Positions 1 to 64,000 of a stretch of DNA of 64,000 nt are shown one piece after another. The DNA lies in assembly GCF_900188485.1 (NCBI RefSeq), contig NZ_FZPH01000001.1:1-64000 (forward strand). The letters are read 5' to 3'. Within the stretch, counting starts at the first letter, position 1; each line of letters begins with the position of its first letter. Both the position numbers and the translations under genes were made by a program. A model generated the notes under the pieces. It made no database searches. It saw only the letters and a program-made list of their open reading frames with translations, and was not told where the DNA came from. This DNA comes from Asanoa hainanensis (lineage in GTDB: Bacteria > Actinomycetota > Actinomycetes > Mycobacteriales > Micromonosporaceae).

Positions 1-264
1 CGCGGGATCCGGCTACTACGACCCTCGTACCGCAACCGGACCCCACGACCGGACGAACACCTGCTCAAACCCGTCCGGCAACTCATCGAGTCAGTCAACG
101 ACACCCTCAAGGGCCAACTCGACCTCGAACTACACGGCGGACGCACCATCGAAGGTGTCGGTGCCCGCATCGCTCAACGACTACTCGCGATGACCGCCGC
201 CATCTGGCACAACCGCGCAACCGGCCAGCCCGTGACCAGGTCACTCATCGCCTACGACCACTGA
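1..264 (+). CDS. IS982-family transposase, C-terminal part (truncated by window edge)
   Basis: An open frame runs from the first base and stops at 262-264, giving about 87 residues. The tail includes an N-D-T-L-K-G-Q stretch, a GGRT turn, an AIWHN segment and a terminal RSLIAYDH. This matches my recollection of IS982-type DDE transposase C-termini in actinomycetes. The start lies outside the window. Only about 20 bp separate its stop from the ppk2 stop on the other strand, so the right end of the element must lie close to or within the ppk2 3' end. The family assignment rests on recognition of the tail only. Confidence 0.7.
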   Translation, partial: RGIRLLRPSYRNRTPRPDEHLLKPVRQLIESVNDTLKGQLDLELHGGRTIEGVGARIAQRLLAMTAAIWHNRATGQPVTRSLIAYDH

Positions 265-284
265 ACCCGTTAGGAATTACTCGT
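265..284. mobile_element. Probable right end of the IS element
   Basis: This is the only DNA between the transposase stop and the ppk2 stop, so the terminal inverted repeat of the element should fall here. The left end is outside the window, so the repeat cannot be matched. Confidence 0.3.
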
Positions 285-1208
285 CTAGAACTGGGTGAAC
301 GCCCGCCCGTGCGGCTCGCCGTCCTCGAACAGCTCGCTCGCGGGGCCGACGATCTGCGGGTCCGGCGTACCCACGATCTCCTCGTCCTTGTTGTCGTAGG
401 GGAACCGGGTCAGCACGTGGCGCATAGCGGCCAGCCGGGCGCGCTTCTTGTCGTTGCTCTTGATCATCGTCCACGGCGCGTCGGCGGTGTGCGTGTAGAA
501 GAACATCGCCTCCTTCGCCTCGGTGTACTCGTCCCACTTGTCGAGCGACGCGAGGTCGGTCGGCGAGAGCTTCCACTGGCGCACCGGGTCGACCTGGCGG
601 ATCAGGAAACGCGTGCGCTGTTCGTGCCGGGTGACCGAGAACCAGAACTTGATGAGGTTTATCCCCGAACGCACCAGCATCCGTTCGAGCTCGGGCGTCT
701 CCCGCATGAACTCGAGGTATTCGCCCCGGGTGCAGTAGCCCATCACCCGCTCGACACCGGCACGGTTGTACCAGGACCGGTCGAACAGCACCATCTCGCG
801 CGCCGCGGGCAGGTGGGCGATGTAGCGCTGGAAGTACCACTGCGACGTCTCGCGCGCGCTGGGCTTCTCCAGTGCGACCACGGTGGCGCCACGCGGGTTG
901 AGATGCTCCATGAAGCGCTTGATCGTGCCGCCCTTGCCGGCCGCGTCCCGACCCTCGAACAGGATCACCAGGCGCTGGTCGTTGGCCTTGATCCAGTTTT
1001 GCAGCTTGAGCAGCTCGATCTGCAGCAGGCGCTTGTCCCGCTCGTAGTCGGTGCGATCGAGCCGCTCCTCGTACGGGTAGTTCTCGCGCCAGGTGTCGAC
1101 CAGCTCGCCGTCGGACTTGAGCAGGACCGGGTCGTCATCGTCGTCGTCGAGCACCTTGTAGCCGTCGTACCTGTTGAGCAAGTTCGGGGTGCCACTGTCC
1201 GCGCTCAT
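285..1208 (-). CDS. ppk2: Polyphosphate kinase 2 (PPK2 family)
   Basis: The 307-aa product belongs to the PPK2 family, which transfers phosphate between inorganic polyphosphate and nucleotides in the cytoplasm. The Walker A motif GRDAAGKGG is at residues 86-94 and the Walker B-type motif DRSWYNR at 143-149, and the length fits a single-domain PPK2. A run of six aspartates lies at residues 21-26 ahead of the catalytic core. The gene stands alone, divergent from an SDR gene 67 bp away, and its 3' end abuts an IS element. I cannot tell from sequence whether it favours ADP or GDP/AMP. Confidence 0.95.
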   Translation of the reverse strand: MSADSGTPNLLNRYDGYKVLDDDDDDPVLLKSDGELVDTWRENYPYEERLDRTDYERDKRLLQIELLKLQNWIKANDQRLVILFEGRDAAGKGGTIKRFMEHLNPRGATVVALEKPSARETSQWYFQRYIAHLPAAREMVLFDRSWYNRAGVERVMGYCTRGEYLEFMRETPELERMLVRSGINLIKFWFSVTRHEQRTRFLIRQVDPVRQWKLSPTDLASLDKWDEYTEAKEAMFFYTHTADAPWTMIKSNDKKRARLAAMRHVLTRFPYDNKDEEIVGTPDPQIVGPASELFEDGEPHGRAFTQF

Positions 1209-1275
1209 GGGGTGACGCTACCCAGCCACGGTGACCATCAATCGCGCATCGGGTGAACAGCGGTAGCGTGGGCGA

Positions 1276-2058
1276 ATGATGATCGACCTGTCGGGAAAGA
1301 CGGCCGTGGTGACCGGTTCGTCCTCCGGGATCGGGCTGGCCATCGGGGCCGGCCTGGCGGCCGCCGGCGCGCGCGTGGTGCTCACCGGGCGCGACGAGGA
1401 ACGGCTCAAGGCGGCGGCGGAGTCGCTGCGGGCCACGGGCGCGGTCGTAAGGGCCGTCGCGGTCGACCTGGCGGCCGACGCCGGCCCACTGATCGAGGCC
1501 GAGCCCGAGGCGGACATCCTGGTCAACAACCTCGGGATCTTCGAGGCGCGGCCGCCGCTGGAGATCACCGACGACGAGTGGCAGCGCTACTTCGAGACCA
1601 ACGTGCTCGCCGGTGTCCGGCTGACCCGGCACTACCTGCCGGGCATGATGGACCGCGGCTGGGGACGGGTGCAGTACATCGCCAGCGACTCCGCGGTGGT
1701 GACGCCGGCCGAGATGATCCACTACGGGATGACCAAGACCGCGCTGCTCGGCGTCTCGCGCGGCTTCGCGAAGGCCGCCTCCGGTTCGGGCGTCACCGTC
1801 AACACCGTGATCGCCGGGCCGACGCACACCGGTGGGGTGGAGACCTTCGTCCGCCAGCTCGTGCCCGGTGACCTCCCGTGGGAGGAGGCGCAACGGCGGT
1901 TCATGCGAGAGTATCGGCCGCAGTCGCTGATCCAGCGGCTGATCGAGCCGGAGGAGATCGCGAACATGGTGGTGTACCTGAGCTCGCCGCAGGCGTCGGC
2001 GACCACCGGCGGCGCGCTGCGCGTCGACGGCGGCTACGTCGACGCGATCCTGCCCTGA
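1276..2058 (+). CDS. SDR family NAD(P)-dependent oxidoreductase
   Basis: This 260-aa classical short-chain dehydrogenase has a TGSSSGIG cofactor motif at residues 13-20. N110, S137, Y150 and K154 form the usual catalytic set (S-x12-Y-x3-K). The C-terminal segment ends in the typical GGxLRVDGG-type strand. Its substrate cannot be read from sequence. The stop codon overlaps the start of the next gene by one base (TGATG), so the two are probably translationally coupled. Confidence 0.92.
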   Translation: MMIDLSGKTAVVTGSSSGIGLAIGAGLAAAGARVVLTGRDEERLKAAAESLRATGAVVRAVAVDLAADAGPLIEAEPEADILVNNLGIFEARPPLEITDDEWQRYFETNVLAGVRLTRHYLPGMMDRGWGRVQYIASDSAVVTPAEMIHYGMTKTALLGVSRGFAKAASGSGVTVNTVIAGPTHTGGVETFVRQLVPGDLPWEEAQRRFMREYRPQSLIQRLIEPEEIANMVVYLSSPQASATTGGALRVDGGYVDAILP

Positions 2059-3236
2059 TGCCGGCCGGGCCGGCGCCGGCCACGTCGGCGGCGGAGCGGC
2101 ACGCGTCCTGGCTGGAGCTCTTCTTCGACCTGGTCGTGGTCGTCGCGGTCGCTCAGCTCGCGCACCAGCTCGAGGGTGAGCCCACCGTGCGCGACGCGGG
2201 CCTGTTCGTGGTGCTCTTCTACGCGGTCTGGAGCGTGTGGACCAGCTTCACGTTGTACGCGAACGTCGCCGCCACGAAGACGCGTACGCGGGCGATGCTC
2301 GTGGCGATGTTCGGCATCGCGGTGATGGCCGCGGCGATCCCCGAGGCGGCGGGGGACCGGGGTGAGGCGTTCGCGATCGCGTACGTCTGCTGCCGCTGGC
2401 TCGGGATGCTCTCCTGGCGGCGGACCGGCCAGTTGCTGTTCAGCTGGCCGGCGGCGCAGGCGGGCGCCGGCTTCGTGCCGTGGGTGGTGTCGATCTGGGT
2501 CCAGCCGCCGGCCCGCTACTGGCTGTGGACCGCGGGCGTCGTGCTGGACATCGCCATCTCGGTGTACCAGGGCAGCCGCGGACCCGAGCTCCTCGCGCGG
2601 ATGCGCCGCTCGCCCTCCCGGCGCGGCCAGTCCCGTCAGCTGGCCCCGGCCAGCGTGGACGTGACCCACCTCGGCGAGCGGCTCGGCCTGTTCATCATCA
2701 TCGTGCTCGGCGAGGCGGTGGCCCAGGTCGTCCTCGCGGCCGCCGAGGTGGACTGGACCCGGCCGTTGTTCATCGCCGCCCTGGCGGGCTTCGGCCTGCT
2801 GGTCTGCCTGTGGTGGCTGACCCTCGAATACGGAGCCCTGGCCGTGCCCCGGTTCGGCGAGCACCGCATCGAGGCCTGGCTGGGGCTGCCGGCCCACTTC
2901 CTGCTCACCATGGCCATCACCAGCGTGGCCGCGGGCCTGGGGATGCTGGCGGAGGACCCGTCCGAGCCGCTGTCGCTCGCGTCCCGGTGGGCGTTGTGCG
3001 GGGGACTGGCGCTCTACTTCCTCACCACGACGGTGGTCGGCTTCCTGACCGGTGCGCCGAAGGGCTGGCTCTACGGCCGGGTCCTGCCGGCGACGGTGGC
3101 CTGCGCGCTGCTGGGGGCCCTGGGCTGGTCGTTGGAGGCGCGTTGGCTGGCGTTGGCTCTGGTGGCGGTCGCGGTCTGGCAGGTGCGCTACGCCCGCCGG
3201 CACAACGTGGAATCGGCCGGATCCAGCCCGGCGTAG
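2058..3236 (+). CDS. Low temperature requirement protein A (LtrA) family membrane protein
   Basis: The 392-aa polytopic membrane protein begins with the family hallmark RHASWLELFFDLV (residues 14-26), followed by many hydrophobic segments. LtrA was named from a cold-growth phenotype in Listeria; its biochemical role is not established. I chose the ATG at 2058 because it overlaps the SDR stop and the LtrA homology starts immediately after it. The frame is open further upstream but only as antisense-like low-complexity sequence. The 3' end overlaps the convergent Crp-family gene by 49 bp. Confidence 0.9.
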   Translation: MPAGPAPATSAAERHASWLELFFDLVVVVAVAQLAHQLEGEPTVRDAGLFVVLFYAVWSVWTSFTLYANVAATKTRTRAMLVAMFGIAVMAAAIPEAAGDRGEAFAIAYVCCRWLGMLSWRRTGQLLFSWPAAQAGAGFVPWVVSIWVQPPARYWLWTAGVVLDIAISVYQGSRGPELLARMRRSPSRRGQSRQLAPASVDVTHLGERLGLFIIIVLGEAVAQVVLAAAEVDWTRPLFIAALAGFGLLVCLWWLTLEYGALAVPRFGEHRIEAWLGLPAHFLLTMAITSVAAGLGMLAEDPSEPLSLASRWALCGGLALYFLTTTVVGFLTGAPKGWLYGRVLPATVACALLGALGWSLEARWLALALVAVAVWQVRYARRHNVESAGSSPA

Positions 3237-3916
3237 CGGTGCAGGGCCGGCACGTCGAGCAGCAGGATGCGGCCCGGTTCGAGAGCCAGCCAGCCGCGGC
3301 GCTCCAGGCGGGACAGCACGGCGCTGACCGACTGGCGGGCGCCGCCGGCCACGTTGGCCAGCACGGTGACGCCGATGTCGACGCTCATCGGGTCGGTGTG
3401 CCGGGCCATCCGCAACAACGCCTTCGCGACGCGCCGGGCCAGGTCCAGAATCATCAGGTCGGCGCGTTGTTCGGCCAGGGTGCGCACGTGTCCGGCGAAT
3501 TGCAGAACGACATTGCGGGTGAGTAGCACCGACGCCGCCGCCATCGTCACGACCGGTGGCGCGGGAATCGCCAGAATGACGCTATCGCGGATTACTTCCA
3601 CCGACGCCAGGTGCGGGCGGCGGTCGAATACCGCGATGTCGCCGACCGCGTGAGGCGGGCCTTTCACGTGCAACACGGAACGGCGCCCGGATCGGCTCGG
3701 TTGAAACTCGCACACCTGGCCGCTGTGCACGACCACCAGGTCGAGCGGCTCGTCGCCCTGGTTCCAGAGGATCATGCCGGGGTGTACGGCGAACGGTGTC
3801 ACCTGCGTCGTCAGGTCCGCCAGCGCGTCCGGCGGCAGGCCACGGAAGAGCGGGCACCGGGCGAGAGTGGTGGTGATCTGGGCGTCGGTCGGGATGCGCG
3901 CGGAATCGTCGGCCAT
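3188..3916 (-). CDS. Crp/Fnr family transcriptional regulator
   Basis: The 242-aa regulator has an N-terminal cyclic-nucleotide-binding-type beta roll (about residues 15-130, with an LWNQGDEP-type turn). A C-terminal winged helix follows, with GGARQSVSAVLSRL as the recognition helix region. I prefer the ATG at 3916 because GAGGGAG lies 4 nt upstream; an in-frame ATG at 3979 would add 21 residues without a ribosome site. Effector-binding residues are not clearly those of E. coli Crp, so the ligand is unknown. It is divergent from the HSP90-like gene. Confidence 0.88.
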   Translation of the reverse strand: MADDSARIPTDAQITTTLARCPLFRGLPPDALADLTTQVTPFAVHPGMILWNQGDEPLDLVVVHSGQVCEFQPSRSGRRSVLHVKGPPHAVGDIAVFDRRPHLASVEVIRDSVILAIPAPPVVTMAAASVLLTRNVVLQFAGHVRTLAEQRADLMILDLARRVAKALLRMARHTDPMSVDIGVTVLANVAGGARQSVSAVLSRLERRGWLALEPGRILLLDVPALHRYAGLDPADSTLCRRA

Positions 3917-4249
3917 CGGGCTCCCTCGGTCGGGTGGCGCTGGTGGTCGGTCCGGGTGAATCACCGTTGTGCATGACATGAATAGGTTGGCTCATTCGCC
4001 GGCGGAGCGATTGTGAACCAACCAGCATCGCAGGTCGATCGGTAGTCGTAAACCACGTCGTCCGATGTCCAGTATGGATGCTGACGAACGCAAGTCAATC
4101 GCACACCATGGTGTTGCGGCAATGGCAATTGTCATTGGCACGACAGAAAACGCCGGAGGCGTTACTGGGGGTGGCCGCCGTGGCCCGACGGCGGCCACCG
4201 TGGCGGGGGCACACGGGACGGGCGGACGGGCGGTACCTTGGGCACCGCC
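3917..4249. promoter_or_regulatory. Divergent intergenic region between crp-type and HSP90-type genes
   Basis: This 333-bp gap has visibly lower GC than its neighbours and no convincing gene. It contains a short palindrome GGTGAATCACC (3955-3965). It also has a longer inverted repeat, GGTTGGCTCA (3985-3994) against TGAACCAACC (4014-4023), with nine of ten pairs and a 19-nt spacer. Two hairpins lie nearer the HSP90 gene. The inverted repeats are candidate operators for the adjacent Crp-type regulator, which is inference. Confidence 0.4.
4149..4198 (+). promoter_or_regulatory. Two tandem hairpins in the leader of the HSP90-like gene
   Basis: The first is AACGCC-GGA-GGCGTT (4149-4163). The second is a perfect 10-bp stem, GTGGCCGCCG against CGGCGGCCAC, with an 8-nt loop (4171-4198). 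They end 51 nt before the start codon and have no T-tract. They could be a leader structure or a terminator for upstream transcription. Confidence 0.35.
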
Positions 4250-6025
4250 ATGGACGCTCACCGCACCTTCCAGGTCGACCTCGCCGGCCTGGTCGACCTG
4301 CTCAGCCACCATCTCTACGCCAGCCCGCGGGTCTACGTCCGCGAGCTGCTGCAGAACGCCGTCGACGCGATCACCGCGCGCCGCCTCAAGGAGCCGGGCG
4401 CGCCGGGCAGCGTCGCGCTGGACACCGCCGGCGACGGGCTGCGGGTGACCGACTCCGGCGTCGGGCTGACGGAGGCGCAGGTCCACGAGCTGCTGGCCAC
4501 CATCGGCCGCAGCTCCAAACGCGACGACCTCGGCTTCGCCCGCCACGAGTTCCTCGGCCAGTTCGGCATCGGCCTGCTGTCGTGCTTCCTGGTGGCCCGG
4601 GAGATCGTCGTGCTCACCCGCGCGGCCGGTCACCCCGCCGTGCGCTGGACGGGGTACGACGACGGCCGCTACCTGGTCGAGCGGGTCGACGGCGAGCACC
4701 CGGTCGGCACCACCGTCACCCTGCTGCCCCGCCCCGGCGCGAAGAGCTGGTTCGCCCCGGCCACGGTGCTCGAGCTGGCGCGGCTCTACGGCGACCAGCT
4801 GCCGGTCGAGGTGACCGTCGACGGCACACCGACCACGGGCCCGGTGGTGAGCGCGCCGTGGGAGACGACCAGCACCCGCGCGTGGACCGCGTACGCCGAG
4901 CGCACCATGGGCCTGACCCCGTTCGACGTGATCCCGCTGGCGGTGCCGGAGGCCGGGCTGACCGGCGCGGCGTTCGTCATGCCGCAGCCGCTGAACCCGG
5001 CGCAGCGCGGCGGCCACCGGGTCTACCTCAAGCACATGCTGCTCGCCGAGAGCGCCGAGCGGCTGCTGCCCGAGTGGGCGTTCTTCGCCCGCTGCGTGGT
5101 CGACACCAGCGAGCTGCGGCCGACCGCCAGCCGCGAGGCGCTCTACGAGGACGGCCTGCTCGACAGCACCCGCGAGGCGCTCGGCGACCAGTTGCGCGGC
5201 TGGCTGGTCCGGCTGGCCCGCACCGACCCGCGCCGGCTCGGCGAGTTCCTCCACGTGCACCACCTCGGCGTCAAGGCGCTGGCCCTGCACGACGACGTGA
5301 TGCTCGACCTGGTCGCGTCGTGGTGGCCGATGGAGACCAACGTCGGCCGGATGACGCTGCGCGAGTTCCGCGAGCGGCACGGCGTGATCCGCTACAGCGC
5401 CACCACCGACCAGTTCCGCCAGCTCGCCGGCATCGCCGCCGCGCAGGACCTGGCGCTGGTCAACGCCGGCTACACCTACGACGCCGAGATCATCGAGCGG
5501 CTGGCCCAGGTCGAGCGGGGCGTGCGGATCGAGCGGCTCGACCCGACCGACCTGGCCACCCGGTTCGAGACCGTCGACCCGGCCGTCGAGCTCGGCCTGC
5601 GCGGGTTCAGCACGGCCGCGCAGCGCGCGCTCGACCGGCTCGGCTGCGAGGTCGTGCTGCGCGCCTTCGACCCGCCGTCGGTGCCGGCCCTCTACCTGGT
5701 CGACCGGGAGACGACGTTCCGGCAGGAGCTGCGGGCCACCCGCGAGAAGGCCGACCCGGTCTGGTCCGACGTGCTGGCCGCCCTCGACGACCGCCGCGCC
5801 GACACCCGCCCGCAGCTCGTGCTCAACCACCGCAACGCGCTGGTCCGCCGGATCACCGTGCTGCCCACCGCCGACCTGGTCGAGCTCGCCGTCGAGGCGC
5901 TCTACGGCCAGGCCCTGCTGCTCGGCTACCACCCCATCCGCCCGGCCGACGCCGCCCTGCTCAACCGATCGTTCCTGGGGCTGCTCGACCGGGCCGTGCC
6001 GACCGATCCGGAGGCCGGGCCGTGA
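4250..6025 (+). CDS. HSP90 (HtpG-like) family chaperone ATPase
   Basis: The 591-aa protein carries the GHKL ATPase signature of Hsp90. E32 and N36 lie in ELLQNAVDA, DSGVG is at 68-72, and the lid motif GQFGIG is at 103-108. Middle- and C-terminal regions are present but divergent from HtpG. I chose the ATG at 4250; a TTG four codons upstream is possible. The stop overlaps the GTG of the next gene (GTGA), so this chaperone is translationally coupled to a large TPR protein that may act as its co-chaperone. No CIRCE or HAIR heat-shock operator was seen upstream. Confidence 0.9.
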   Translation: MDAHRTFQVDLAGLVDLLSHHLYASPRVYVRELLQNAVDAITARRLKEPGAPGSVALDTAGDGLRVTDSGVGLTEAQVHELLATIGRSSKRDDLGFARHEFLGQFGIGLLSCFLVAREIVVLTRAAGHPAVRWTGYDDGRYLVERVDGEHPVGTTVTLLPRPGAKSWFAPATVLELARLYGDQLPVEVTVDGTPTTGPVVSAPWETTSTRAWTAYAERTMGLTPFDVIPLAVPEAGLTGAAFVMPQPLNPAQRGGHRVYLKHMLLAESAERLLPEWAFFARCVVDTSELRPTASREALYEDGLLDSTREALGDQLRGWLVRLARTDPRRLGEFLHVHHLGVKALALHDDVMLDLVASWWPMETNVGRMTLREFRERHGVIRYSATTDQFRQLAGIAAAQDLALVNAGYTYDAEIIERLAQVERGVRIERLDPTDLATRFETVDPAVELGLRGFSTAAQRALDRLGCEVVLRAFDPPSVPALYLVDRETTFRQELRATREKADPVWSDVLAALDDRRADTRPQLVLNHRNALVRRITVLPTADLVELAVEALYGQALLLGYHPIRPADAALLNRSFLGLLDRAVPTDPEAGP

Positions 6026-8787
6026 ACGTCACCGAGATGCTCGACCAGGCGCGCGAGCTGCCCTACGGCGCCGCGCAGATCGCCCTGCTGGAGCAGGCGA
6101 TCGCCCACGCCGACGCCCAGCGGCTGACCGACGAGGCGTTCGAGGCCCGGATGCTGGCCACCACCGGCTACATCTACGGCGGCGAGCCGGCCCGCTCGTT
6201 CGTGACGTTCAGCTGGTGCCTGACCGAGTTCGATCAGGACCCTGTGCGCCACGGCGGCTGGACGCACAGCCTGCTCTGGTCGTTCAAGGCCATGGTCAAC
6301 GCGATGAACAAGTTCCCGGAGATCCCACTCGGGCGCACCGTGGACGTCCTCGACGACATGGAGCGCCGATGGCGCGCCGGCGGCCACAGTCCGCACGCCG
6401 TCTACGCACACCGGCACCTGCTGGCCCGGCACGTGGGCGACCTCGACGCGGCCGAGCAGTGGTTCGACCGCTGGAACACGGCGCCGCGCGACGACCTGTC
6501 CGACTGCGTTGGCTGTGACCCGACCAACAAGGCAGTCTGGCTGGCGACGCGCGGCCGCGACGAGGAGGCGGTCGCCCTCGCCGAACCCGTGCTCGCCGGC
6601 CGGCTGACCTGCACCGAGCAGCCGCAGTCGATGTACACGACGCTGCTGCTGCCCTACCTGCGCACCGGGCGCGCCGACGCGGCCCGGGACGCGCACCGCC
6701 GGGCGTACCGGCTGCACCGCACCCACCTGGCCGACCTCGCCGACATCGCGCAGCACGTCGCGTTCTGTCGGCTGACGGGCAACGACGTCCTCGGCCTGGA
6801 GATCGTCGAGCGGCACCTCGGCTGGCTGGAACGTTCGCCGACCCCGTTCGCGACGATGACGTTCGCCGCGGCCGCGGCTTCCGTGCTGCGCGGCCTCGAC
6901 ACGTCCGGCAACGGCGGTCTGACCGTCGCCGGCCGGTCGGTGGGCGCCGTCGCCGAGGAGCTGTCCGCGCGGGCCCTCGAGCTCGCGGCCCGGTTCGACG
7001 CCCGCAACGGCACCGCCCACCAGTCGGAGGGCACGCGGGAGACGCTGTCCGCGGTGCCGATCGATGCCAACTTCCGGCTGGCGGTGCCGGGCTCCCGGAG
7101 CGCGCACGCCGCGCCGGCCGTCGCGGAGCCGGCCCCGGTGCGTCCGGTGTGGACGGATCCGGTGCCGGTCACCGACACTCCCGACGAGCTGCTCGACCTG
7201 GCCGAGGCCGCCTTCCGCGGGCGCCGGGAGGAGGAGGCGTTCGCCGCCTGGACCGCCTTCGACGAGCGCTACGGCTCTGGGCCGCTGACCGACCTGCAAC
7301 AAGCCCGCCGCACCGACGCCGCGGGCAGCCGGGCGTCGGCCGACGACGACGCCGCCGGCGCCGAGACGGCCTGGCGGCAGGCGGACGCGCTCTACGCCGC
7401 GGCCGGTGACGAGGTGCGCCGTCAGGTGGTGCGCGGCCGGCTCGGGATGGGGCTGCTGCGGGCGGGCCGCGCGCGCGAGGGCCGGGAGCTCATCGAGGCG
7501 TCCACCGCGTACCTGGTGGCGGAGGGCACGCCGAGCCGGCTCGCCCGGGCCTATCTGCGGCTGGCGTACGCGCAGGCGGCCACCGGCCTGATCCCGGAGT
7601 CGGTGGCCACCGGCCGGATGGCGCAGGAGCACGCCGACGCCGCGGAGGACCCCTCCGTGTACGGTCAGATCCTCGCGCTGCGGGCCCAGGCGCTCGGCCA
7701 GCTCGGCGAGACCGAGGAGGCCGAGGCGGCGGCCGCCGAGAGCCGTGACCGGTTCCGGGCGGCCGGCCTGCCCGACGAGCTCGCGCACGCCTGCTTCCTG
7801 CACGGTGTCACGCTCCGCCAGCTCGACCGGGGCGAGGAGGCGCTGGTGGCCTTCGACGAGGGGCTCGCGGCGCCGTGCGCTCCGGCCGTACGCCGTCTGG
7901 TCACCCGGCAGCGCGCCGGCCTGCTGGCGAACTCGGCGCGGGCCGCCGAGGCGATCGCCCCGCTGGCCGAGGAGATCGCCGCGCTGACCGCCGCCGACGA
8001 TCGCGAGACCGTCCCGCACACCCAGTTCGAGCTGGCGATCGCGTACCTCAACGCCGGTCGGCCGCTGGACGCGGCGGAGGTCGCCGAGGAGGCGCTCGCC
8101 GCGTTCGAGGCCGCCGGCGAGCCGCAGGCGCTGGCCGTCCGTGACCTGCTGGTCGCGGTCTACCAGGAACTGTCCGAGCACGAGTCGGTGCTGGCCCAGC
8201 TGACCGCGATGGCCACGACGATCGCCGCCGGCGACGACCCGGAGGCCCTGGCCCAGATCACGGAGCGGCTCGCCGAGGCGCTCGACCGGCTCGACCGCGA
8301 CGCGACCGCGGCAGCCCGGTTCGCCGACGCGGCCGCCGCCTGGTCCACCGCCAAGCGACCGGTCGACGCCCTGCGCGCCCGCCGCCGGCACGCCACCTCG
8401 CTGCTGTGGGCGGCCCAGCCGGAGCCGGCGCTGGCGGCGCTGGCCGAGGCCGACGCCGCCGCGGCGGCGCTGCCCGACGAGCCGCACGCGATCTGGGAGC
8501 GGGCGATGCTCGACTACGACGGTGCCCGGCTGCTGGATCGCCTCGACCGCTCGGACGAGGCGATACCGCGGGCGGCCCGGGCGGCCGAGGGCTTTCGGTC
8601 GCTGGGCGCCGGCACCCAGGTCGGCTTCGCGGGCCTGCTGCACGGCGAGCTGCTGCGGTCGGTGGGGCGGGCGGCGGAGGCCGGGCCGGTGCTGTCCGCC
8701 GCGCTGGCCCAGGTGCCCGACGACGAGCGGGCCCTGCGCGGTCAGCTGGAGAGTGCGCTGTCCGCCGCAGCAGAAGACCGGTTTTGA
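6022..8787 (+). CDS. Large TPR-repeat protein coupled to the HSP90-like chaperone
   Basis: The GTG at 6022 overlaps the previous stop by 4 nt and gives a 921-aa, alanine- and arginine-rich helical protein. Residues 1-330 form one repeat-containing block with a DCVGCDP motif. Residues of about 355-375 are a proline/alanine-rich linker. The rest is a long run of TPR-like helix pairs (recurring A-x-A-L-x-x-L-G patterns) to the C-terminus. It has no signal peptide and is probably cytoplasmic. Function as an HSP90 partner is inferred from overlap and domain type; individual repeats were not scored. Confidence 0.8.
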   Translation: MNVTEMLDQARELPYGAAQIALLEQAIAHADAQRLTDEAFEARMLATTGYIYGGEPARSFVTFSWCLTEFDQDPVRHGGWTHSLLWSFKAMVNAMNKFPEIPLGRTVDVLDDMERRWRAGGHSPHAVYAHRHLLARHVGDLDAAEQWFDRWNTAPRDDLSDCVGCDPTNKAVWLATRGRDEEAVALAEPVLAGRLTCTEQPQSMYTTLLLPYLRTGRADAARDAHRRAYRLHRTHLADLADIAQHVAFCRLTGNDVLGLEIVERHLGWLERSPTPFATMTFAAAAASVLRGLDTSGNGGLTVAGRSVGAVAEELSARALELAARFDARNGTAHQSEGTRETLSAVPIDANFRLAVPGSRSAHAAPAVAEPAPVRPVWTDPVPVTDTPDELLDLAEAAFRGRREEEAFAAWTAFDERYGSGPLTDLQQARRTDAAGSRASADDDAAGAETAWRQADALYAAAGDEVRRQVVRGRLGMGLLRAGRAREGRELIEASTAYLVAEGTPSRLARAYLRLAYAQAATGLIPESVATGRMAQEHADAAEDPSVYGQILALRAQALGQLGETEEAEAAAAESRDRFRAAGLPDELAHACFLHGVTLRQLDRGEEALVAFDEGLAAPCAPAVRRLVTRQRAGLLANSARAAEAIAPLAEEIAALTAADDRETVPHTQFELAIAYLNAGRPLDAAEVAEEALAAFEAAGEPQALAVRDLLVAVYQELSEHESVLAQLTAMATTIAAGDDPEALAQITERLAEALDRLDRDATAAARFADAAAAWSTAKRPVDALRARRRHATSLLWAAQPEPALAALAEADAAAAALPDEPHAIWERAMLDYDGARLLDRLDRSDEAIPRAARAAEGFRSLGAGTQVGFAGLLHGELLRSVGRAAEAGPVLSAALAQVPDDERALRGQLESALSAAAEDRF

Positions 8788-8815
8788 TCGGTCCGGATCG
8801 GGGCATTCCCCTGTC

Positions 8816-9136
8816 ATGTCGACCATCGAAGCCACCGACGACCCGCCCGCCATCGCCCAGGTCTCGCCGGGCATGGAGGTCCACGACGCGGCCGGCGTGC
8901 CGGTCGGCATGGTCGACGCGGTCCAGCAGCCCGACACCGAGATCCGGCCCCAGCTCCCGGCCGGGCCGGCCGAGCTCTACATGGCCACGGGCTACCTGCT
9001 GGTCGACCGCGGCGAGCAGTTCGAGAACGACGTGTACGTCAGCGGCGCCCAGGTCGACCACGTCAGCGGCACGGGCGACGGCGCCCTGGTCACCCTCAAT
9101 GTGAGTTGGGCCGAGCTGGACCGCGCCATCGACTGA
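8816..9136 (+). CDS. DUF2171-like / PRC-barrel-like small protein
   Basis: The ATG at 8816 gives 106 residues. Residues 14-35 contain GMEVHDAAGVPVGMVDAV, the GxxVxxxxGxxVGxVxxV pattern of DUF2171/PRC-barrel-like folds. A second half ends in an acidic strand. It is soluble and uncharged overall, with no signal peptide. It lies 28 bp after the TPR gene and 19 bp before the peroxidase gene and may be cotranscribed with them. Its role is unknown. Confidence 0.65.
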   Translation: MSTIEATDDPPAIAQVSPGMEVHDAAGVPVGMVDAVQQPDTEIRPQLPAGPAELYMATGYLLVDRGEQFENDVYVSGAQVDHVSGTGDGALVTLNVSWAELDRAID

Positions 9137-9155
9137 GTCCCGGTAACGTGGCGCC

Positions 9156-10085
9156 ATGATCGAGCCGCAGGCGGTGCTCGCGCCGCTCAGCCGTGCCGCG
9201 TTCGTGCTGGTCGTCACCATCGACGACGGTGCCGACGCCGCCGCGCGTACCCGGGACCTGTGTGGCGACCTGCCGGGTCTCGTGCGTTCCGTCGGCTTCC
9301 GCGACCTGGAGGCCCAACTGTCCTGTGTGGTCGGGTTCGGGGCCGACGCCTGGGGCCGCATCTTCGACGGGCCCAAACCCGCGCGGCTGCACCGGTTGCC
9401 GTCGATCCGCGGCGAGCAGCACGAGGCCGTGTCGACCCCGGGCGACCTGGTGTTCCACATCCGCGCGGCCCGGCCGGACCTCTGCTTCGAGCTCGCCACC
9501 CGGATCCTGGCCCGCCTCGACGGCGCCGCCATGGCGGTCGACGAGACGCAGGGCTTCCGCTTCTTCGACTTCCGCGACCTGCTCGGCTATGTCGACGGCA
9601 CGGAGAACCCGACCGGCCGCGCCTCCGAGGAGGCCGCCCTGATCGGCAGCGAGGACCCCGACTTCGAGGGCGGCAGCTACCTGGTGGTGCAGAAGTACCT
9701 GCACGACCTGGCGGCCTGGAACAAGCTGACCGTCGAGCAGCAGAACAACATCATAGGGCGCGACAAGCTGTCCAACGTGGAGCTCGACGACGACGCGATC
9801 CCGTCGTCCGCGCACCGGATGCTCACCACGATCAAGGACGCCGACGGCACCGAACACAAGATCATGCGCGACAACATGCCGTTCGGGAGCCCGGCCAAGG
9901 GCGAGTTCGGCACCTACTTCATCGGGTACGCGGCCCGCCCCTCGGTGATCGAGCAGATGCTGCGCAACATGTTCATCGGCGACCCCGCCGGCAACTACGA
10001 CCGCATCCTCGACTTCTCCCGCGCCGTCACCGGCAACCTCTTCTTCGTACCGTCGAAAACGTTCTTGGATGCCCTCGGCGACTAA
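9156..10085 (+). CDS. Dyp-type peroxidase (YfeX-like class)
   Basis: The 309-aa heme peroxidase has the DyP signature GYVDGTENP at 144-152 with catalytic D147. H220 is the likely proximal heme ligand. R238 lies just before NMPFG, followed by the GEFGTYFIGYA-type strand typical of the YfeX group. No Tat or Sec signal is present, so it is intracellular or an encapsulin cargo; no encapsulin gene is in the window. It would oxidise dyes, phenolics or porphyrin-type substrates with hydrogen peroxide. Confidence 0.93.
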   Translation: MIEPQAVLAPLSRAAFVLVVTIDDGADAAARTRDLCGDLPGLVRSVGFRDLEAQLSCVVGFGADAWGRIFDGPKPARLHRLPSIRGEQHEAVSTPGDLVFHIRAARPDLCFELATRILARLDGAAMAVDETQGFRFFDFRDLLGYVDGTENPTGRASEEAALIGSEDPDFEGGSYLVVQKYLHDLAAWNKLTVEQQNNIIGRDKLSNVELDDDAIPSSAHRMLTTIKDADGTEHKIMRDNMPFGSPAKGEFGTYFIGYAARPSVIEQMLRNMFIGDPAGNYDRILDFSRAVTGNLFFVPSKTFLDALGD

Positions 10086-10167
10086 CGTATTCGGGTGATG
10101 CGCGGAGCGTCCGTTCGTCGGCAGCGTGGACTGGTCTGTTCGTTCCGTGCAGGACGGGGGTCCGCTG

Positions 10168-10998
10168 ATGCCGTACGTGACCGTGGGTCAGGAGAACACC
10201 GAGCCGGTCAAGATCTACTACGAGGATCACGGCTCGGGCCCGCCCGTCGTGCTCATCCACGGCTACCCGCTCAGCGGGCAGTCCTGGGAGAAGATCGTCA
10301 GCCCGTTGCGGGGCAAGAACCGGATCATCACGTACGACCGGCGCGGTTTCGGCAAATCCTCGCAACCGGGCAGCGGGTACGACTACGACACGTTCACCGC
10401 GGACTTCAACATCCTGATGGAGACGCTGGACCTGCGTGACGCGGTGCTGGTCGGGCACTCGATGGGCACCGGCGAGATCACCCGTTACCTCGGCCAGTAC
10501 GGCTCGGCCCGGGTCTCGAAGGGCGTGCTGCTCAGCCCGCTGGCGCCGTTCCTGCTCAAGACCGGCGACAACCCCGAGGGCGTGGACGGGTCGGTCTTCG
10601 AAGGCATCAAGCAGGCCTGCGCGGCCGACCGGCCACTGTGGATCAAACAGTTCTTCGACCTGTTCTTCAACGTCAAGGACACCATGGGCAAGCAGCTCAG
10701 CCAGGAGGCCTGGAACGCGCACTTCAACGTCGGCATCACAGCGTCGCCGATCGGCACGTACGACTGTGTCGACTCGTGGCTGACCGACTTCCGCCAGGAC
10801 GTGGTCGGGATCGACGTGCCGATGCTGGTGGTGCAGGGCACGGCCGACCAGGTGCTGCCGTTCGCGTCGACCGGCAAGCGGCTCCCGCCGCTGGTCAAGG
10901 ACCTCAAGCTGGTCGCGATCGACGGCGCGCCGCATAGTATCCCGTGGACCCACGCGGCCGAGTGCGATGCCGCGATCAAGGACTTCATGGCGGCCTAA
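10168..10998 (+). CDS. Alpha/beta hydrolase, non-heme chloroperoxidase-like
   Basis: This 276-aa alpha/beta hydrolase has the nucleophile elbow GHSMG with S98, an oxyanion HGYP loop at 31-34, an acid in the GTADQVLP segment and a histidine in GAPHSIPW. It resembles the bromoperoxidase/chloroperoxidase subgroup; physiologically an esterase is as likely. The ATG at 10168 follows a purine-rich GACGGGGG segment. An inverted repeat CCAAAA-GGGGA-TTTTGG (11005-11021) lies just after the stop and may end transcription. Confidence 0.9.
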   Translation: MPYVTVGQENTEPVKIYYEDHGSGPPVVLIHGYPLSGQSWEKIVSPLRGKNRIITYDRRGFGKSSQPGSGYDYDTFTADFNILMETLDLRDAVLVGHSMGTGEITRYLGQYGSARVSKGVLLSPLAPFLLKTGDNPEGVDGSVFEGIKQACAADRPLWIKQFFDLFFNVKDTMGKQLSQEAWNAHFNVGITASPIGTYDCVDSWLTDFRQDVVGIDVPMLVVQGTADQVLPFASTGKRLPPLVKDLKLVAIDGAPHSIPWTHAAECDAAIKDFMAA

Positions 10999-11055
10999 GT
11001 CTGGCCAAAAGGGGATTTTGGACCACCAAACGTCGCACGCTGTTACCGTGACGTT

Positions 11056-11073
11056 GCAGCCAGTTACGGCTGC
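11056..11073 (+). promoter_or_regulatory. Hairpin in the leader of the 25-codon peptide gene
   Basis: GCAGCC-AGTTAC-GGCTGC forms a perfect 6-bp stem with a 6-nt loop, 47 nt ahead of the small ORF start. It may be a dyad operator or an RNA leader element. Confidence 0.3.
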
Positions 11074-11120
11074 GGCACGTGTCGTATCCGGTTTCAGCAT
11101 CGAACGAACGGGGTCTCCAC

Positions 11121-11198
11121 ATGCTTACTGCTCTGCTGGGTAGCGTCGTCACCTTCCTCACCGGTGTGCTTGGCAACCTCGGCGGCATCCTGAGCTGA
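11121..11198 (+). CDS. Putative 25-aa hydrophobic peptide
   Basis: An ATG at 11121 opens a 25-codon frame encoding an almost entirely hydrophobic peptide that begins MLTALLGSVVTFLTG and ends in LGGILS. It has no charged residue, contains regularly placed Leu/Val/Ile and Gly, and could be a single membrane helix. The frame sits between a dedicated upstream region of about 120 bp and a strong terminator that starts 10 nt after the stop. That is the layout of a small mRNA rather than of random intergenic DNA. The ribosome site is weak (GGGG about 6 nt upstream). No function can be assigned. Confidence 0.5.
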   Translation: MLTALLGSVVTFLTGVLGNLGGILS

Positions 11199-11207
11199 CG
11201 CGGACAA

Positions 11208-11240
11208 GAGGTGCCCGGACCGCACGGGTCCGGGCACCTC
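11208..11240. terminator. Bidirectional intrinsic terminator-type hairpin
   Basis: GAGGTGCCCGGACC and GGTCCGGGCACCTC form a perfect 14-bp stem around a 5-nt loop. It lies between the small peptide gene (+) and the convergent secreted-protein gene ending at 11247 (-), so it can serve both. Confidence 0.8.
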
Positions 11241-11246
11241 TCCCCG

Positions 11247-12464
11247 TCACCACTGCGAGTTCGAGCCTCCGAGCGCGAGCAGCACCTGGTCGTACAGGTT
11301 GCCGTCGTTGTCGTCCGTGTAGGACACGACGATCTCGCCCCACGGCGACACGGCCAGGCTGAGCTGGTCCTGCCGTCCGGTGGTGGTGTTGCTGTAGGTC
11401 TGCGCCGGCAGCCGGCCCTCGGTCGTGCCGTTCGGGTTGAACCCGCGGGCCCAGACGTCGTTCGCGGCGACGGTCCAGCCGACCACGGCGTTGGCCTGGT
11501 CGTCGATGCCGACCGCGGGGTTCGCCGCGCCGGCCGTGCTGGTCACCTCCACGTCGGCGTGCTTCGGGTCACCGTTCGCGGCGAACGAGCGCGACCAGAT
11601 GCCGGGCGTACCCGTGTGGTCGGATTCCCACGCCACCGTGAAGTCGCCGGTGAAGTTCGCCGCGATCGCCGGATGCCGTTGCTGGCCGCCGCCGTTGCTG
11701 TTGGCCGCTCGCCGGGTCAGGTTGACCGCGCCGTTGCCGCGGGCCAGCCGGACCAGGCCGATCTGGTAGAAGCCGTTGCCGTCGCTGTCCTCGTCCCACA
11801 CGATCAGCGCGTCGCCGGACGCCGACGCCGCGATGTCGGGCAGGTGGTGCGCGCCGGTCGACTGGCTGGCCACGACCTCGTACAGCTTGGTCGCGACGTT
11901 GCTGTAGCCGGCCGCCTTGATCCGCGTGACCGTGCCCTGCACGTCCTCCCAGACCACCGAGAACGCGACCGACGACGGGTTGCTGGCCGTGCCGTCCGGG
12001 TCCACGGCCACCTTCGGGCTCAGCTGCTGGCCGGCCGAGTCCGCGTTGACCTGGCCCTGGCCGAGCACGGTGCCGGCCGGCGAGACGACCCGATAGACGA
12101 CGTTGTACGTGCCGTTGCCGTCCGGATCGTCGTTCCAGACCACGACCGCGTTGCCCTTGTCGTCGAGGCCGACGTCGGGGCTGACGTGCTTCCACGGCAC
12201 GCCCGCCGTGCCGCCGGCGGAGAGCTTCTTCTCGTACGCGCTGGTGCCGTTGCGGAACAGCCGCACGTAGATCTCGGAGTTGGTGTTGTCGCCGGGGTTC
12301 GACTCGGCCCGGTCGTCCTCCCAGACGACGGCGACGTCGCCGTTGCGGTTGGTGGCGACGGCGCCGCCGTCCTGGTCGCCGGTGGCGACGCTGTTGGCTG
12401 CGCTGACCGTGACCCCTGCCGGAAGGGCGAGCAGGGCCGCGACGAGCACGGTGTTCAGTGGCAC
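11247..12464 (-). CDS. Secreted beta-propeller-like repeat protein
   Basis: The 405-aa protein starts with a Sec-type signal peptide (hydrophobic residues 5-22, likely cleaved near VSAAN). It contains about six repeats of a strand motif of the type GxAVVVWxDD (for example GDVAVVWEDDR, GNAVVVWNDDP, GDALIVWDEDS, GDFTVAWESD). This spacing suggests a beta-propeller with Asp-rich loops that could bind calcium. It follows phoD by 8 bp on the same strand and is probably cotranscribed. It may be an extracellular partner of the phosphatase, which is inference. Confidence 0.75.
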   Translation of the reverse strand: MPLNTVLVAALLALPAGVTVSAANSVATGDQDGGAVATNRNGDVAVVWEDDRAESNPGDNTNSEIYVRLFRNGTSAYEKKLSAGGTAGVPWKHVSPDVGLDDKGNAVVVWNDDPDGNGTYNVVYRVVSPAGTVLGQGQVNADSAGQQLSPKVAVDPDGTASNPSSVAFSVVWEDVQGTVTRIKAAGYSNVATKLYEVVASQSTGAHHLPDIAASASGDALIVWDEDSDGNGFYQIGLVRLARGNGAVNLTRRAANSNGGGQQRHPAIAANFTGDFTVAWESDHTGTPGIWSRSFAANGDPKHADVEVTSTAGAANPAVGIDDQANAVVGWTVAANDVWARGFNPNGTTEGRLPAQTYSNTTTGRQDQLSLAVSPWGEIVVSYTDDNDGNLYDQVLLALGGSNSQW

Positions 12465-12472
12465 GTTGTCTC

Positions 12473-13996
12473 CTACAGGGCCTGGAGGCCGGGGCGGCCG
12501 TCGAGGATGGCGAACGACTTGGCGGTCGTGACGGCGGCGCCGTGCTCGGTGACGCTGGCGACCGCGCGGAAGTCGGCCCGGATCTGGTCACGGCTGACGG
12601 TGGTCCGGGTGTAGCCGCGGCGGTCCTGGTAGAAGCGCAGGTGCGGGTTGGTCGCCACGTTCGGGATCGCGGTCGTGCCGCTGCCGTCGCCGGTCGACGA
12701 GATGGAGGTGCAGACGAGCTCCGTGCCGATCGTCGCCGAGTTCGGGTTGGCGTAGTCGGCCTTCAGGTCGTTGGCCCAGGCCCGGTGCACGTCGCCGGTG
12801 AGCACCACCGGGTTGCGTACGCCCCGCTGCTGCCAGCCGGTCTGGATCCGCGACCGGGACGCGCGGTAGCCGTCCCAGGCGTCCATGCTGGCCGCGCCGG
12901 TCGAGGTGAACTGCCGGGCGAAGAACACCTGCTGCCCGATGATGTCCCAGGTGCCGAGCTTCTGACCGAGGCCGTCGAGCAGCCAGGCCTCCTGCGCCGC
13001 GCCGGTGATGCTGCGGCTGGCCAGGTCGGCGTCCGCGCACACCTTGCTGCCGTCGCCGCAGGCCTGGTCGTCGCGGAACTGGCGGGTGTCGAGCATGTGG
13101 AAGGTGGCCAGCGCGCCCCACCGGACCCGGCGGTAGAGCGGGATGCTGTTGCCGCTCGGCGCGGACGCCGGCCGCAGCGGCATGTTCTCGTAGTACGCCT
13201 TGTACGCGGCGGTGCGCCGGGCGGTCCACTGCGCCGCCGTCAGCACCGGGGTGTTGTTCTCCCGCACGGTGCCGGCGTAGTTGTTCTCCACCTCGTGGTC
13301 GTCCGGCACCGTCAGCCAGGGTGCGGCGTGGTGCGCGGCCTGCAGGTCCGGGTCGGACTTGTAGAGCGCGTAGCGCCGCCGGTAGTCGGCCAGGCTGACG
13401 ATCTCGGCGCCGACGTGCTGGCGTACGCCGCTGCCCACGCCGCCCTCGTAGATGTAGTCGCCGAGGTGCAGCACGAGGTCGGGCCGGTCCTCGGCCATCC
13501 GCCGGTAGGCGGTGTAGTAACCGTTCTCGTAGTGCGCGCAGGACGCGAAGGCCATCGTGAAGTCGCGGCCGAAGGTGCCGTTGGCCGGCGTGGTGCGGGT
13601 GCGCGCCACCGGCGAGATGTGGCCCTGGGCGCGGAAGCGGTAGTAGTAGTCGGAGTCCGGGGCGAGGTTGTTGGCGACGACGTGCACCGAGTGTGCGTCG
13701 GCGTAACGGGCGGTGACCGTTCCTTGGCTCTGGATCGTCGCGAAGGTGTCGCTTGTGGACACCTGCCAGTCCACCGTCACGTCGGCGTTGGGCATGCCGC
13801 CCTGGCCGTCGGCGTTGAGTGGGGTGGGCGCGAGGCGCGTCCAGAGGACCACGCTGTCGGCCGCGGGTTCACCGCTGGCGACACCGAGCTTGAAGGGGTA
13901 CGGAGGCGCCGCCAGGGCGCTGGACAGGGGGGCGATCGTCGCACCTACAGTGGCCAGTCCACCGAGGACGAAGATGCGCCGGCTGAGCCGTGTCAT
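12473..13996 (-). CDS. phoD: Alkaline phosphatase D family protein (PhoD)
   Basis: The 507-aa exported phosphoesterase has a Tat signal with the twin arginine in LSRRIFVLGG (residues 4-13) followed by a hydrophobic stretch ending near ALAA. A PhoD N-terminal domain (about 35-140) precedes the metallophosphatase core. HLGDYIYEGG, the dinuclear-metal GD motif, marks the core, and DDHE and GDVHR motifs follow. PhoD enzymes are Ca/Fe-dependent phosphodi- and monoesterases. I chose the ATG at 13996 because the Tat motif begins right after it. No clear PHO box was found upstream. Confidence 0.93.
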   Translation of the reverse strand: MTRLSRRIFVLGGLATVGATIAPLSSALAAPPYPFKLGVASGEPAADSVVLWTRLAPTPLNADGQGGMPNADVTVDWQVSTSDTFATIQSQGTVTARYADAHSVHVVANNLAPDSDYYYRFRAQGHISPVARTRTTPANGTFGRDFTMAFASCAHYENGYYTAYRRMAEDRPDLVLHLGDYIYEGGVGSGVRQHVGAEIVSLADYRRRYALYKSDPDLQAAHHAAPWLTVPDDHEVENNYAGTVRENNTPVLTAAQWTARRTAAYKAYYENMPLRPASAPSGNSIPLYRRVRWGALATFHMLDTRQFRDDQACGDGSKVCADADLASRSITGAAQEAWLLDGLGQKLGTWDIIGQQVFFARQFTSTGAASMDAWDGYRASRSRIQTGWQQRGVRNPVVLTGDVHRAWANDLKADYANPNSATIGTELVCTSISSTGDGSGTTAIPNVATNPHLRFYQDRRGYTRTTVSRDQIRADFRAVASVTEHGAAVTTAKSFAILDGRPGLQAL

Positions 13997-14116
13997 GCGC
14001 AGCACATTGACGGTGCCTGATGAATAGAAGATGATCTCCAGGGGTCCGGTCGGCTGACCATGAGATGGCCGTGGGCTGTGCATTCGGTGCCGGGGCCAGC
14101 GGCGTAGGCTGTCGTG

Positions 14117-14863
14117 ATGCGCGCGGCTGGGGCCCCGGTCGCCCGGCCATTCGGTGCCGGGCGCCACGTGTGCTGGGCCTACGCCGACCGCGCCGAGTTC
14201 GTGGCCGTGGCCCGGCGGTTCTTCGCCGAGGGTCGCGCCGCCGGTGGCGCACTCCGGTTGGTCGGCGGCGGCCTGCCCGACATCGACGGAATCCGGTGTT
14301 CCTCGTTCCCGGACCCGGCCGCGGAGCTCTCGACCTGGGCGGCGGCGACCGAGGCCGCGCTCGCCGACGGCTACACCGGGCTGTGGGTGGTGGGCGACGC
14401 GACTCCGCTGGCCTCGCCGGCGTTCGCCGCCTACGAACACCAGATCGACCGGTTCATCGCCCGGCATCCGTTGTTCGGGCTCTGCGCCTACGACCGGCGC
14501 GTGGTCGATCCGGCCGCGCTGGCTGATCTGGCCTGCCTGCACCCCACCCACAACGTGCCCGGTGTGCCGTTCCGGCTGCACGCCGAGGAGGGCACCGGCC
14601 ACCTCGCGATCTCGGGCGAGCTCGACTCCACCGGCACGGCGGCCCTGGCCCGGGCCCTCGACCGGGCGGCGCCGGCGGTCGTCGACGGCGAGCTCGTGGT
14701 CGAGGCCGGCAGCCTCGACTTCGTCGACCATCGGTCGTTGCTCCAGCTCGCCTCCTATGCGCGCGATCGCGGTGCGACGGCGGTGCTGCGCACGCCGTTG
14801 CCGGCCGCCGCCCGCCTGGTCGAGCTGCTGCGCGTTCCCGGCATCCGGGTGGAGGCGTCATGA
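14117..14863 (+). CDS. MEDS domain - STAS domain protein (anti-anti-sigma type)
   Basis: The 248-aa protein has an N-terminal MEDS sensory domain (about residues 10-140, with HVCWAYADRAEF at the start and an FGLCAYDRR segment near its end). A C-terminal STAS-like domain (about 150-245) contains ISGELDSTGTAAL and VVEAGSLDFVDHRSL. In STAS anti-anti-sigma factors a Ser is phosphorylated near this position; S179 or the following residues are candidates. Its stop overlaps the next gene by ATGA, pairing it with a kinase-like MEDS protein. A GTG one codon upstream is an alternative start. Confidence 0.85.
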   Translation: MRAAGAPVARPFGAGRHVCWAYADRAEFVAVARRFFAEGRAAGGALRLVGGGLPDIDGIRCSSFPDPAAELSTWAAATEAALADGYTGLWVVGDATPLASPAFAAYEHQIDRFIARHPLFGLCAYDRRVVDPAALADLACLHPTHNVPGVPFRLHAEEGTGHLAISGELDSTGTAALARALDRAAPAVVDGELVVEAGSLDFVDHRSLLQLASYARDRGATAVLRTPLPAAARLVELLRVPGIRVEAS

Positions 14864-15819
14864 CCCGCAGCGGCGCGGCGGCCGACCACGTCGGCTATTT
14901 CCACGAGGCGGTCTACTACGACACCGACGACGAGCTGCTCGCCGTTCTGGTGCCGTTCCTGTCCGGCGGGGTCGACGAGAAGGAACCGACGGTGGTCTCG
15001 CTCGGGCCGGAGAAGGCCTCCCTCGTGCGCCGCGCCCTTCCAGCCGGCGTGCTGGGTGGGGTCACCTTCATGACCGGCGGCAGCGTGTACGCCCGTCCGG
15101 CCGCGGCTATCCGGGCCTATCGCGAGCTGCTGGCTGGCTACGTCGCCTCGGGCGCGGCGCAGATCCGGATCGTGGGCGAGATCCCGCGGCCGTCGTTCGG
15201 CGCGACGTGGCACTGGTGGGCGCGCTACGAGTCGGCGATCAACCACGCGTACGACGAGTTCCCGTTGTGGAGCCTGTGCGCGTACGACTCGCGGATCACG
15301 CCATCCGCGGTTTTGGCCGACGTCGCCCGCACCCATCCGCGTTCGCTGCACGCCGACGGCTCGCATCGCCCGAGCTCCGCGTACGCGGTGCCTTCCTCGT
15401 TCCTCGCCTCGTGGCCGCCGGTCCCGCCGGACGTGCTGCAGACCGGGCCGCCGCTGATCACGCTGGTCGACCCGACCGCCTCGCGGGCCCGGGGCGCGGT
15501 GTCGCTGGTCGACCCCGGCCTGCCGGCCGACGAGGTCGACGAGTTGGTCGTCGCGGTCAGTGAGGTGGTGACCAACGCGCTGCGGCACGGCCTGCCGCCG
15601 GTGCGGGTCTGCTACTGGGCCGGCCCCGACCGGATCGTGGTGTCGGTGACCGACGGGGGGACGGGGCCTCGCGACCCGTTCGCGGGGCTGGTGCCGTCGC
15701 GCGACAGTGCGACCGGCGGGCTCGGGTTGTGGATCACTCACCAGTCGTGCAACTACGTCGCTTTCTCGCGCGACGAGTCGGGCTTCACGATGCGACTGAC
15801 GGCGGGGAATCCGCTCTAG
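14860..15819 (+). CDS. MEDS domain - HATPase anti-sigma-type kinase
   Basis: The 319-aa protein has an N-terminal MEDS domain (about residues 8-165) and a C-terminal GHKL/HATPase domain of the RsbW type (about 190-315). The N-box SEVVTNALRHG, the G1 motif VTDGGTGP and the G2-like GGLGLW are visible. It is translationally coupled to the MEDS-STAS gene. The two look like the antagonist and kinase arms of a partner-switching module sharing one sensor fold. No sigma factor gene lies beside them, so the output is unknown. Confidence 0.87.
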   Translation: MTRSGAAADHVGYFHEAVYYDTDDELLAVLVPFLSGGVDEKEPTVVSLGPEKASLVRRALPAGVLGGVTFMTGGSVYARPAAAIRAYRELLAGYVASGAAQIRIVGEIPRPSFGATWHWWARYESAINHAYDEFPLWSLCAYDSRITPSAVLADVARTHPRSLHADGSHRPSSAYAVPSSFLASWPPVPPDVLQTGPPLITLVDPTASRARGAVSLVDPGLPADEVDELVVAVSEVVTNALRHGLPPVRVCYWAGPDRIVVSVTDGGTGPRDPFAGLVPSRDSATGGLGLWITHQSCNYVAFSRDESGFTMRLTAGNPL

Positions 15820-15823
15820 CGTT

Positions 15824-15868
15824 GTCAACTTGTGTTGACGGTTTCGGCGTTTGTCAACTACGGTTGAC
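15824..15868 (+). promoter_or_regulatory. Double-palindrome operator overlapping a probable leaderless promoter
   Basis: Two near-identical palindromes GTCAAC-N4-GTTGAC lie at 15824-15839 and 15853-15868, 29 bp apart start to start. A -35-like TTGACG (15835-15840) sits in the first and a -10-like TACGGT (15859-15864) in the second, 18 bp apart. This would place the transcription start at about the ATG at 15872. Binding of a dimeric MarR/TetR-type repressor would block the promoter. The cognate regulator is not adjacent. Confidence 0.65.
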
Positions 15869-15871
15869 GGC

Positions 15872-16978
15872 ATGGTGGTCGTTGTCGTGGGTGCCGGGCC
15901 GGTCGGGTTGATGCTGGCTTCGGAGCTTGTGCGGTCCGGTGTGCGTCCGGTGGTGCTGGAGGCGTTGCCTTCTCCGAGCGTCGCGCCGAAGGCCAATGGG
16001 GTGGTCGGGCTGGCCGTGCCGTTGTTGTACGACCGCGGGCTGTTTCCGCGTCGGGGGCCGGCGCCGCGATTCATGTACGGGGGGTTTCCGCTCGACCTGC
16101 GGCGGCTGCCTGACAACCCGGTGTACGTGCAGCCGGTGCCGCAACGCTCGCTCGAGTCGGTGCTCGCTTCGCATGCCGGCGTGCCCGTCCGTCGTGGGCA
16201 CACGGTTGTCGGCCTTCGGCCGGCGTCGTCCGGTGTGACTGTCTCGGTGTCGGGGCCGGCTGGCTCGTACACGATCGATGCTTCTTATGTCGTGGGGTGC
16301 GATGGTGCGCACAGCCGGGTGCGCAAGGCGGCGGGGATCGGGTTCCCGGGTGTGTCGGACTCGCGGGTGGTGTCGCGGAGCGCGCACGTTTCGCTGCCGC
16401 TGTCGTTCCGCTTGGGTCGCCATCGGCCGTACCTGTTCCATCGGACGCCGCACGGGGTGTTCTCGTACGCCCGGTTCGGCCGCGGTCCGCATCTGGTGAC
16501 GACGCTGGAGTGGTCCTCGCCGGTGGACTCGGACGCGCCGGTGACCCTCGACGAGGTGCGGCTCAGTTTGGGGCGGGTGCTGGGTCGGTCGGTCAGGTTG
16601 GGAGCGCCGTCCGGTCCTGGGCCGCACGTGCTGCGGCGGTCGACGGCGCGGCAGAACCGAATCGCGTCGTCGTACGTGTCCGGGCGGGTGCTGCTCGCGG
16701 GGGACGCGGCGCACGTGGTCGCGGGTTTCGGCGGTCCTCTGCTCAACCTGGGGTTGCTGGACGCGGTCGACCTGGCGCCACGGTTGGCGTCGAACGACGT
16801 CTCGGGCTACGACGCGGCGCGGCGGCCGTGGGCGGAGCGGGTGCTGGCCTCGTCGGCTGAGCAGGCCGCGCTGCTGTCGCCGGGCGCGGAGACGGACGCG
16901 CGGCGGGCGGAGTTCGCCCGCTATCTCGCGACGCCCTCGGGGCTTCGGCGGGTCGCGTCCACGATCGCCGGTGGCTGA
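15872..16978 (+). CDS. FAD-dependent monooxygenase (class A flavoprotein)
   Basis: The 368-aa flavin monooxygenase has a GAGPVG dinucleotide motif at the N-terminus, the DG motif (VVGCDGAHSRVR) and the GD motif (LLAGDAAHVVAGFGG). It is typical of the PHBH-like aromatic hydroxylase/polyketide oxygenase group. I start it at the ATG at 15872 because the region upstream is a promoter-operator and homology begins at VVVVGAGP. Base composition has more T and G in third positions than nearby genes (many ttg/gtg/tcg), hinting at a separate history. The substrate is unknown. Confidence 0.9.
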   Translation: MVVVVVGAGPVGLMLASELVRSGVRPVVLEALPSPSVAPKANGVVGLAVPLLYDRGLFPRRGPAPRFMYGGFPLDLRRLPDNPVYVQPVPQRSLESVLASHAGVPVRRGHTVVGLRPASSGVTVSVSGPAGSYTIDASYVVGCDGAHSRVRKAAGIGFPGVSDSRVVSRSAHVSLPLSFRLGRHRPYLFHRTPHGVFSYARFGRGPHLVTTLEWSSPVDSDAPVTLDEVRLSLGRVLGRSVRLGAPSGPGPHVLRRSTARQNRIASSYVSGRVLLAGDAAHVVAGFGGPLLNLGLLDAVDLAPRLASNDVSGYDAARRPWAERVLASSAEQAALLSPGAETDARRAEFARYLATPSGLRRVASTIAGG

Positions 16979-17038
16979 GTGGTTTTGTCGTACCCCTAGT
17001 GCAGTCTGCTCCGTGTAGCCGACTCGAGGGGGATTGTG

Positions 17039-17752
17039 ATGATCGGAAAGCTGGAGGCCGTGGTGTTCGACGCGGCCGACATAGCCGGCCTGTCGGCGTT
17101 CTACCAGGGCCTGGCCGGCTGGAAGGAGACGCGGGTCGGCGCTGACTGGATCACGCTCCGCACGCCGGACGGCTGGCGCGTCGACCTCCAGGCGGCGCCT
17201 GACCATCGACAGCCGCGGTGGCCGGACCCGGCTCATCCGCAGCAGGCGCACCTGGACCTACGCGTCCCCGACCTGGAGGCCGGTGTGGCGCTGGTGGTCT
17301 CGCTGGGCGGCAAGCTCCTACGCCGCAACGAAACGTGGCACACGGTGGCCGACCCGGCCGGCCACCCCTTCGACCTGTGCCTGCGGGCCGACGACCCGGC
17401 CACCACGCTGGTGGGCGTCATGCTCGACTGCCCGGACACCAAGGTCCTGAGCACGTTCTATTCGAAGCTACTGGGCAAGCCGCTCACCTACGAGGCCGAC
17501 GGCATGGCGATGATCGGCGAGGAAGGCGCCCGACCGGTGATGTTCCAACAGGTGGCCGACTATGTTGCGCCGCGCTGGCCGGACCCGGCCTATCCGCAAC
17601 AGATCCACCTGGACATCGAGGTCGACGACCTGGACGCGGGGGAGCGCTCAGCGGTAGCCCTGGGCGCGACGGTGCTATCGGCAAGCGAGCAAACCTTCCG
17701 AGTCTTCGCCGACCCAGCCGGCAAGCCCTTCTGCCTGAACCTCCCGGCATAG
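17039..17752 (+). CDS. VOC (glyoxalase/bleomycin resistance-like) protein, two domains
   Basis: The 237-aa protein consists of two VOC modules (about residues 4-118 and 122-237) that repeat one another. RWPDPAHPQQAHLDLRVPDLEAG-type and RWPDPAYPQQIHLDIEVDDLDAG-type segments mark equivalent positions. Each module carries His and Glu residues able to bind metal (QAHLD and QIHLD). Such proteins are dioxygenases, isomerases or binding proteins; the reaction is not readable. GAGGGGGA precedes the ATG at 17039; a GTG one codon earlier is possible. Confidence 0.87.
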   Translation: MIGKLEAVVFDAADIAGLSAFYQGLAGWKETRVGADWITLRTPDGWRVDLQAAPDHRQPRWPDPAHPQQAHLDLRVPDLEAGVALVVSLGGKLLRRNETWHTVADPAGHPFDLCLRADDPATTLVGVMLDCPDTKVLSTFYSKLLGKPLTYEADGMAMIGEEGARPVMFQQVADYVAPRWPDPAYPQQIHLDIEVDDLDAGERSAVALGATVLSASEQTFRVFADPAGKPFCLNLPA

Positions 17753-18103
17753 CGGCGGCCGACAGAAGGGAGCGCGCTTGGAAACAAGAATGCCAAGCGC
17801 CGAAGGCGACGATCGCTCGCCGCGCTAGCGGCTCAGCCGGCCGGGCCGAACGGCCCCGCCCTGGTGACGGGCGTTCCAGGCTGCCACCCGTTTCGCAAGG
17901 TGTAGCCCTGCCGCGCTGCGCTGGCCGTGCCGCGCTGCGCTGGCCGTGCCGCGCTGCGCTGGCCGTGCCGCGCTGCGCTGGCCGTGCCGCGCTGGCCGTG
18001 CCGCTTGGCCACGCCAGCTGGCCGCGCCGGGCTGGCTGGCCGCGCCGCGCCGCGCTGGTGGGCCGCGCCGCTTGGTCGCGTAGGTGGGCGGACGGGTCGA
18101 TGG
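17753..18103. repeat. Intergenic region with 19-bp tandem repeat and degenerate GC repeats
   Basis: No gene is seen. From 17910 to 17985 there are four head-to-tail copies of a 19-bp unit, GCCGCGCTGCGCTGGCCGT. A 14-bp shortened copy (17986-17999) and increasingly degenerate GCTGGCC/GCCGCGCC runs follow, to about 18075. The DNA lies between convergent genes and contains no spacers, so it is not a CRISPR array. Confidence 0.85.
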
Positions 18104-18820
18104 TCAGAGTGCGACTGCGAGGAGGTGGACGCCGGCGGTGAGGGCGGCGCGTGGGTTGGCGCGCCAGTCCGGGGTGGGCGGCGCCAGCGACGTCGACAGT
18201 GGATAGCGGTCACGTAGGTCGGGGACGTGCGTCTGGATCGCCGTGGACCGGGCCAGCCACTCGTCCGCTCCGTCCGATGACATCCGCTGGTAGGCGGCGG
18301 TCGTCGAGGCTGTCGCGCGCACCGTCGCGTACAGCATCGTGACCGCGGTCGAGCGGCGTTCGTCGGGGACCTGCCAGGTCGACAGGATCCCGGCCAGGCG
18401 CTCGAGCCAGTCCTGCTCGTTGGGGCCCTGGCTGGCCTGCGACCAGTCGCGTTCGGTCAGCCAGGGGTGCGCCAGGTAGACGTCGAACAGCGCCGACGAC
18501 CACGCCAGCAGTGCGTCGGCCAGCGTCGACGGTGGGTCCGGCCACGGTGGCATCGCGCTGGCCTGGTCCTGCATCAGGGCGAGCAGGTTCTCCTTGGTGC
18601 CCACGTACGGATAGAGGGCCATCGCGGTCTTGCCCAGGCGGGCCGCGACCGCGCGGGTGGAGACCGCGGCCAGGCCGTCGGCGTCCGCCAACGCGATGCC
18701 GACGCCGACGATCTCGTCGAGGTCGAGCTGCTGGGCCGGTCCGCGGCGCGGGGTGGGCACGGTGGCGCCCCGGTGCCGCCAGAGGCGGCGGACGTGGGCA
18801 TCGATGTCGGCTGCGCTCAT
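18104..18820 (-). CDS. TetR/AcrR family transcriptional regulator
   Basis: The 238-aa regulator has a helix-turn-helix (about residues 45-80: AVSTRAVAARLGKTAMALYPYVGTKENLL in order, with the family's YxYVxxKxxLL ending) and a helical ligand domain. I start it at the ATG at 18820, preceded by AAGGAC; the frame stays open upstream only through the divergent hydrolase gene. It shares a 25-bp intergenic region with that hydrolase and probably controls it. Confidence 0.88.
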   Translation of the reverse strand: MSAADIDAHVRRLWRHRGATVPTPRRGPAQQLDLDEIVGVGIALADADGLAAVSTRAVAARLGKTAMALYPYVGTKENLLALMQDQASAMPPWPDPPSTLADALLAWSSALFDVYLAHPWLTERDWSQASQGPNEQDWLERLAGILSTWQVPDERRSTAVTMLYATVRATASTTAAYQRMSSDGADEWLARSTAIQTHVPDLRDRYPLSTSLAPPTPDWRANPRAALTAGVHLLAVAL

Positions 18821-18845
18821 AGTCCTTACAGTGTATAGTGTTTTT
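18821..18845. promoter_or_regulatory. Shared TetR/hydrolase promoter-operator
   Basis: The 25-bp gap holds the partial dyad CAGTGTATAGTG (18829-18840; eight of twelve positions symmetrical). A -10-like TATAGT (18834-18839) lies 6 nt before the hydrolase ATG, suggesting a leaderless transcript. Autoregulation by the TetR protein is the simplest reading. Confidence 0.45.
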
Positions 18846-19697
18846 ATGGCCATCGCACGCATGCATGACGACCTGACCATCGACGTGACCGTCTGGGGCA
18901 CCGGGCCGGCCGTCCTGCTTCCCCTCAGCACCACCGTGATCGAGGGCGACGCCGCCGAGCAGATGCGCGCCTGGGGTGCCGACCCGGCCCTCGGGCACAC
19001 CCTCGCCACCGGGCTCGCCGAGGCCGGCTTCCGCGTGGTCACCGCCGACTACGAGGGCCACCTCGCCCGCCACCCCAAGCCCACGACCCTGACCGCGGCC
19101 GCCGTCTCGGCTGATCTGCTCGCCATGGCCGACGCGGCCGGCGCCGATCGGTTCGCGTACTACGGCTACTCCTGGCTTGCCCTGGCCGGCTTCCAGCTCG
19201 CCCTGCGCACCGATCGGCTCGCTGCCCTCGCGATGGGCGGGTACCCGCCGCTGGGCGGTCCCTACGCGGCCATGCGAGAGGTCACCGCGGCCGCCCACCG
19301 GATGGCCGTGGCCAACGAGGGCAGGCAGTTCCCCGCCGCCGAGCCCGGCGACTGGGACGCCGCCGAGGTCACGGCGACGCCCGACCAGACCGCGCAGTAC
19401 GTAACGCTCTACACGTCACTGCGCGACTTCGACGAACGCACCGCCCTGCGCCGGCTGACCGTCCCTCGCCTGGCGTTCGCCGGCGCCGACGACACCGTCA
19501 CCTACGGCCCGAAATGGGGCGACGTCCACGTCGCGATCGGCGAGCCGCTGGCGCGCCACCGCACCGAGCTCGAAGAGCTGGGTTGGACGGTCGAGCTGGT
19601 CCCGGGCGCAGACCACCTGAGCGCGATGCGCGCGGAAGCGGTCCTGCCGATCCTCAAGCCGTGGCTGGGGGAGACCCTCCCAGCGCGCGTCGCCTGA
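18846..19697 (+). CDS. Alpha/beta hydrolase family protein
   Basis: The 283-aa alpha/beta hydrolase has a GYSWL nucleophile elbow (an atypical GxSxL rather than GxSxG), an acid in AGADDTVTYGP and a histidine in PGADHLSAM. It starts at the ATG at 18846 with no ribosome site but a -10-like hexamer just upstream. The last about 40 codons (from 19577) are the first copy of a tandem repeat that continues three more times past the stop codon. Confidence 0.85.
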   Translation: MAIARMHDDLTIDVTVWGTGPAVLLPLSTTVIEGDAAEQMRAWGADPALGHTLATGLAEAGFRVVTADYEGHLARHPKPTTLTAAAVSADLLAMADAAGADRFAYYGYSWLALAGFQLALRTDRLAALAMGGYPPLGGPYAAMREVTAAAHRMAVANEGRQFPAAEPGDWDAAEVTATPDQTAQYVTLYTSLRDFDERTALRRLTVPRLAFAGADDTVTYGPKWGDVHVAIGEPLARHRTELEELGWTVELVPGADHLSAMRAEAVLPILKPWLGETLPARVA

Positions 19698-20095
19698 CCG
19701 CTGCGCCGAATGTGGAGGGCTGGGTTGGTGGTCGAGGTGGTCTCGGGTGCCGGGCCGTCTGAGGGCGTTGCGGTCCTGCCGATCCTCACGCCGTGGCGGG
19801 GGGAGACCCTCCTCGCGCGCGTCGCCTGACCGCTGCGCCGAATGTGGAGGGCTGGGTTGGTGGTCGAGGTGGTCTCGGGTGCCGGGCTGTCTGAGGGCGT
19901 TGCGGTCCTGCCGATCCTCACGCCGTGGCTGGAGGGAGACTCTCCCCGCGCGCGTCGCCTGACCGCCGCGCCGAATGTGGAGGGCTGGGCTGGGTGGTCG
20001 AGGTGGTCTCGGGTGCCGGGCCGTCTGAGGGCGTTGCGGTCCTGCCGATCCTCACGCCGTGGCGGGGGGAGACTCTCCCCCCGCGCGTCGCCTGA
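19577..20095 (+). repeat. Tandem repeat of a gene 3' end (four copies, about 132-142 bp)
   Basis: Copies begin at 19577 (inside the hydrolase gene), 19719, 19851 and 19984, each opening with GCTGGGTTGG or a close variant. Each contains GCGGTCCTGCCGATCCTCA and ends with codons for ARVA-stop. Copies 2 and 3 are almost identical; copy 4 runs into the end of the merR gene. Every copy keeps a small G-rich/C-rich hairpin (for example GGGGGGAG-ACT-CTCCCCCC in copy 4), although its bases differ between copies. There is no other gene between 19698 and 20051. Confidence 0.85.
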
Positions 20096-20480
20096 CCGCC
20101 GCCGCGAAGTTCGGGCACTGGGTCAGGTCGTCGGCCGGACAGCGGGATCCGTGGTCCAGTGCGTCGCGGGCGGTCGTGAGCGCCCGGATCCGGGCGTCGA
20201 CCGCGTCACGATGGGCGCGCAACGCCGCCCGGCGGGCCGGTCCCGGCGCGCCTAGCAGCTCGCGGATGTCCGCTAGGCCGAGTCCCGCTTCCTTGGCCAG
20301 CAGGATCGCGCCGATCCGCTCGGCGTCCGCTTCGGTGTAGCGCCGGCGGCCGGCGCCGGTCCGGGTCGGGCGCAGCAGGCCCATCTCCTCCCAATGCCGC
20401 AGCACGTGGGTGGCCAGCCCGAACCGGGCGGCAAGGTCGCCGATCGCGACGGTTGACTTCAGGTCGACCTGAACTCGCAT
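20052..20480 (-). CDS. MerR family transcriptional regulator
   Basis: The 142-aa regulator has the MerR winged helix (VAIGDLAARFGLATHVLRHWE, then GLLRPTRTGAGRRRYTEAD) and a dimerisation helix. CPADDLTQCPNF near the end supplies two cysteines. I start it at ATG 20480; ATG 20492 would add four residues. The last residues, after CPNFAAAVR, are encoded antisense to the tandem repeat, so the natural C-terminus seems to have been extended by repeat DNA. It is divergent from a methyltransferase gene whose promoter lies inside its own 5' end. Confidence 0.87.
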   Translation of the reverse strand: MRVQVDLKSTVAIGDLAARFGLATHVLRHWEEMGLLRPTRTGAGRRRYTEADAERIGAILLAKEAGLGLADIRELLGAPGPARRAALRAHRDAVDARIRALTTARDALDHGSRCPADDLTQCPNFAAAVRRRAGGESPPATA

Positions 20481-20483
20481 GCT
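20453..20483 (+). promoter_or_regulatory. MerR-type 19-bp-spacer promoter with perfect palindrome
   Basis: TTGACT (20453-20458) and CATGCT (20478-20483) are separated by 19 bp. The spacer overlaps the perfect 16-bp palindrome TTCAGGTCGACCTGAA (20458-20473). An overlong spacer with a central dyad is the known layout of MerR-activated promoters. The predicted transcription start falls at about 20490-20491, the methyltransferase ATG. The whole site lies in the merR 5' coding region. Confidence 0.65.
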
Positions 20484-20490
20484 CACCATC

Positions 20491-21204
20491 ATGACGATTC
20501 CCGCGGGATTTCTGACCGCCCTCGACCGCTTCGAGACGCTTCCGGCGTCCGCGCGGCTCCGTGACCACAGTTACGACCTGCTCGCGCTGAACGCGAAAGA
20601 CCGGGTCGTCGACGTCGGCTGCGGCACCGGGCGGGCGGTCGCCGAGTTGGCCGCCCGGCACAGCGTCGCCGTCGGCGTCGACCACAACGCGGCCATGGTG
20701 GACGTTGCCCGAGGGCGTCACCCGGACGGTGACTACCGCGTCGGCGACGCCCACCACCTGCCGTTCGCGGATGGCGAGCTGCACGGCTACCGCACCGACA
20801 AGGTGTTGCACGACCTGACCGACCCGCACCAGGCCCTCAGCGAGGCCCGCCGCGTGCTGAGACGGAACGGCCGCCTCGTCGTCGTCGACCTCGACTGGGA
20901 CGCGATCAGCATCGCCAGCGACGACCCGGAACGGACCCGCGCGGTCGTGCACCAGCGCACCGACAAGCTGGCCGCAGGCTTCGCCGCGCGCCAGGCTCCC
21001 GAGCTCCTCCGGGCGTTGGGGTTCGCCGACGTCAGTACCACCGCGGCGTCCGAAGTGGTCACCACCGCGGACCTGGGCGAGCTGTTCCTGAGCCGGATCG
21101 CTGGTGACTCCGACGACTGGCTGGCCGACCAGCGCGCCCGCGCCAAGCGCGGCGACCTCCTGCTGGTGATCCCTATCCTGGTCAGCTCGGCCACCAAACC
21201 CTAG
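20491..21204 (+). CDS. Class I SAM-dependent methyltransferase
   Basis: The 237-aa methyltransferase has SAM motif I DVGCGTGRAVAEL (about residues 36-48), an acidic residue at the end of strand 2 (VGVDHNAAM), and a GDAHHLPFADGEL motif of the UbiE/ArsM-like group. I choose ATG 20491 rather than 20479 because it coincides with the predicted leaderless start of a MerR-type promoter. The acceptor is unknown; control by the divergent MerR protein is likely. Confidence 0.87.
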   Translation: MTIPAGFLTALDRFETLPASARLRDHSYDLLALNAKDRVVDVGCGTGRAVAELAARHSVAVGVDHNAAMVDVARGRHPDGDYRVGDAHHLPFADGELHGYRTDKVLHDLTDPHQALSEARRVLRRNGRLVVVDLDWDAISIASDDPERTRAVVHQRTDKLAAGFAARQAPELLRALGFADVSTTAASEVVTTADLGELFLSRIAGDSDDWLADQRARAKRGDLLLVIPILVSSATKP

Positions 21205-21830
21205 GGCGTGACTGCTCGGCTCGCGTTGATCAGCAGTTCGCGGCGGGCTGTTGCGAGGCGGGCGGCCTGCGGCAACGGCTGGTGTGACCTGCCGATCAAC
21301 GTCGCCTGCGACCGGCACAGCCGCCGACCGGCGGTGTCTCGGGATCGCCGTGGCGCGCCAGGGGTATCCGGCGATCCCGGGCCACCTGGCGGTGACGCCG
21401 GCTCGGCTCGCGTTGATCAGCAGGTAACGCTGGGCCGTTGCCAGGCGGGCGGTCTGCGGCAACGGCTGGTGTGACCTGCCGATCAACGTCGCCTGCGACC
21501 GGCACGGCCGCTGACCGGCGGTGTCTCGGGATCGCCGTGGCGCGCCTCGGGTATCCGGCGATTGCGGGCCACCTGGCGGTGACGCCGGCTCGGCTCGCGT
21601 TGATCAGTAGGTCGCGGTGGGCCGTGGCCTGCGACCGGCACAGCCGCTGACCGGCGGCGTCCCAGGATCGCCGCGGCGCGACACCGGTATCCGGCGATTG
21701 CGGGCCACCTGGCGGTGACGCCGGCTCGGCTCGCGTTCGTCAGTAGGTCGCGGTGGGCCGTGGCCTGCGACCGGCACAGCCGCCGACCGGCGGCGACCCG
21801 CGATTGCCGAGGTACAACACCTGGCTCTGC
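21205..21830. repeat. Long tandem repeats related to the acyltransferase 3' end
   Basis: Repeats begin at 21219, 21406, 21593 and 21729, each with GCTCGCGTTGATCAG or GCTCGCGTTCGTCAG. The first two units are 187 bp and nearly identical, the third is 136 bp with an internal deletion of about 51 bp, and the fourth fades out. The units contain GCCGTTGCCAGGCGGGCGGT, which on the minus strand matches the last codons of the acyltransferase at 22237 (LPQVARLATA). No gene is supported here. Confidence 0.85.
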
Positions 21831-21960
21831 GGCACGGCGCGGACGGCCGGACCGCATACGTTGCCCACAAAGCTCAGCCACCCACTGATCGCGCACAGCG
21901 AAGATCAGCCGATGGACTGTGTCCCGCGGCCAGGAATCGGAGTCGACCAACGCTGAGCTG

Positions 21961-22055
21961 GGTCAGGGCGGGGGAGGATATTGCGAATGCCGACTATAGA
22001 GGTCGCGCTCTCTGCGGCCTGTCGGCACTCGCAAAATTCTCCCCCGCCCTAGACC
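21961..22055. repeat. Long imperfect inverted repeat (cruciform/RNA hairpin)
   Basis: Arms at 21961-21994 and 22021-22055 pair over about 30 positions: GGTC-AGGGCGGGGGAG against CTCCCCCGCCCT-AGACC, then TTGCGA-TGCCGAC against GTCGGCA-TCGCAA. A 7-bp apical stem AGGTCGC/GCGGCCT closes a 7-nt loop. It lies between convergent genes and could be a two-way terminator, a MITE-like remnant or a structured RNA. Flanking DNA to 22190 shows nothing else. Confidence 0.8.
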
Positions 22056-22189
22056 GCGACCAGCGACGAAGCGAAACCCGATAAAGCGAGCGGCGACCGA
22101 TCGTGGAATCAAGCGGAAACCATCGGCGCGGAAGCGGAAAGACCACGGTGAGCCGGATAAGAACGGCCACGATCGGAATCCGGGCGAGC

Positions 22190-22270
22190 CCAGGCCACCT
22201 GCGGTGACGCCTGCTCGGCGCCCGTGGGAAGTGCGCCTAGGCCGTTGCCAGGCGGGCGACCTGCGGCAAC
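22190..22270. repeat. Degenerate repeat copy overlapping the acyltransferase 3' end
   Basis: GGCCACCTGCGGTGACGCC, TGCTCGG and GCCGTTGCCAGGCGGGCGAC follow in the same order as in the tandem units at 21.2-21.8 kb. From 22237 this copy is the 3' coding end of the acyltransferase, which makes it the likely parent sequence. Confidence 0.7.
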
Positions 22271-24156
22271 AACCAGGGCGCGATCACCTGTTGTACGCCC
22301 TCCGGTGTGAAGTGCAGGCCGTCGCTGCGGACCCGGACACCGCCGACGTCCCACGCGAAGGCGCCGCCCGGGCAGACCACCGCCTGCAGGTCCAGGACCG
22401 TCGCGGTGCGCTTAGCGGCGGTCGCGCGCAGCAGCCTGTTCCAGGCGTCGACCCGTGCCGGCTCGTCCTCCGGCCACAGGCCGCCGTCCGGGCGCTCCGC
22501 CCGCCGCGTGTACGGCGCGGTCAGGACGGCCACGCGCGCGCCGCGTACGCCGACGATGTCGATCGCGAGGTTGAGCTCTCGAAGCAGGTACGCGTCGAAC
22601 TCCGGCTCGCCGACGTGTTGGTAGCGGCCGTTCAGCTTGCGGTCCATCAGCTCCCACCGGTCCAGCAGGAGCACCGCGACGTCCGGGTCGTCGGTCGTGA
22701 TGTTGCGCCGCCACCGCTGGTCCCACGTGTCGCAGCCGGGATAGGTCGGGTGTGGCGAGCCGACGTAGAACACGTCCGGCAGCCGGGCGATGCCGCACCC
22801 GGGCACGCCGCGCGCGGTGACCTGGAGCTGGGACTGCTTCGGCAGATACGTGCCGAGCGACCACGACACCGAGTCGCCCATGAACGCGATCCGGGGCAGC
22901 GCGCCCGGCGTCCGGCCCGCCCGCTGGATCGGCGGGGTGGCCGACGCGCTCGGACCCGGCCGGGTGTCCAACGCGATGGCGGGCGCCTGCCGCGCCGGCG
23001 GCGGCACGGTGACGAGCACGGCGAGCGCCGCCGTCGCCAGCACCGCCACACCCGCGACCGCACCACCGAGCCGGGGCCGCCCCCGCGTCCAGCGCGCCGT
23101 CCGGAGCGGCCGCTCGACCAGCAGGTACGACGCCGTGGCGACCACGAAGACGGCGGCCAGCCGCACGCCGAGCAGCGCGGGCCCGCTCAACCCCGTGCGC
23201 GCGGACGTCAGCCAGCCGAACAGCGGCCAGTGCCACAGATAGAGCCCGTACGAGATCCGCCCGACCAGCACCAGCGGCAGCAGGCCGAGCAGCCGGGCGG
23301 TCGGCGACCGGGGGCTGACCACGGCGTGCGCGATCACCGCGGCGGTCGCCAGCGCGACCAGGAGCAGCCCACCGCGATAGAGCCACGGCGAGCCGCCACC
23401 CGCCGAGGCCCAGAACAGCCCGGTGACGGCCACGCCGACCACAGCCAGCGACCCCAGCACTGGGTGCCGACCCCGGCGGCCGACCCGGCCGGACAGCAGC
23501 ACCGCGAGGGCGCAGCCGACCAGCAGCGTGACCGCCCGCGTGTCAGTGCCGTAGTAGACCCGGTCCACGTCGGACCGCGAGAAGAGCACCGCCGCCGCGG
23601 CCACCGACAACGCAGAGCCCACGGCGCAGACAACCAGCAGCACGGCCCGGGACCGGCGAAAGGCGAGGGCCGCGACAAAGATGAACACCAGTGGCCAGAG
23701 CAGGTAGAACTGCTCCTCGATCCCCAGCGACCACGTGTGCTGCAACGGCGAGGGAGCGCCGGTCGCCGCGAAGTAGTCGCCGTCCCGGAACATCATCCGC
23801 CAGTTGGCGAGATAGGCCACGGCGGCGAGCGAGTCGAACCGCAGCGCGGGCCACTCGGGAGGCGGCAGCAGCCACCGGGAAACCACCGCCACAGAGGACA
23901 GCACGAGCAGCAGCGCGGGCAGCAGCCGCCGGGCCCGGCGACCCCAGAAGGCGACCAGATCCGTGCCGCCGGTCGCCGAGCGTTCGACGAGCAGCAGCGA
24001 GGTGATCAGGAAGCCGGACAGCACGAAGAACGCGTCGACGCCGAGGAAGCCGCCCGGCAGCGCCGCCACTCCACCGTGGAACAGCAGCACGGCCAGGACG
24101 GCGAAGGCCCGGACCCCGTCGAGCGCTGGTTGGTACGGAAGGCGCGCCCCGGACAT
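22237..24156 (-). CDS. Acyltransferase family membrane protein with C-terminal SGNH domain (OafA-like)
   Basis: The 639-aa protein has an acyltransferase-3 membrane domain (about residues 7-345: LDGVRAFAVLAVLLFHGG, PGGFLGVDAFFVLSGFLIT, about ten helices). A linker and an extracytoplasmic SGNH hydrolase domain (about 420-635) follow. The SGNH domain has the serine in FMGDSVSW and an Asp/His pair in DGLHFTPEGV. Such proteins O-acetylate cell-surface polysaccharides or glycolipids. The full-length two-domain layout is intact. Its final codons are repeated downstream in tandem. Confidence 0.92.
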   Translation of the reverse strand: MSGARLPYQPALDGVRAFAVLAVLLFHGGVAALPGGFLGVDAFFVLSGFLITSLLLVERSATGGTDLVAFWGRRARRLLPALLLVLSSVAVVSRWLLPPPEWPALRFDSLAAVAYLANWRMMFRDGDYFAATGAPSPLQHTWSLGIEEQFYLLWPLVFIFVAALAFRRSRAVLLVVCAVGSALSVAAAAVLFSRSDVDRVYYGTDTRAVTLLVGCALAVLLSGRVGRRGRHPVLGSLAVVGVAVTGLFWASAGGGSPWLYRGGLLLVALATAAVIAHAVVSPRSPTARLLGLLPLVLVGRISYGLYLWHWPLFGWLTSARTGLSGPALLGVRLAAVFVVATASYLLVERPLRTARWTRGRPRLGGAVAGVAVLATAALAVLVTVPPPARQAPAIALDTRPGPSASATPPIQRAGRTPGALPRIAFMGDSVSWSLGTYLPKQSQLQVTARGVPGCGIARLPDVFYVGSPHPTYPGCDTWDQRWRRNITTDDPDVAVLLLDRWELMDRKLNGRYQHVGEPEFDAYLLRELNLAIDIVGVRGARVAVLTAPYTRRAERPDGGLWPEDEPARVDAWNRLLRATAAKRTATVLDLQAVVCPGGAFAWDVGGVRVRSDGLHFTPEGVQQVIAPWLLPQVARLATA

Positions 24157-24191
24157 ATCCCCCTAAAGCTACCGGGGCGCGCGTCCCAGGA

Positions 24192-25250
24192 TCAGCGCCG
24201 TGCGCGAACCGCTGCCGCCAACTCCTCGAGCAGGGACGAAGTGGTGGACCAGTCGATGCACGCGTCCGTCACCGACTGGCCGCGGACCATCGACGACCCG
24301 CCCAGGTCCTGGCGGCCGGCGACCAGGAAGCTCTCCATCATCACGCCGGCGATGCCGCGCTCGCCCGCCGCCAGCCGGGCCGCGATGTCGCGTACGACGC
24401 CGGGCTGCCGGTTGTGGTCCTTGCCGCTGTTGCCGTGGCTGGCGTCGATCATCAGCCGCCGCGGCAGGTCAGCCTTCGAAAGCGAGGCCAGCGCGTCCGA
24501 GACGTGCGCCGCGGAGTAGTTCGGCCCGCTCGCCCCGCCGCGCAGCATCAGGTGGACGTCCGGGTTGCCGGTCGTGGTGACCAGGGCGGCGATCCCGTCC
24601 AGGTTGATGCCCATGAAAACGTGGCTGGCCGCCGCCGCGCGGATCCCGTCGACCGCGTCGCCGACGTCGCCCGAGGTGGAGTTCTTGATCCCGATCGGCA
24701 TGGACAGTCCGCTGCAGAGCTGGCGGTGGGTCTGGCTGGCCGCCGTGCGGGCCCCGATCGAGCCCCAGCTCACGATGTCGGCGATGAACTGCGGGGTGAT
24801 CGGGTCGAGGAACTCGCAGCCGACCGGCAGGCCCAGCGCCGACACGTCGAGCAGGAGCTGGCGGGCCAGCCGCAGGCCGCGGTTGACGTCGAAGCCACCG
24901 GACAGGTCCGGGTCGTTGATCAGACCCTTCCACCCGACGGTGGTACGCGGCTTCTCGAAGTAGGTCCGCATGACGACCCGGATATCGCCCGACAAGCGGG
25001 CGGAGACCGCGGCCAGGCGCGACGCGTACTCCAGGGCGGCGTCCGGGTCGTGGATCGAGCACGGACCGACGATGACCAGCAGGCGGTCGTCACGACCGTC
25101 GAGGATGTCGACGACCTCGGCCCGGCCGCGGCTGACCACGTCGGCGACCTCGGGGGTGACCGGGAACTCGTGGCGCAGCAGGGCGGGGGAGATCAGCGGG
25201 CTCATCCGGGCGATGCGGGCATCGTCGAGCGCCGCGGTGGTGGCAGACAT
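24192..25250 (-). CDS. 3-deoxy-7-phosphoheptulonate (DAHP) synthase, class I
   Basis: The 352-aa enzyme is of the AroF/G/H type, which condenses PEP and erythrose-4-phosphate as the first step of the shikimate pathway. Characteristic segments are VIVGPCSIHDP, MRTYFEKPRTTVGWKGLINDP (read in order), GARTAASQTHRQLCSGLSMPIG, IDASHGNSGKDHNRQ and GVMMESFL. Many actinomycetes rely on class II DAHP synthase, so a class I copy may be a second isoenzyme supplying secondary metabolism. It is divergent from the polyketide locus, but no direct link is shown. Confidence 0.95.
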   Translation of the reverse strand: MSATTAALDDARIARMSPLISPALLRHEFPVTPEVADVVSRGRAEVVDILDGRDDRLLVIVGPCSIHDPDAALEYASRLAAVSARLSGDIRVVMRTYFEKPRTTVGWKGLINDPDLSGGFDVNRGLRLARQLLLDVSALGLPVGCEFLDPITPQFIADIVSWGSIGARTAASQTHRQLCSGLSMPIGIKNSTSGDVGDAVDGIRAAAASHVFMGINLDGIAALVTTTGNPDVHLMLRGGASGPNYSAAHVSDALASLSKADLPRRLMIDASHGNSGKDHNRQPGVVRDIAARLAAGERGIAGVMMESFLVAGRQDLGGSSMVRGQSVTDACIDWSTTSSLLEELAAAVRARR

Positions 25251-25430
25251 GGCGTCCTCTCATGGGCGAGCCGCCCCGGGACGCGTGCCGAGCCGGCTCA
25301 GTGATCCGGCTCCGGGGGTGAAGGTCAGCGCGGCGAATCGCCCGCCGACCCATTCCGGGCCGGGGGTGTAAACCGATACCAGCGCTGCACGGGCGCAACC
25401 TTAGCAGGCCGCCACGCGTTCTGGTGAGGG

Positions 25431-25460
25431 CCGGGCCACGCCGGGCCACGCCGGGCCACG
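25431..25460. repeat. Three tandem copies of a 10-bp unit
   Basis: CCGGGCCACG is repeated exactly three times head to tail, followed by a diverged copy. It is a small example of the tandem expansions seen elsewhere in the window. Confidence 0.85.
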
Positions 25461-25529
25461 CCAGACCAACTGCCTGACTCGCCCTCCTAAGCGGCGCTAC
25501 ATCCCATTCGTCCGGTTAGGCCGTACTCT

Positions 25530-25558
25530 CTTCCCCGAACGGGCGACCTTCGGGGAAG
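25530..25558 (+). promoter_or_regulatory. Hairpin that overlaps the ribosome binding site of the KS gene
   Basis: CTTCCCCGAA and TTCGGGGAAG form a perfect 10-bp stem around a 9-nt loop. The 3' arm contains GGGGAAG, part of the GGGGAAGGAA ribosome site that ends just before ATG 25567. Folding would mask translation of the KS gene. Confidence 0.6.
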
Positions 25559-25566
25559 GAACGAAC

Positions 25567-26886
25567 ATGATGAGGTCGGTTACCGACGCGCGCGACGTGG
25601 TCGTCACCGGCATGGGTTTCTGTCTGCCGGGCCTCGGCCGGGCGACGATCACCACCCAGGACGTCTGGGAGATCGTCTCCCAGGGCAAGACCGCGATCTC
25701 CTCCCGCGACGACGGCGTCTACTACGGCTCCGTCGACCTGCCGGTGGAGACGTTCTCCGAGTACTTCCCGGAGATCCCGGGCATCTTCGCCGCGCACTTC
25801 ACCGACACGCACCGGTTCGGGCTGATGTCGTTCCTGGAGGCGTGCACCGACGCGAAGCTCGACGTGCGGGCCGGTGCTCTCACCAACGCCGGCATCCTGG
25901 TCGGGCGCGGCGGCGTCGACACCAACATCGCCGGCTACCTCAAGGTGCTGAACACCGAGATCGGCGACCTGAACATCATCGAGGCGACCTCGCTGTTCAT
26001 CGAGAGCTCGATCGCGGTGACCTCCTCGGACGTGGCGCTGGCCCAGTCGGCCTTCGCCCGTACGACCGGGCCCTGTTACACCGCGAACGCCGGCTGCTCC
26101 TCGTCGAGCGTGCAGATCAACAACGCCCGCCTGCTGATCAACAGTGGCGCGTCCGACGTGATCGCCGTGACCGGCGTCGACAACTTCTACTACCCGCTGC
26201 TCAAGAAGGTCTTCGACCTGGTCAAGATGGTCCAGGGCCAGGACGCCGACGCCCGGCCGACCAACGCGCTGCCGGACGAGCCGATCGAGTTCGACCGCCT
26301 GATGCGCCCGTACGACCAGCGCCAGGGCTGCGTCAACTACGGCGAGGGATCGGTCTCGCTGATCCTGGAGAGCCGTGAGCACGCCGAGCGGCGCGGCGCG
26401 GCGATCTACGGCCAGGTGCTGGGCCAGGCGATCACCCGCGACGGGCTGCCCCACCCGCTGGCCAGCGACCAGGACGGCGGCGGCCTCGTCGCGGCGGTCC
26501 GGCAGGCGCTGGGCGACCGGCCGATCGAGCAGGTCCGGTACGTGCACGGCGGCAGCGACGGCGGCATGGCGCAGCAGGAGGCCGCGGCGATCCGCACCCT
26601 GTTCGGCGCCGGCGCCGCCGACCTGCTGATGACCTCGCAGGAGGGCAGCTTCGGCCACAACGGAGCGCCCACCGGCGCCCTCGGCGTCGCGCTGACCCTG
26701 CTGATGATGCAGAACCGGATGGTCTGCCCGACCGCCAACTGCGAGCGGCCGCTCGACTTCCTGCCGTTCGACCCGGTGCCCGGTTTCCAGAGCGTGCCGA
26801 TGGCCTTCGACCACGCGCTCAGCTTCACCTACCAGTTGGGCGGCGTGCAGAGCGCCATCCTGCTCGGCAGCCCCGACGCCCTTTAA
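25567..26886 (+). CDS. Stand-alone beta-ketoacyl synthase-like protein
   Basis: The 439-aa thiolase-fold condensing enzyme keeps a C-H-H triad: C177 in NAGCSSSS, H327 in VHGGSDGG and H364 in GSFGHNGAPTG. The surrounding motifs depart from FabF/KS consensus (NAGCSS for TACSS, HGGSDG for HGTGT), and the usual lysine shortly before the second histidine is replaced (TSQEGSFGH). It precedes the large PKS by 21 nt and is probably cotranscribed. It may prime or extend the PKS product, or act as a ketosynthase with altered substrate. A second ATG follows the first directly. Confidence 0.85.
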   Translation: MMRSVTDARDVVVTGMGFCLPGLGRATITTQDVWEIVSQGKTAISSRDDGVYYGSVDLPVETFSEYFPEIPGIFAAHFTDTHRFGLMSFLEACTDAKLDVRAGALTNAGILVGRGGVDTNIAGYLKVLNTEIGDLNIIEATSLFIESSIAVTSSDVALAQSAFARTTGPCYTANAGCSSSSVQINNARLLINSGASDVIAVTGVDNFYYPLLKKVFDLVKMVQGQDADARPTNALPDEPIEFDRLMRPYDQRQGCVNYGEGSVSLILESREHAERRGAAIYGQVLGQAITRDGLPHPLASDQDGGGLVAAVRQALGDRPIEQVRYVHGGSDGGMAQQEAAAIRTLFGAGAADLLMTSQEGSFGHNGAPTGALGVALTLLMMQNRMVCPTANCERPLDFLPFDPVPGFQSVPMAFDHALSFTYQLGGVQSAILLGSPDAL

Positions 26887-26907
26887 CCCAGAAAAGAGCC
26901 TGCTCCA

Positions 26908-29900
26908 GTGGAACACGAGCACATCGCGATCGTCGGGATCGGCTGCCGGCTGCCCGGCGACGTCGACTCGCCGGCCGCCCTGTGGCGCCTGCTCGCCGAC
27001 GGCCGCGACGCCGTCGGCCCCTTCCCGGCGGGCCGACCGGCGCCGGGTGCCGCGACGCCGCCCGACGGTGGCTGGCTGACCGACGTCTCCGGCTTCGACG
27101 CCGACTTCTTCGGCGTCTCCCGCCGCGAGGCCGACGTGCTCGACCCGCAGCACCGGCTGATGCTGGAGGTCGTCTGGGAGGCGTTCGAGCACGCGGGGCT
27201 GGCACCCGACCGGCTGTCCGGCGAGCCGACCGGCGTCTACCTCGGCCTGAGCTACGACGAGTACATGCAGCGCCTGGCCGGCCAGCCGGAAGAGCTGGCC
27301 GGCGGCATCCTGACCAACGGGCACTGCGTGGCCGCCGGGCGGATCTCGTACCTGCTGGGCCTGCACGGCCCCGCCGTCACCGTCGACACAGCCTGCTCGT
27401 CCGGTCTGGTCGCGGTGCACCAGGCCGCGCAGGCGCTGCGCGACCGGGAGTGCGACGTCGCGGTCGCCGGCGCCGTCAACCTGATCGTCGACGAGCGCAC
27501 GACCCGTGAGTTCAGCCGGTTCGGCATGCTCTCGCCGACGGGCCGGTGCCGGGCGTTCGACACGCACGCCGACGGCTTCGTCCGCTCCGAGGGCGCCGGC
27601 GCCGTCGTGCTCAAGCGGCTCGGCGACGCGCTGCGCGAGGGCGACCGGATCCTGGCCGTGGTACGCGGCTCGGCGGTCAACCAGGACGGCCGCTCCGACG
27701 GCCTGTCGGCGCCGTCGGCCGAGGCACAGGAGCAGGTCTACCGCGCCGCGCTGGTCCGCGCCGGCCTCGACGCGAGCCAGGTCGGCTACGTCGAGGCGCA
27801 CGGCACCGGCACCCGGCTCGGCGACCCGACGGAACTGACGAGCCTGACCCGGGTGTACGGGGGACAGGGCCGGGCGGTCGCGATCGGCTCGATCAAGACG
27901 AACGTCGGGCACCTCGAACCGGCGGCCGGCATCGTCGGACTGATCAAGACGGTGCTGTCCCTGGACTACGGGCTCATCCCGGGCAACCTGCACTTCACCG
28001 GTTGGACGCCGGGCACCGACCCGTCGGCGGCCGGCCTGTTCGTGCCGACCGGCACCACCCGCTGGCCGGACGGCGCCGCCGTGCGCCGCGCCGCGGTCTC
28101 CTCGTTCGGCTTCTCCGGCACCAACGCGCACGTCGTGCTCGAAGAGGCGCCGAACCTGCCGTCGGCGCCGGCCGTACCCCGGCCGACCGCCGAGCCCGAG
28201 GTCGTGGTGATCCCGGCCGGCTCGCGCGGGGCGCTGCCGGCCGCGGCCAACCGGGTCGCCGACTGGCTCGACGGCGACGGGCGCGACGTGCCGCTGCGCG
28301 ACATCGCCCACACGTTCGCGCTGCGCCGTGGGGCCGGGCGCGGGCGGCTCGGCGTCGTCGCCCTCGACACCGAGGAGCTCTCCGACCGGCTGCGGGCGTA
28401 CGCCGCCGGGCACGTCGACCCGGCCGTGGTCGACGGCGAGGTGCACACCGGCGTCGTACGCGGCGCCGTCTGGGTGTTCTCCGGTCAGGGTTCGCAGTGG
28501 CCCGGCATGGGAGCCGAGCTCCTGGCCACGGAGCCCGCCTTCGCCGCCAGCCTGACCCGCACCGACGCGCTGATCGCCAGCGAGGCCGGCTTCTCGGTCC
28601 TCGACGTGCTGCGCTCCGGCCAGCCGGTGTCCGGCTGCGGCTTCGTCCAGCCGGTGCTGTTCGCCGTCCAGGTGGCGCTGGCGGACCTGTGGCGGTCGTA
28701 CGGCGTCACCCCGGCCGGCGTGCTCGGCCACTCGATGGGCGAGGTCGCGGCGGCGGTCGTGGCCGGCGCGCTGTCGCTCGCCGACGGCGTCGCGGTGGTC
28801 TGCCGCCGCTCGGCCCTGCTGGAGCGGATCGCCGGCGCCGGCGCGATGGCCAGCGTGGGCCTGCACCGCTCGCAGGTCGAGGCGGACATCGCGGCCGCCG
28901 GCGCGGGCGAGGTGGTCTCCGTCGCGGTGGTGGCCGCCCCGGCCAGCACTGTGATCGCCGGTGACGACGAGTGGGTGCGGCTGCTGGTCGACTCTTGGGA
29001 CGCCGAGGGCGTACCGGCCCGGCTGGTCGCCGTCGACGTCGCGTCGCACTCGCCGCAGGTCGACCCGCTGCTCGAGGACCTCGACGCGGCGCTCAAGGAC
29101 CTGCGGCCACGCGATCCCGTCGTGCCGTTCTACTCCACCGTGCTCGACCCGCGCTCCGAACAGCCGGCGTTCGACGCCGACTACTGGTGCCGCAACCTGC
29201 GGCAGCCGGTGCGCTTCTCGGCCGCGGTCGACGCGGCGGCGGCCGACCGGCACCAGGTGTTCCTCGAGGTCTCGCCGCACCCGGTCGTCGTCGCCGCCCT
29301 GCGCGACAACCTGCCGGAGGACGCCGCCGTGATCGGCACCCTGCGCCGCGAGGAGCCGGAGCTGGCGACGTTCCGGACGGCGCTGGCCGCGCTGCACTGC
29401 GCGGGTGTCCCGGTCGCCTGGTCCGTCCTGTACGGCGACGCCGACCTCGCCGACCCGCCGGCCATCACGTACGACCGCCGCCGCCACTGGGTCGACGCCG
29501 CCCCGGTCGCGCCCGCGGCGCCCCCGCTGGGCCTCCCGGGCCGCCACACCGAGGTCGCCGGCGATCCCGTGCGGCACACCTGGGTCGGCGACGCGGGGCT
29601 GCTCGCGCTGCCGTTCCTGGCCGACCACCGGGTGCACGACGAGCCGGTGCTGCCGGGTGCGGCGTACCACGCTCTGGCGCTCAGCGCCGCCTGCGCGGTG
29701 TTCGCCGCGCCGGCCGACGAGGTGGCCGTCGAGGACCTGACCTTCCACGAGTTGTTGCGGCTCGCGGACCACACCGAGGTCGGCACCACGGTGACCCGCA
29801 CCGGTCCGGACCGGGCCGATTGCGAGATCTTCGCCCGCGGCCGCGACGGCGCGTGGCACCGGCACGCCGCCGCGGTGCTCCGCGCCGGCCGCTCCGGCAT

Positions 29901-32900
29901 CTCGCCCGACGAGGTCCCGCCGTGCGAGGTGCCCTTCGACAGCGAGGCCCTGTACGCGGCCATGCGGTCCCGCGGCATCGAGCACGGGCCGGCGTTCGCC
30001 GGGCTGAGCGGGCTGACCCGGTCCGTGGACGGCTCCGCCGCGCGGGCCGTGCTCAGCCCGCCGCTCGCCGGTGCGGGCGAGCTCGCCATCCACCCGGTGC
30101 TGCTCGACCTGTGCGCCCAGCTCCTGGTCGCGACCGTGCTCGACGCGCCGGGAGACGGGCTCGTGCTGCCGGTCGGCATCGCCCGGGTCACGGTGACCGG
30201 CGACCCGTCCCGCGCCGCCTACGCCGAGGCCCAGCTGGTCGCGGCCGACGACGACGGGTTCGCGGGCGACGTCGTGCTCCGCGACGGTGCCGGCGCCGCC
30301 GTGCTCACCGTCGACGGACTGCGCTGCGTGCGCCAGCGCGTGCCCGCCCCGCCCGCCGCTCGGTCGGAGTCCTGGCTGCTCGAGCCGCGCTGGGTGCCCG
30401 CACCACCGGTGGCCGACGCGGTGGTCGGCCGGGTGCTGCTGGTCGGCGAGGGCGGCGGCGCCGTCCTGCCCGTCGCGGCCGCGCTGCGGGCCCGTGGCGC
30501 CGCGGCCGACGTGCTGGACCTGCCGCTCGACGAGCCGGTCGACGGCCTGCTGGGCGAGGTGCTGCCGGGCGTCGTCGCGCTGGTCTGCGGCGCCGCCGTG
30601 GGCGCGGGCGACGCCGCGCTCGACCGCACCCGCCGGGTGGTCGCCGTCGCCCAGGCCCTGTGCACCGAGGCGGTGCCGCCCCGGCTGGTGCTGGTCACCG
30701 CCGGTGCCCTCGACGAGGCGGCGCTGCGCGGCGTCGTCCGGGTGCTCGCGATCGAGCACCCGGAGCTGCGCGCCACCCTGGTCGAGTCGACGGACGCGGA
30801 CCTGCTCGCCGCCGAGCTGCTCGCCGACGGTGTCGACGACGAGGTCCGGCATCGGGCGGGGGAGCGGGCGGTGGCCCGGCTGTCGTACGCGCCGGTCCCC
30901 GAACCGTCCTTCGTGGACGCTCGCTGTGGGGTCGACGGCTTCCGGCTGCGAGCCGGCCGGATCGGCGACCTGTCCGGGCTGGAGCTCGCGGCCTGTTACC
31001 GGCGTCGGCCCGGGCCGGGCGAGGTGGAGGTCCAGGTGACCGCCGCGGGAGTCAACTTCCGCGACGTGCTCACCGTGCTCGGCCTGTTGCCCTCCGACGG
31101 TCACGACGTCCGCTACCGGATCGGCTTCGAGTGCGCGGGCGTCGTCAGTGCGGTCGGCTCCGGTGTGCCGCTCTCCGTCGGCGAGACCGTGCTGGCGGTC
31201 GACCTGCGCGGCGGCGCGTTCGGCTCCTTCCTCACCGTGCCGGCGACCGCCGTCGCGCGGATGCCCGCCGGCCTCGACCCGGTCGTCGCGGCTGGGCAGC
31301 TCACCGGCTACCTGACCGCCTGGTACGCGCTGCGGCACGTCGCCGGGGTGCGCTCCGGCGAGCGGGTGCTGATCCACAGCGGCACCGGCGGCACCGGCCT
31401 GGCCGCGATCGCGGTGGCCCGCCGCCTCGGCGCGACCGTGCTCGCCACGGCGGGAACGCCGGAGAAGCGGGCCCGGCTGCGCGAGCTCGGCATCGCCACG
31501 GTGATGGACTCGCGATCGCTGGACTTCGCGGCGGAGACGCTGGCCGCGACCGGCGGCGAGGGCGTCGACGTCGTGCTCAACTCGCTGGCGGGGCCGGCGA
31601 TCCGGGCCGGGCTGTCGACGCTGCGGCCCTTCGGCCGGTTCGTGGAGCTCGGCGTGCGGGACATCCTCGCCGACCGGGCCCTCGGCCTCGCGCCGATGCG
31701 GCACAACATCACCTTCAGCACGGTCGACCTGATCGAGCTGCAGCACCGGCGCCCCGACGTGTTCGCCACGGTGCTGCGGGAGGTGCTGACCGGGCTCGCC
31801 GACGGGTCGCTGCCACCGCTGCCCGTGCGGTCGTACCCGCTGACCTCCGCGACCGACGCGTTGCGGACGATGGCCGCGGCCGCCCACCAGGGCAAGCTCG
31901 TGCTGACCGTGCCCGGCTCGGGGACGGTCCGGGTGGCGCGCCCCGACGGGCCGCCGGTGCGGGCGGACGGGTCGTACATCATCACCGGCGGCCTGACCGG
32001 CGTCGGCCTGGCGGCGGCGTCCTGGCTCGCGTCGCGCGGCGCCGGGCACCTGGTGCTCAACGGGCGGCGGGCGCCCTCTTCGGAGGCGGCTTCGAAGATC
32101 GCCGACCTCCGGGCGGCGGGGACCCGGGTCACGGTGATCCGCGGCGACATCGCGGCGCCGGGCACCGCGGACGCGCTGGTGACGGCGGCGACCGCGTTCA
32201 ACCGGCCGCTGCGCGGCGTGCTGCACGCGGCGATGGTGCTCGCCGACGCGGCGCTGCTCACCGTGGCGGACGACCACTTCGACACCGTCTGGCGGCCGAA
32301 GGTGGTCGGCGCCCGCGCGCTGCACACCGCGGTCACCGGGCACCGGCCGGACTGGTTCGTCGTGTTCTCCTCCATGGCCTCGCTGATCGGCAACGCCGGC
32401 CAGACGGTGTACGCGGCGGCGAACGCGTGGCTCGACGGCTTCGCGCGGTGGCGGGCGGCGCAGGGCCAGCCGACGCTGGCGGTCAACTGGGGCCCCTGGG
32501 GCGAGACGGGCGCGGCGACCGACTTCGCGGCGCGCGGCTGGACCACGATCGGCACCGCCGACGGCTTCGCCGCACTGTCCACATTGCTGATCCACGACCG
32601 GGTACGCACGGGCGTGCTCCCGGGGCCGCCGTCGACCTGGGTGCCGGCGCCGGACGCGCCGTTCTTCGCCGAGCTCCTCTCGCCCTCGGCGGAGGAGCCG
32701 GCACCCGAGCCGGGTCCGCCGGCCGTGGACGTCCGGGCCGACCTGGCCGCGACGCCCGCGGGTCTGGCTCGCCGAACGGCCCTGGAGTCGTACGTCGGGG
32801 GCCACGTCCAGGCGGTGATGCGGCTCGGCGACAGCGTCCTGGACCCGCAGGTGCCGTTACGCGCGCTGGGCTTCGACTCGCTGCTGGCGATGGAGCTCCG

Positions 32901-33027
32901 GGCCCGCCTGGAGGCCGGGCTGGGCGTCAAACTGGCCGGCAACTTCGTGTGGCAGCACCCGACCCTGGCCGCACTGGCCGAGGGCCTGGCGGACCACATG
33001 GAGCTGGCCCTGGACGCCGAGGAGTAG
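26908..33027 (+). CDS. Type I polyketide synthase, single reducing module (KS-AT-DH-ER-KR-ACP)
   Basis: The 2039-aa protein starts at a GTG. KS (1-425): C163 in DTACSSG, H298 in EAHGTGT, H335 in NVGH. AT (about 510-825): S609 in GHSMG, with VASH in place of YASH/HAFH, favouring methylmalonyl-CoA. DH (about 885-1150): H907 in [13 protein letters not shown]1067 in [11 protein letters not shown] structural, non-catalytic KR-like stretch follows, then ER (about 1345-1665) with HSGTGGTG at 1490. KR (about 1690-1890) has SSMAS and YAAANAW, with LAD replacing LDD. ACP: S1991 in LGFDSLL. There is no thioesterase, so the chain must be released or passed on by another enzyme. The layout resembles iterative PKSs that make methyl-branched acyl chains. 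Confidence 0.95.
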
Positions 33028-33045
33028 CCCGCCACCACCAGATCT

Positions 33046-33079
33046 GCCGCGGCCGGGGCAACGAAGCCCCGGCCGCGGC
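33046..33079 (+). terminator. Intrinsic terminator-type hairpin after the PKS gene
   Basis: GCCGCGGCCGGGGC and GCCCCGGCCGCGGC make a perfect 14-bp stem with a 6-nt AACGAA loop, 18 nt after the PKS stop. There is no long T-tract, as is usual in actinomycetes. Confidence 0.8.
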
Positions 33080-33136
33080 GCTGCCGAATTTCAGGATCGG
33101 AAGCCGAGCACAGACAGGTCGGCGCCGTGGCAGGGG

Positions 33137-34189
33137 CTAACCGATCTTGCCTCGGTACGCCTTGCCGATGTGGTAGACGTTCTGATGGGTCATGCCGTAT
33201 TCAAGGGCGAGAGCGGTTCCCTTTTCGCCTGCGGCCAGCCTCCGGGCGATCTCGTGGTTCCGCGCTAGCCGTGCCGGCGGCACGTAGCCGCGGCGGTGCT
33301 TCCTCGGCGCTGGCGGCTTAATCGGATGTGGCGAACGTGGCGCGCGCTTCACACGGGGCCGACGCGCAAGGACGAGGGCGAGTTGTTGGCTGCGGCGAGC
33401 ACCCAGCACACCGGAGAAATGTTGGATGATCTCGGACGCCCTTGCCACGCCGATCGTCGTCGACCATATTGGCGACCATCCGGCTCGGCGTGGTGGTTGA
33501 GATCGAACGGTTCCGCCCATCATCTCGGCCGCTCGACGGACCACTGCCTCATCGGTCATGTGCAGGCCCAACGACTGGAAGCTGAAACATCCTTCGCCCT
33601 CCAACAGGCCGCCCAACCATGCCCATTCCACGTCGTTGGCGACCGCCGCAGCTATCTCGGCTTCGATCGCGGCTATTTTCGAGGCCTGGGCCAAGAGATC
33701 CTCGATCGGTCGAACATCTCCTCGGAGGAGAGCGTTGACCGATTTCGGCTTGACTCCATACCGCTCTGCCAACTCAGCCCGGTGAACGCCGGCAGCCTTG
33801 AGAACCCACATCTCGGCGACCTCGGTCGCGTAGGGCTTCCGTTTCGCGTCCAGCTCGCGCTTTGACAGGGCCCTGTCGATCTGAGCCTGGCGGCGTGGGC
33901 TCAAGCCCGGTCGAAGCGCATTCATCAGCTCAACGGCACGACGTCCCCGTACGCGCCACGTCAAGACGTCTTTGTGCCCCGGCATTCGCGCCCGCATGGG
34001 CCAACATGCCGTAGCCTCGACGATCTCCGCGCTGCGCTCGACCACGTCGAAGTCGGTCATCGATAGGACGACGGCAGCCTGGTTGGGGGAAGACGGTGAT
34101 GGTGCCAGGAAGGCACCCTCTCCTTCCAGAAGCCCGGTGAGGTAGGCCAACGTGGTCGGTCGCCGCAACGAGGTAAAACCGGAGAGCAC
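33137..34189 (-). CDS. Free-standing LAGLIDADG-type homing endonuclease
   Basis: The protein of up to 350 aa contains two LAGLIDADG-class helices: LAYLTGLLEGEG (14-25) and WAWLGGLLEGEG (189-200). Each ends in the acidic residue expected to bind metal. Two copies in one chain fit a monomeric enzyme. Helix-turn-helix-like segments lie at about 136-158 (AELAERYGVKPKSVNALL) and 311-343 (GTALALEYGMTHQNVYHIG). GC content is clearly lower than in neighbours, suggesting transfer. It is not inside an intein or a recognisable intron. It is divergent from the tRNA-like element and rtcB. The GTG start at 34189 is uncertain; TTG codons a few residues later would also keep both motifs. Confidence 0.82.
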   Translation of the reverse strand: MLSGFTSLRRPTTLAYLTGLLEGEGAFLAPSPSSPNQAAVVLSMTDFDVVERSAEIVEATACWPMRARMPGHKDVLTWRVRGRRAVELMNALRPGLSPRRQAQIDRALSKRELDAKRKPYATEVAEMWVLKAAGVHRAELAERYGVKPKSVNALLRGDVRPIEDLLAQASKIAAIEAEIAAAVANDVEWAWLGGLLEGEGCFSFQSLGLHMTDEAVVRRAAEMMGGTVRSQPPRRAGWSPIWSTTIGVARASEIIQHFSGVLGARRSQQLALVLARRPRVKRAPRSPHPIKPPAPRKHRRGYVPPARLARNHEIARRLAAGEKGTALALEYGMTHQNVYHIGKAYRGKIG

Positions 34190-34516
34190 AAGAAATTCTA
34201 TGACCTGGCCTCACGTTGAGGTTGCCCGCTCGATCCCAACGAAGCGTCAAATATCGTTGCCAGCAGCGCCGGTCAGTCCTACCGTTGGTTCGCAGAGGAC
34301 GCGAGCGAGGAGACACCGAAGATGCGGCAACCCAGCCTGAACGCGACACGGTGTTTGCCGTGTGCGGTCGTGGGTCTGCCCTCCGGTGGCCCAGCCGCAG
34401 GCGCCGTGTCGCCAGCTTTCGCAGCACGACACTTGCGCTAACCCCGCCGCATTTGCGCTTGAGCTGTCTGGCCGCCACTAGGCGGCAGGCGGCGGCAACA
34501 TTTCGGCACCCCTCCT
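34190..34516. other. Low-GC intergenic stretch between endonuclease and tRNA-like element
   Basis: About 330 bp with no supported gene. It contains small stem-loops, ACACGG-TGTTTG-CCGTGT (34346-34363) and GCCGCC-ACTA-GGCGGC (34471-34486). The second is followed by AACATTT and could terminate or process upstream RNA before the tRNA-like element. Promoters for the endonuclease (-) and the tRNA-rtcB unit (+) must lie here, but no clear -35/-10 pair stands out. Confidence 0.4.
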
Positions 34517-34601
34517 GGCCTGATCGCGTCGCCGGTGCGGCGGCCGGTCCGCAAAACCGGATCCCGGAAACGGGCGAGGGATTCGACTTCCCGTCAGGCC
34601 T
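34517..34601 (+). tRNA. SelC-like tRNA with GCA anticodon and 8/4 acceptor branch
   Basis: An 85-nt cloverleaf. Acceptor GGCCTGAT (34517-34524) pairs with GTCAGGCC (34593-34600), eight pairs including one T-G. D stem CGTCGC/GCGGCG has six pairs and a 4-nt CGGT loop (34527-34542); E. coli selenocysteine tRNA has CGTCTC-CGGT-GAGGCG. Anticodon stem CCGGT/ACCGG (34544-34560) carries loop CCGCAAA, anticodon GCA (34551-34553). The variable arm is CCCG-GAAA-CGGG. T arm GGGA-TTCGACT-TCCC (34578-34592) has a canonical loop. T601 is the discriminator (U73, as in Cys tRNA); CCA is not encoded. Position 33 is C instead of U, so it may be non-decoding. It ends 25 nt before rtcB. Confidence 0.65.
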
Positions 34602-34615
34602 CAAGGATATCCACT

Positions 34616-34623
34616 AAGGAGAG
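34616..34623 (+). promoter_or_regulatory. rtcB ribosome binding site
   Basis: AAGGAGAG lies 3-5 nt before ATG 34627 and 15 nt after the tRNA-like element. Transcription of rtcB from further upstream would therefore include the tRNA-like RNA in its leader. Confidence 0.8.
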
Positions 34624-34626
34624 ACG

Positions 34627-35826
34627 ATGAGTTACACGCTGCTGCCGGGCACGCGGGCGCCGGTTCGGGTCTGGACCGACCCGGCGACGATCGAGGCCGA
34701 CGCGAGCCGGCAGCTTCGCAACATCGGCACGCTGCCGTGGGTCGACGGGGTCGCGGTCATGCCTGACGTGCACTACGGCAAGGGTGCGACGGTCGGGTCC
34801 GTCATCGCGATGCGGCAGGCGCTCGCGCCCGCGGCGGTCGGGGTCGATATCGGCTGCGGCATGTCCGCGGTGCGCACGAACCTGACCGACGCCGACCTGC
34901 CCGACGACCTCGGGCCGCTGCGCCGGGCGATCGAGTCGGCCATCCCGGTCGGGTTCAACGCCCACGACGAGCCGGTCAACCCGCACCGGATCCACGGCCT
35001 GCCGACCGCCGGCTGGGCCGAGTTCTGGAAGGGCTTCGGCACGCTCACCGCGGACGTCGGCGGCCTGGAGACGCGGGCGTCGCGGCAGCTCGGCTCGCTC
35101 GGCGGCGGCAACCACTTCATCGAGGTCTGCGTCGAGCAGGGCGGCCCGGACGCCGGGCGGGTCTGGCTGATGCTGCACTCGGGCTCGCGCAACATCGGCA
35201 AGGAGCTCGCGGAGCGGCACATCCGGGTCGCCCGCGGGCTGCCGCACAACGCCGACCTGCCGGACCGGGACCTCGCGGTGTTCGTGTCCGGCACGCCGGA
35301 GATGGACGCGTACCGCCGGGACCTGAGCTGGGCGCAGCAGTACGCGGCGCGCAACCGGGCCATCATGCTCGCGCTGCTCTGCCGGGTGCTGCGGGAGGCG
35401 GTCGCGCACGTCCGCTACGACGAGCCGATCTCGTGCCACCACAACTACGTCGCGGAGGAGACCTACGACGGCGTCGACCTGCTGGTGACCCGCAAGGGCG
35501 CGATCCGGGCGGGCCGGGGTGACCTGGGCATCATCCCGGGCTCGATGGGCACCGGCTCGTACATCGTGCGCGGCCTCGGCAACGACGACGCCTACAACTC
35601 GGCGTCGCACGGTGCCGGTCGGCGGATGTCGCGGACGAAGGCGAAGAAGACGTTCACGGTGGACGACCTGGCGCAGCAGACGGCCGGCGTCGAGTGCCGC
35701 AAGGACGCGGGCGTCGTCGACGAGATCCCGGGCGCCTACAAGGACCTCGGTGCGGTCATCGCCGCACAGGCCGACCTGGTCGAAGTCGTGGCCCACCTGA
35801 AGCAGGTGGTCTGCGTAAAGGGCTGA
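34627..35826 (+). CDS. rtcB: RtcB family RNA ligase
   Basis: The 399-aa RNA ligase joins 2',3'-cyclic phosphate (or 3'-phosphate) to 5'-OH RNA ends using GTP and Mn. Family motifs are present: MPDVHYGKG (45-53), GVDIGCGM (72-79), GGGNHF (159-164), HSGSRNIG (184-191), CHHN (270-273) and SHGAGR (327-332). H328 in the last is the expected guanylylation site. The length is that of the shorter bacterial RtcB group. No archease or rtcA gene is adjacent. The immediately preceding tRNA-like RNA suggests a role in tRNA repair or sensing of broken tRNA. Confidence 0.95.
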   Translation: MSYTLLPGTRAPVRVWTDPATIEADASRQLRNIGTLPWVDGVAVMPDVHYGKGATVGSVIAMRQALAPAAVGVDIGCGMSAVRTNLTDADLPDDLGPLRRAIESAIPVGFNAHDEPVNPHRIHGLPTAGWAEFWKGFGTLTADVGGLETRASRQLGSLGGGNHFIEVCVEQGGPDAGRVWLMLHSGSRNIGKELAERHIRVARGLPHNADLPDRDLAVFVSGTPEMDAYRRDLSWAQQYAARNRAIMLALLCRVLREAVAHVRYDEPISCHHNYVAEETYDGVDLLVTRKGAIRAGRGDLGIIPGSMGTGSYIVRGLGNDDAYNSASHGAGRRMSRTKAKKTFTVDDLAQQTAGVECRKDAGVVDEIPGAYKDLGAVIAAQADLVEVVAHLKQVVCVKG

Positions 35827-35831
35827 ACAGC

Positions 35832-35862
35832 CGCGGCCGGCGCCCCTTCGGTGCCGGCCGCG
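35832..35862 (+). terminator. Terminator-type hairpin after rtcB
   Basis: CGCGGCCGGCGCC and GGTGCCGGCCGCG pair over 13 positions (one G-T) with a CCTTC loop, beginning 5 nt after the rtcB stop. Confidence 0.75.
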
Positions 35863-35864
35863 CG

Positions 35865-35870
35865 TATATT
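35865..35870 (+). promoter_or_regulatory. -10-like element before the nucleotidyltransferase gene
   Basis: TATATT lies just after the rtcB terminator and 9 nt before ATG 35880. No good -35 is visible, as that position is inside the hairpin. It suggests the nucleotidyltransferase has its own near-leaderless promoter. Confidence 0.4.
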
Positions 35871-35879
35871 CAACGGCTC

Positions 35880-36659
35880 ATGGAGCACCACGACGAGACC
35901 CTGCGGGCGTACGTCCGGCGGATGAAGGCCGACCCGCACGCGATCGCGGTCATCGCGGTGGGTTCGGTCGCGCGCGGCACGGAACGGCCCGACTCGGACG
36001 TCGACGTGTATCTGGTCGTGCCCGACGACGTGTTCGACGCGGCCCTCGCCGCCAACCGGGTGATCTTCGTCGAGCGCACCGACGCGACGTATCCGGGCGG
36101 CTATGTCGACGTCAAGCTTGCCACGGTCCCGTTCCTGCGGGCTGCCGCCGAGCGTGGGGACGATCCGGTTCGCGCGTCGTTCGAAGGTGCCCGGGTCGCC
36201 TGGGCCCGCGCCGGTCACGACATCGCCGGGCTGGTCGCGGCGATCCCCGTGCTTCCGTCGGCGGTCTGGGAGAGCCGAGCCGTCTCGTTCATCTCCCAGG
36301 CGCGCCTGCACGGCACCGACTTCCTCCGCGAGGCCGTCGCCCTGGACAACACGTTCCTGCTGCATCACGCCGCTGTGCACACGGTCGCCGCCGGCGGGCG
36401 GGCCCTGCTCGCGCTGAACCGCAGGCTCTATCCCGGGCCGAAGGACCTCGACGCCACACTCGCCGCGCTGGACCGCGTGCCGGACGGGTACGGCGACCTC
36501 GCCCGGCGGCTCCTGAAAGAGCCCAGCAGGGAAGCCGCCGACGCGTACGTCGACGCGTTGGAGGCCTTCCACGACTGGCCCGTGGATCGCGTGACGAGTG
36601 ACTCGATCTTCATCCGGGACACGGAGCTCGCCTGGTTCACCGCCGCGCGCGGCGAGTAA
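35880..36659 (+). CDS. Nucleotidyltransferase-fold protein (GSx10DxD)
   Basis: The 259-aa protein carries the polymerase-beta-type signature: GSVARGTERPDSDVDVYLV around residues 27-45 (G-S, then D-x-D), with a further acidic/Lys strand DVKL. A helical C-terminal half follows, as in aminoglycoside-type or MNT-like nucleotidyltransferases. The acceptor is unknown. Its place 53 bp after rtcB, next to a tRNA-like RNA, makes RNA-end modification a possibility, but it is not a CCA-adding enzyme by motif. The 3' end overlaps the convergent mycosin gene by 23 bp. Confidence 0.82.
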   Translation: MEHHDETLRAYVRRMKADPHAIAVIAVGSVARGTERPDSDVDVYLVVPDDVFDAALAANRVIFVERTDATYPGGYVDVKLATVPFLRAAAERGDDPVRASFEGARVAWARAGHDIAGLVAAIPVLPSAVWESRAVSFISQARLHGTDFLREAVALDNTFLLHHAAVHTVAAGGRALLALNRRLYPGPKDLDATLAALDRVPDGYGDLARRLLKEPSREAADAYVDALEAFHDWPVDRVTSDSIFIRDTELAWFTAARGE

Positions 36660-37797
36660 CCAGCACGACGACCACGACGATCGCCGCCACCAGCACCAAC
36701 GCGAGGACGATCGCGATCAGGGCCCAGTTGCCGCTGGAGCCCTCGTCGCCGGCCGCGTCCGCCGGTGCCGCGCTGGTGGACGCGGGCGCCGGGGGAGCGC
36801 CCAGCGGGTTCGCCTCGACGGTCGGCACCTCGCCGGTCAGGGCCGCGAGCACGTCGACCGAGCCGAAGCCGTACTCCGGGTCCCGGCCCTTCGGGCCCCG
36901 GTCGCGGGCCGTGCTGACCACGCGGTTGACCACGTTGGCGGCGTCCAGGTCGGGATAGCGGGCCCGGACCAGGGCGACGACACCCGAGACGATGGCCGCG
37001 GAGGCGCTGGTGCCCTCGTACACGGCGTAGTCGTCCTTCGCGACCCCCGGCCGCGTCGGCGCGACGATGGCCTCGCCGGGTGCGGAGATCGCCATCGGTG
37101 GCCCGACGATCGTGCCGTCCCACAGCGCGCCGGACCGGGTCGCGCCGCCGACGGCGATGACGCCGGGGATCTTCGCGGGCATCGGCATCTCGAGGTAGGT
37201 GCTGCCCGTGTTGCCACTGGCGGCGACGACCACGACGTCATGGCTCAGCGCGTAGGCAACGGCCTCGACCACCGACGGGTCGTCACGTTCCGTGCCGAGC
37301 GACACGTTGATGACGTCGGCGCCTTCGTCGACGGCCCACCGGATGCCGGCCGGCGCCTCCCGCAGCCCGGACGGCCCGAGACTCACCGGGAGGATCTTCG
37401 CCTCGGGGGCGATGCCCAGGGCGTGCTCCGCGGAGCCGCCCCGGGCGGCGATGATGCCGGCCATCGCGGTGCCGTGCCCGGCCGTCTTGTCCGGATCGGT
37501 CTGGCCGTCGTCGGTCGAGCCCGGGCCGAACCCCTTGCCGGGCAACACCTGGCCTGCCAGGTCCGGGTGGGAGGCCTGCACGCCGCTGTCGACCACCGCG
37601 ACCACGACGCCCTTGCCCTTCGACAGCCGGTGCGCCTGCGGGATCTTGAGCGCGTCCAGGTGCCACTGGAGGCTCCGCACGTCGGCGGAGGCGGAGGCGG
37701 CGCGGGCCGGCGCGGGTGCCGCCAGCGGGCCGACGCCGGTCGCGGCGGCCAGCACGAGCACGGAGCAGGCCGACCGGACGACCTTCCGGAAACGCAT
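36637..37797 (-). CDS. mycP: Mycosin-type subtilisin-like serine protease (type VII secretion-associated family)
   Basis: The 386-aa S8 protease has an N-terminal signal peptide (residues 1-33) and catalytic residues D70 (VAVVDSGV), H108 (GHGTAMAG) and S264 (GTSASAA). A Pro/Ala-rich linker and a single C-terminal membrane helix (about 357-380) ending in TRRARR follow. This is the mycosin layout, with the protease domain outside the membrane. No ESX genes (EccB-E, EsxA/B) are present in the window, so it is an orphan copy and may have another substrate. Confidence 0.88.
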   Translation of the reverse strand: MRFRKVVRSACSVLVLAAATGVGPLAAPAPARAASASADVRSLQWHLDALKIPQAHRLSKGKGVVVAVVDSGVQASHPDLAGQVLPGKGFGPGSTDDGQTDPDKTAGHGTAMAGIIAARGGSAEHALGIAPEAKILPVSLGPSGLREAPAGIRWAVDEGADVINVSLGTERDDPSVVEAVAYALSHDVVVVAASGNTGSTYLEMPMPAKIPGVIAVGGATRSGALWDGTIVGPPMAISAPGEAIVAPTRPGVAKDDYAVYEGTSASAAIVSGVVALVRARYPDLDAANVVNRVVSTARDRGPKGRDPEYGFGSVDVLAALTGEVPTVEANPLGAPPAPASTSAAPADAAGDEGSSGNWALIAIVLALVLVAAIVVVVVLVTRRARR

Positions 37798-37873
37798 GAT
37801 CTCCCCAATGGTCTACGTGGACACGAGCGCCCGCGACGCTATCTCGCCCAGGTGGACCGCGCAGCCCCAGGGC

Positions 37874-37906
37874 CGCGGCCGGCGCACCAGGTGTGCGCCG
37901 GCCGCG
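37874..37906 (-). terminator. Terminator-type hairpin downstream of the esterase gene
   Basis: A 14-bp perfect stem (CGCGGCCGGCGCAC against GTGCGCCGGCCGCG) with a CAGGT loop lies 12 nt beyond the stop of the minus-strand esterase. Confidence 0.75.
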
Positions 37907-37917
37907 CCGCCCACTGA

Positions 37918-39471
<1,554 letters not shown>

Positions 39472-39475
<4 letters not shown>

Positions 39476-39941
39476 GGCGTGCGGCGGCCACCGTACGACG
39501 CGGTCAGCGCCTCGGCCACGACGGCGGCGTCCCCCTCGGCGACGTCGGCGGGGTAGGCGGGCAGCAGGTCGTCCCAGACGGGCAGCCACGAGCCGAACAG
39601 CTGGGCCTGGCCTTCCGGCCGCGCGAAGAACCAGATGTGCAGGTGCGCGCCACCGTCAGCGCGTGGTAGAACAGGTCGCCGAGGCTGATCGTGAAGGCGA
39701 GCACGCCGTAGAGGCTGTGCTCGACGCAGGCACCGACCAGACGCTGCCGAAGATGACGTGCCGGGCGCAGTGCCGCCGCACCCCACAGCACGACGCCGGG
39801 CCGGCGGCGCAGGTGCCAGAACGCGAGCCCGCCGGCGACGAGCAGCACCGGGATCGGGCTGCCCGGGCTGCCGAGCAGCGCGTACCCGCCGACGGCCCCG
39901 AAGAACACGACGACGAACTCGACACCACGCACGCGCCGCAA
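39472..39941 (-). pseudogene. Decayed gene: CPBP-like membrane segment joined to a HIT-like C-terminus
   Basis: Two different minus-strand frames carry gene-like sequence. From 39941 to about 39665 one frame encodes a membrane segment ending VEHSLYGVLAFTISLGDLFYH, like the C-terminal helix of CPBP proteases, but the EExxxR core is absent. From about 39660 to 39472 a second frame encodes HLHIWFFARPEGQAQLFGS and WDDLLPAYPADV, like the tail of HIT-type hydrolases. A frameshift or deletion junction lies near 39660. I read it as fused remnants, not a working gene. Confidence 0.55.
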
Positions 39942-39985
39942 GCTACCGCCCGACCCCGAACGCCAGGCGTGGTAGGACTGACCGG

Positions 39986-40378
39986 GTGAGCTACGAGTCG
40001 TTACACCTGAGTGTCGCCATCGAACGACCGCCGGCCGAGGTGTACGCGTTCGTCGCGAACCCGGAGAACCTGCCGCGCTGGACGGCCGGCCTCACCGGGG
40101 CGGTCGTGCGGGTCGACGAGCGCTGGGTGGGTGACACGCCGGACGGTCCGATCGTGATCATGTTCGCGCCGCCGAACCCGTTCGGGGTGCTCGACCACGA
40201 CGTGACGTTCCCGTCGGGGCAGACGTTCTACAACCCGATGCGCGTCTTCGCCAACGCCGACGGCAGCGAGGTCGTGTTCACCGTGTTCCGCCGCGAGGGC
40301 ACCACCCCGGAGGCGTTCGAGGCCGACGCCGCGGCGGTGCTCACCGACCTGCGTACGCTCAAGTCCCTCATGGAATGA
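39986..40378 (+). CDS. SRPBCC (START-like) domain protein
   Basis: The GTG at 39986 gives a 130-aa protein with the SRPBCC opening IERPPAEVYAFVANPENLPRWTAG and the typical hydrophobic-pocket strands, ending in a long C-terminal helix. Such proteins bind hydrophobic ligands or act as cyclases/aromatases. It overlaps the convergent esterase by 11 bp. The ligand is unknown. Confidence 0.85.
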   Translation: MSYESLHLSVAIERPPAEVYAFVANPENLPRWTAGLTGAVVRVDERWVGDTPDGPIVIMFAPPNPFGVLDHDVTFPSGQTFYNPMRVFANADGSEVVFTVFRREGTTPEAFEADAAAVLTDLRTLKSLME

Positions 40379-41330
40379 GCTCGTCCCGCAGGAACTCGGC
40401 GATCTGGTCGCGCGCCGCCCTGGCCTGCGGCACCATCCCCGGCATGCTGAGGAACGCGTGACCCGCTCCCGGGTGTTCGGCCAGGTCGACGGGTGTCCCG
40501 GCCGTGGCCAACCGTCGCGCGTACGCCCGGCCCTGGTCGGCCAGCGGGTCCAGGGTCGGCACCACGACCAGCGTCGGCGGCAGCCCGGTCAGGTCGTCCG
40601 CGTACAACGGTGACAAGGCTGCTGGGTCTGTCCCTTCTGGAACGGCCAGGCGGCGGAACAGCTCCATCTGCTTCACCGTCAGCGTCGGAGTGTCGGCGTG
40701 CTCGGCCATCGAGGGATAGTCGAGCGCCGTCGAGGTCAGGTCGACGCACGGGTTGACGAGCACCTGCGCCCGCAACGCGTCCCTGGTGCTCAGCGCGGCC
40801 TGTGCGGCGACCAGCGCTCCGGCGCTCTCGCCGAAGACGGCGACCCGGGTCGGGTCGATGCCCCACCGCTCCGGGTCGCGCAGGACGTGCTGGAGCACGT
40901 CCCGGCCGTCGTCGACCGCGGCGGACATCGGAGTGCCTTCGGCGACCAGCCGGTGCTCGACCGACACGACCACCGCGGGCACCCGGCCGGCGAGGTGGCT
41001 GTTGATCCAGTCGCTCTGCACGGCCGTGCCCACGAACCCGCCGCCGTGCACGTGGAGCACGAGCGGGAGGGTGACGGTGCCGGTGCGGGCCGGCGACGGG
41101 CGGTAGACCCGGACGCGCAGCACCCGGTCGGGCAGCGGCACCTCCTGCCAGTCGATGGTGGTGCCGCGGTTCGGGAATCCGGTGACGACCCGCATCAGCG
41201 GCGACGACCGCCGGCGGTTCTCGGCGTCCCGGAACGCGTCGAGCCGCTCGGCCGGCATGGTCAACCAGTCCGGTTCCTTGCGTACGGCCTGCAGCAGCCT
41301 GAGCCTGATCGGCTGGCGGGTTTCGCTCAT
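40368..41330 (-). CDS. Alpha/beta hydrolase, HSL (bacterial family IV) esterase
   Basis: The 320-aa esterase has the family oxyanion motif HGGGF, the nucleophile elbow GESAG, an Asp in DPLADQG and a His in GAGHAFLS. It hydrolyses short-chain acyl esters. It is divergent from a TetR-type regulator with a palindromic operator between them, so its expression is probably controlled by that protein. Confidence 0.92.
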   Translation of the reverse strand: MSETRQPIRLRLLQAVRKEPDWLTMPAERLDAFRDAENRRRSSPLMRVVTGFPNRGTTIDWQEVPLPDRVLRVRVYRPSPARTGTVTLPLVLHVHGGGFVGTAVQSDWINSHLAGRVPAVVVSVEHRLVAEGTPMSAAVDDGRDVLQHVLRDPERWGIDPTRVAVFGESAGALVAAQAALSTRDALRAQVLVNPCVDLTSTALDYPSMAEHADTPTLTVKQMELFRRLAVPEGTDPAALSPLYADDLTGLPPTLVVVPTLDPLADQGRAYARRLATAGTPVDLAEHPGAGHAFLSMPGMVPQARAARDQIAEFLRDELIP

Positions 41331-41348
41331 GGCTCCTCCTCGATCGCA

Positions 41349-41373
41349 GTTTCGCTACTTCGAGTATCGAAAC
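41349..41373. promoter_or_regulatory. TetR-type operator between esterase and regulator genes
   Basis: A 25-bp dyad GTTTCG-N-TACT-N3-AGTA-N-CGAAAC (20 of 25 positions symmetrical) lies centrally in the 73-bp divergent gap. This is the size and form of a TetR operator. Confidence 0.7.
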
Positions 41374-41403
41374 CGACGGTAGCATAATTGCTAGGCTCTG
41401 GCC

Positions 41404-41952
41404 ATGGCACCCGACCGGCCGCCGGGCCGTCCCCGCTCGAGCGTCGACGCGACCGTCTTCGCGGCGACGCTGCGCACAGTCGACGAGCTCGGCTACACGC
41501 ACGCCACCGTCGACCGCATCGCCGCCGCGGCCGGGGTCGCCAAGACCACGATCTACCGGCGCTGGCCGTCCAAGGGCGCGCTGATGACCGCCTGCCTGGT
41601 GGACGCGTTCGGCCCGCTGCCGCTGGCGGGCGGGAGCCGAGCGGAGATCATGTCGGCGGCGGTCCGCTGGGGCGCGGCCAAGATCAGCGAGCCCGGAGTC
41701 GGCGCGGCCTTCGCGGGCGTGTTCACCGACGCCATCAACGACCCGGCCCTGCGCGAGATCCTGTCGACCCAGCTGCAGGACCCGTACCGCCTCGTACTCC
41801 AGGAGACCCTCGACGAACCCGAGCAGCGGGTCCTGTTCCTCATCGACGTCGTCATCGGCACCCTGCTGCACCGCATGGGCATGACCGGCGAGCCGATGAT
41901 CGACGCGGACGTCGACGCCCTCGTCGAGATGGTCGTCCGCGCCCTGCGCTAG
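41404..41952 (+). CDS. TetR/AcrR family transcriptional regulator
   Basis: The 182-aa regulator has an N-terminal HTH (about residues 12-58: TLRTVDELGYTHATVDRIAAAAGVAKTTIYRRWPSK in order), with the classical TTIYRRWPSKxxL ending, and a TetR C-terminal helical domain. It is divergent from the HSL esterase and most likely represses it and itself through the dyad at 41349-41373. Confidence 0.92.
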   Translation: MAPDRPPGRPRSSVDATVFAATLRTVDELGYTHATVDRIAAAAGVAKTTIYRRWPSKGALMTACLVDAFGPLPLAGGSRAEIMSAAVRWGAAKISEPGVGAAFAGVFTDAINDPALREILSTQLQDPYRLVLQETLDEPEQRVLFLIDVVIGTLLHRMGMTGEPMIDADVDALVEMVVRALR

Positions 41953-41997
41953 GGCCGCGTTCGCGCATTCGCCCGCGCGGGCCGCTGACCTGGTGTG

Positions 41998-43251
41998 ATG
42001 CTGCCACGGGAGGTCTGTGCCGTGGCGGGTCTGCGCGAGGAGTTCGACGACATCGTCGACCACCGTCGGGTCACCACGCTCTTCCAGCCGGTCGTCGACC
42101 TGCGGACCACCCGGGTGATCGGCTACGAGGCCCTGACCCGGGGTCCGCGGGGATCCTCCTTCGAACAACCGATGAAGCTGTTCACGTACGCCTATCGGGT
42201 CGGCCGGTCGGCGGAGCTGGACTGGGTCTGTCGCGCTACCGCGATGCGGGCCGCGCTGCTCAACCGGATGCCGCCCGAGGTCACGCTGTTCCTCAACGCC
42301 GAGCCGGTCTCGGTCGGCGTGGACTGCCCCGACGACCTGCTCGACACCATCGTGGTGGGTGCACGGCAGCTCAGCGTCGTGGTCGAGCTGACCGAACGCA
42401 ACCTGACCCACGACCCCGCCGGCGTCCTGCACGCCGCGTTCCTCGCGCGCGCCAACGGGATCGGCATCGCCATCGACGACGTCGGCGCCGAACCGGCCAG
42501 CCTCGCCATGATGCCGCTCGTCCGCCCCGACGTCATCAAGCTGGACCTCTCCCTCATCCAGAACCGGCCCGACCTGGTGGTGGCGCGCACGGTCAACGGC
42601 GTGCTCGCCGAGGTCGAACGCACCGGCGCCACCGTGCTCGCCGAGGGCATCGAGTCGCCCCGCCACGCGACGATGGCCCTGGCGATGGGCGCGACCCTGG
42701 GGCAGGGCTGGTTGTACGGGCGGCCCGCGCCGCTGCCCCACGACTGGTCCTCGTCGGCGGGGGCCGGCACGCTGACCATCAGCCACGACCCGCTCTCGTC
42801 GCGGACCCCGTTCGAGGTGGTGACCGCCGAGCGGCCCACCCGGCCCGCGAACCGGCAACTCCTCGCGTCGATGAGCCGGCACCTGGAGTATCGCGCCGCG
42901 GACCCCGCCGAGCCGAGCGTGCTGGTCGCGTGCTTCCAGGACGCGCGCCGGTTCAGCCCCGCCCTCGCCCAGCGCTACGCCTCGTTGGCGGCCGCGAGCG
43001 TCATGGTCGCGACCTTCGCCGTCGACATGCCGGACGAGCCGGCCGACGGCGTACGCGGCACGGCACTGCGCGCCGACGACCCGCTCGCCCGGGATTGGGT
43101 CGTGGTGGTCGTCGGCCCGCACTTCGGCGCGGCGCTGGTTGCCCGGCAGCCACGACCCGCCGACGACGCGCCGTTCGACTACGCCGTCACGTACGAGCGT
43201 GATCTGGTCATCGCGGCGGCGCAGAGCCTCGTGCGCCGCATCGAGGCATGA
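41998..43251 (+). CDS. EAL-domain cyclic-di-GMP phosphodiesterase with DICT sensory domain
   Basis: The 417-aa protein has an EAL domain (about residues 18-250). It carries the signature E44-A45-L46, LNAEP, VELTE, DDVGAEPASL (consensus DDFG), IKLDLSL, AEGIE and GQGWLYGRP, so key metal ligands appear retained. A C-terminal DICT-type sensory domain (about 275-415, from RTPFEVVTAERPTRPAN) follows. No membrane segment is present; it is a cytoplasmic c-di-GMP-degrading sensor. ATG 41998 is chosen; a GTG one codon upstream is possible. Confidence 0.88.
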   Translation: MLPREVCAVAGLREEFDDIVDHRRVTTLFQPVVDLRTTRVIGYEALTRGPRGSSFEQPMKLFTYAYRVGRSAELDWVCRATAMRAALLNRMPPEVTLFLNAEPVSVGVDCPDDLLDTIVVGARQLSVVVELTERNLTHDPAGVLHAAFLARANGIGIAIDDVGAEPASLAMMPLVRPDVIKLDLSLIQNRPDLVVARTVNGVLAEVERTGATVLAEGIESPRHATMALAMGATLGQGWLYGRPAPLPHDWSSSAGAGTLTISHDPLSSRTPFEVVTAERPTRPANRQLLASMSRHLEYRAADPAEPSVLVACFQDARRFSPALAQRYASLAAASVMVATFAVDMPDEPADGVRGTALRADDPLARDWVVVVVGPHFGAALVARQPRPADDAPFDYAVTYERDLVIAAAQSLVRRIEA

Positions 43252-43258
43252 TGGCGGC

Positions 43259-43654
43259 ATGCCGTCGGTCTTCTCCTTGGTCATCGCGGGCGAGCTGCCC
43301 GGCCGGTTCGTCTACCGCGACGACCGGGTGGTCGCGTTCCTCAGCATCGCCCCGCTCACGCCGGGCCACACGCTCGTCGTGCCGGTGTCCGAGGTGGACG
43401 ACTGGACCACCCTCGACCCGGCGCTGTGGGCTCACGTCACCTCCGTCGCGGCCCTGGTCGGCCGGGCCGTGCGAAAGGCGTTCGACGCGCCGCGCGCGGG
43501 CCTGGTGATCGCGGGCTTCGAGGTGCCGCACGCCCACGTGCACGTCTTCCCGGCGTGGGGCCTGGCCGACTTCGACTTCGCCAACGTCCGCCACGACCCG
43601 CCGGCAGCGGAGCTCGACGCGGCGCAGAGCCGGATCCTGGCGGCCCTGGAGTGA
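43259..43654 (+). CDS. HIT family hydrolase
   Basis: The 131-aa histidine-triad protein has the motif HAHVHVF (residues 91-97) and the upstream LTPGHTLVVP strand. It probably hydrolyses nucleoside-phosphoramidates or dinucleoside polyphosphates. It begins 7 nt after the EAL gene and its stop overlaps the next GTG (GTGA), so it is in the same operon. Confidence 0.92.
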   Translation: MPSVFSLVIAGELPGRFVYRDDRVVAFLSIAPLTPGHTLVVPVSEVDDWTTLDPALWAHVTSVAALVGRAVRKAFDAPRAGLVIAGFEVPHAHVHVFPAWGLADFDFANVRHDPPAAELDAAQSRILAALE

Positions 43655-44049
43655 TCCGCGCGCTGGCCGGCATCGCGGTCGCGGTCGTGGCCACCTGGCT
43701 GGTGCTGGTCGCCGCGCTGGCGCTCGGGCGGCCGCGCGGCGGGCTGCTCAAGGAGGCGCTGCGGCTGCTGCCCGACCTGCTCCGCCTGCTGCGGCGGCTG
43801 GCGGTCGACCGCGACCTGCCCCGCGGGGTCCGGGTGCGGTTGGCGATGCTGCTCGGCTACCTGGCGCTGCCGATCGACCTGATACCCGATTTCATCCCGA
43901 TCCTGGGGTACGCGGACGACGCGATCCTGGTCGTCATCGTGCTGCGGAGCACGGTCCGCCGCGCCGGCCTGCCCGCCGTCCGGCGCCACTGGCCAGGGAC
44001 CGACGACGGCTTCGCGGCCCTGCTGCGCTTGACCGGCGGAGTGCGATGA
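43651..44049 (+). CDS. YkvA (DUF1232) family protein
   Basis: The GTG at 43651 gives a 132-aa protein with an N-terminal membrane helix (residues 3-27) and the DUF1232 core LGYLALPIDLIPDFIPILG-YADD. The function of the family is unknown. It overlaps the HIT gene by 4 nt and the following gene by 4 nt (ATGA). Confidence 0.88.
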   Translation: MIRALAGIAVAVVATWLVLVAALALGRPRGGLLKEALRLLPDLLRLLRRLAVDRDLPRGVRVRLAMLLGYLALPIDLIPDFIPILGYADDAILVVIVLRSTVRRAGLPAVRRHWPGTDDGFAALLRLTGGVR

Positions 44050-44549
44050 TCCTCACCGTGGTCCCCGTGAATGTCCGGAGCGTTGTCGGGCTGCTCGGCG
44101 TCGGCCTGGTTCTCGCGGCCGTGGTGCGCTGGTCGCCGGACGTCGGCAGCGCGTCGGTGGAGGAATGGCGGCCACCCGCCGGATATGCCGTCGCGGACAC
44201 CGTGTCACTGGACGCGTCCCGCACCGTGCGGCTGTGGGTCGGCCCTGCGGGCTGGTACGTGGAAAGCGGCTCGGACGGGCGCGGTGACTCGGCGGTCGGC
44301 GCGAGCGGTGGACGTGACCAGTTCGCGGTGAGCGAGGTCCTGGGCGGGTTCGTCGGCACCGTGCCGACCCGTGGCGCCCGCGCGGTGACGGTCCGCGCTC
44401 CGGGCGGCACGACGGTGCGCGCCGCCGTCCACGACGGCCTGTTCCTGACGCGCGCGTTCGCGACGGAGTCGCAGCTTCTCGTGACGCCGCTCGACGCCGT
44501 CGGCACCCCGCTCACGGCAGAGGTGACCGTGCCGCTGACCCTCAGCTGA
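44046..44549 (+). CDS. Hypothetical membrane-anchored/secreted protein
   Basis: The 167-aa protein has an N-terminal hydrophobic helix (about residues 11-27) and a Gly/Val/Thr-rich, beta-strand-like extracytoplasmic part with repeated xVxV strands. No cysteine lipobox is present. It is translationally coupled to the YkvA gene. I do not recognise the family. Confidence 0.65.
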   Translation: MILTVVPVNVRSVVGLLGVGLVLAAVVRWSPDVGSASVEEWRPPAGYAVADTVSLDASRTVRLWVGPAGWYVESGSDGRGDSAVGASGGRDQFAVSEVLGGFVGTVPTRGARAVTVRAPGGTTVRAAVHDGLFLTRAFATESQLLVTPLDAVGTPLTAEVTVPLTLS

Positions 44550-45036
44550 TCTGGTTGACGAAGATCCCGACCGGGATCGACACCGCGACCGCGGCAAGGA
44601 ACCACCAGAGCGCGTCCCACTTCATCCGCTGGGCGACCCGCTCGGCGATCGTGTCGACGTGATCCTCGGGGTCGCCGATCGGGCTGAGCGCCGCACGGTA
44701 CGGCGGTGGGCGCAGCCGCCGCGAGGCGGGCGCCGTCCGAGAAGCTTTGTGCCGCATCCGTCGGGCGTAGTCGGCTCGGCTGAGGTCCTCGTCGATGTCG
44801 TCGGTCAGCGACCGCACGGCGCGCGTCGCCAGCGTTCGGGGCCGGTCCGCGTAGGCCGACCGCCGCGCTTCCTCCCTTGCTTCGTACCGGCGCATCCGCA
44901 GTTCCAGCGCCAGCACGGCAGCGGCCGTGAGCAGGGCGATGCCCGCGAGCCACAAGGACCACGGCGGATCGGCGCGGATGCCGGCGGCGGCCGCCAGCAG
45001 AGCGAACAGCACGACGACCCGAGCGAACGAACTCAT
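44542..45036 (-). CDS. Hypothetical membrane protein with two terminal helix regions
   Basis: The 164-aa protein has two N-terminal hydrophobic segments (about residues 5-20 and 28-44), a long Arg/Glu-rich cytoplasmic middle (MRRYEAREEARR onward) and a C-terminal membrane helix near residues 142-160. A GTG at 45075 would add 13 residues; I prefer the ATG because the hydrophobic N-terminus starts there. It overlaps the convergent gene by 8 bp. The function is unknown. Confidence 0.6.
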   Translation of the reverse strand: MSSFARVVVLFALLAAAAGIRADPPWSLWLAGIALLTAAAVLALELRMRRYEAREEARRSAYADRPRTLATRAVRSLTDDIDEDLSRADYARRMRHKASRTAPASRRLRPPPYRAALSPIGDPEDHVDTIAERVAQRMKWDALWWFLAAVAVSIPVGIFVNQIS

Positions 45037-45083
45037 CCCGCCATCCAACCGCCGCGCGGCCTCGGGGGTTGTCACCCGGCGGG

Positions 45084-45112
45084 CTGACGACCTTGACGCT
45101 CCCGGCTAGTGT
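45084..45112 (+). promoter_or_regulatory. Leaderless-type promoter
   Basis: CTGACG (45084-45089) and TAGTGT (45107-45112) are separated by 17 bp. The expected transcription start coincides with the GTG at 45120. Confidence 0.5.
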
Positions 45113-45119
45113 GCCGACC

Positions 45120-45530
45120 GTGGATCCCGAGCCGTTCCTCGCCCGCGGCTTCACGCTGGTCGAGTCGACTTTCGACGAGCGCGCGATGGGCAGCAGCCGA
45201 ACCGTCCTGACCGACGGCGTCATCGACGTGCACCTGTTCAACGACCGAGGCGAACGCGGAGTCGTCGCAGGAGTCCACGGCGACACCGCGTACGTGATCG
45301 ACGTCTGGGCGCGTGCGCTCGGCCTGGACCCGGCGGGCTCACCGGGCGCCATCGACGAGCAGGTCGCCTGGACCCTCGACCACCTGAGCGACCTGCACGC
45401 GGCCTCCGAGCGCGACCCGGCCTTGGGCGAACGGCTGCGCGACCTCAACTGGGAAGGCGTGAAGCAGGCCCTGGACCTCGCTCCGGACGCGGACCATCGC
45501 GACCCGCGAACGTGGAAGCGGCAGCCGTAA
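45120..45530 (+). CDS. Hypothetical soluble protein
   Basis: The 136-aa acidic protein starts at a GTG that lies 7 nt after a good -10 element. It contains a beta-rich first half (FTLVESTFDERAMGSSRTVL) and a helical second half with DHLSDLHAASERDPALGERL. No membrane segment or known motif was recognised. GTG 45111 is an alternative start. Confidence 0.65.
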   Translation: MDPEPFLARGFTLVESTFDERAMGSSRTVLTDGVIDVHLFNDRGERGVVAGVHGDTAYVIDVWARALGLDPAGSPGAIDEQVAWTLDHLSDLHAASERDPALGERLRDLNWEGVKQALDLAPDADHRDPRTWKRQP

Positions 45531-45626
45531 GGAATCCGTCCGGCGCCGTCCGCGACAACGGGCTCGTACCCCCGCAAGGCGGCGCCGCAGAGGCCGTACC
45601 CGTCGCCGCGGAACGGTCGTTCATCG

Positions 45627-47441
45627 GTGGTGGAACGGGAAGTGTCGCGGCGGGCCGTGTTGGGCGCCGGGGTCGGGGTTGCGGCGGCTGTCGGTGGTTT
45701 GGGCTCGCCCGCCGTGGCCCGGCGCGGTGGCGAGCGGCTCGGTCGCGTGCCGGTCAGCATGTCGATGCACACCCACTCGTCGTTCAGCGAAGGCGGTAGC
45801 TGGGCCGACGGCGGCGGTGGCGCCAGCATGTTGGCGCAGCTCGAGCAGGCGAAACAGACCGGCACCGACGTGGTCTGGTGGACCGACCACGACTGGCGCA
45901 TGGAGGCGTACGGCTACTACGACGGCATCCGGTTCGACGGGACCGACGAGGGCCAGCAGCTCGCCTGGGTTCCGCAGAACGAAGGGCCGGTCACCGACGC
46001 GCGGCATGCCTTCGTCGACGAGCCGCACAGCCCCGACGAGCCGGGTAAGGCGTTGCGGGTCACCGCGACCGGGACCAGCGCGGCCGAGTGGGGTGCGGCG
46101 TGGCTGTTCGCCGACGGTGGCAACAGCTTCTACACCACGAACCTCACCGACACGACGCTGTTCGTCGACGTGCTCGCCGAGCGGATCGGTCCGGACGCCG
46201 AGGTCGTGGTCCAGCTCGAGACCTCCTATCGACCCGCGACGGCCGGCCGGCCCGCGGGTGTCTACGTGCTCGAGTACCGCGTCGGCGGCCAGGCATCGCG
46301 CACCCTGCGAGGCGAGCTGACCGGCGTCGTCACCGTGCCGGCGACCGGCGGCTGGCAGACACTCAAGATCCGGCCGCGCAAGGACATCCATACGTTCTGG
46401 CCGGAGATCATGGCCGAGGACTCCGCGCTCGCGCGGCTGCGGTTCGGTGTGCGGGCCCGCAACAACGCGACCGGGCAGGGCGTGTTCGACCACCTGCGGA
46501 TCAAGCGGACCCGGGACCAGACCCGTTGGGCGGTACGCGAGCAGCGTGACCTGATGAAGCGGCTCGGGCGCCGCTACCGCGGGATCACCCAGCTGCTCGG
46601 CTCCGAGGTGTCGATGGTGCGCCACCTCAACGTCTACATGGAGCACTTCGAGCTGTTCCCGTACGCGGACCGCGGCGTCGCACCCGTCCTCGACGACAGC
46701 GTGGCGGCGGCGCGGGAGATGGTGCGGTGGTACCACCAGCGCGGCGCCCTGGTGCAGTACAACCATCCACCGATCGACGCGGCCGAGCTCGTGGCGAGCC
46801 GGGCGCTCGGCTGTGACCTGATGGAGACCGTCGACCCCGGCGGCGTCTCGACCATCACCAGGCAGCGCCTCGACCTGTTCGACGTCGCCGCCCGCAACGC
46901 GCTCTTCCTGACCGCGACCAGCCGCAACGACGACCACGCCGGGCGGGACTGGACCACGAAGGACCTCTTCCAGACGTCGGCGTGGTCGAGGTCGCGCCGG
47001 GCCAGAGATCTGATCGCCGCGCTGGCCGCCGGCCACGTGTTCCTCAACCACCAGCGGCTGTGGCGCGACGGCGCGCTGGACCTGCTCGTCGACGGGCGGC
47101 GGGCGATGGGTCAGGTGATCAGGACCGATGCCGCGTACGCGCCGGTCGAGATCTTCGCGGACCACCTGCCCGTGGGCGCGCGCGTCGACGTCGTGGTGGG
47201 TGTCTGTGACCGTGGCGGAGCGACCAGCCGGAGCATCGAGCGGCAACCGTTCCCGGCGACGGCGTTTGCCGGGGGCGAGGCGCTGCCGTTCCGGCTCGAC
47301 CGGGCCAGCGGGCGCTACCTGCGGGTCGAGGCCTATGCCGCGGACGAGACGCCCCTCGGTTTCAGCAACCCGGTGTGGCTGCTGCCGGACGACGACACGA
47401 TCGAGGTGCCGAATGCCCGCCGGTTTGAGCTGCGTCACTAA
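45627..47441 (+). CDS. Tat-exported PHP-domain (metal-dependent phosphoesterase-like) protein
   Basis: The 604-aa protein has a Tat-type signal (SRRAVLGAG at residues 7-15, hydrophobic to about 30) and a PHP-like N-terminal motif HTHSSFSEG (48-56). TDHDW near residue 87 and later YNHPP and TATSRNDDHAG supply His/Asp metal ligands. A beta-sandwich-like insertion (about 130-290) interrupts the PHP core, and a C-terminal strand-rich region follows. It is predicted to act outside the cell on a phosphoester; the substrate is unknown. Consecutive GTG codons make the start ambiguous by one residue. Confidence 0.75.
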   Translation: MVEREVSRRAVLGAGVGVAAAVGGLGSPAVARRGGERLGRVPVSMSMHTHSSFSEGGSWADGGGGASMLAQLEQAKQTGTDVVWWTDHDWRMEAYGYYDGIRFDGTDEGQQLAWVPQNEGPVTDARHAFVDEPHSPDEPGKALRVTATGTSAAEWGAAWLFADGGNSFYTTNLTDTTLFVDVLAERIGPDAEVVVQLETSYRPATAGRPAGVYVLEYRVGGQASRTLRGELTGVVTVPATGGWQTLKIRPRKDIHTFWPEIMAEDSALARLRFGVRARNNATGQGVFDHLRIKRTRDQTRWAVREQRDLMKRLGRRYRGITQLLGSEVSMVRHLNVYMEHFELFPYADRGVAPVLDDSVAAAREMVRWYHQRGALVQYNHPPIDAAELVASRALGCDLMETVDPGGVSTITRQRLDLFDVAARNALFLTATSRNDDHAGRDWTTKDLFQTSAWSRSRRARDLIAALAAGHVFLNHQRLWRDGALDLLVDGRRAMGQVIRTDAAYAPVEIFADHLPVGARVDVVVGVCDRGGATSRSIERQPFPATAFAGGEALPFRLDRASGRYLRVEAYAADETPLGFSNPVWLLPDDDTIEVPNARRFELRH

Positions 47442-47489
47442 CCGGGTGCCGGGCCGTCACACGCGGGCGCGCTACGCCGTCCACCGGTC

Positions 47490-48263
47490 ATGAGACGAAT
47501 CGTTCCGGCAATCGCCGTTCTGCTGGCGCTCGTGACCCTCGCCGCGGGCTTCTGGTGCCTGGTCGCACCGGCCGACTTCGCGGCGCTCGTGGACTTCCCG
47601 CCGAGCCGGCACTTCGTGCACGACGCGGGCGCGTTCCAGCTCGGCCTCGGGGCCGGGCTGCTGCTCGCGGTCGTGTGGGCCGACGGCTTCACGGTGGCGT
47701 TGGGCGCGTACCTGGTCGGTGGCGTGGCCCACACCGCGGCCCACATCGCCGACCGTGACGTCGGCGGCTCCACCGGCCAGACCACGCTGATCGCGGTGGC
47801 GGCCGCGGTGGCCGCCCTGGCCCTGGTGGAACGGTGGCGCCAGCTCGGCTGGGTCCTCGGCCACGTCGGCGGCACCGCGGCGCCGGACTGGGCGCCGTTC
47901 GTGCGGCAGAAGACGGTGGCGCTGACGACGTTCCGCCGCGACGGCACACCGGTCACGACGCCGGTCAGCATCGTGGTGGTCGGCGACCGGGCCTACGTGC
48001 GCAGCTACGAGAAGGCCTGGAAGACCCGCCGCATCCGCAACAACCCGGCCGTCACCGTCGCGCCGTCCACCGCCCGCGGCGTGCCGACCGGCCCGGCCGT
48101 CCACGCCGTCGCGCACCGGCTGACCGGGGCGGAGAACACCGCGGCCGCCCGTGCGCTCCGGGCCAAGTACCCCCTGCTGCACCGGGTGCTCGTGCCCCTG
48201 ACGCACCGGCTGGGCCGGCGCACGACCGGCCGCACCGTCCACTTCGAACTGGAGCTCAGCTGA
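47490..48263 (+). CDS. Fusion of a four-helix membrane domain and a PPOX-class (F420-dependent type) domain
   Basis: The 257-aa protein has four predicted membrane helices in residues 1-120 (DUF4383-like, with ADFAALVDFPPSRHF between the first two). A split beta-barrel of the PPOX class occupies about 130-257 (KTVALTTFRRDGTPVTTPVS, then RSYEKAWKTRRIRNNP), typical of F420-dependent reductases. The frame is continuous and no stop or frameshift separates the two parts. Membrane tethering of this cofactor fold is unusual. Confidence 0.82.
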   Translation: MRRIVPAIAVLLALVTLAAGFWCLVAPADFAALVDFPPSRHFVHDAGAFQLGLGAGLLLAVVWADGFTVALGAYLVGGVAHTAAHIADRDVGGSTGQTTLIAVAAAVAALALVERWRQLGWVLGHVGGTAAPDWAPFVRQKTVALTTFRRDGTPVTTPVSIVVVGDRAYVRSYEKAWKTRRIRNNPAVTVAPSTARGVPTGPAVHAVAHRLTGAENTAAARALRAKYPLLHRVLVPLTHRLGRRTTGRTVHFELELS

Positions 48264-48459
48264 CGCGCGGGTCCTCGCCCGGCTGCTTCACGAGCCGGTC
48301 GCCGACCTTGACCCGCTTCCAGGTCTCGCGGTCGACCTTGACGTCCTGTTCGGTGCCGTCGTCGAGCCGGACCTTGAGACGTCGATAGAGGTTCGACCCG
48401 TCGAGCAGCGCGCGGGCCTTCTTCACGACGGTGCCGCTCCAGGCCTCGCCGTCCGTCAT
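48256..48459 (-). CDS. Small conserved protein (DUF7489-like)
   Basis: The 67-aa protein has WSGTVVKKARALLDG, RLKVRLDDGTEQDVKVDRETW and VGDRLVK segments, forming a small beta-barrel-like fold with a C-terminal Lys-Pro-Gly turn. GGAGGATC precedes the ATG. It overlaps the upstream reductase gene by 4 nt (ATGA) and is in its operon. The family name is from memory and uncertain. Confidence 0.7.
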   Translation of the reverse strand: MTDGEAWSGTVVKKARALLDGSNLYRRLKVRLDDGTEQDVKVDRETWKRVKVGDRLVKQPGEDPRVS

Positions 48460-49022
48460 CGGGATCCTCCTCGGTAGTGCGACACCACGACCCTGCCGTC
48501 GACCGTACGCGCATCGACCAGTTCCAGGTTCTGCCGCTGTTCCGGCGCCGCGAACAGCCGGCGACCGCCGCCGAGCACGACCGGGTGCACGGCGACGTGG
48601 TACTCGTCGACGAGCCCGAGCGCGGTCAGCGCCGCCGCCAGCGTCGCGCCGCCGGTGAGCAGCATGTCCCGGCCGGGTTGGGCTTTGAGCGCCGCCACCG
48701 AACCGGCCAGGTCGTCGCGGATGACTTGGCTGGTCCACTCGTCGCCGGGATACGAACGCGAGAAGACGATCTTCGGTGTGGCCCGCCAAAACGGGGCGAA
48801 GGCGGCGACGTGCGGGTCGTCCGACATCGACTCGGCGTTCGGCCAGAACCCGACCATCATCTCCCAGACCGGCCGGCCGAACAGCATGGTGTCGACCCGG
48901 GTGTCCAGGCTCTCCGAGTACGCGGACAGCTCCGGACCCATCCTCGGCCAGTCGAACTCCCCGTTCGGCCCGTCGATGAACCCGTCCACCGACGTGTGCA
49001 CCCAGTAAATGATCTTGCGCAT
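48456..49022 (-). CDS. Dihydrofolate reductase family (RibD C-terminal-like) protein
   Basis: The 188-aa protein has the RibD_C pattern: IYWVHTSVDGFIDGPNGE at the N-terminus, MLFGRPVWEMM, and LLTGGATLAAALTALGLVDEYHVAVHPVVLGGG in order near the end. These are NADPH- or F420-dependent reductases of unknown substrate, common in actinomycetes. It is translationally coupled to the small downstream gene. Confidence 0.9.
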   Translation of the reverse strand: MRKIIYWVHTSVDGFIDGPNGEFDWPRMGPELSAYSESLDTRVDTMLFGRPVWEMMVGFWPNAESMSDDPHVAAFAPFWRATPKIVFSRSYPGDEWTSQVIRDDLAGSVAALKAQPGRDMLLTGGATLAAALTALGLVDEYHVAVHPVVLGGGRRLFAAPEQRQNLELVDARTVDGRVVVSHYRGGSR

Positions 49023-49106
49023 CGGTTGCCTCCTCGTGTGCCGTCACAGCTACGTCGGAGCCGACCGCCGCGGTTCGACAGCCGCGGAACTCGTATCTTT
49101 GGCGAC

Positions 49107-49670
49107 ATGGATCTGGTGCGGGCAGCCACGCTCCTCGCGGCCGAGCAGCGGTTCGCTCACTCCAGCGTGACCGCGCACGGGCACCTGCTGCGGCTGCTCG
49201 CGGGCGGCGTCCCGGCCGGCGGCGTGATCGGCGAGACCGGCACCGGCTGTGGGGTCGGCCTCGCGTGGTTGACCGAAGGCGCCCCGGACGGAGTCCGCCT
49301 GGTCAGCATCGAGCGCGACCCGGAGCGCTCCGCCGCCGCAAAGGCACTGTTCGAAGGCCGCCGGAACGTCACCGTCCACACCGGAGACTGGCGCGACCTC
49401 CGCGAACACGGACCGTTCGATCTGCTGTCCCTCGACGGCGGTGGTCACGGCAAGACCCCGAACGCCGGATTCGCGGAGCCGGGGGACTGGCTGAAGCCCG
49501 GCGGCACCGTGGTCATCGACGACTTCACGCCGACCACCGACTGGCCGCCCCGGCACGCCGGAGAGGTCGACCACGCCCGCCTGCGCTGGCTCGACCACCC
49601 GCACCTGCACGCCACTCAGATCCGGCTCGCCCCCGACCTGGCTGTCGTGATCGGCACCCGGAGAAGCTAG
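49107..49670 (+). CDS. Class I SAM-dependent methyltransferase-like protein
   Basis: The 187-aa protein has an O-methyltransferase-like core: IGETGTGCGVGLAWL (motif I region), LVSIERDPERSAAAKALF, GDWRDL, FDLLSLDGGGHGKT and PGGTVVIDDFTP. TATCTT lies 8 nt before ATG 49107, again suggesting a leaderless start. The substrate is unknown. Its 3' end overlaps the convergent reductase by 4 bp. Confidence 0.82.
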   Translation: MDLVRAATLLAAEQRFAHSSVTAHGHLLRLLAGGVPAGGVIGETGTGCGVGLAWLTEGAPDGVRLVSIERDPERSAAAKALFEGRRNVTVHTGDWRDLREHGPFDLLSLDGGGHGKTPNAGFAEPGDWLKPGGTVVIDDFTPTTDWPPRHAGEVDHARLRWLDHPHLHATQIRLAPDLAVVIGTRRS

Positions 49671-50269
49671 CGGAGCACCGCGTACGTCAGGTGCGTGGCG
49701 TGCGGCGAGACCACCACGTCGGTCTGGCGCAGCCTGGGTGCGGGCTGGTCGCCCGGGCGGAAAAGTGGCGTGCCAGCGCCGACCAGGCACGGCGACAGGT
49801 GCAGGCGCAGCTCTTCGGCCAGGCCCAGCAGCACGCTCTGGCGTACCACCTCGGCACCGCCCATGACGACCACCGTCTTGTCGCCGGCCGCCGTCCGGGC
49901 CTGGCCCACCGCCGCGCAGATGTCGGTGGCGAAGCTGAACCGGTCGCCCAGCCGCCACGAGTCCGGCGGGGAGTGGGTCACGACGACCACCGGCGGGCCG
50001 CCCGTCGCCTGGTCGTTGCCGGCGCCGTAGCCGAGCTCGTCGGTCCAGCCGTGCGGGCCGTCGACGAAGTCGAACAGCCGGCGGCCCATCACCACCGCGC
50101 CCGTCTCGTCGAGGCCGCGGCACAGGATCTCCGAGTCGACCGGGTGGCCGGCGAAGACCCAGCCGTGGATCGGCTCGCCGTCGATGCCGAGGCCGTGTTC
50201 GAGGTCGGCCCCGCGCGCTGCCACGTATCCGTCGAGGGAAATGGAAATGTCAGCGACAACCTTGCCCAT
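49667..50269 (-). CDS. Dihydrofolate reductase family protein
   Basis: The 200-aa RibD_C-type reductase has VADISISLDGYVAARGAD at the N-terminus, VVMGRRLFDFV, and VVMGGAEVVRQSVLLGLAEELRLHLSP in order near the C-terminus. It is a second, distinct member of the family seen at 48456-49022. The function is inferred by fold only. Confidence 0.9.
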   Translation of the reverse strand: MGKVVADISISLDGYVAARGADLEHGLGIDGEPIHGWVFAGHPVDSEILCRGLDETGAVVMGRRLFDFVDGPHGWTDELGYGAGNDQATGGPPVVVVTHSPPDSWRLGDRFSFATDICAAVGQARTAAGDKTVVVMGGAEVVRQSVLLGLAEELRLHLSPCLVGAGTPLFRPGDQPAPRLRQTDVVVSPHATHLTYAVLR

Positions 50270-50275
50270 ATCGGA

Positions 50276-51436
50276 CTAGCCTACGCCGATCTGCTCCGGC
50301 TGTCGTGACCGCTGCGCGGGGATCGGAGCCCGCGACCCGCGGCGGCGCAGAAGGCGCATAGCGGGCGCCTCGACGTATCGGTGCAGGGGCAGGGCGACGG
50401 CGTACGAGACGACCAGGAACCCCATGCCCAGCGACATCGCCTGCCATGCGGGGTAGTCGTGCGATCGGCCGAGGATGGTCATCGCGGTGGTGACGATCGT
50501 CAGGTGGACCAGGAAGAAGGCGTACGACGCGTCGCCGAGCCGGACCAGCACCGGGTGCCGCCAGATCGACCGTGCGCCGGTCAGGTCGGCGGTCGCGGCG
50601 GCCGGGATCAGCAGCGCGGTCGTGGCCAGCACCGCCGCCGTGTCGCGTACCTGGTGGGGGAGCAGGTTGACGACCAGGTAGTTGGCGGCGAACAGCGCCG
50701 ACGCGAGCGGCAGCCCGGGGCCGCGCCAGGCGCCGGAGCGCACCAGCAGCGCGAGCGTGATGCCCAGTGCGAACTCGACCGCCCGGGTGGCCGGCAGGAC
50801 GTAGACGAACCAGCGCTGGTAGGCCGGGTCGACGAACAGGTGCGCGATCAACGGCATCAGCAGGCCGAGTACGACGAAGAAGGCTGCCGCGCCGGCCAGC
50901 GCCCGGCCGGTGAGGCGGCGCAGCAGCGGCAGCAGCAGCGGGAACGCCGCATAGAACGCGATCTCGCACGAAAGCGACCAGGCCACCGGATTGATGCCGA
51001 GATAGGTGACATCATCCGGATACCACGCCTGCACCAGGAACAGGCTCGTGGTCAGGTTGTGGCCGTTGACCTGGTTCATCCGGTTGCCGACGGGATCGGC
51101 CAGGTCGCCGACCCATTTCGAGGCGACGGCGAGGGCCAGCGCGACGACGTACGCGGGATAGATCCGCAGCACCCGTCCCGCGAAGAAGCGGCCGAGCGGC
51201 CGCGCGCTGCCACCCTTGGCGGCCCAGGTGAGCACGAAGCCGGAGAGCACGAAGAAGAACGAGACGCCGAGGTCGCCAGGGTCGAGCAGCAGGTGCCCGA
51301 GGTCGTGGGCGAAACCACCGACGGGGATGAACGAGTACGCGTGCACGCCGAACACGAGCAGCGCGGCGGCGAACCGCAGACCCGTCAGCGACGGCAGGCG
51401 TGAGGAGGGGGCAGCGGCCCTGGGGGAGGCGGGCAT
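50276..51436 (-). CDS. Acyltransferase family membrane protein
   Basis: The 386-aa acyltransferase-3 protein begins SLTGLRFAAALLVFGVHAYSF with the catalytic-type His, followed by DLGVSFFFVLSGFVLTW and about ten hydrophobic helices. Unlike the protein at 22237 it has no SGNH extension. It probably acylates a surface glycan or an antibiotic-like sugar. A 6-bp gap separates it from the reductase downstream on the same strand. Confidence 0.9.
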   Translation of the reverse strand: MPASPRAAAPSSRLPSLTGLRFAAALLVFGVHAYSFIPVGGFAHDLGHLLLDPGDLGVSFFFVLSGFVLTWAAKGGSARPLGRFFAGRVLRIYPAYVVALALAVASKWVGDLADPVGNRMNQVNGHNLTTSLFLVQAWYPDDVTYLGINPVAWSLSCEIAFYAAFPLLLPLLRRLTGRALAGAAAFFVVLGLLMPLIAHLFVDPAYQRWFVYVLPATRAVEFALGITLALLVRSGAWRGPGLPLASALFAANYLVVNLLPHQVRDTAAVLATTALLIPAAATADLTGARSIWRHPVLVRLGDASYAFFLVHLTIVTTAMTILGRSHDYPAWQAMSLGMGFLVVSYAVALPLHRYVEAPAMRLLRRRGSRAPIPAQRSRQPEQIGVG

Positions 51437-51503
51437 AGAACGGCGACCCTATCGGGGTCGCGCGTCGATCGCATCCGGGCGTACCCGAATTGTGGACAAA
51501 CCC

Positions 51504-52100
51504 TCAGGACGCGCGGCGCCGCCGAAGCAGGAACAGCGCGACGAGCCCGGCGAGCACGACCGCACCGCCACCGACGGCCCAGGGAACGACGGTGCTCGAC
51601 GGCTCGCCGCCGGGCAGCACGGCGACCGGCAACGACGCGAGCGGCACGTCGGTGCGCGGAGCCGCGCTCGGCTCCACGCTCGGCGCCACGGTCGCCTCCG
51701 GTTCCACGGTCGGGGTCGGCCCGGGCGGCGCCACCTTGTTGGTGAACGTGTAGCTGCCCGAGATCGGGTGCCCGTCGCTGGAGACCGTCTTCCACTCGAC
51801 CTTCACCGCGCCCACGGCCAGCGGCCGCACCGGCTGGGTGATCGTCTTGTCGAGCACCGTGGGCGCCGCGTCCTGGTATTTCGCGCCGTCCGCGCCGCGG
51901 ACCACGACCACGGTGCCGTCCTGCCGGATCAGCCCGCTGAAGGTCAGCGTCAGCGCGGTGACCGGCTTGGTCACGGTCGACTTGGCCGCCGGCACCGACT
52001 TGGCCAGCTTGGTGTGCGCCGCCGCGGGCGTCGCGGGTGCGACGACCACGACCAGCCCGACGAGCAGGGCGGCCAGAGCTGCGGCAGGGTGGCGACGCAT
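51504..52100 (-). CDS. CopC-domain copper-binding protein with C-terminal membrane anchor
   Basis: The 198-aa protein has a signal peptide whose cleavage after ATPAAA would leave His as the first residue of the mature chain (HTKLAKSVPAA). This is the copper brace expected in CopC; a second His lies in DGHPISGSYTF. The domain spans about 29-125. A Pro/Thr-rich stalk, a membrane helix (about 172-192) and an RRRRAS tail follow. It probably binds Cu(II) at the cell surface. No CopD gene is adjacent. Confidence 0.88.
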   Translation of the reverse strand: MRRHPAAALAALLVGLVVVVAPATPAAAHTKLAKSVPAAKSTVTKPVTALTLTFSGLIRQDGTVVVVRGADGAKYQDAAPTVLDKTITQPVRPLAVGAVKVEWKTVSSDGHPISGSYTFTNKVAPPGPTPTVEPEATVAPSVEPSAAPRTDVPLASLPVAVLPGGEPSSTVVPWAVGGGAVVLAGLVALFLLRRRRAS

Positions 52101-52186
52101 CGATCCTCCAGGTGTCGTTCCGGACAAACTAGCGGCTCGCCGGGGACCGGTGTGACATCGGGCCGCCGCGCGGCGCTGGTGATCGT

Positions 52187-52729
52187 GTGGAGGAGTCACT
52201 GACCGATCGCCTCGACGACCTGGAGTGGTGGCTGCGGATGCTCCGCCGTCCGGTCGTCGACCTGCTGGTGCCCGGCCTGCCGGCCGACGGGACCGCTCGG
52301 CACGGCCCGCTGCCGCCCGTGGTCGTCGAGTGGTTCGGCTGGCACGACGGCGTCACCCGCGCCCCCGGTCAGGACCACGGGGACATCGAGGTCATCCCCG
52401 GGTACGCGCCCCTGGCGCTCGCCGAGGCGGTCGGGCTGCGTCCCGCGTACGAGGAGGATCCGGTCCTGCTGCTGGGCGACGGCTGGCTGCCGCTGCTCGC
52501 GTCGGAGGCGGGCGACCTGTTCGCGGTGCTGTGGTCCGGCGCGTACGAGCCGCGGGTCGTCGCGGTGCGGTCCGGCGAGCCGACCCGGATGGCGTTCGTT
52601 GACCTGCCCGCGATGGTGGCGTTCTTCGTGGAGTGCTTCAAGCGCGGCGCCTTCACGGCGGACCTCCGGTTCACCGTCGACCACGCCCGTTATGACCAGC
52701 TGTATGCCGAGCTCGACGGTCCGCACTGA
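52187..52729 (+). CDS. SMI1/KNR4-like protein (immunity-type fold)
   Basis: The 180-aa protein from GTG 52187 has PPVVVEWFGWHDGV and an IPGYAPLALAEAV helix followed by LLLGDGWLPLLASEAGDLFAV, the layout of SMI1/KNR4 folds. Many of these are immunity proteins of polymorphic toxin systems. No toxin gene is present nearby. It lies 4 bp before the next immunity-like gene. Confidence 0.65.
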   Translation: MEESLTDRLDDLEWWLRMLRRPVVDLLVPGLPADGTARHGPLPPVVVEWFGWHDGVTRAPGQDHGDIEVIPGYAPLALAEAVGLRPAYEEDPVLLLGDGWLPLLASEAGDLFAVLWSGAYEPRVVAVRSGEPTRMAFVDLPAMVAFFVECFKRGAFTADLRFTVDHARYDQLYAELDGPH

Positions 52730-52733
52730 GCCG

Positions 52734-53123
52734 ATGCGGCTGGAACGCGATCGCTGGGCGGACGGGCGCGGGTCCCGCCTCAGCCGGACGGACCCCACCG
52801 CGGACCAGATCGAGGCGGCGGTGCGCGCGCTGGACCAGCGCTGCCACACCGAGGTGGTGCTGACCGGGCACGACGGTCAGTACCTGGCCGTCGAGGGCGG
52901 CGCGGGGGAGTACCTCGTGCACCTCGGCTCCGACGAGCACGACGACGTCATCGCCCTGCGTACGCCGTCCGCTCCGCCGGGCGAGGTCGACGTCGTCGCC
53001 GCCGGGCAGGTCCGCCGGGTCGACCGCCGGGCGGTCGTCGACCTGGCCACCGCCCTGCGTGCGGTGCGCGCGTTCGCCGTCGACGGCCGGCCCGACTCGA
53101 CTCTCTACTGGGGATCAGGCTGA
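52734..53123 (+). CDS. Imm1-like putative immunity protein
   Basis: The 129-aa acidic protein has HTEVVLTGHDGQYLAVEGGAGEYLVHLG and DVVAAGQVRRVDRRAVVDLATALRAV in order, ending STLYWGSG. This is the general form of Imm1-type immunity proteins. An upstream in-frame ATG at 52704, inside the preceding gene, is an alternative start. The assignment is by pattern only. The 3' end overlaps the convergent exporter gene. Confidence 0.55.
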   Translation: MRLERDRWADGRGSRLSRTDPTADQIEAAVRALDQRCHTEVVLTGHDGQYLAVEGGAGEYLVHLGSDEHDDVIALRTPSAPPGEVDVVAAGQVRRVDRRAVVDLATALRAVRAFAVDGRPDSTLYWGSG

Positions 53124-54056
53124 CGCGAGCGCTTCGGCCGGGCGGCGCTCGTCGAGCCGGACCAGCGCGACGCCAGCCACGATCAGCGCGCCGCCGGCGA
53201 TCTGCACCGTGGTCGGCAACTCGTCCAGCACGAGCCACGAGACCAGCACCGCGAACAGCACCTCGGTGAGCCCGACGAACGAGGACAGCCGGGCGCCCAG
53301 CGCGCGGGCCGCGGCGATGCCGGCCACGTAGGCGACCACGGCCGCCACCAGCGACAGCCCGGCCACCGGCACGAGCCAGCTCATCCGCTGGTCGCCGAGG
53401 GTGACCTGGCCGAACGTCGCGTGCATCGGCAGCAGCCCGGTCGCGCCGAGCACGAGCAGGACCAGCGCACCGATCGCCATGCCGGCGGTGGCCAGGGCCA
53501 GCGGGGGCACACCCTCGACGCCCTCGGGAGTCTCGCGGGCGCCGAGCACGAAGTAGGACGCCAGCCCGACGCCGGCGAACAGGCCCCACGCGACGCCGAC
53601 CAGGGACAGCCGGGCACCGCCGCTCAGGTCGAGCACGAGGACGAGCCCGACGACGGCGGTGACCGCGCCGGCCGTGGTCAGGGCCCGCGGGCGCTGGCCG
53701 TGTGCCGCCCACATCCAGAACACGACGAGCACCACGCCCAGGTATTCCAGCAGCAGCGCGACGCCGACCGGCAGGTAGCGGATCGCGTTGAAGAAGCCCA
53801 CCTGGGCGGCGCCGACGCCGAGCACGCCGAACAGCGTGATGCCGGTCAGGTCACGGCGCACCGCACCCCAGCGGCCGCGCAGCGCGATCGCAGCCGGCAC
53901 CGCGAGCACCAGCGCCGCGACGCCGACCCGGGTGGCCACCGCCGCCGGTGCCGTCCAGCCGGCGCCGAGCAGCGCGTGTGCGAACGGGCCGGACGTGCTG
54001 AACGTCAGGGCCGAGAGCAGCGCGAGCAGCAGGCCGAACGAACGGGTCGGTGCCAT
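53115..54056 (-). CDS. EamA/DMT family transporter
   Basis: The 313-aa transporter has ten hydrophobic helices in two EamA repeats (about residues 6-138 and 150-298). The ends of the repeats carry FFNAIRYLPVGVALLLEYLGVV and SSFVGLTEVLFAVLVSWLVLDE in order. It is likely an exporter of amino acids or metabolites. ATG 54056 follows an in-frame TTG. It is divergent from a CGNR-type regulator. Confidence 0.9.
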   Translation of the reverse strand: MAPTRSFGLLLALLSALTFSTSGPFAHALLGAGWTAPAAVATRVGVAALVLAVPAAIALRGRWGAVRRDLTGITLFGVLGVGAAQVGFFNAIRYLPVGVALLLEYLGVVLVVFWMWAAHGQRPRALTTAGAVTAVVGLVLVLDLSGGARLSLVGVAWGLFAGVGLASYFVLGARETPEGVEGVPPLALATAGMAIGALVLLVLGATGLLPMHATFGQVTLGDQRMSWLVPVAGLSLVAAVVAYVAGIAAARALGARLSSFVGLTEVLFAVLVSWLVLDELPTTVQIAGGALIVAGVALVRLDERRPAEALASA

Positions 54057-54126
54057 CAAGATCCCCTGTCATGACCAAAGCCGGCTTACACTGATGACGT
54101 TAGGTGCGCGACTGTTAGGGGTCAAG

Positions 54127-54657
54127 ATGGTTTTCGCTCATGACACCGAGGTGGCCCTCGTGCAGGTCGCCGCGCTGGTCAACACCCCGCTGGCCGACAT
54201 CGCCGCGCTCGACGCGTTCCTGCTCGAACACCAGGACAGCGGGGTCCGCACCGGCACGCGCGCGGAGCTCGACTCGGTCCGTGCGCTGCGCCCGCGGTTC
54301 CGCCGGTTCTGGGAGCTCGGCGAGGACGACCTCGTCGAGACCGTCAACGCGTTGCTGGTCGAGTGCCGGCCGTTGCCGCAACTGGTCCGCCACGACAACT
54401 GGGGCTACCACCTGCACGCGGTGCCCCGGGACGCGCCGCTCGCCGTCCGGATGACCGTGGAGGCCGCGATGGCCCTGGTCGACGTGGTCCGCAGCGGTGC
54501 GCTGGACCGGCTGCGCGGCTGCGCGTACCCGGACTGCGACAACGTCCTGGTCGACCTGTCCAAGAACCGCTCGAAGCGGTTCTGTGACGCGGGTTGCGGC
54601 AACCGGTCCGCGGTCAACGCCTACCGGGCGCGGCGTGCGGCCGCCGGTGGGTCTTGA
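54127..54657 (+). CDS. CGNR zinc-finger / ABATE domain protein (putative regulator)
   Basis: The 176-aa protein has an N-terminal ABATE-type domain (starting VFAHDTEVALVQVAALVNT) and the C-terminal CGNR zinc finger. C-x4-C is in GCAYPDCDNVL and CDAGCGNRSAVNAYRARR carries the name-giving CGNR. Such proteins are thought to be stress-responsive regulators. I chose ATG 54127; ATG 54094 would add 11 residues that do not look family-like. Divergent placement suggests it may control the EamA exporter. Confidence 0.88.
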   Translation: MVFAHDTEVALVQVAALVNTPLADIAALDAFLLEHQDSGVRTGTRAELDSVRALRPRFRRFWELGEDDLVETVNALLVECRPLPQLVRHDNWGYHLHAVPRDAPLAVRMTVEAAMALVDVVRSGALDRLRGCAYPDCDNVLVDLSKNRSKRFCDAGCGNRSAVNAYRARRAAAGGS

Positions 54658-54728
54658 TCAGGTCTGCTACCGTTCCATCGAAGATGGCTACTCGGCGGGG
54701 CCGTCGTCCGACCAACCCTGGAGAGACG

Positions 54729-55403
54729 ATGTCGCGTAAGACCGGTAGGCCGTCCTATGTGCGCCAAGCGGAGCTCGACCGCAAGCGCCGGGTGCCCCTC
54801 GCGGCCACCATCGCCGGCATCGTGGTCGCCGCACTGGCCGCCGGGCTCGTTGGTTTCCTGGTCGGACGCCCCGACGCGACCACCCGCGCGATCGACGACA
54901 TCAAGGCGGCGGAAGCCCAGCGCGACCGCGACCAGATCACGTCGCTGACCGACGTGGCGCGGTCCTCGCAGGAGAAGCTGACGACGCTGCTCACCGGCTT
55001 CGACGCGGCCGTCGCGGGCGGCAAGCCGGCCGACGCCGCGACCATCGCGGGCTGGCAGCAGGTGGTCAAGGACCTGGTCGCCGCGCACGCCGACAGCCCC
55101 TCCGGCACGACCGCCACCAACGTCGCCCGCGGCGCGTTCCGTGGCGCGATCGGCGACTTCCAGGTCGCCGTCGACCTCTACGCGGCCGCCGTCGCCGGCC
55201 CCGCCGACCGGCAGCCGGCCCTGATCGAGATCGCGGACCGCGCCCGCACCGCCGCCGCGACCTCCTGGTCCGTGGCCGCCGCCCAGCTCGACCAGATCAA
55301 TGTGGACGCCGGCTTCGGCCACCAGCACGTCTACCTGGAGACCGAGCAGGGCAGCGGCGCCTTCACCGCCGACGGTGAGGAAGAGGGCCACACCGGCGGT
55401 TGA
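54729..55403 (+). CDS. Hypothetical membrane-anchored coiled/helical protein
   Basis: The 224-aa protein has a basic N-terminus (SRKTGRPSYVRQAELDRKRR), one membrane helix (about residues 25-47) and a long Ala-rich helical extracytoplasmic region. A His/Glu-containing tail ends it. GGAGAG just before ATG 54729 supports this start over ATG 54684. The family is not recognised. It lies directly upstream of the rhamnose operon promoter, and the -35 region of that operon begins near its stop. Confidence 0.68.
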   Translation: MSRKTGRPSYVRQAELDRKRRVPLAATIAGIVVAALAAGLVGFLVGRPDATTRAIDDIKAAEAQRDRDQITSLTDVARSSQEKLTTLLTGFDAAVAGGKPADAATIAGWQQVVKDLVAAHADSPSGTTATNVARGAFRGAIGDFQVAVDLYAAAVAGPADRQPALIEIADRARTAAATSWSVAAAQLDQINVDAGFGHQHVYLETEQGSGAFTADGEEEGHTGG

Positions 55404-55411
55404 CGAACCTC

Positions 55412-55440
55412 TTGCGCTGACGGATCGACATCCCTAGTGT
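55412..55440 (+). promoter_or_regulatory. Promoter of the rhamnose uptake operon
   Basis: TTGCGC (55412-55417) and TAGTGT (55435-55440) lie 17 bp apart. The predicted start is near 55447, about 12 nt before the LacI-type operator. Confidence 0.5.
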
Positions 55441-55458
55441 CTTCACCACAGCGGTCTA

Positions 55459-55470
55459 TGAAACGTTTCA
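55459..55470. promoter_or_regulatory. LacI-family operator
   Basis: TGAAACGTTTCA is a perfect 12-bp palindrome with the central CG typical of LacI/GalR-type sites. It sits between the promoter and the GGGAGG ribosome site of the ABC operon. The regulator gene is not in the window. Confidence 0.75.
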
Positions 55471-55485
55471 CGGCCGGGAGGTGCG

Positions 55486-56967
55486 ATGCTGGCGCTGCAG
55501 CGGGTGAGCAAGTCCTTCGGCGCTGTCGCGGCGCTGCGCGACGTCGACCTCGAGCTGGTCGCCGGCGAGGCACACGCGCTGGTCGGCGAGAACGGCGCCG
55601 GCAAGTCCACGTTGGTCCGGATCCTGGCCGGAGTGCACCCGCCGGACACCGGCACGGTGCTGCTCGACGGCGAACCGGTCACCTTCGGGGGCCCGGCCGA
55701 CGCCCGGGCGGCCGGCATCGCGGTGATCTACCAGGAGCCGACACTGTTCCCGGACCTGTCGGTCGCGGAGAACATCTTCATGGGCCGGCAGCCGCGCCGC
55801 AGCCTCCGCCGGATCGACACCGCCGCGATGCGCGCCCGGTCCCGCGAGCTGTTCGACCGGCTCGGCGTGCGGCTCGACCCCGACCGCCCCGCGCGTGGGC
55901 TGTCGATCGCCGACCAGCAGCTCGTCGAGATCGCCAAGGCGCTGTCCACCAACGCCCGGGTGCTCGTGATGGACGAGCCGACGGCGGCACTGTCCGGTGT
56001 GGAGGTCGAGCGGCTGTTCGCGGTCGCCCGCTCGCTGCGCGACGACGGCGCCGCGGTGCTGTTCATCTCGCACCGCTTCGACGAGGTGTTCGACCTGTGC
56101 GAGCGGATCACGGTGATGCGCGACGGCCGTCGGGTCGACACCGCTCCCGCGGCCGAGCTCACCGTCGACGCGCTGGTCCGCAAGATGGTCGGCCGCGACG
56201 TCGCCACGCTGTTCCCGAAGGTCGACACGACGCCGGGCGACGTCCGGCTCGACGTGCGCGGCCTGACCCGTCACGGGTTCTTCGAGGACGTCAGCTTCAC
56301 GGTGCGGGCCGGCGAGATCGTCGCGCTGGCCGGCCTCGTCGGCGCCGGCCGCAGCGAGGTCGTGCGGGCCGTCTTCGGCGTCGACAAGCCGGACGCCGGT
56401 GAGGTCCGCGTCGACGACAAGCCGCTGCCGCCCGGCGACACGCCGGCCGCGATCGCCGCCGGGCTCGCGCTCGTCCCCGAGGACCGCCGCCAGCAGGGCC
56501 TGGTGATGGAGCTGTCGGTCGAACGCAACGCCACGCTGCCGCGCCGCTGGGCCCTGTCCCGCGCCGGGCTGCTGTTCGGCGGCGCGGAGCGCCGGTCCGC
56601 CGCGACCTGGACCCAGCGCCTCCAGGTCAAGGCCGGCCGCCCGACCGACCCGGTCGCCACGCTGTCCGGCGGCAACCAGCAGAAGGTCGTGCTCGCGAAG
56701 TGGCTCTCGACCGAGCCACGGGTGCTGATCGTCGACGAGCCCACCCGGGGGATCGACGTGGGTACGAAGGCCGAGGTGCACCGCCTGCTCTCGGAGCTGG
56801 CGGCCGACGGGGTGGCGGTGTTGATGGTCTCCAGCGAACTGCCGGAGGTGCTGGGAATGGCCGACCGGGTCCTGGTCATGCGGGAGGGCCGGCTCGTCGC
56901 CGATATCCCGCGGGCCGGCGCCGACGAGGAGTCCGTGATGGTCGCCGCGACCGGGGCCCGGCCGTGA
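55486..56967 (+). CDS. rhaT: Sugar (L-rhamnose) ABC transporter ATP-binding protein, duplicated ATPase
   Basis: The 493-aa RbsA-type protein has two ABC domains. The first has Walker [10 protein letters not shown] (34-42) and the signature region [15 protein letters not shown]. The second has a degenerate Walker A ([10 protein letters not shown]) and the signature [15 protein letters not shown], as usual in this class. It energises sugar import through the two permeases that follow with 4-nt and 11-nt overlaps. Rhamnose specificity is inferred from the mutarotase gene at the end of the operon. Confidence 0.85.
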
Positions 56968-57965
56968 CGGCCCCGACCGCCGCCGTCCACCGCGTCTTCG
57001 TGGTGCGCGAGCTCGGCATCGCCCTGGCGCTGGTGTTGCTGGTCGGCGTGACCTTCGCGGTCAACACCCGGTTCCTGTCGGCGCAGAACATCAAGGACCT
57101 GCTGCTCGGCTCCACGATCCTGGCCATCCTCGCGGTCGGCCAGGCCATCGTCATCATCACCCGCAACGTCGACCTGTCGGTCGGCTCGATCCTGGGCCTG
57201 GCCGCGTTCGCCACCGGCAACCTGTTCGTCGGCAACCCGGGCCTGCCGATCCCGGTCGCCCTGCTGGCCGGCATCGGGCTGGGCGCACTGTGCGGCGCGG
57301 TCAACGGCGGGCTGATCGCCGCGGCGCGGGTGCCGGCGCTGGTGGTCACCCTGGGCACGCTGTACGTCTTCCGGGGCATCGACTACACCTGGGCGACGGG
57401 TCGCCAGATCAACGCGGCGGACATGCCGCACGACTTCCTCGCGCTCGGCACCCGCACCGTCCTCGGCGTGCCGGTCCTGGCCCTGTTCGCGGTCGTGGTG
57501 CTGATCGTCGCCGGCGTGTTCCTGAAGTCGTACCGCAGCGGTCGCGAGCTCTACGCCATCGGCTCGGACCCGGACGCCGCCCGGCTCTACGGCATCCCGG
57601 TCGGCCGCCGCGTCTTCTGGGCCTTCGTCGCCAGCGGCGCCCTGGCGGGCCTCGCGGGAGTCCTGCACGCGGCCCGGTTCGGCACCATCGACGCCAACGC
57701 CGGCCTGGGCAGCGAGCTCAACGTCGTCGCGGCGGTCGTCGTCGGCGGGGTGGCGATCTTCGGCGGCAGCGGCTCGGTCTACGGCGCCGCGCTCGGTGCG
57801 GTGCTGCTGACCACGATCGGCAGCGCGCTGCCCGTGCTGGGCATCAACCCGTTCTGGCAACGGGCCGCGGTCGGCGTGCTGATCCTCGCCGCCATCGGCC
57901 TGGACCGCTCGCTGGCCGTGCGGCTGGCCCGGCGACTTCGAGGAGGCAGCGACCGTGGTCGTTGA
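56964..57965 (+). CDS. rhaP: Sugar (L-rhamnose) ABC transporter permease 1
   Basis: The 333-aa RbsC-type permease starts at a GTG overlapping the ATPase stop (GTGA). It has about ten membrane helices and the family loop [12 protein letters not shown], plus [16 protein letters not shown] and an [21 protein letters not shown] stretch. It forms a heterodimeric channel with the next permease. Confidence 0.85.
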
Positions 57966-58995
57966 CACGCCGGTCCGCGAGCCGGTCACCCCGCCGTCCC
58001 GTACCCGTGCCCGCGGTGTGCTCGGCTCCTGGGACCTGCTCGTCGTCGTCGCCCTGATCGCGGTGATCATCGTCGGCAGCCTGACCATCGACGGGGTCGG
58101 CAACCCGCGCTTCTACCGCTTCGTGATCCTCGAGGCGATCCCGATCGCGTTGATCGCCCTGCCGATGACGCTGATCGTGATCACCGGCGAGATCGACCTG
58201 AGCGTGGCCTCGACGGTCGGCCTGACCTGCAGTGTGATGGGCTGGCTGTGGCAGGCGGGCGTGACCTCGCTGCCGTTGCTGATCGCGATCTCGCTGGCGC
58301 TCGGCGCGGTGCTGGGCGCGGTCAACGGCGTCTTCGTCACGGTCTTCGGTCTGCCGTCGCTCGCGGTCACCATCGGCACCCTCGCGCTGTATCGGGGGCT
58401 GGCCTACGTGGTGCTCGGCGACCGCGCCGTCGCGGACTATCCGATCTCCTGGACGACCAACATGATCGCGCCGATCCCCGGGACGGTCGTGCCGTGGTTC
58501 GTGCTGGTGGTTGCCGTGCTCGCGGTGCTGTTCGGGGTGCTGCTGCACGCGACCCCGATCGGCCGGGGGCTCTACGCGATCGGGAACAACGCGGAGGCGT
58601 CCGCGTACTCCGGGATCGCGGTCCTGAAGACGAAGTTCTGGTTGTTCGTGGCGACGGGTGTGGTCGCCGCTCTGGCGGGCGTCTTCTGGACGTTCCGGTT
58701 CGCGTCTGCCCGGGCCGACAACGCCAACGGCCTCGAGCTGTCGGTGGTGGCGGCGGTGTTGCTGGGCGGCGTGTCCATCTTCGGCGGTCGCGGCGGCCTG
58801 CTCGGTGTGGTCGCCGCGGTCGCGCTCCTCGGCACTTTACGCAACGCGTTGCAACTGGCCGACGTCCCGGCCAACGCGTTGACGATCGTCACCGGAACGC
58901 TGCTCATCGCTTCCGTCGTCGGGCCCAACGTGGTGCGCATGGCCCGTGGGCGGCTACGCCGACGACCACCCCCTGCAGAAAGGACCCAACCATGA
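57955..58995 (+). CDS. rhaQ: Sugar (L-rhamnose) ABC transporter permease 2
   Basis: The 346-aa RbsC-type permease has EIDLSVASTVGL, LPSLAVTIGTLALYRGLAY and LSVVAAVLLGGVSIFGGRGG, the same landmarks as the first permease. It starts at GTG 57955, overlapping the previous gene by 11 nt, and ends in an ATGA overlap with the binding-protein gene. A cytoplasmic Arg-rich tail follows the last helix. Confidence 0.85.
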   Translation: MVVDTPVREPVTPPSRTRARGVLGSWDLLVVVALIAVIIVGSLTIDGVGNPRFYRFVILEAIPIALIALPMTLIVITGEIDLSVASTVGLTCSVMGWLWQAGVTSLPLLIAISLALGAVLGAVNGVFVTVFGLPSLAVTIGTLALYRGLAYVVLGDRAVADYPISWTTNMIAPIPGTVVPWFVLVVAVLAVLFGVLLHATPIGRGLYAIGNNAEASAYSGIAVLKTKFWLFVATGVVAALAGVFWTFRFASARADNANGLELSVVAAVLLGGVSIFGGRGGLLGVVAAVALLGTLRNALQLADVPANALTIVTGTLLIASVVGPNVVRMARGRLRRRPPPAERTQP

Positions 58996-60053
58996 GGACC
59001 ACAGGTGTACGCGTCGTCGCGGCGACCGTCCTCGCGGCGTTGACGCTCGCGATGGGCGCCTGCGCGGAGGACGGCTCGGGCACTGATACGGGCTCTTCCG
59101 ATGCCGGCGCCGCGCCCGGCACCATCAAGGAGGGCTTGAAGATCGCCTTCCTGCCGAAGCAGGTGAACAACCCGTACTTCGAGACGTCCGACAACAAGGG
59201 CGGCAAGTCGGCGGTCGAGGAGTTCAAGGGCGCGTACTCGCAGACCGGCCCGTCCGAGGCGAGCCCGTCGGCGCAGGTGTCGTACATCAACACGCTGTCC
59301 CAGCAGCAGACCGACGTGATCGTGGTGTCGGCCAACGACAAGGACGCCATCTGCGGCGCCCTGACCGAGGCCAAGACGGCCGGCGCGAAGATCGTCACGT
59401 ACGACTCGGACACCAAGCCCGAGTGCCGCGACGTGTTCGTCAACCAGGCGACCGCGGACGGCATCGCCAAGTCCCAGATCAAGCTGATCTCGGACGCGGT
59501 GGGCCCGGACGGAGGCGAGATCGCGATCCTCTCGGCGACGGCGAACGCGACGAACCAGAACGCCTGGATCGAGATGATGAAGACGGAACTGGCCAAGCCG
59601 GAGTACGCGAAGCTCAAGCTCGTCGACACGGTCTATGGCGACGACCAGGACGAGAAGTCGTTCCAGGAGGCGCAGGGCCTGTTGGCCAAGCACCCGAACC
59701 TGAAGGGCATCATCTCGCCGACGACGGTGGGTGTGGCGGCGGCCGCGCGTTACCTGTCCGGGTCCTCGTACAAGGGCAAGGTGCAGTTGACCGGTCTGGG
59801 CACCCCGAACCAGATGCGCGCGTTCGTGAAGGACGGCACGTGCAAGGCGTTCGCGCTGTGGAACCCGGCGGACCTGGGCTACCTGGCCGCCTATGCCGGT
59901 GCCGCGCTGGCATCCGGAATCATCACCGGCAAGGAGGGTGACACCTTCAAGGCTGGCAAGCTCGGTGAGTACAAGGTCGGCGCCGGGGGAGAGATCGTCC
60001 TGGGCGACCCCTTCACCTTCGAGGCATCCAACATCGACCAGTTCGACTTCTAG
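58992..60053 (+). CDS. rhaS: L-rhamnose ABC transporter substrate-binding lipoprotein
   Basis: The 353-aa periplasmic-binding-protein-type lipoprotein has a signal peptide with lipobox M-G-A-C (acylated C24) and a type I sugar-binding fold (IAFLPKQVNNPYF, VIVVSANDKDAICGAL, VNQATADGIAKSQ). The NPYFE-type start and overall length fit the RhaS group. It is cotranscribed with the ATPase and both permeases. Confidence 0.88.
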   Translation: MRTTGVRVVAATVLAALTLAMGACAEDGSGTDTGSSDAGAAPGTIKEGLKIAFLPKQVNNPYFETSDNKGGKSAVEEFKGAYSQTGPSEASPSAQVSYINTLSQQQTDVIVVSANDKDAICGALTEAKTAGAKIVTYDSDTKPECRDVFVNQATADGIAKSQIKLISDAVGPDGGEIAILSATANATNQNAWIEMMKTELAKPEYAKLKLVDTVYGDDQDEKSFQEAQGLLAKHPNLKGIISPTTVGVAAAARYLSGSSYKGKVQLTGLGTPNQMRAFVKDGTCKAFALWNPADLGYLAAYAGAALASGIITGKEGDTFKAGKLGEYKVGAGGEIVLGDPFTFEASNIDQFDF

Positions 60054-60075
60054 TCTGTCTATCGTGGAGGGTGGC

Positions 60076-60396
60076 GTGCGCCGGATCTGTTTCACACTCC
60101 AGGTTCGCCCTGAGCTGCTGGAGGAGTACCGGCGCCGCCACGCCGCCGTCTGGCCGGAGATGCTGGCCGCGTTGAGTGCGGCCGGCTGGCACGACTATTC
60201 GCTGTTCCTGCGAGACGACGGCCTGCTGGTGGGCTATTTCCTGACGTCAGACCTGGACGCGTCGCTGGCCGCGATGGAGGCGACGGACGTCAACGCCCGC
60301 TGGCAGGCCGACATGGCACCGTTCTTCGTGGACCTGCCGGACGGCCGCCCGGACCGCGGCTTCGTCGTTCTCGACGAGGTCTTCCACCTGGCGTAA
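60076..60396 (+). CDS. rhaM: L-rhamnose mutarotase
   Basis: The 106-aa protein has ICFTLQVRPELLEEYRRRHAAVWPEM, WHDYSLFLRDDGLLVGYF and VNARWQADMAPFF in order, the hallmarks of RhaM/RhaU, which interconverts alpha- and beta-L-rhamnose. I use GTG 60076, which has GGAGG 5 nt upstream; GTG 60064 is possible. It follows the binding-protein gene by 22 nt and identifies the sugar of the operon. Catabolic kinase, isomerase and aldolase genes are not in the window. Confidence 0.9.
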   Translation: MRRICFTLQVRPELLEEYRRRHAAVWPEMLAALSAAGWHDYSLFLRDDGLLVGYFLTSDLDASLAAMEATDVNARWQADMAPFFVDLPDGRPDRGFVVLDEVFHLA

Positions 60397-60413
60397 CCCG
60401 TAGCATGGTCCGG

Positions 60414-61232
60414 ATGACCGACTGGAGCGCGGATCTCACTGGCACGGGCGGATACGCCGACGTCAACGGCATCAACCTGTACTACGAGCGGTACGGCGCC
60501 GGCCGTCCGTTGGTCCTGCTGCACGGCGGGCTCGGCTCGGGCGAGATGTTCGGCCCGGTGCTCCCGCTGCTGGCCGCCGAGCACGAGGTGATCACCGTCG
60601 ACCTGCAGGGCCACGGCCGCACCGCGGACGTGGACCGCCCGCTGTCCCTGGACACGATGGCCGCCGACGTGGCAGCCCTGATCTCCCACCTCGGCCTGCC
60701 GCGGGCGGACGTGGTCGGCTACTCCCTGGGCGGCGGCGTGGCGATGCACGTGGCCGCCAACCACCCGGCCGTGGTCGGCAAGCTGGTGATGGCGTCGGCC
60801 TGGCTGCGCACGGACGCGATCTACCCGGAGCTGCGGGCGATGCAGGGCCAGGTGAACGCGGCGGCGGCCGAGTTCATGGTCGACACCCCGATGTACCAGC
60901 TCTACCAGAAGGTCGCCCCACGCCCGGAGGACTTCGGTCGCCTGCTGGACAAGATCGGCGCGTTCATGCAGCAGGAGATCGACTTCACGGCCCAGGTGCG
61001 CTCGCTGACCGTACCGACGATGGTGGTCGGCGCGGACGCGGACCAGGTCCCACCGACGGCCTTCATGGAGATCTTCGCGCTCCTCGACGGCGGCCAGCGC
61101 GACGGAGGCTGGACCGGCGAAGGCCGCCCAGCGGGCGGACACGCCCTGGCCATCCTCCCGGGCGTCACCCACTACTCGATCTTCAACTCACCCTTGTTCG
61201 CGGCGGTCGTCCTCGACTTCCTCGCGGAGTAG
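60414..61232 (+). CDS. Alpha/beta fold hydrolase
   Basis: The 272-aa protein has LHGGLGSGE (oxyanion loop), the nucleophile elbow GYSLGGG, an acid in VVGADADQVPP and the histidine in GVTHYSIF. TAGCAT lies 6 nt before ATG 60414, suggesting a leaderless start; ATG 60405 is an alternative. It may be part of the rhamnose transcript or independent. The substrate is unknown. Confidence 0.88.
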   Translation: MTDWSADLTGTGGYADVNGINLYYERYGAGRPLVLLHGGLGSGEMFGPVLPLLAAEHEVITVDLQGHGRTADVDRPLSLDTMAADVAALISHLGLPRADVVGYSLGGGVAMHVAANHPAVVGKLVMASAWLRTDAIYPELRAMQGQVNAAAAEFMVDTPMYQLYQKVAPRPEDFGRLLDKIGAFMQQEIDFTAQVRSLTVPTMVVGADADQVPPTAFMEIFALLDGGQRDGGWTGEGRPAGGHALAILPGVTHYSIFNSPLFAAVVLDFLAE

Positions 61233-61311
61233 GCCCCAGGACGGGTCAGCGGTCGTCGATGTTCTGCGCGAGAATGGGCTCGTTCGCGCGACGACAACGG
61301 GGAGCGTCAGC

Positions 61312-62832
61312 ATGGGCAGGTCCTGGGTTTCACGCGTCAAGGTCGGCACGGTTCTCGGGTTGGTCCTGGTGGTCGGCGCCGTGCCGGTCGGTCCGCCGGC
61401 TTCCGCGGCCGATCCCGTCTTCCGCCCGGGGGCGGCCAGTCTGAACGACGTGCTCATGCCCGGTCTGGGCAACGGCGGCTACGACGTCGGCAACTACGAC
61501 ATCCGGCTGCGGTGGGCGCCGGACACCGGCCGGCTCAACGGGAAGACCACGGTCACCGCGACCGCGACCCGCAACCTGTCCCGGTTCAACCTCGACTTCG
61601 CGCTGCCGGTCACCGCGGTGACGGTCAACGGCGAGGCCGCGACGTTCACCCAGCGCGACTGGGGCGACTACGTCAACCACCGCGAGCTCGAGATCACGCC
61701 CGCGCGGGGACTGCCCAAGGGCACCGGGATGAGCGTCGTCGTCACCTACGCCGGCCGGCCTGCCGACGTGATGATCGAGTTCTACGACTCCGGGTGGCGC
61801 TCGACGCCGACCGGCTCCATCGTCTGGAACGAGCCGGATCCGGTGTCCGAATGGTGGTTCCCGGCCAACGCCCATCCCAGCGACAAGGCGACCTACGACG
61901 TGCGGGTGACCGCGCCGGCCGGGTTGACGGCCATCACCAACGGCCGCCTGCTCTCCCGGGTGGTCGATGGTGACCTCGCGACCGCCCACTGGCGCAGCGA
62001 CGACCCGATGGCGACCTATCTGACCATGCTGGCCATCGGCTCGTACACGGTCGAGACCGGCACTGTCCTGGGGTCTGTGCCGGCCTACTACGCCTACGAG
62101 ACGAGCAACGGCATCATCAACGACCGGGCCAGGCGCGACATCTCGCGTACGCCGGAGGTGCTCGCGTTCCTGCAGCGCAAGTGGGGGAAGTACCCCTTCA
62201 CCGCCGCCGGTGCCGTGGTGACCGGCGAGCCGTACGGCAGCGCCTTGGAGATCCAGACCCGGCCCGTCTACCAGGGCGGCCGTTGGCGCAACTCCGTCGA
62301 CAACGTGTGGGTGGTCGTCCACGAGAACGCCCACCAGTGGTACGGCGACAGCGTCACCGCGCGGACCTGGAGCGACCTGTGGCTGGCCGAGGGCTTCGCC
62401 ACCTACTCGGAGTGGGAGTGGTCGCAGGACCAGGGCACCGGCACCGCGCAGGAGCTCTTCGACTACTACTACGCGACCGCTCCGGCCGGCGACCCGATGT
62501 GGGCAAGCCCGTTGAACGCGCCGCCGTACCCGCTGGACCGGTCCGCCTACCAGCGCGGCGCCATGCTGCTGCAGGCGCTGCGCAACCGGGTCGGCGACGC
62601 GGACTTCTACCAGATCATGCGCACGTGGGCGGCCCGGCACCGGCACGACAACGCCGACAGCGCCGACTTCGTCACGCACGCCAGCAGCCTGAGCGGCCAG
62701 GACCTCACCTCGTTCTTCCAGGCCTGGCTGCACGATGCCCGCCGGCCCGACCCCACCGTCGACAACGGCTTCCCGACCGGGGCGCCGGCCCGGCCGAAGC
62801 AAGCGCCGCCGGCCGCCGCGGCGCGCTCCTAG
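61312..62832 (+). CDS. Secreted M1 family metallopeptidase
   Basis: The 506-aa aminopeptidase has a signal peptide (residues 1-33, PASAADP), an N-terminal beta domain and the zinc motif H337-E-N-A-H341 with E360 eighteen residues later (WLAEGFATY). The substrate-side motif is GSALEIQ instead of GAMEN, which is a known kind of variation. It lacks the large C-terminal helical domain of PepN-type enzymes, so it is a short extracellular M1 peptidase. GGGGAG precedes the ATG. Confidence 0.92.
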   Translation: MGRSWVSRVKVGTVLGLVLVVGAVPVGPPASAADPVFRPGAASLNDVLMPGLGNGGYDVGNYDIRLRWAPDTGRLNGKTTVTATATRNLSRFNLDFALPVTAVTVNGEAATFTQRDWGDYVNHRELEITPARGLPKGTGMSVVVTYAGRPADVMIEFYDSGWRSTPTGSIVWNEPDPVSEWWFPANAHPSDKATYDVRVTAPAGLTAITNGRLLSRVVDGDLATAHWRSDDPMATYLTMLAIGSYTVETGTVLGSVPAYYAYETSNGIINDRARRDISRTPEVLAFLQRKWGKYPFTAAGAVVTGEPYGSALEIQTRPVYQGGRWRNSVDNVWVVVHENAHQWYGDSVTARTWSDLWLAEGFATYSEWEWSQDQGTGTAQELFDYYYATAPAGDPMWASPLNAPPYPLDRSAYQRGAMLLQALRNRVGDADFYQIMRTWAARHRHDNADSADFVTHASSLSGQDLTSFFQAWLHDARRPDPTVDNGFPTGAPARPKQAPPAAAARS

Positions 62833-62874
62833 GAGGTCAGTTTCGGCCCACCGACCGATCGGGTACCGGTGGGC

Positions 62875-63405
62875 ATGGATCGCAACGTGGTCAAGGTGCT
62901 GTTGGGCGCGTGGGAACGGCCTGACTTTCGGGCCGGGCTGCAGCACCTGATCGACCTCGACGAGGTGACCTCGCTGCTCGCCGCGCTGGCGGTCGACGAC
63001 GAACGCGACGACGAGGTGCGGCGCCGGGCGATGGAGTTGCTGCGGTCCGCGCTGGAGACCGCCGAGATCCGCCGGGCCGTGCTGCTGCTGATCGAGACCG
63101 ACGACATCCGGCACAGCCTGACCGCGGCGGTCTCCGACAACCTCACCGACCGGCCTGCTCTCGCGTCCTCGATCCGGTCCGCGGTCGACGATCCCGCCGT
63201 CCGCGCCGAGATCCGCGACGTCCTGGAGTCGCCGAAGATCCGGGCGCTGCTGTGGAAGGTGGCCGAGGACGAGTTCCGCGGCCGCCGGCTCACGCTGGCC
63301 GGACAGGTCGCGCTCCTGCTCCTGCGCCACCGGACCGCCCGCCGGCTGGCCTGGGCCCTGAAACGGCACGGCGTCGTTCGCGCCCTCCGGGTCAGCGGCT
63401 CTTGA
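62875..63405 (+). CDS. Hypothetical helical protein
   Basis: The 176-aa protein is rich in Leu, Arg, Asp and Glu with repeated amphipathic helices (ALAVDDERDDEVRRRAMELL, ALETAEIRRAVLLLIE, AVDDPAVRAEIRDVLE), resembling a HEAT/ARM-like array. It has no membrane segment or signal. A GTG two codons upstream is possible. The 3' end overlaps the convergent gene by 14 bp. No family was recognised. Confidence 0.68.
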   Translation: MDRNVVKVLLGAWERPDFRAGLQHLIDLDEVTSLLAALAVDDERDDEVRRRAMELLRSALETAEIRRAVLLLIETDDIRHSLTAAVSDNLTDRPALASSIRSAVDDPAVRAEIRDVLESPKIRALLWKVAEDEFRGRRLTLAGQVALLLLRHRTARRLAWALKRHGVVRALRVSGS

Positions 63406-63928
63406 GGCAGATGAAGGGTCCGCGTACGCCGGCGCTGTAACGCTCCGCCGCGGCCAGCGCGCTGAGCACCCGCCGTCGTGGCGTGAGGCCCGCGTCGGCG
63501 GTGGCGTACAGCGCGCCCAGGGCGATCTGGTCCCCGCAGCCGACCGCGGCGAACCCGTCGGCCGCCTTGGCCACCTGGTAGTCGTCGTGGATCGCGAACA
63601 GCTCACCTCGTACGCCGACCAGGAACGTGCCGCCTTCCTCGCGCTCGTTCTCCTTCGCCGCCCAACCGCCGGTCTTGAGGCACTCCCGTAGCGCGTCGAT
63701 GAAGGTCGTCGACATGAACGCGTCCAGGTCGCCGGTCGGCTTGGGCAGGGTCAGCGAGTAGCGGATGAGCTGGCCCATCCGGAACGAGGTCGTGAAGCCG
63801 AACAGGTAGCGCTTCTTGCGGAACACCTTCGCGTCGGCGCGCACGGTCAGGCTCATGCCCGAGACGCCCGCGCTGTCGCCTCCGATGTAGACGGATCCCG
63901 ACTGCACCAACCCGACGATCGCTGTCAT
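63392..63928 (-). CDS. Ntn-hydrolase / proteasome beta-subunit-like protein
   Basis: The 178-aa protein begins M-T-A-I-V-G, followed by SGSVYIGGDSAGVSG and RADAKVFRKKRYLFGFTTSFRMGQLIRY. This is the pattern of proteasome-type Ntn hydrolases, in which Met removal exposes Thr as the nucleophile and GDS and a Lys (ADAKVF) follow. It lacks a propeptide and has no partner alpha subunit. Similar stand-alone proteins occur in phages and actinomycetes. Catalytic activity is uncertain. Confidence 0.7.
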   Translation of the reverse strand: MTAIVGLVQSGSVYIGGDSAGVSGMSLTVRADAKVFRKKRYLFGFTTSFRMGQLIRYSLTLPKPTGDLDAFMSTTFIDALRECLKTGGWAAKENEREEGGTFLVGVRGELFAIHDDYQVAKAADGFAAVGCGDQIALGALYATADAGLTPRRRVLSALAAAERYSAGVRGPFICLKSR

Positions 63929-64000
63929 CGCCTCACGATGACAGCCGGCCTCACCTCAGGGCTACTGTCACCCCGCCCGAGAACGCGGAGCCGTGCAGCT

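What the first reader, a model, noticed from the sequence alone, without database searches (positions are those of the whole stretch)
34517..34601. Selenocysteine-tRNA-like RNA with Cys anticodon in the rtcB leader
Seen: a cloverleaf with an 8-bp acceptor stem, a 4-bp T stem (AGGGA/TCCCG would give a mismatch at five pairs), a canonical TTCGACT T loop, and a 6-bp D stem with a 4-nt loop that differs from the E. coli selC D arm at about two positions. It also has a long variable arm, anticodon GCA and U73. Known: tRNA-Sec has extended acceptor and D stems, and 8/4 'allo-tRNAs' exist in some bacteria. Inference: a selC-derived tRNA moved to Cys identity (GCA plus U73), or, because position 33 is C rather than U, a non-decoding tRNA mimic that serves as ligase substrate, sensor or leader switch for rtcB.
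Basis: partly seen in the sequence, partly recalled or inferred. Interest (0 to 1): 0.93.

Follow-up and report, generated by a model that had tools for sequence, protein, structure and literature searches.

The report
Backup cysteine tRNA beside RNA-repair ligase
Just ahead of an RNA-repair ligase gene, this soil actinomycete carries a second, oddly built cysteine tRNA whose closest relatives sit in large clusters of spare tRNA genes, so it is probably an emergency spare made together with the repair enzyme when translation is damaged.

Summary
34517-34601 folds as an 85-nt tRNA: 8-bp acceptor, 4-bp T stem, 6-bp D stem with 4-nt loop, variable hairpin, anticodon GCA, U73, C33. Rfam calls it tRNA-Sec (48.8 bits); ARAGORN misses it. 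It is not selC: the genome has a UCA selC and an ordinary tRNA-Cys elsewhere. A corrected covariance model finds the class in 38 of 250 family genomes at 62.6 bits or more (8 genera), all GCA/U73, with double changes in 19 of 23 pairs. Of these, 34 lie in tRNA arrays, 3 (all Asanoa) before rtcB, 1 alone. A tRNA, of five isotypes, stands within 150 nt upstream of rtcB in 9 of the 30 best-matching loci (0.03 expected). Many arrays and rtcB genes share a WblC-like promoter, leader ORF and hairpin. Best reading: a Sec-shaped accessory tRNA-Cys co-expressed with RtcB as stress-time replacement. Descent from selC is not supported. A non-decoding role remains possible: all three rtcB-leader copies carry C33. 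No expression data were available.

The parts
34248..34285 (+). WblC/WhiB7-like promoter: CAAATA + 3 nt + TTGCCA (-35) + 17 nt + TACCGT (-10)
   Evidence: Same layout upstream of other rtcB genes and of tRNA arrays; published WblC consensus GAAAWY, 3 bp upstream of TKGMNN, 16-19 bp, TANNNT (PMC7157823, passages); CAAATA fits GAAAWY at 4 of 6. Not found by the sigma-70 scan.
34322..34441 (+). leader ORF, 39 codons, MRQPSLNATRCLPCAVVGLPSGGPAAGAVSPAFAARHLR, with SD GAGGAG at 34307-34312
   Evidence: Read; leader ORFs, starts picked by eye, in all 6 Asanoa rtcB upstreams, 1-3 Cys codons each
34463..34493 (+). G+C-rich hairpin at the place of a terminator; no T-run follows it in this genome
   Evidence: Fold; T-run criterion met in 5 of 6 Asanoa rtcB leaders but not in this one; terminator scan finds none here
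34517..34601 (+). Sec-architecture tRNA-Cys (8/4 acceptor/T, 6/4 D arm, anticodon GCA at 34551-34553, C33 at 34550, U73 at 34601)
34616..34623 (+). Shine-Dalgarno sequence of rtcB (AAGGAGAG)
   Evidence: read directly
34627..35826 (+). rtcB, RNA ligase, 399 aa
   Evidence: PF01139, 1.2e-122

Best explanation
It is an accessory tRNA-Cys with the architecture of a selenocysteine tRNA, of the kind found in the spare-tRNA arrays of its family, here placed in the rtcB operon of three Asanoa genomes. Proposed working: translation stress or tRNA cleavage raises WblC/WhiB7, which activates the promoter at about 34250; ribosomes stalling in the leader ORF favour read-through into the operon; the tRNA is cut out by RNase P and RNase Z, given CCA, charged by CysRS through GCA and U73, and replaces cleaved tRNA-Cys while RtcB reseals broken tRNAs. 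Shown here: fold, conservation, Cys identity elements, array kinship, rtcB linkage, similar promoter/leader layout. Inferred: transcription, processing, charging, decoding, stress control.
For: Covariation; 38 of 38 copies keep GCA and U73; 34 of 38 lie in tRNA arrays. Among the 51 loci mapped (arrays were sought through their HNH gene), Rsr matches lie at six arrays (L048, L059, L060, L061, L077, L081; TROVE confirmed by Pfam for L048 only) and RtcB inside three (L063, partial; L077; L091). A tRNA stands within 150 nt upstream of rtcB in 9 of the 30 best-matching rtcB loci, five isotypes, against 0.026 expected from tRNA density. TTGNNN-16..18-TANNNT occurs in 21 of 30 rtcB and 17 of 19 array upstreams (shuffle means 0.5 and 1.1), and at the sites of the stricter form (16 rtcB, 14 array) the block before the -35 is A+T rich. 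An ORF followed by a hairpin and T-rich tract was found in 19 of 19 arrays (no shuffle control). The genome has an AT-hook WhiB protein (RGRPRK, L208). Precedents: the Anabaena trn tRNA operon and rtcB share the repressor TrcR and respond to translation stress (PMC10272220, passages); the WblC regulon includes six tRNAs (PMC7157823, passages); tRNA cleavage by VapC5 induces whiB7 (PMC10287673, passages).
Against: C33 in all three rtcB-leader copies, where U33 is nearly universal in working tRNAs (recalled; 46 of 47 housekeeping tRNAs here). The hairpin in this window lacks the T-run. Three of 6 Asanoa rtcB leaders have no such RNA. In genus g34 (L021-L027) the rtcB leader ORF is not followed by a convincing terminator, and 9 of 30 rtcB upstreams show no such promoter pair. 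The stricter promoter pattern was written after seeing the sequences, and the loci are related. No RNA data.
Confidence: 0.55

Rival explanations
1. A tRNA that lost decoding after moving to rtcB and now serves the ligase: a cleavable decoy or substrate, or a 5' leader element whose processing or damage tunes rtcB expression.
For: All 3 rtcB-leader copies have C33, while the Asanoa siamensis array copy has U33. The RNA lies 23-28 nt from the rtcB start codon in all three.
Against: C33 or G33 also occurs in array copies (L121, L138) and in 35 of 417 ARAGORN-called tRNAs of 21 array loci, 10 of 12 for Val-GAC. Other isotypes stand next to rtcB in other genera. The stems, GCA and U73 are kept.
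Confidence: 0.22
2. A relic or hitchhiker: an array tRNA that landed next to rtcB by homing-endonuclease or recombination activity and has no present function.
For: Only 3 of 6 Asanoa genomes carry it at rtcB; a LAGLIDADG-like ORF (weak, E 0.075, below cut-off) lies just upstream in this window; no Cys tRNA was found in the own array.
Against: Paired changes between the three copies keep the stems (second acceptor pair and anticodon stem); tRNAs of five isotypes next to rtcB.
Confidence: 0.15
3. A true selenocysteine tRNA reading Cys codons, as described for some tRNA-Sec with sense anticodons (PMC7609411, passage).
For: Rfam tRNA-Sec match above cut-off; Sec-like D arm and acceptor branch; the genome has a selC.
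Against: U73 in 38 of 38 copies, while the own selC continues GCCA, that is G73; a normal UCA selC exists; 34 of 38 copies sit in arrays of ordinary tRNAs.
Confidence: 0.03

Closest known systems
selC* tRNA-Cys (Mukai et al. 2017, not held; as told in review PMC7609411, passages seen)
   Same: 8/4 acceptor/T branch, Sec-like architecture, GCA anticodon, U73
   Different: No A51a bulge in this RNA, 5-bp anticodon stem, actinobacterial host (the review names Firmicutes, Thermodesulfobacteria, Nitrospirae, Proteobacteria), tRNA-array and rtcB context, short variable region in many relatives
Bacterial tRNA-Sec (Rfam RF01852)
   Same: 6-bp D stem with 4-nt loop, 8-bp acceptor, variable hairpin in the window copy; score above cut-off
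   Different: Anticodon GCA, U73, 4-bp T stem; separate from local selC genes in the tree
Actinobacterial tRNA arrays with HNH genes (Morgado and Vicente 2018, PMC5966550; abstract, first fifth of the text and passages seen)
   Same: Dense accessory tRNA clusters with HNH endonuclease
   Different: This copy is alone in front of rtcB; 'RtcB' and 'Ro60' occur 0 times in that main text
Anabaena trn operon and rtcB under TrcR (PMC10272220, passages seen)
   Same: Silent spare-tRNA operon and rtcB answer translation stress together
   Different: Regulated by an RHH repressor; tRNA operon on a megaplasmid, rtcB on the chromosome
WblC/WhiB7 regulon (PMC7157823 and PMC6282962, passages seen)
   Same: Promoter layout; regulon includes tRNAs and translation factors
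   Different: Control by WblC only predicted here; 'RtcB' occurs 0 times in PMC7157823

Membership tests
selC* tRNA-Cys | 8-bp acceptor with 4-bp T stem | tested here: met
   Pair 8-80 formed in 9 of 9 (UG, CG, UA), fifth T-stem pair fails in 4 of 9
selC* tRNA-Cys | U73 and GCA (or UCA) anticodon | tested here: met
   Window and 38 of 38 aligned copies
selC* tRNA-Cys | A51a bulge in the T stem | tested here: not met
   Window T stem is continuous; among the 9 of alignment A4 only the G005 copy can be read with such a bulge
selC* tRNA-Cys | longer anticodon stem and variable arm | tested here: inconclusive
   Variable hairpin present in the window; sixth anticodon pair is G.A, not a pair; variable region short in many relatives
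selC* tRNA-Cys | neighbouring selB* or cysS* (only some groups) | tested here: not met
   Downstream genes are rtcB, a nucleotidyltransferase-domain gene and a subtilase gene; not searched genome-wide
tRNA-Sec | UCA anticodon, G73 (recalled) | tested here: not met
   GCA and U73
tRNA-Sec | Rfam RF01852 above gathering score | tested here: met
   48.8 against 47; not specific: an array tRNA-Ser also passes (L065, 47.3 bits)
allo-tRNA | 8/4 or 9/3 branch with Ser/His identity (identity recalled) | tested here: not met
   Branch met, identity elements are Cys
tRNA array member | lies in a dense tRNA cluster | tested here: not met
   No other tRNA within 1.5 kb of the window copy; met for 34 of 38 relatives
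WblC/WhiB7 regulon | AT-rich motif 3 bp upstream of -35, 16-19 bp spacer, TANNNT | tested here: inconclusive
   Layout present; binding not testable here
functional decoding tRNA | U33 | tested here: not met
   C33; U33 in 33 of the 38 copies
functional decoding tRNA | mature, CCA-ended, charged RNA | not testable with these tools
   needs RNA work

The most novel reading that the evidence does not exclude
This family holds a translation-repair regulon: a WblC-driven, ribosome-attenuated operon set comprising a broad spare tRNA set, RtcB and Rsr. The array leader ORFs use unusually many different amino acids (mean 17.4 of 20 in about 41 codons; 14.2 expected), so loss of almost any tRNA would stall a ribosome there and open the operon. 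The window RNA would be its cysteine member, remodelled to a Sec-like shape and an altered anticodon loop that evades tRNA-cutting toxins.
Probability: 0.3. Interest if true: 0.88.

Novelty: new variant of a known kind. Interest (0 to 1): 0.7.

Why it matters
It would link three things usually studied apart: tRNA arrays of unclear use, RtcB repair, and antibiotic-responsive (WblC) control, with a testable trigger in the leader ORF. It also extends Sec-shaped cysteine tRNAs to actinomycetes, where a standard tRNA finder misses many: of the 38 copies ARAGORN called 19 and missed 19, the window copy among them.

Tried and rejected
Model R1 was built with misregistered D and anticodon arms, my error; its tallies (5 of 250, 1 of 394) are undercounts and are not used. 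R2 replaced it. In one search one row (L010) was aligned in the wrong orientation; one search is the sound alignment.

Rejected: chance fold (covariation); decayed selC (own UCA selC is clearly different). Not found: a phage or plasmid source (no match over 80% of the query for the window RNA; no match for two relatives, one against phages and one against plasmids; 0 viral contigs for one exact pattern); a sigma-70-type promoter or terminator by generic scan.

Unsettled: origin of the Sec-like form. Tree support for the 8/4 Cys group is 50. The Rfam tRNA-Sec model was preferred to the tRNA model for 5 of the 6 array relatives, but it also took an array tRNA-Ser, so it is no proof of descent. 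Anticodon-loop changes: 248 of 405 array-locus tRNAs differ from the loop of this genome's housekeeping isoacceptor, but arrays of other genomes were compared with this genome's set only, and a few tRNAs outside arrays are among them; in the own array locus 10 of 21 differ.

Limits of counts: arrays were reached through the HNH gene; the 19 array leaders are those loci with both an HNH match and a Trp tRNA; leader start codons were picked by eye; the 30 rtcB loci are the best-scoring ones, which found matches in 108 of 121 genomes. Five array Cys RNAs of alignment A4 came from a filter that required acceptor, anticodon and T-stem pairing, so for those stems A4 is biased; the D stem was not filtered. 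A6 is fitted to the R2 structure; in it acceptor pairs 5 and 6 fail in 5 and 4 of 35 distinct rows. Of 42 R2 family matches, three under 60 bits and one second copy in G119 were left out of the 38.

Full report
Observation. The 85 nt at 34517-34601 form the cloverleaf described: 8-bp acceptor (last pair U.G), 6-bp D stem with loop CGGT, 5-bp anticodon stem, hairpin variable arm, 4-bp T stem, anticodon GCA, U73, C33. Rfam assigns tRNA-Sec at 48.8 bits, cut-off 47, E 9e-07. ARAGORN sees nothing in the window. rtcB follows after 25 nt.

Not the genome's selC or housekeeping tRNA-Cys. The genome has a selC with UCA next to Glu, Asp and Phe tRNAs (70.1 bits) and a canonical tRNA-Cys between Gly and Val tRNAs (L052). 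A tRNA-family search lists 66 places, which do not include the window RNA.

Relatives. The genus is taken to be Asanoa: an exact pattern search named A. siamensis and A. ishikariensis, whose contig lengths equal those of G004 and G003. A DNA search found the RNA in 4 of 6 genomes of the genus, own included. In A. siamensis it stands at the end of an array, with U33; in G000, G003 and G005 it precedes rtcB, with C33. With model R2, 41 of 250 family genomes match at E <= 1e-6. I kept the 38 genomes with a copy of 62.6 bits or more, in 8 genera. The canonical tRNA-Cys of this genome scores 39.8 and its selC 30.0. In the class sample 10 of 394 genomes match, own included; the other nine score 45.9-60 bits. 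Of the eight of these that I read, five are ordinary tRNA-Cys, one is a selC, and two (L124, L127) are unusual Cys RNAs next to other tRNAs.

Structure. On the MAFFT alignment of 9 sequences, 99.1% of cells pair and 14 of 27 pairs change on both sides, 0 of 500 shuffles as good. The 8/4 form fits better than 7/5: pair 8-80 is formed in 9 of 9, the alternative fifth T-stem pair in 5 of 9. On 38 sequences (35 distinct), 98.6% of cells pair and 19 of 23 pairs change on both sides. All 38 have GCA and U73; 33 have U33, four C33, one G33.

Context. 34 of 38 lie among at least 4 same-strand tRNAs within 1.5 kb, 3 in the rtcB leader, 1 alone. The own genome's array (contig C40) has 21 tRNAs on one strand, an HNH gene and a TROVE/Rsr gene, but no Cys. 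RtcB lies inside arrays L063 (partial), L077 and L091. In the 30 best-matching rtcB loci, 9 have a tRNA on the same strand within 150 nt upstream (Cys 3, Glu 3, Arg, Gly and Gln 1 each) and 4 downstream; 0.026 upstream were expected from tRNA density. The loci are related, but five isotypes suggest repeated events.

Shared control layout. Upstream of the first array tRNA in 19 arrays I find a promoter-like pair in 17, an ORF of 31-44 codons followed by a hairpin and T-rich tract in 19, with a Shine-Dalgarno match of at least 5 of 6 before that ORF in 12. Upstream of rtcB the promoter-like pair occurs in 21 of 30. I read a leader ORF in 18 of the 30 rtcB loci; a hairpin with T-run follows it in 5 of 6 Asanoa and in four of five g4 loci (L028, L032, L033, L035, not L029), but in genus g34 (L021-L027) nothing convincing does. 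Markov shuffles gave means of 1.1 (arrays) and 0.5 (rtcB) for the promoter pair; a stricter form, written after seeing the data, occurs in 13 arrays and 16 rtcB loci; at its sites the block before the -35 is 69-74% A+T in regions of 30-37%. This resembles the published WblC promoter, GAAAWY 3 bp upstream of TKGMNN (PMC7157823). In the window: CAAATA-TCG-TTGCCA-17-TACCGT. An AT-hook WhiB protein is encoded in the genome, with one such pair 467 nt upstream of its open frame. Against this: the window's own hairpin has no T-run.

Leader peptides. Array leaders hold a mean of 17.4 different amino acids; 14.2 were expected (2000 simulations, maximum 15.5; background from four window proteins only). 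One (L071) holds all 20. Asanoa rtcB leaders carry 1-3 Cys codons each, also in the three genomes without the tRNA there, so Cys codons are not tied to the tRNA.

Anticodon loops. Of 417 ARAGORN-called tRNAs in 21 array loci, 35 lack U33, 10 of them among 12 Val-GAC; of 47 housekeeping tRNAs one does. Thus C33 in the window RNA fits a habit of array tRNAs and need not mean decay. Phage tRNAs with changed anticodon loops are proposed to escape tRNA-cutting nucleases (PMC10264068, passages); the same is possible here but untested.

Origin. In an ML tree the 20 8/4 Cys RNAs group together (support 50), apart from 15 selC genes (support 96); 17 of 20 score closest to canonical tRNA-Cys, 3 to selC, two of these from rtcB leaders. 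The score is affected by variable-arm length. Descent from selC is therefore unproven.

Judgement. A Sec-shaped accessory tRNA-Cys, kin to array tRNAs, sits in an rtcB operon whose control layout resembles that of the arrays. The spare-tRNA reading is the most economical (0.55); a non-decoding role with RtcB is the main rival (0.22). The closest published RNA, selC* tRNA-Cys, shares the 8/4 branch and Cys identity but not the A51a bulge or setting (PMC7609411). Searches for RtcB with tRNASec and actinobacteria (none), tRNA-like terms (2 papers), tRNA array, WhiB7/WblC (20 of 24 listed) and leader peptide terms (20 of 299 and 15 of 511 listed) showed no title or abstract start describing this arrangement; longer lists were cut and most subscription papers are not held.

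Noticed in passing
L048:7153-12648 (own genome, contig C40): tRNA array of 21 same-strand tRNAs with an HNH gene (PF14279/PF01844) near its head and a TROVE/Rsr gene directly after it; several other family genomes show the same plan.
   Followed up: partly
L071 upstream of the Trp tRNA at 10330-10403 (minus strand): Array leader ORF of 40 codons that uses all 20 amino acids, followed by a hairpin and T-rich tract.
   Followed up: partly
window 33137-34189, minus strand: ORF with two LAGLIDADG-like motifs by eye (Pfam LAGLIDADG_3 only at E 0.075, below cut-off); a similar short ORF lies inside the own tRNA array (L048:10173-10655, E 0.013, below cut-off).
   Followed up: partly
window 35883-36656: Nucleotidyltransferase-domain gene (PF01909) directly after rtcB; in G003 a relative lies about 3 kb downstream of rtcB.
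   Followed up: no
L032, within about 80 nt upstream of rtcB: What looks by eye like a shortened, decayed tRNA-Glu at the place where sister genomes have an intact tRNA-Glu before rtcB.
   Followed up: no
L059:10828-13551: Rsr gene of G003 split into two matches about 1.2 kb apart, with an ARAGORN tRNA-Arg call inside the first part.
   Followed up: no
L053:2749-2822 (contig C31, 64748, just outside the window): A tRNA-Arg(TCG) with C33, the single one of the 47 housekeeping tRNAs read that lacks U33.
   Followed up: no
L022-L027 upstream of rtcB: In genus g34 the rtcB leader ORF is a conserved 13-codon peptide such as MRPLAKPAAARRG.
   Followed up: no
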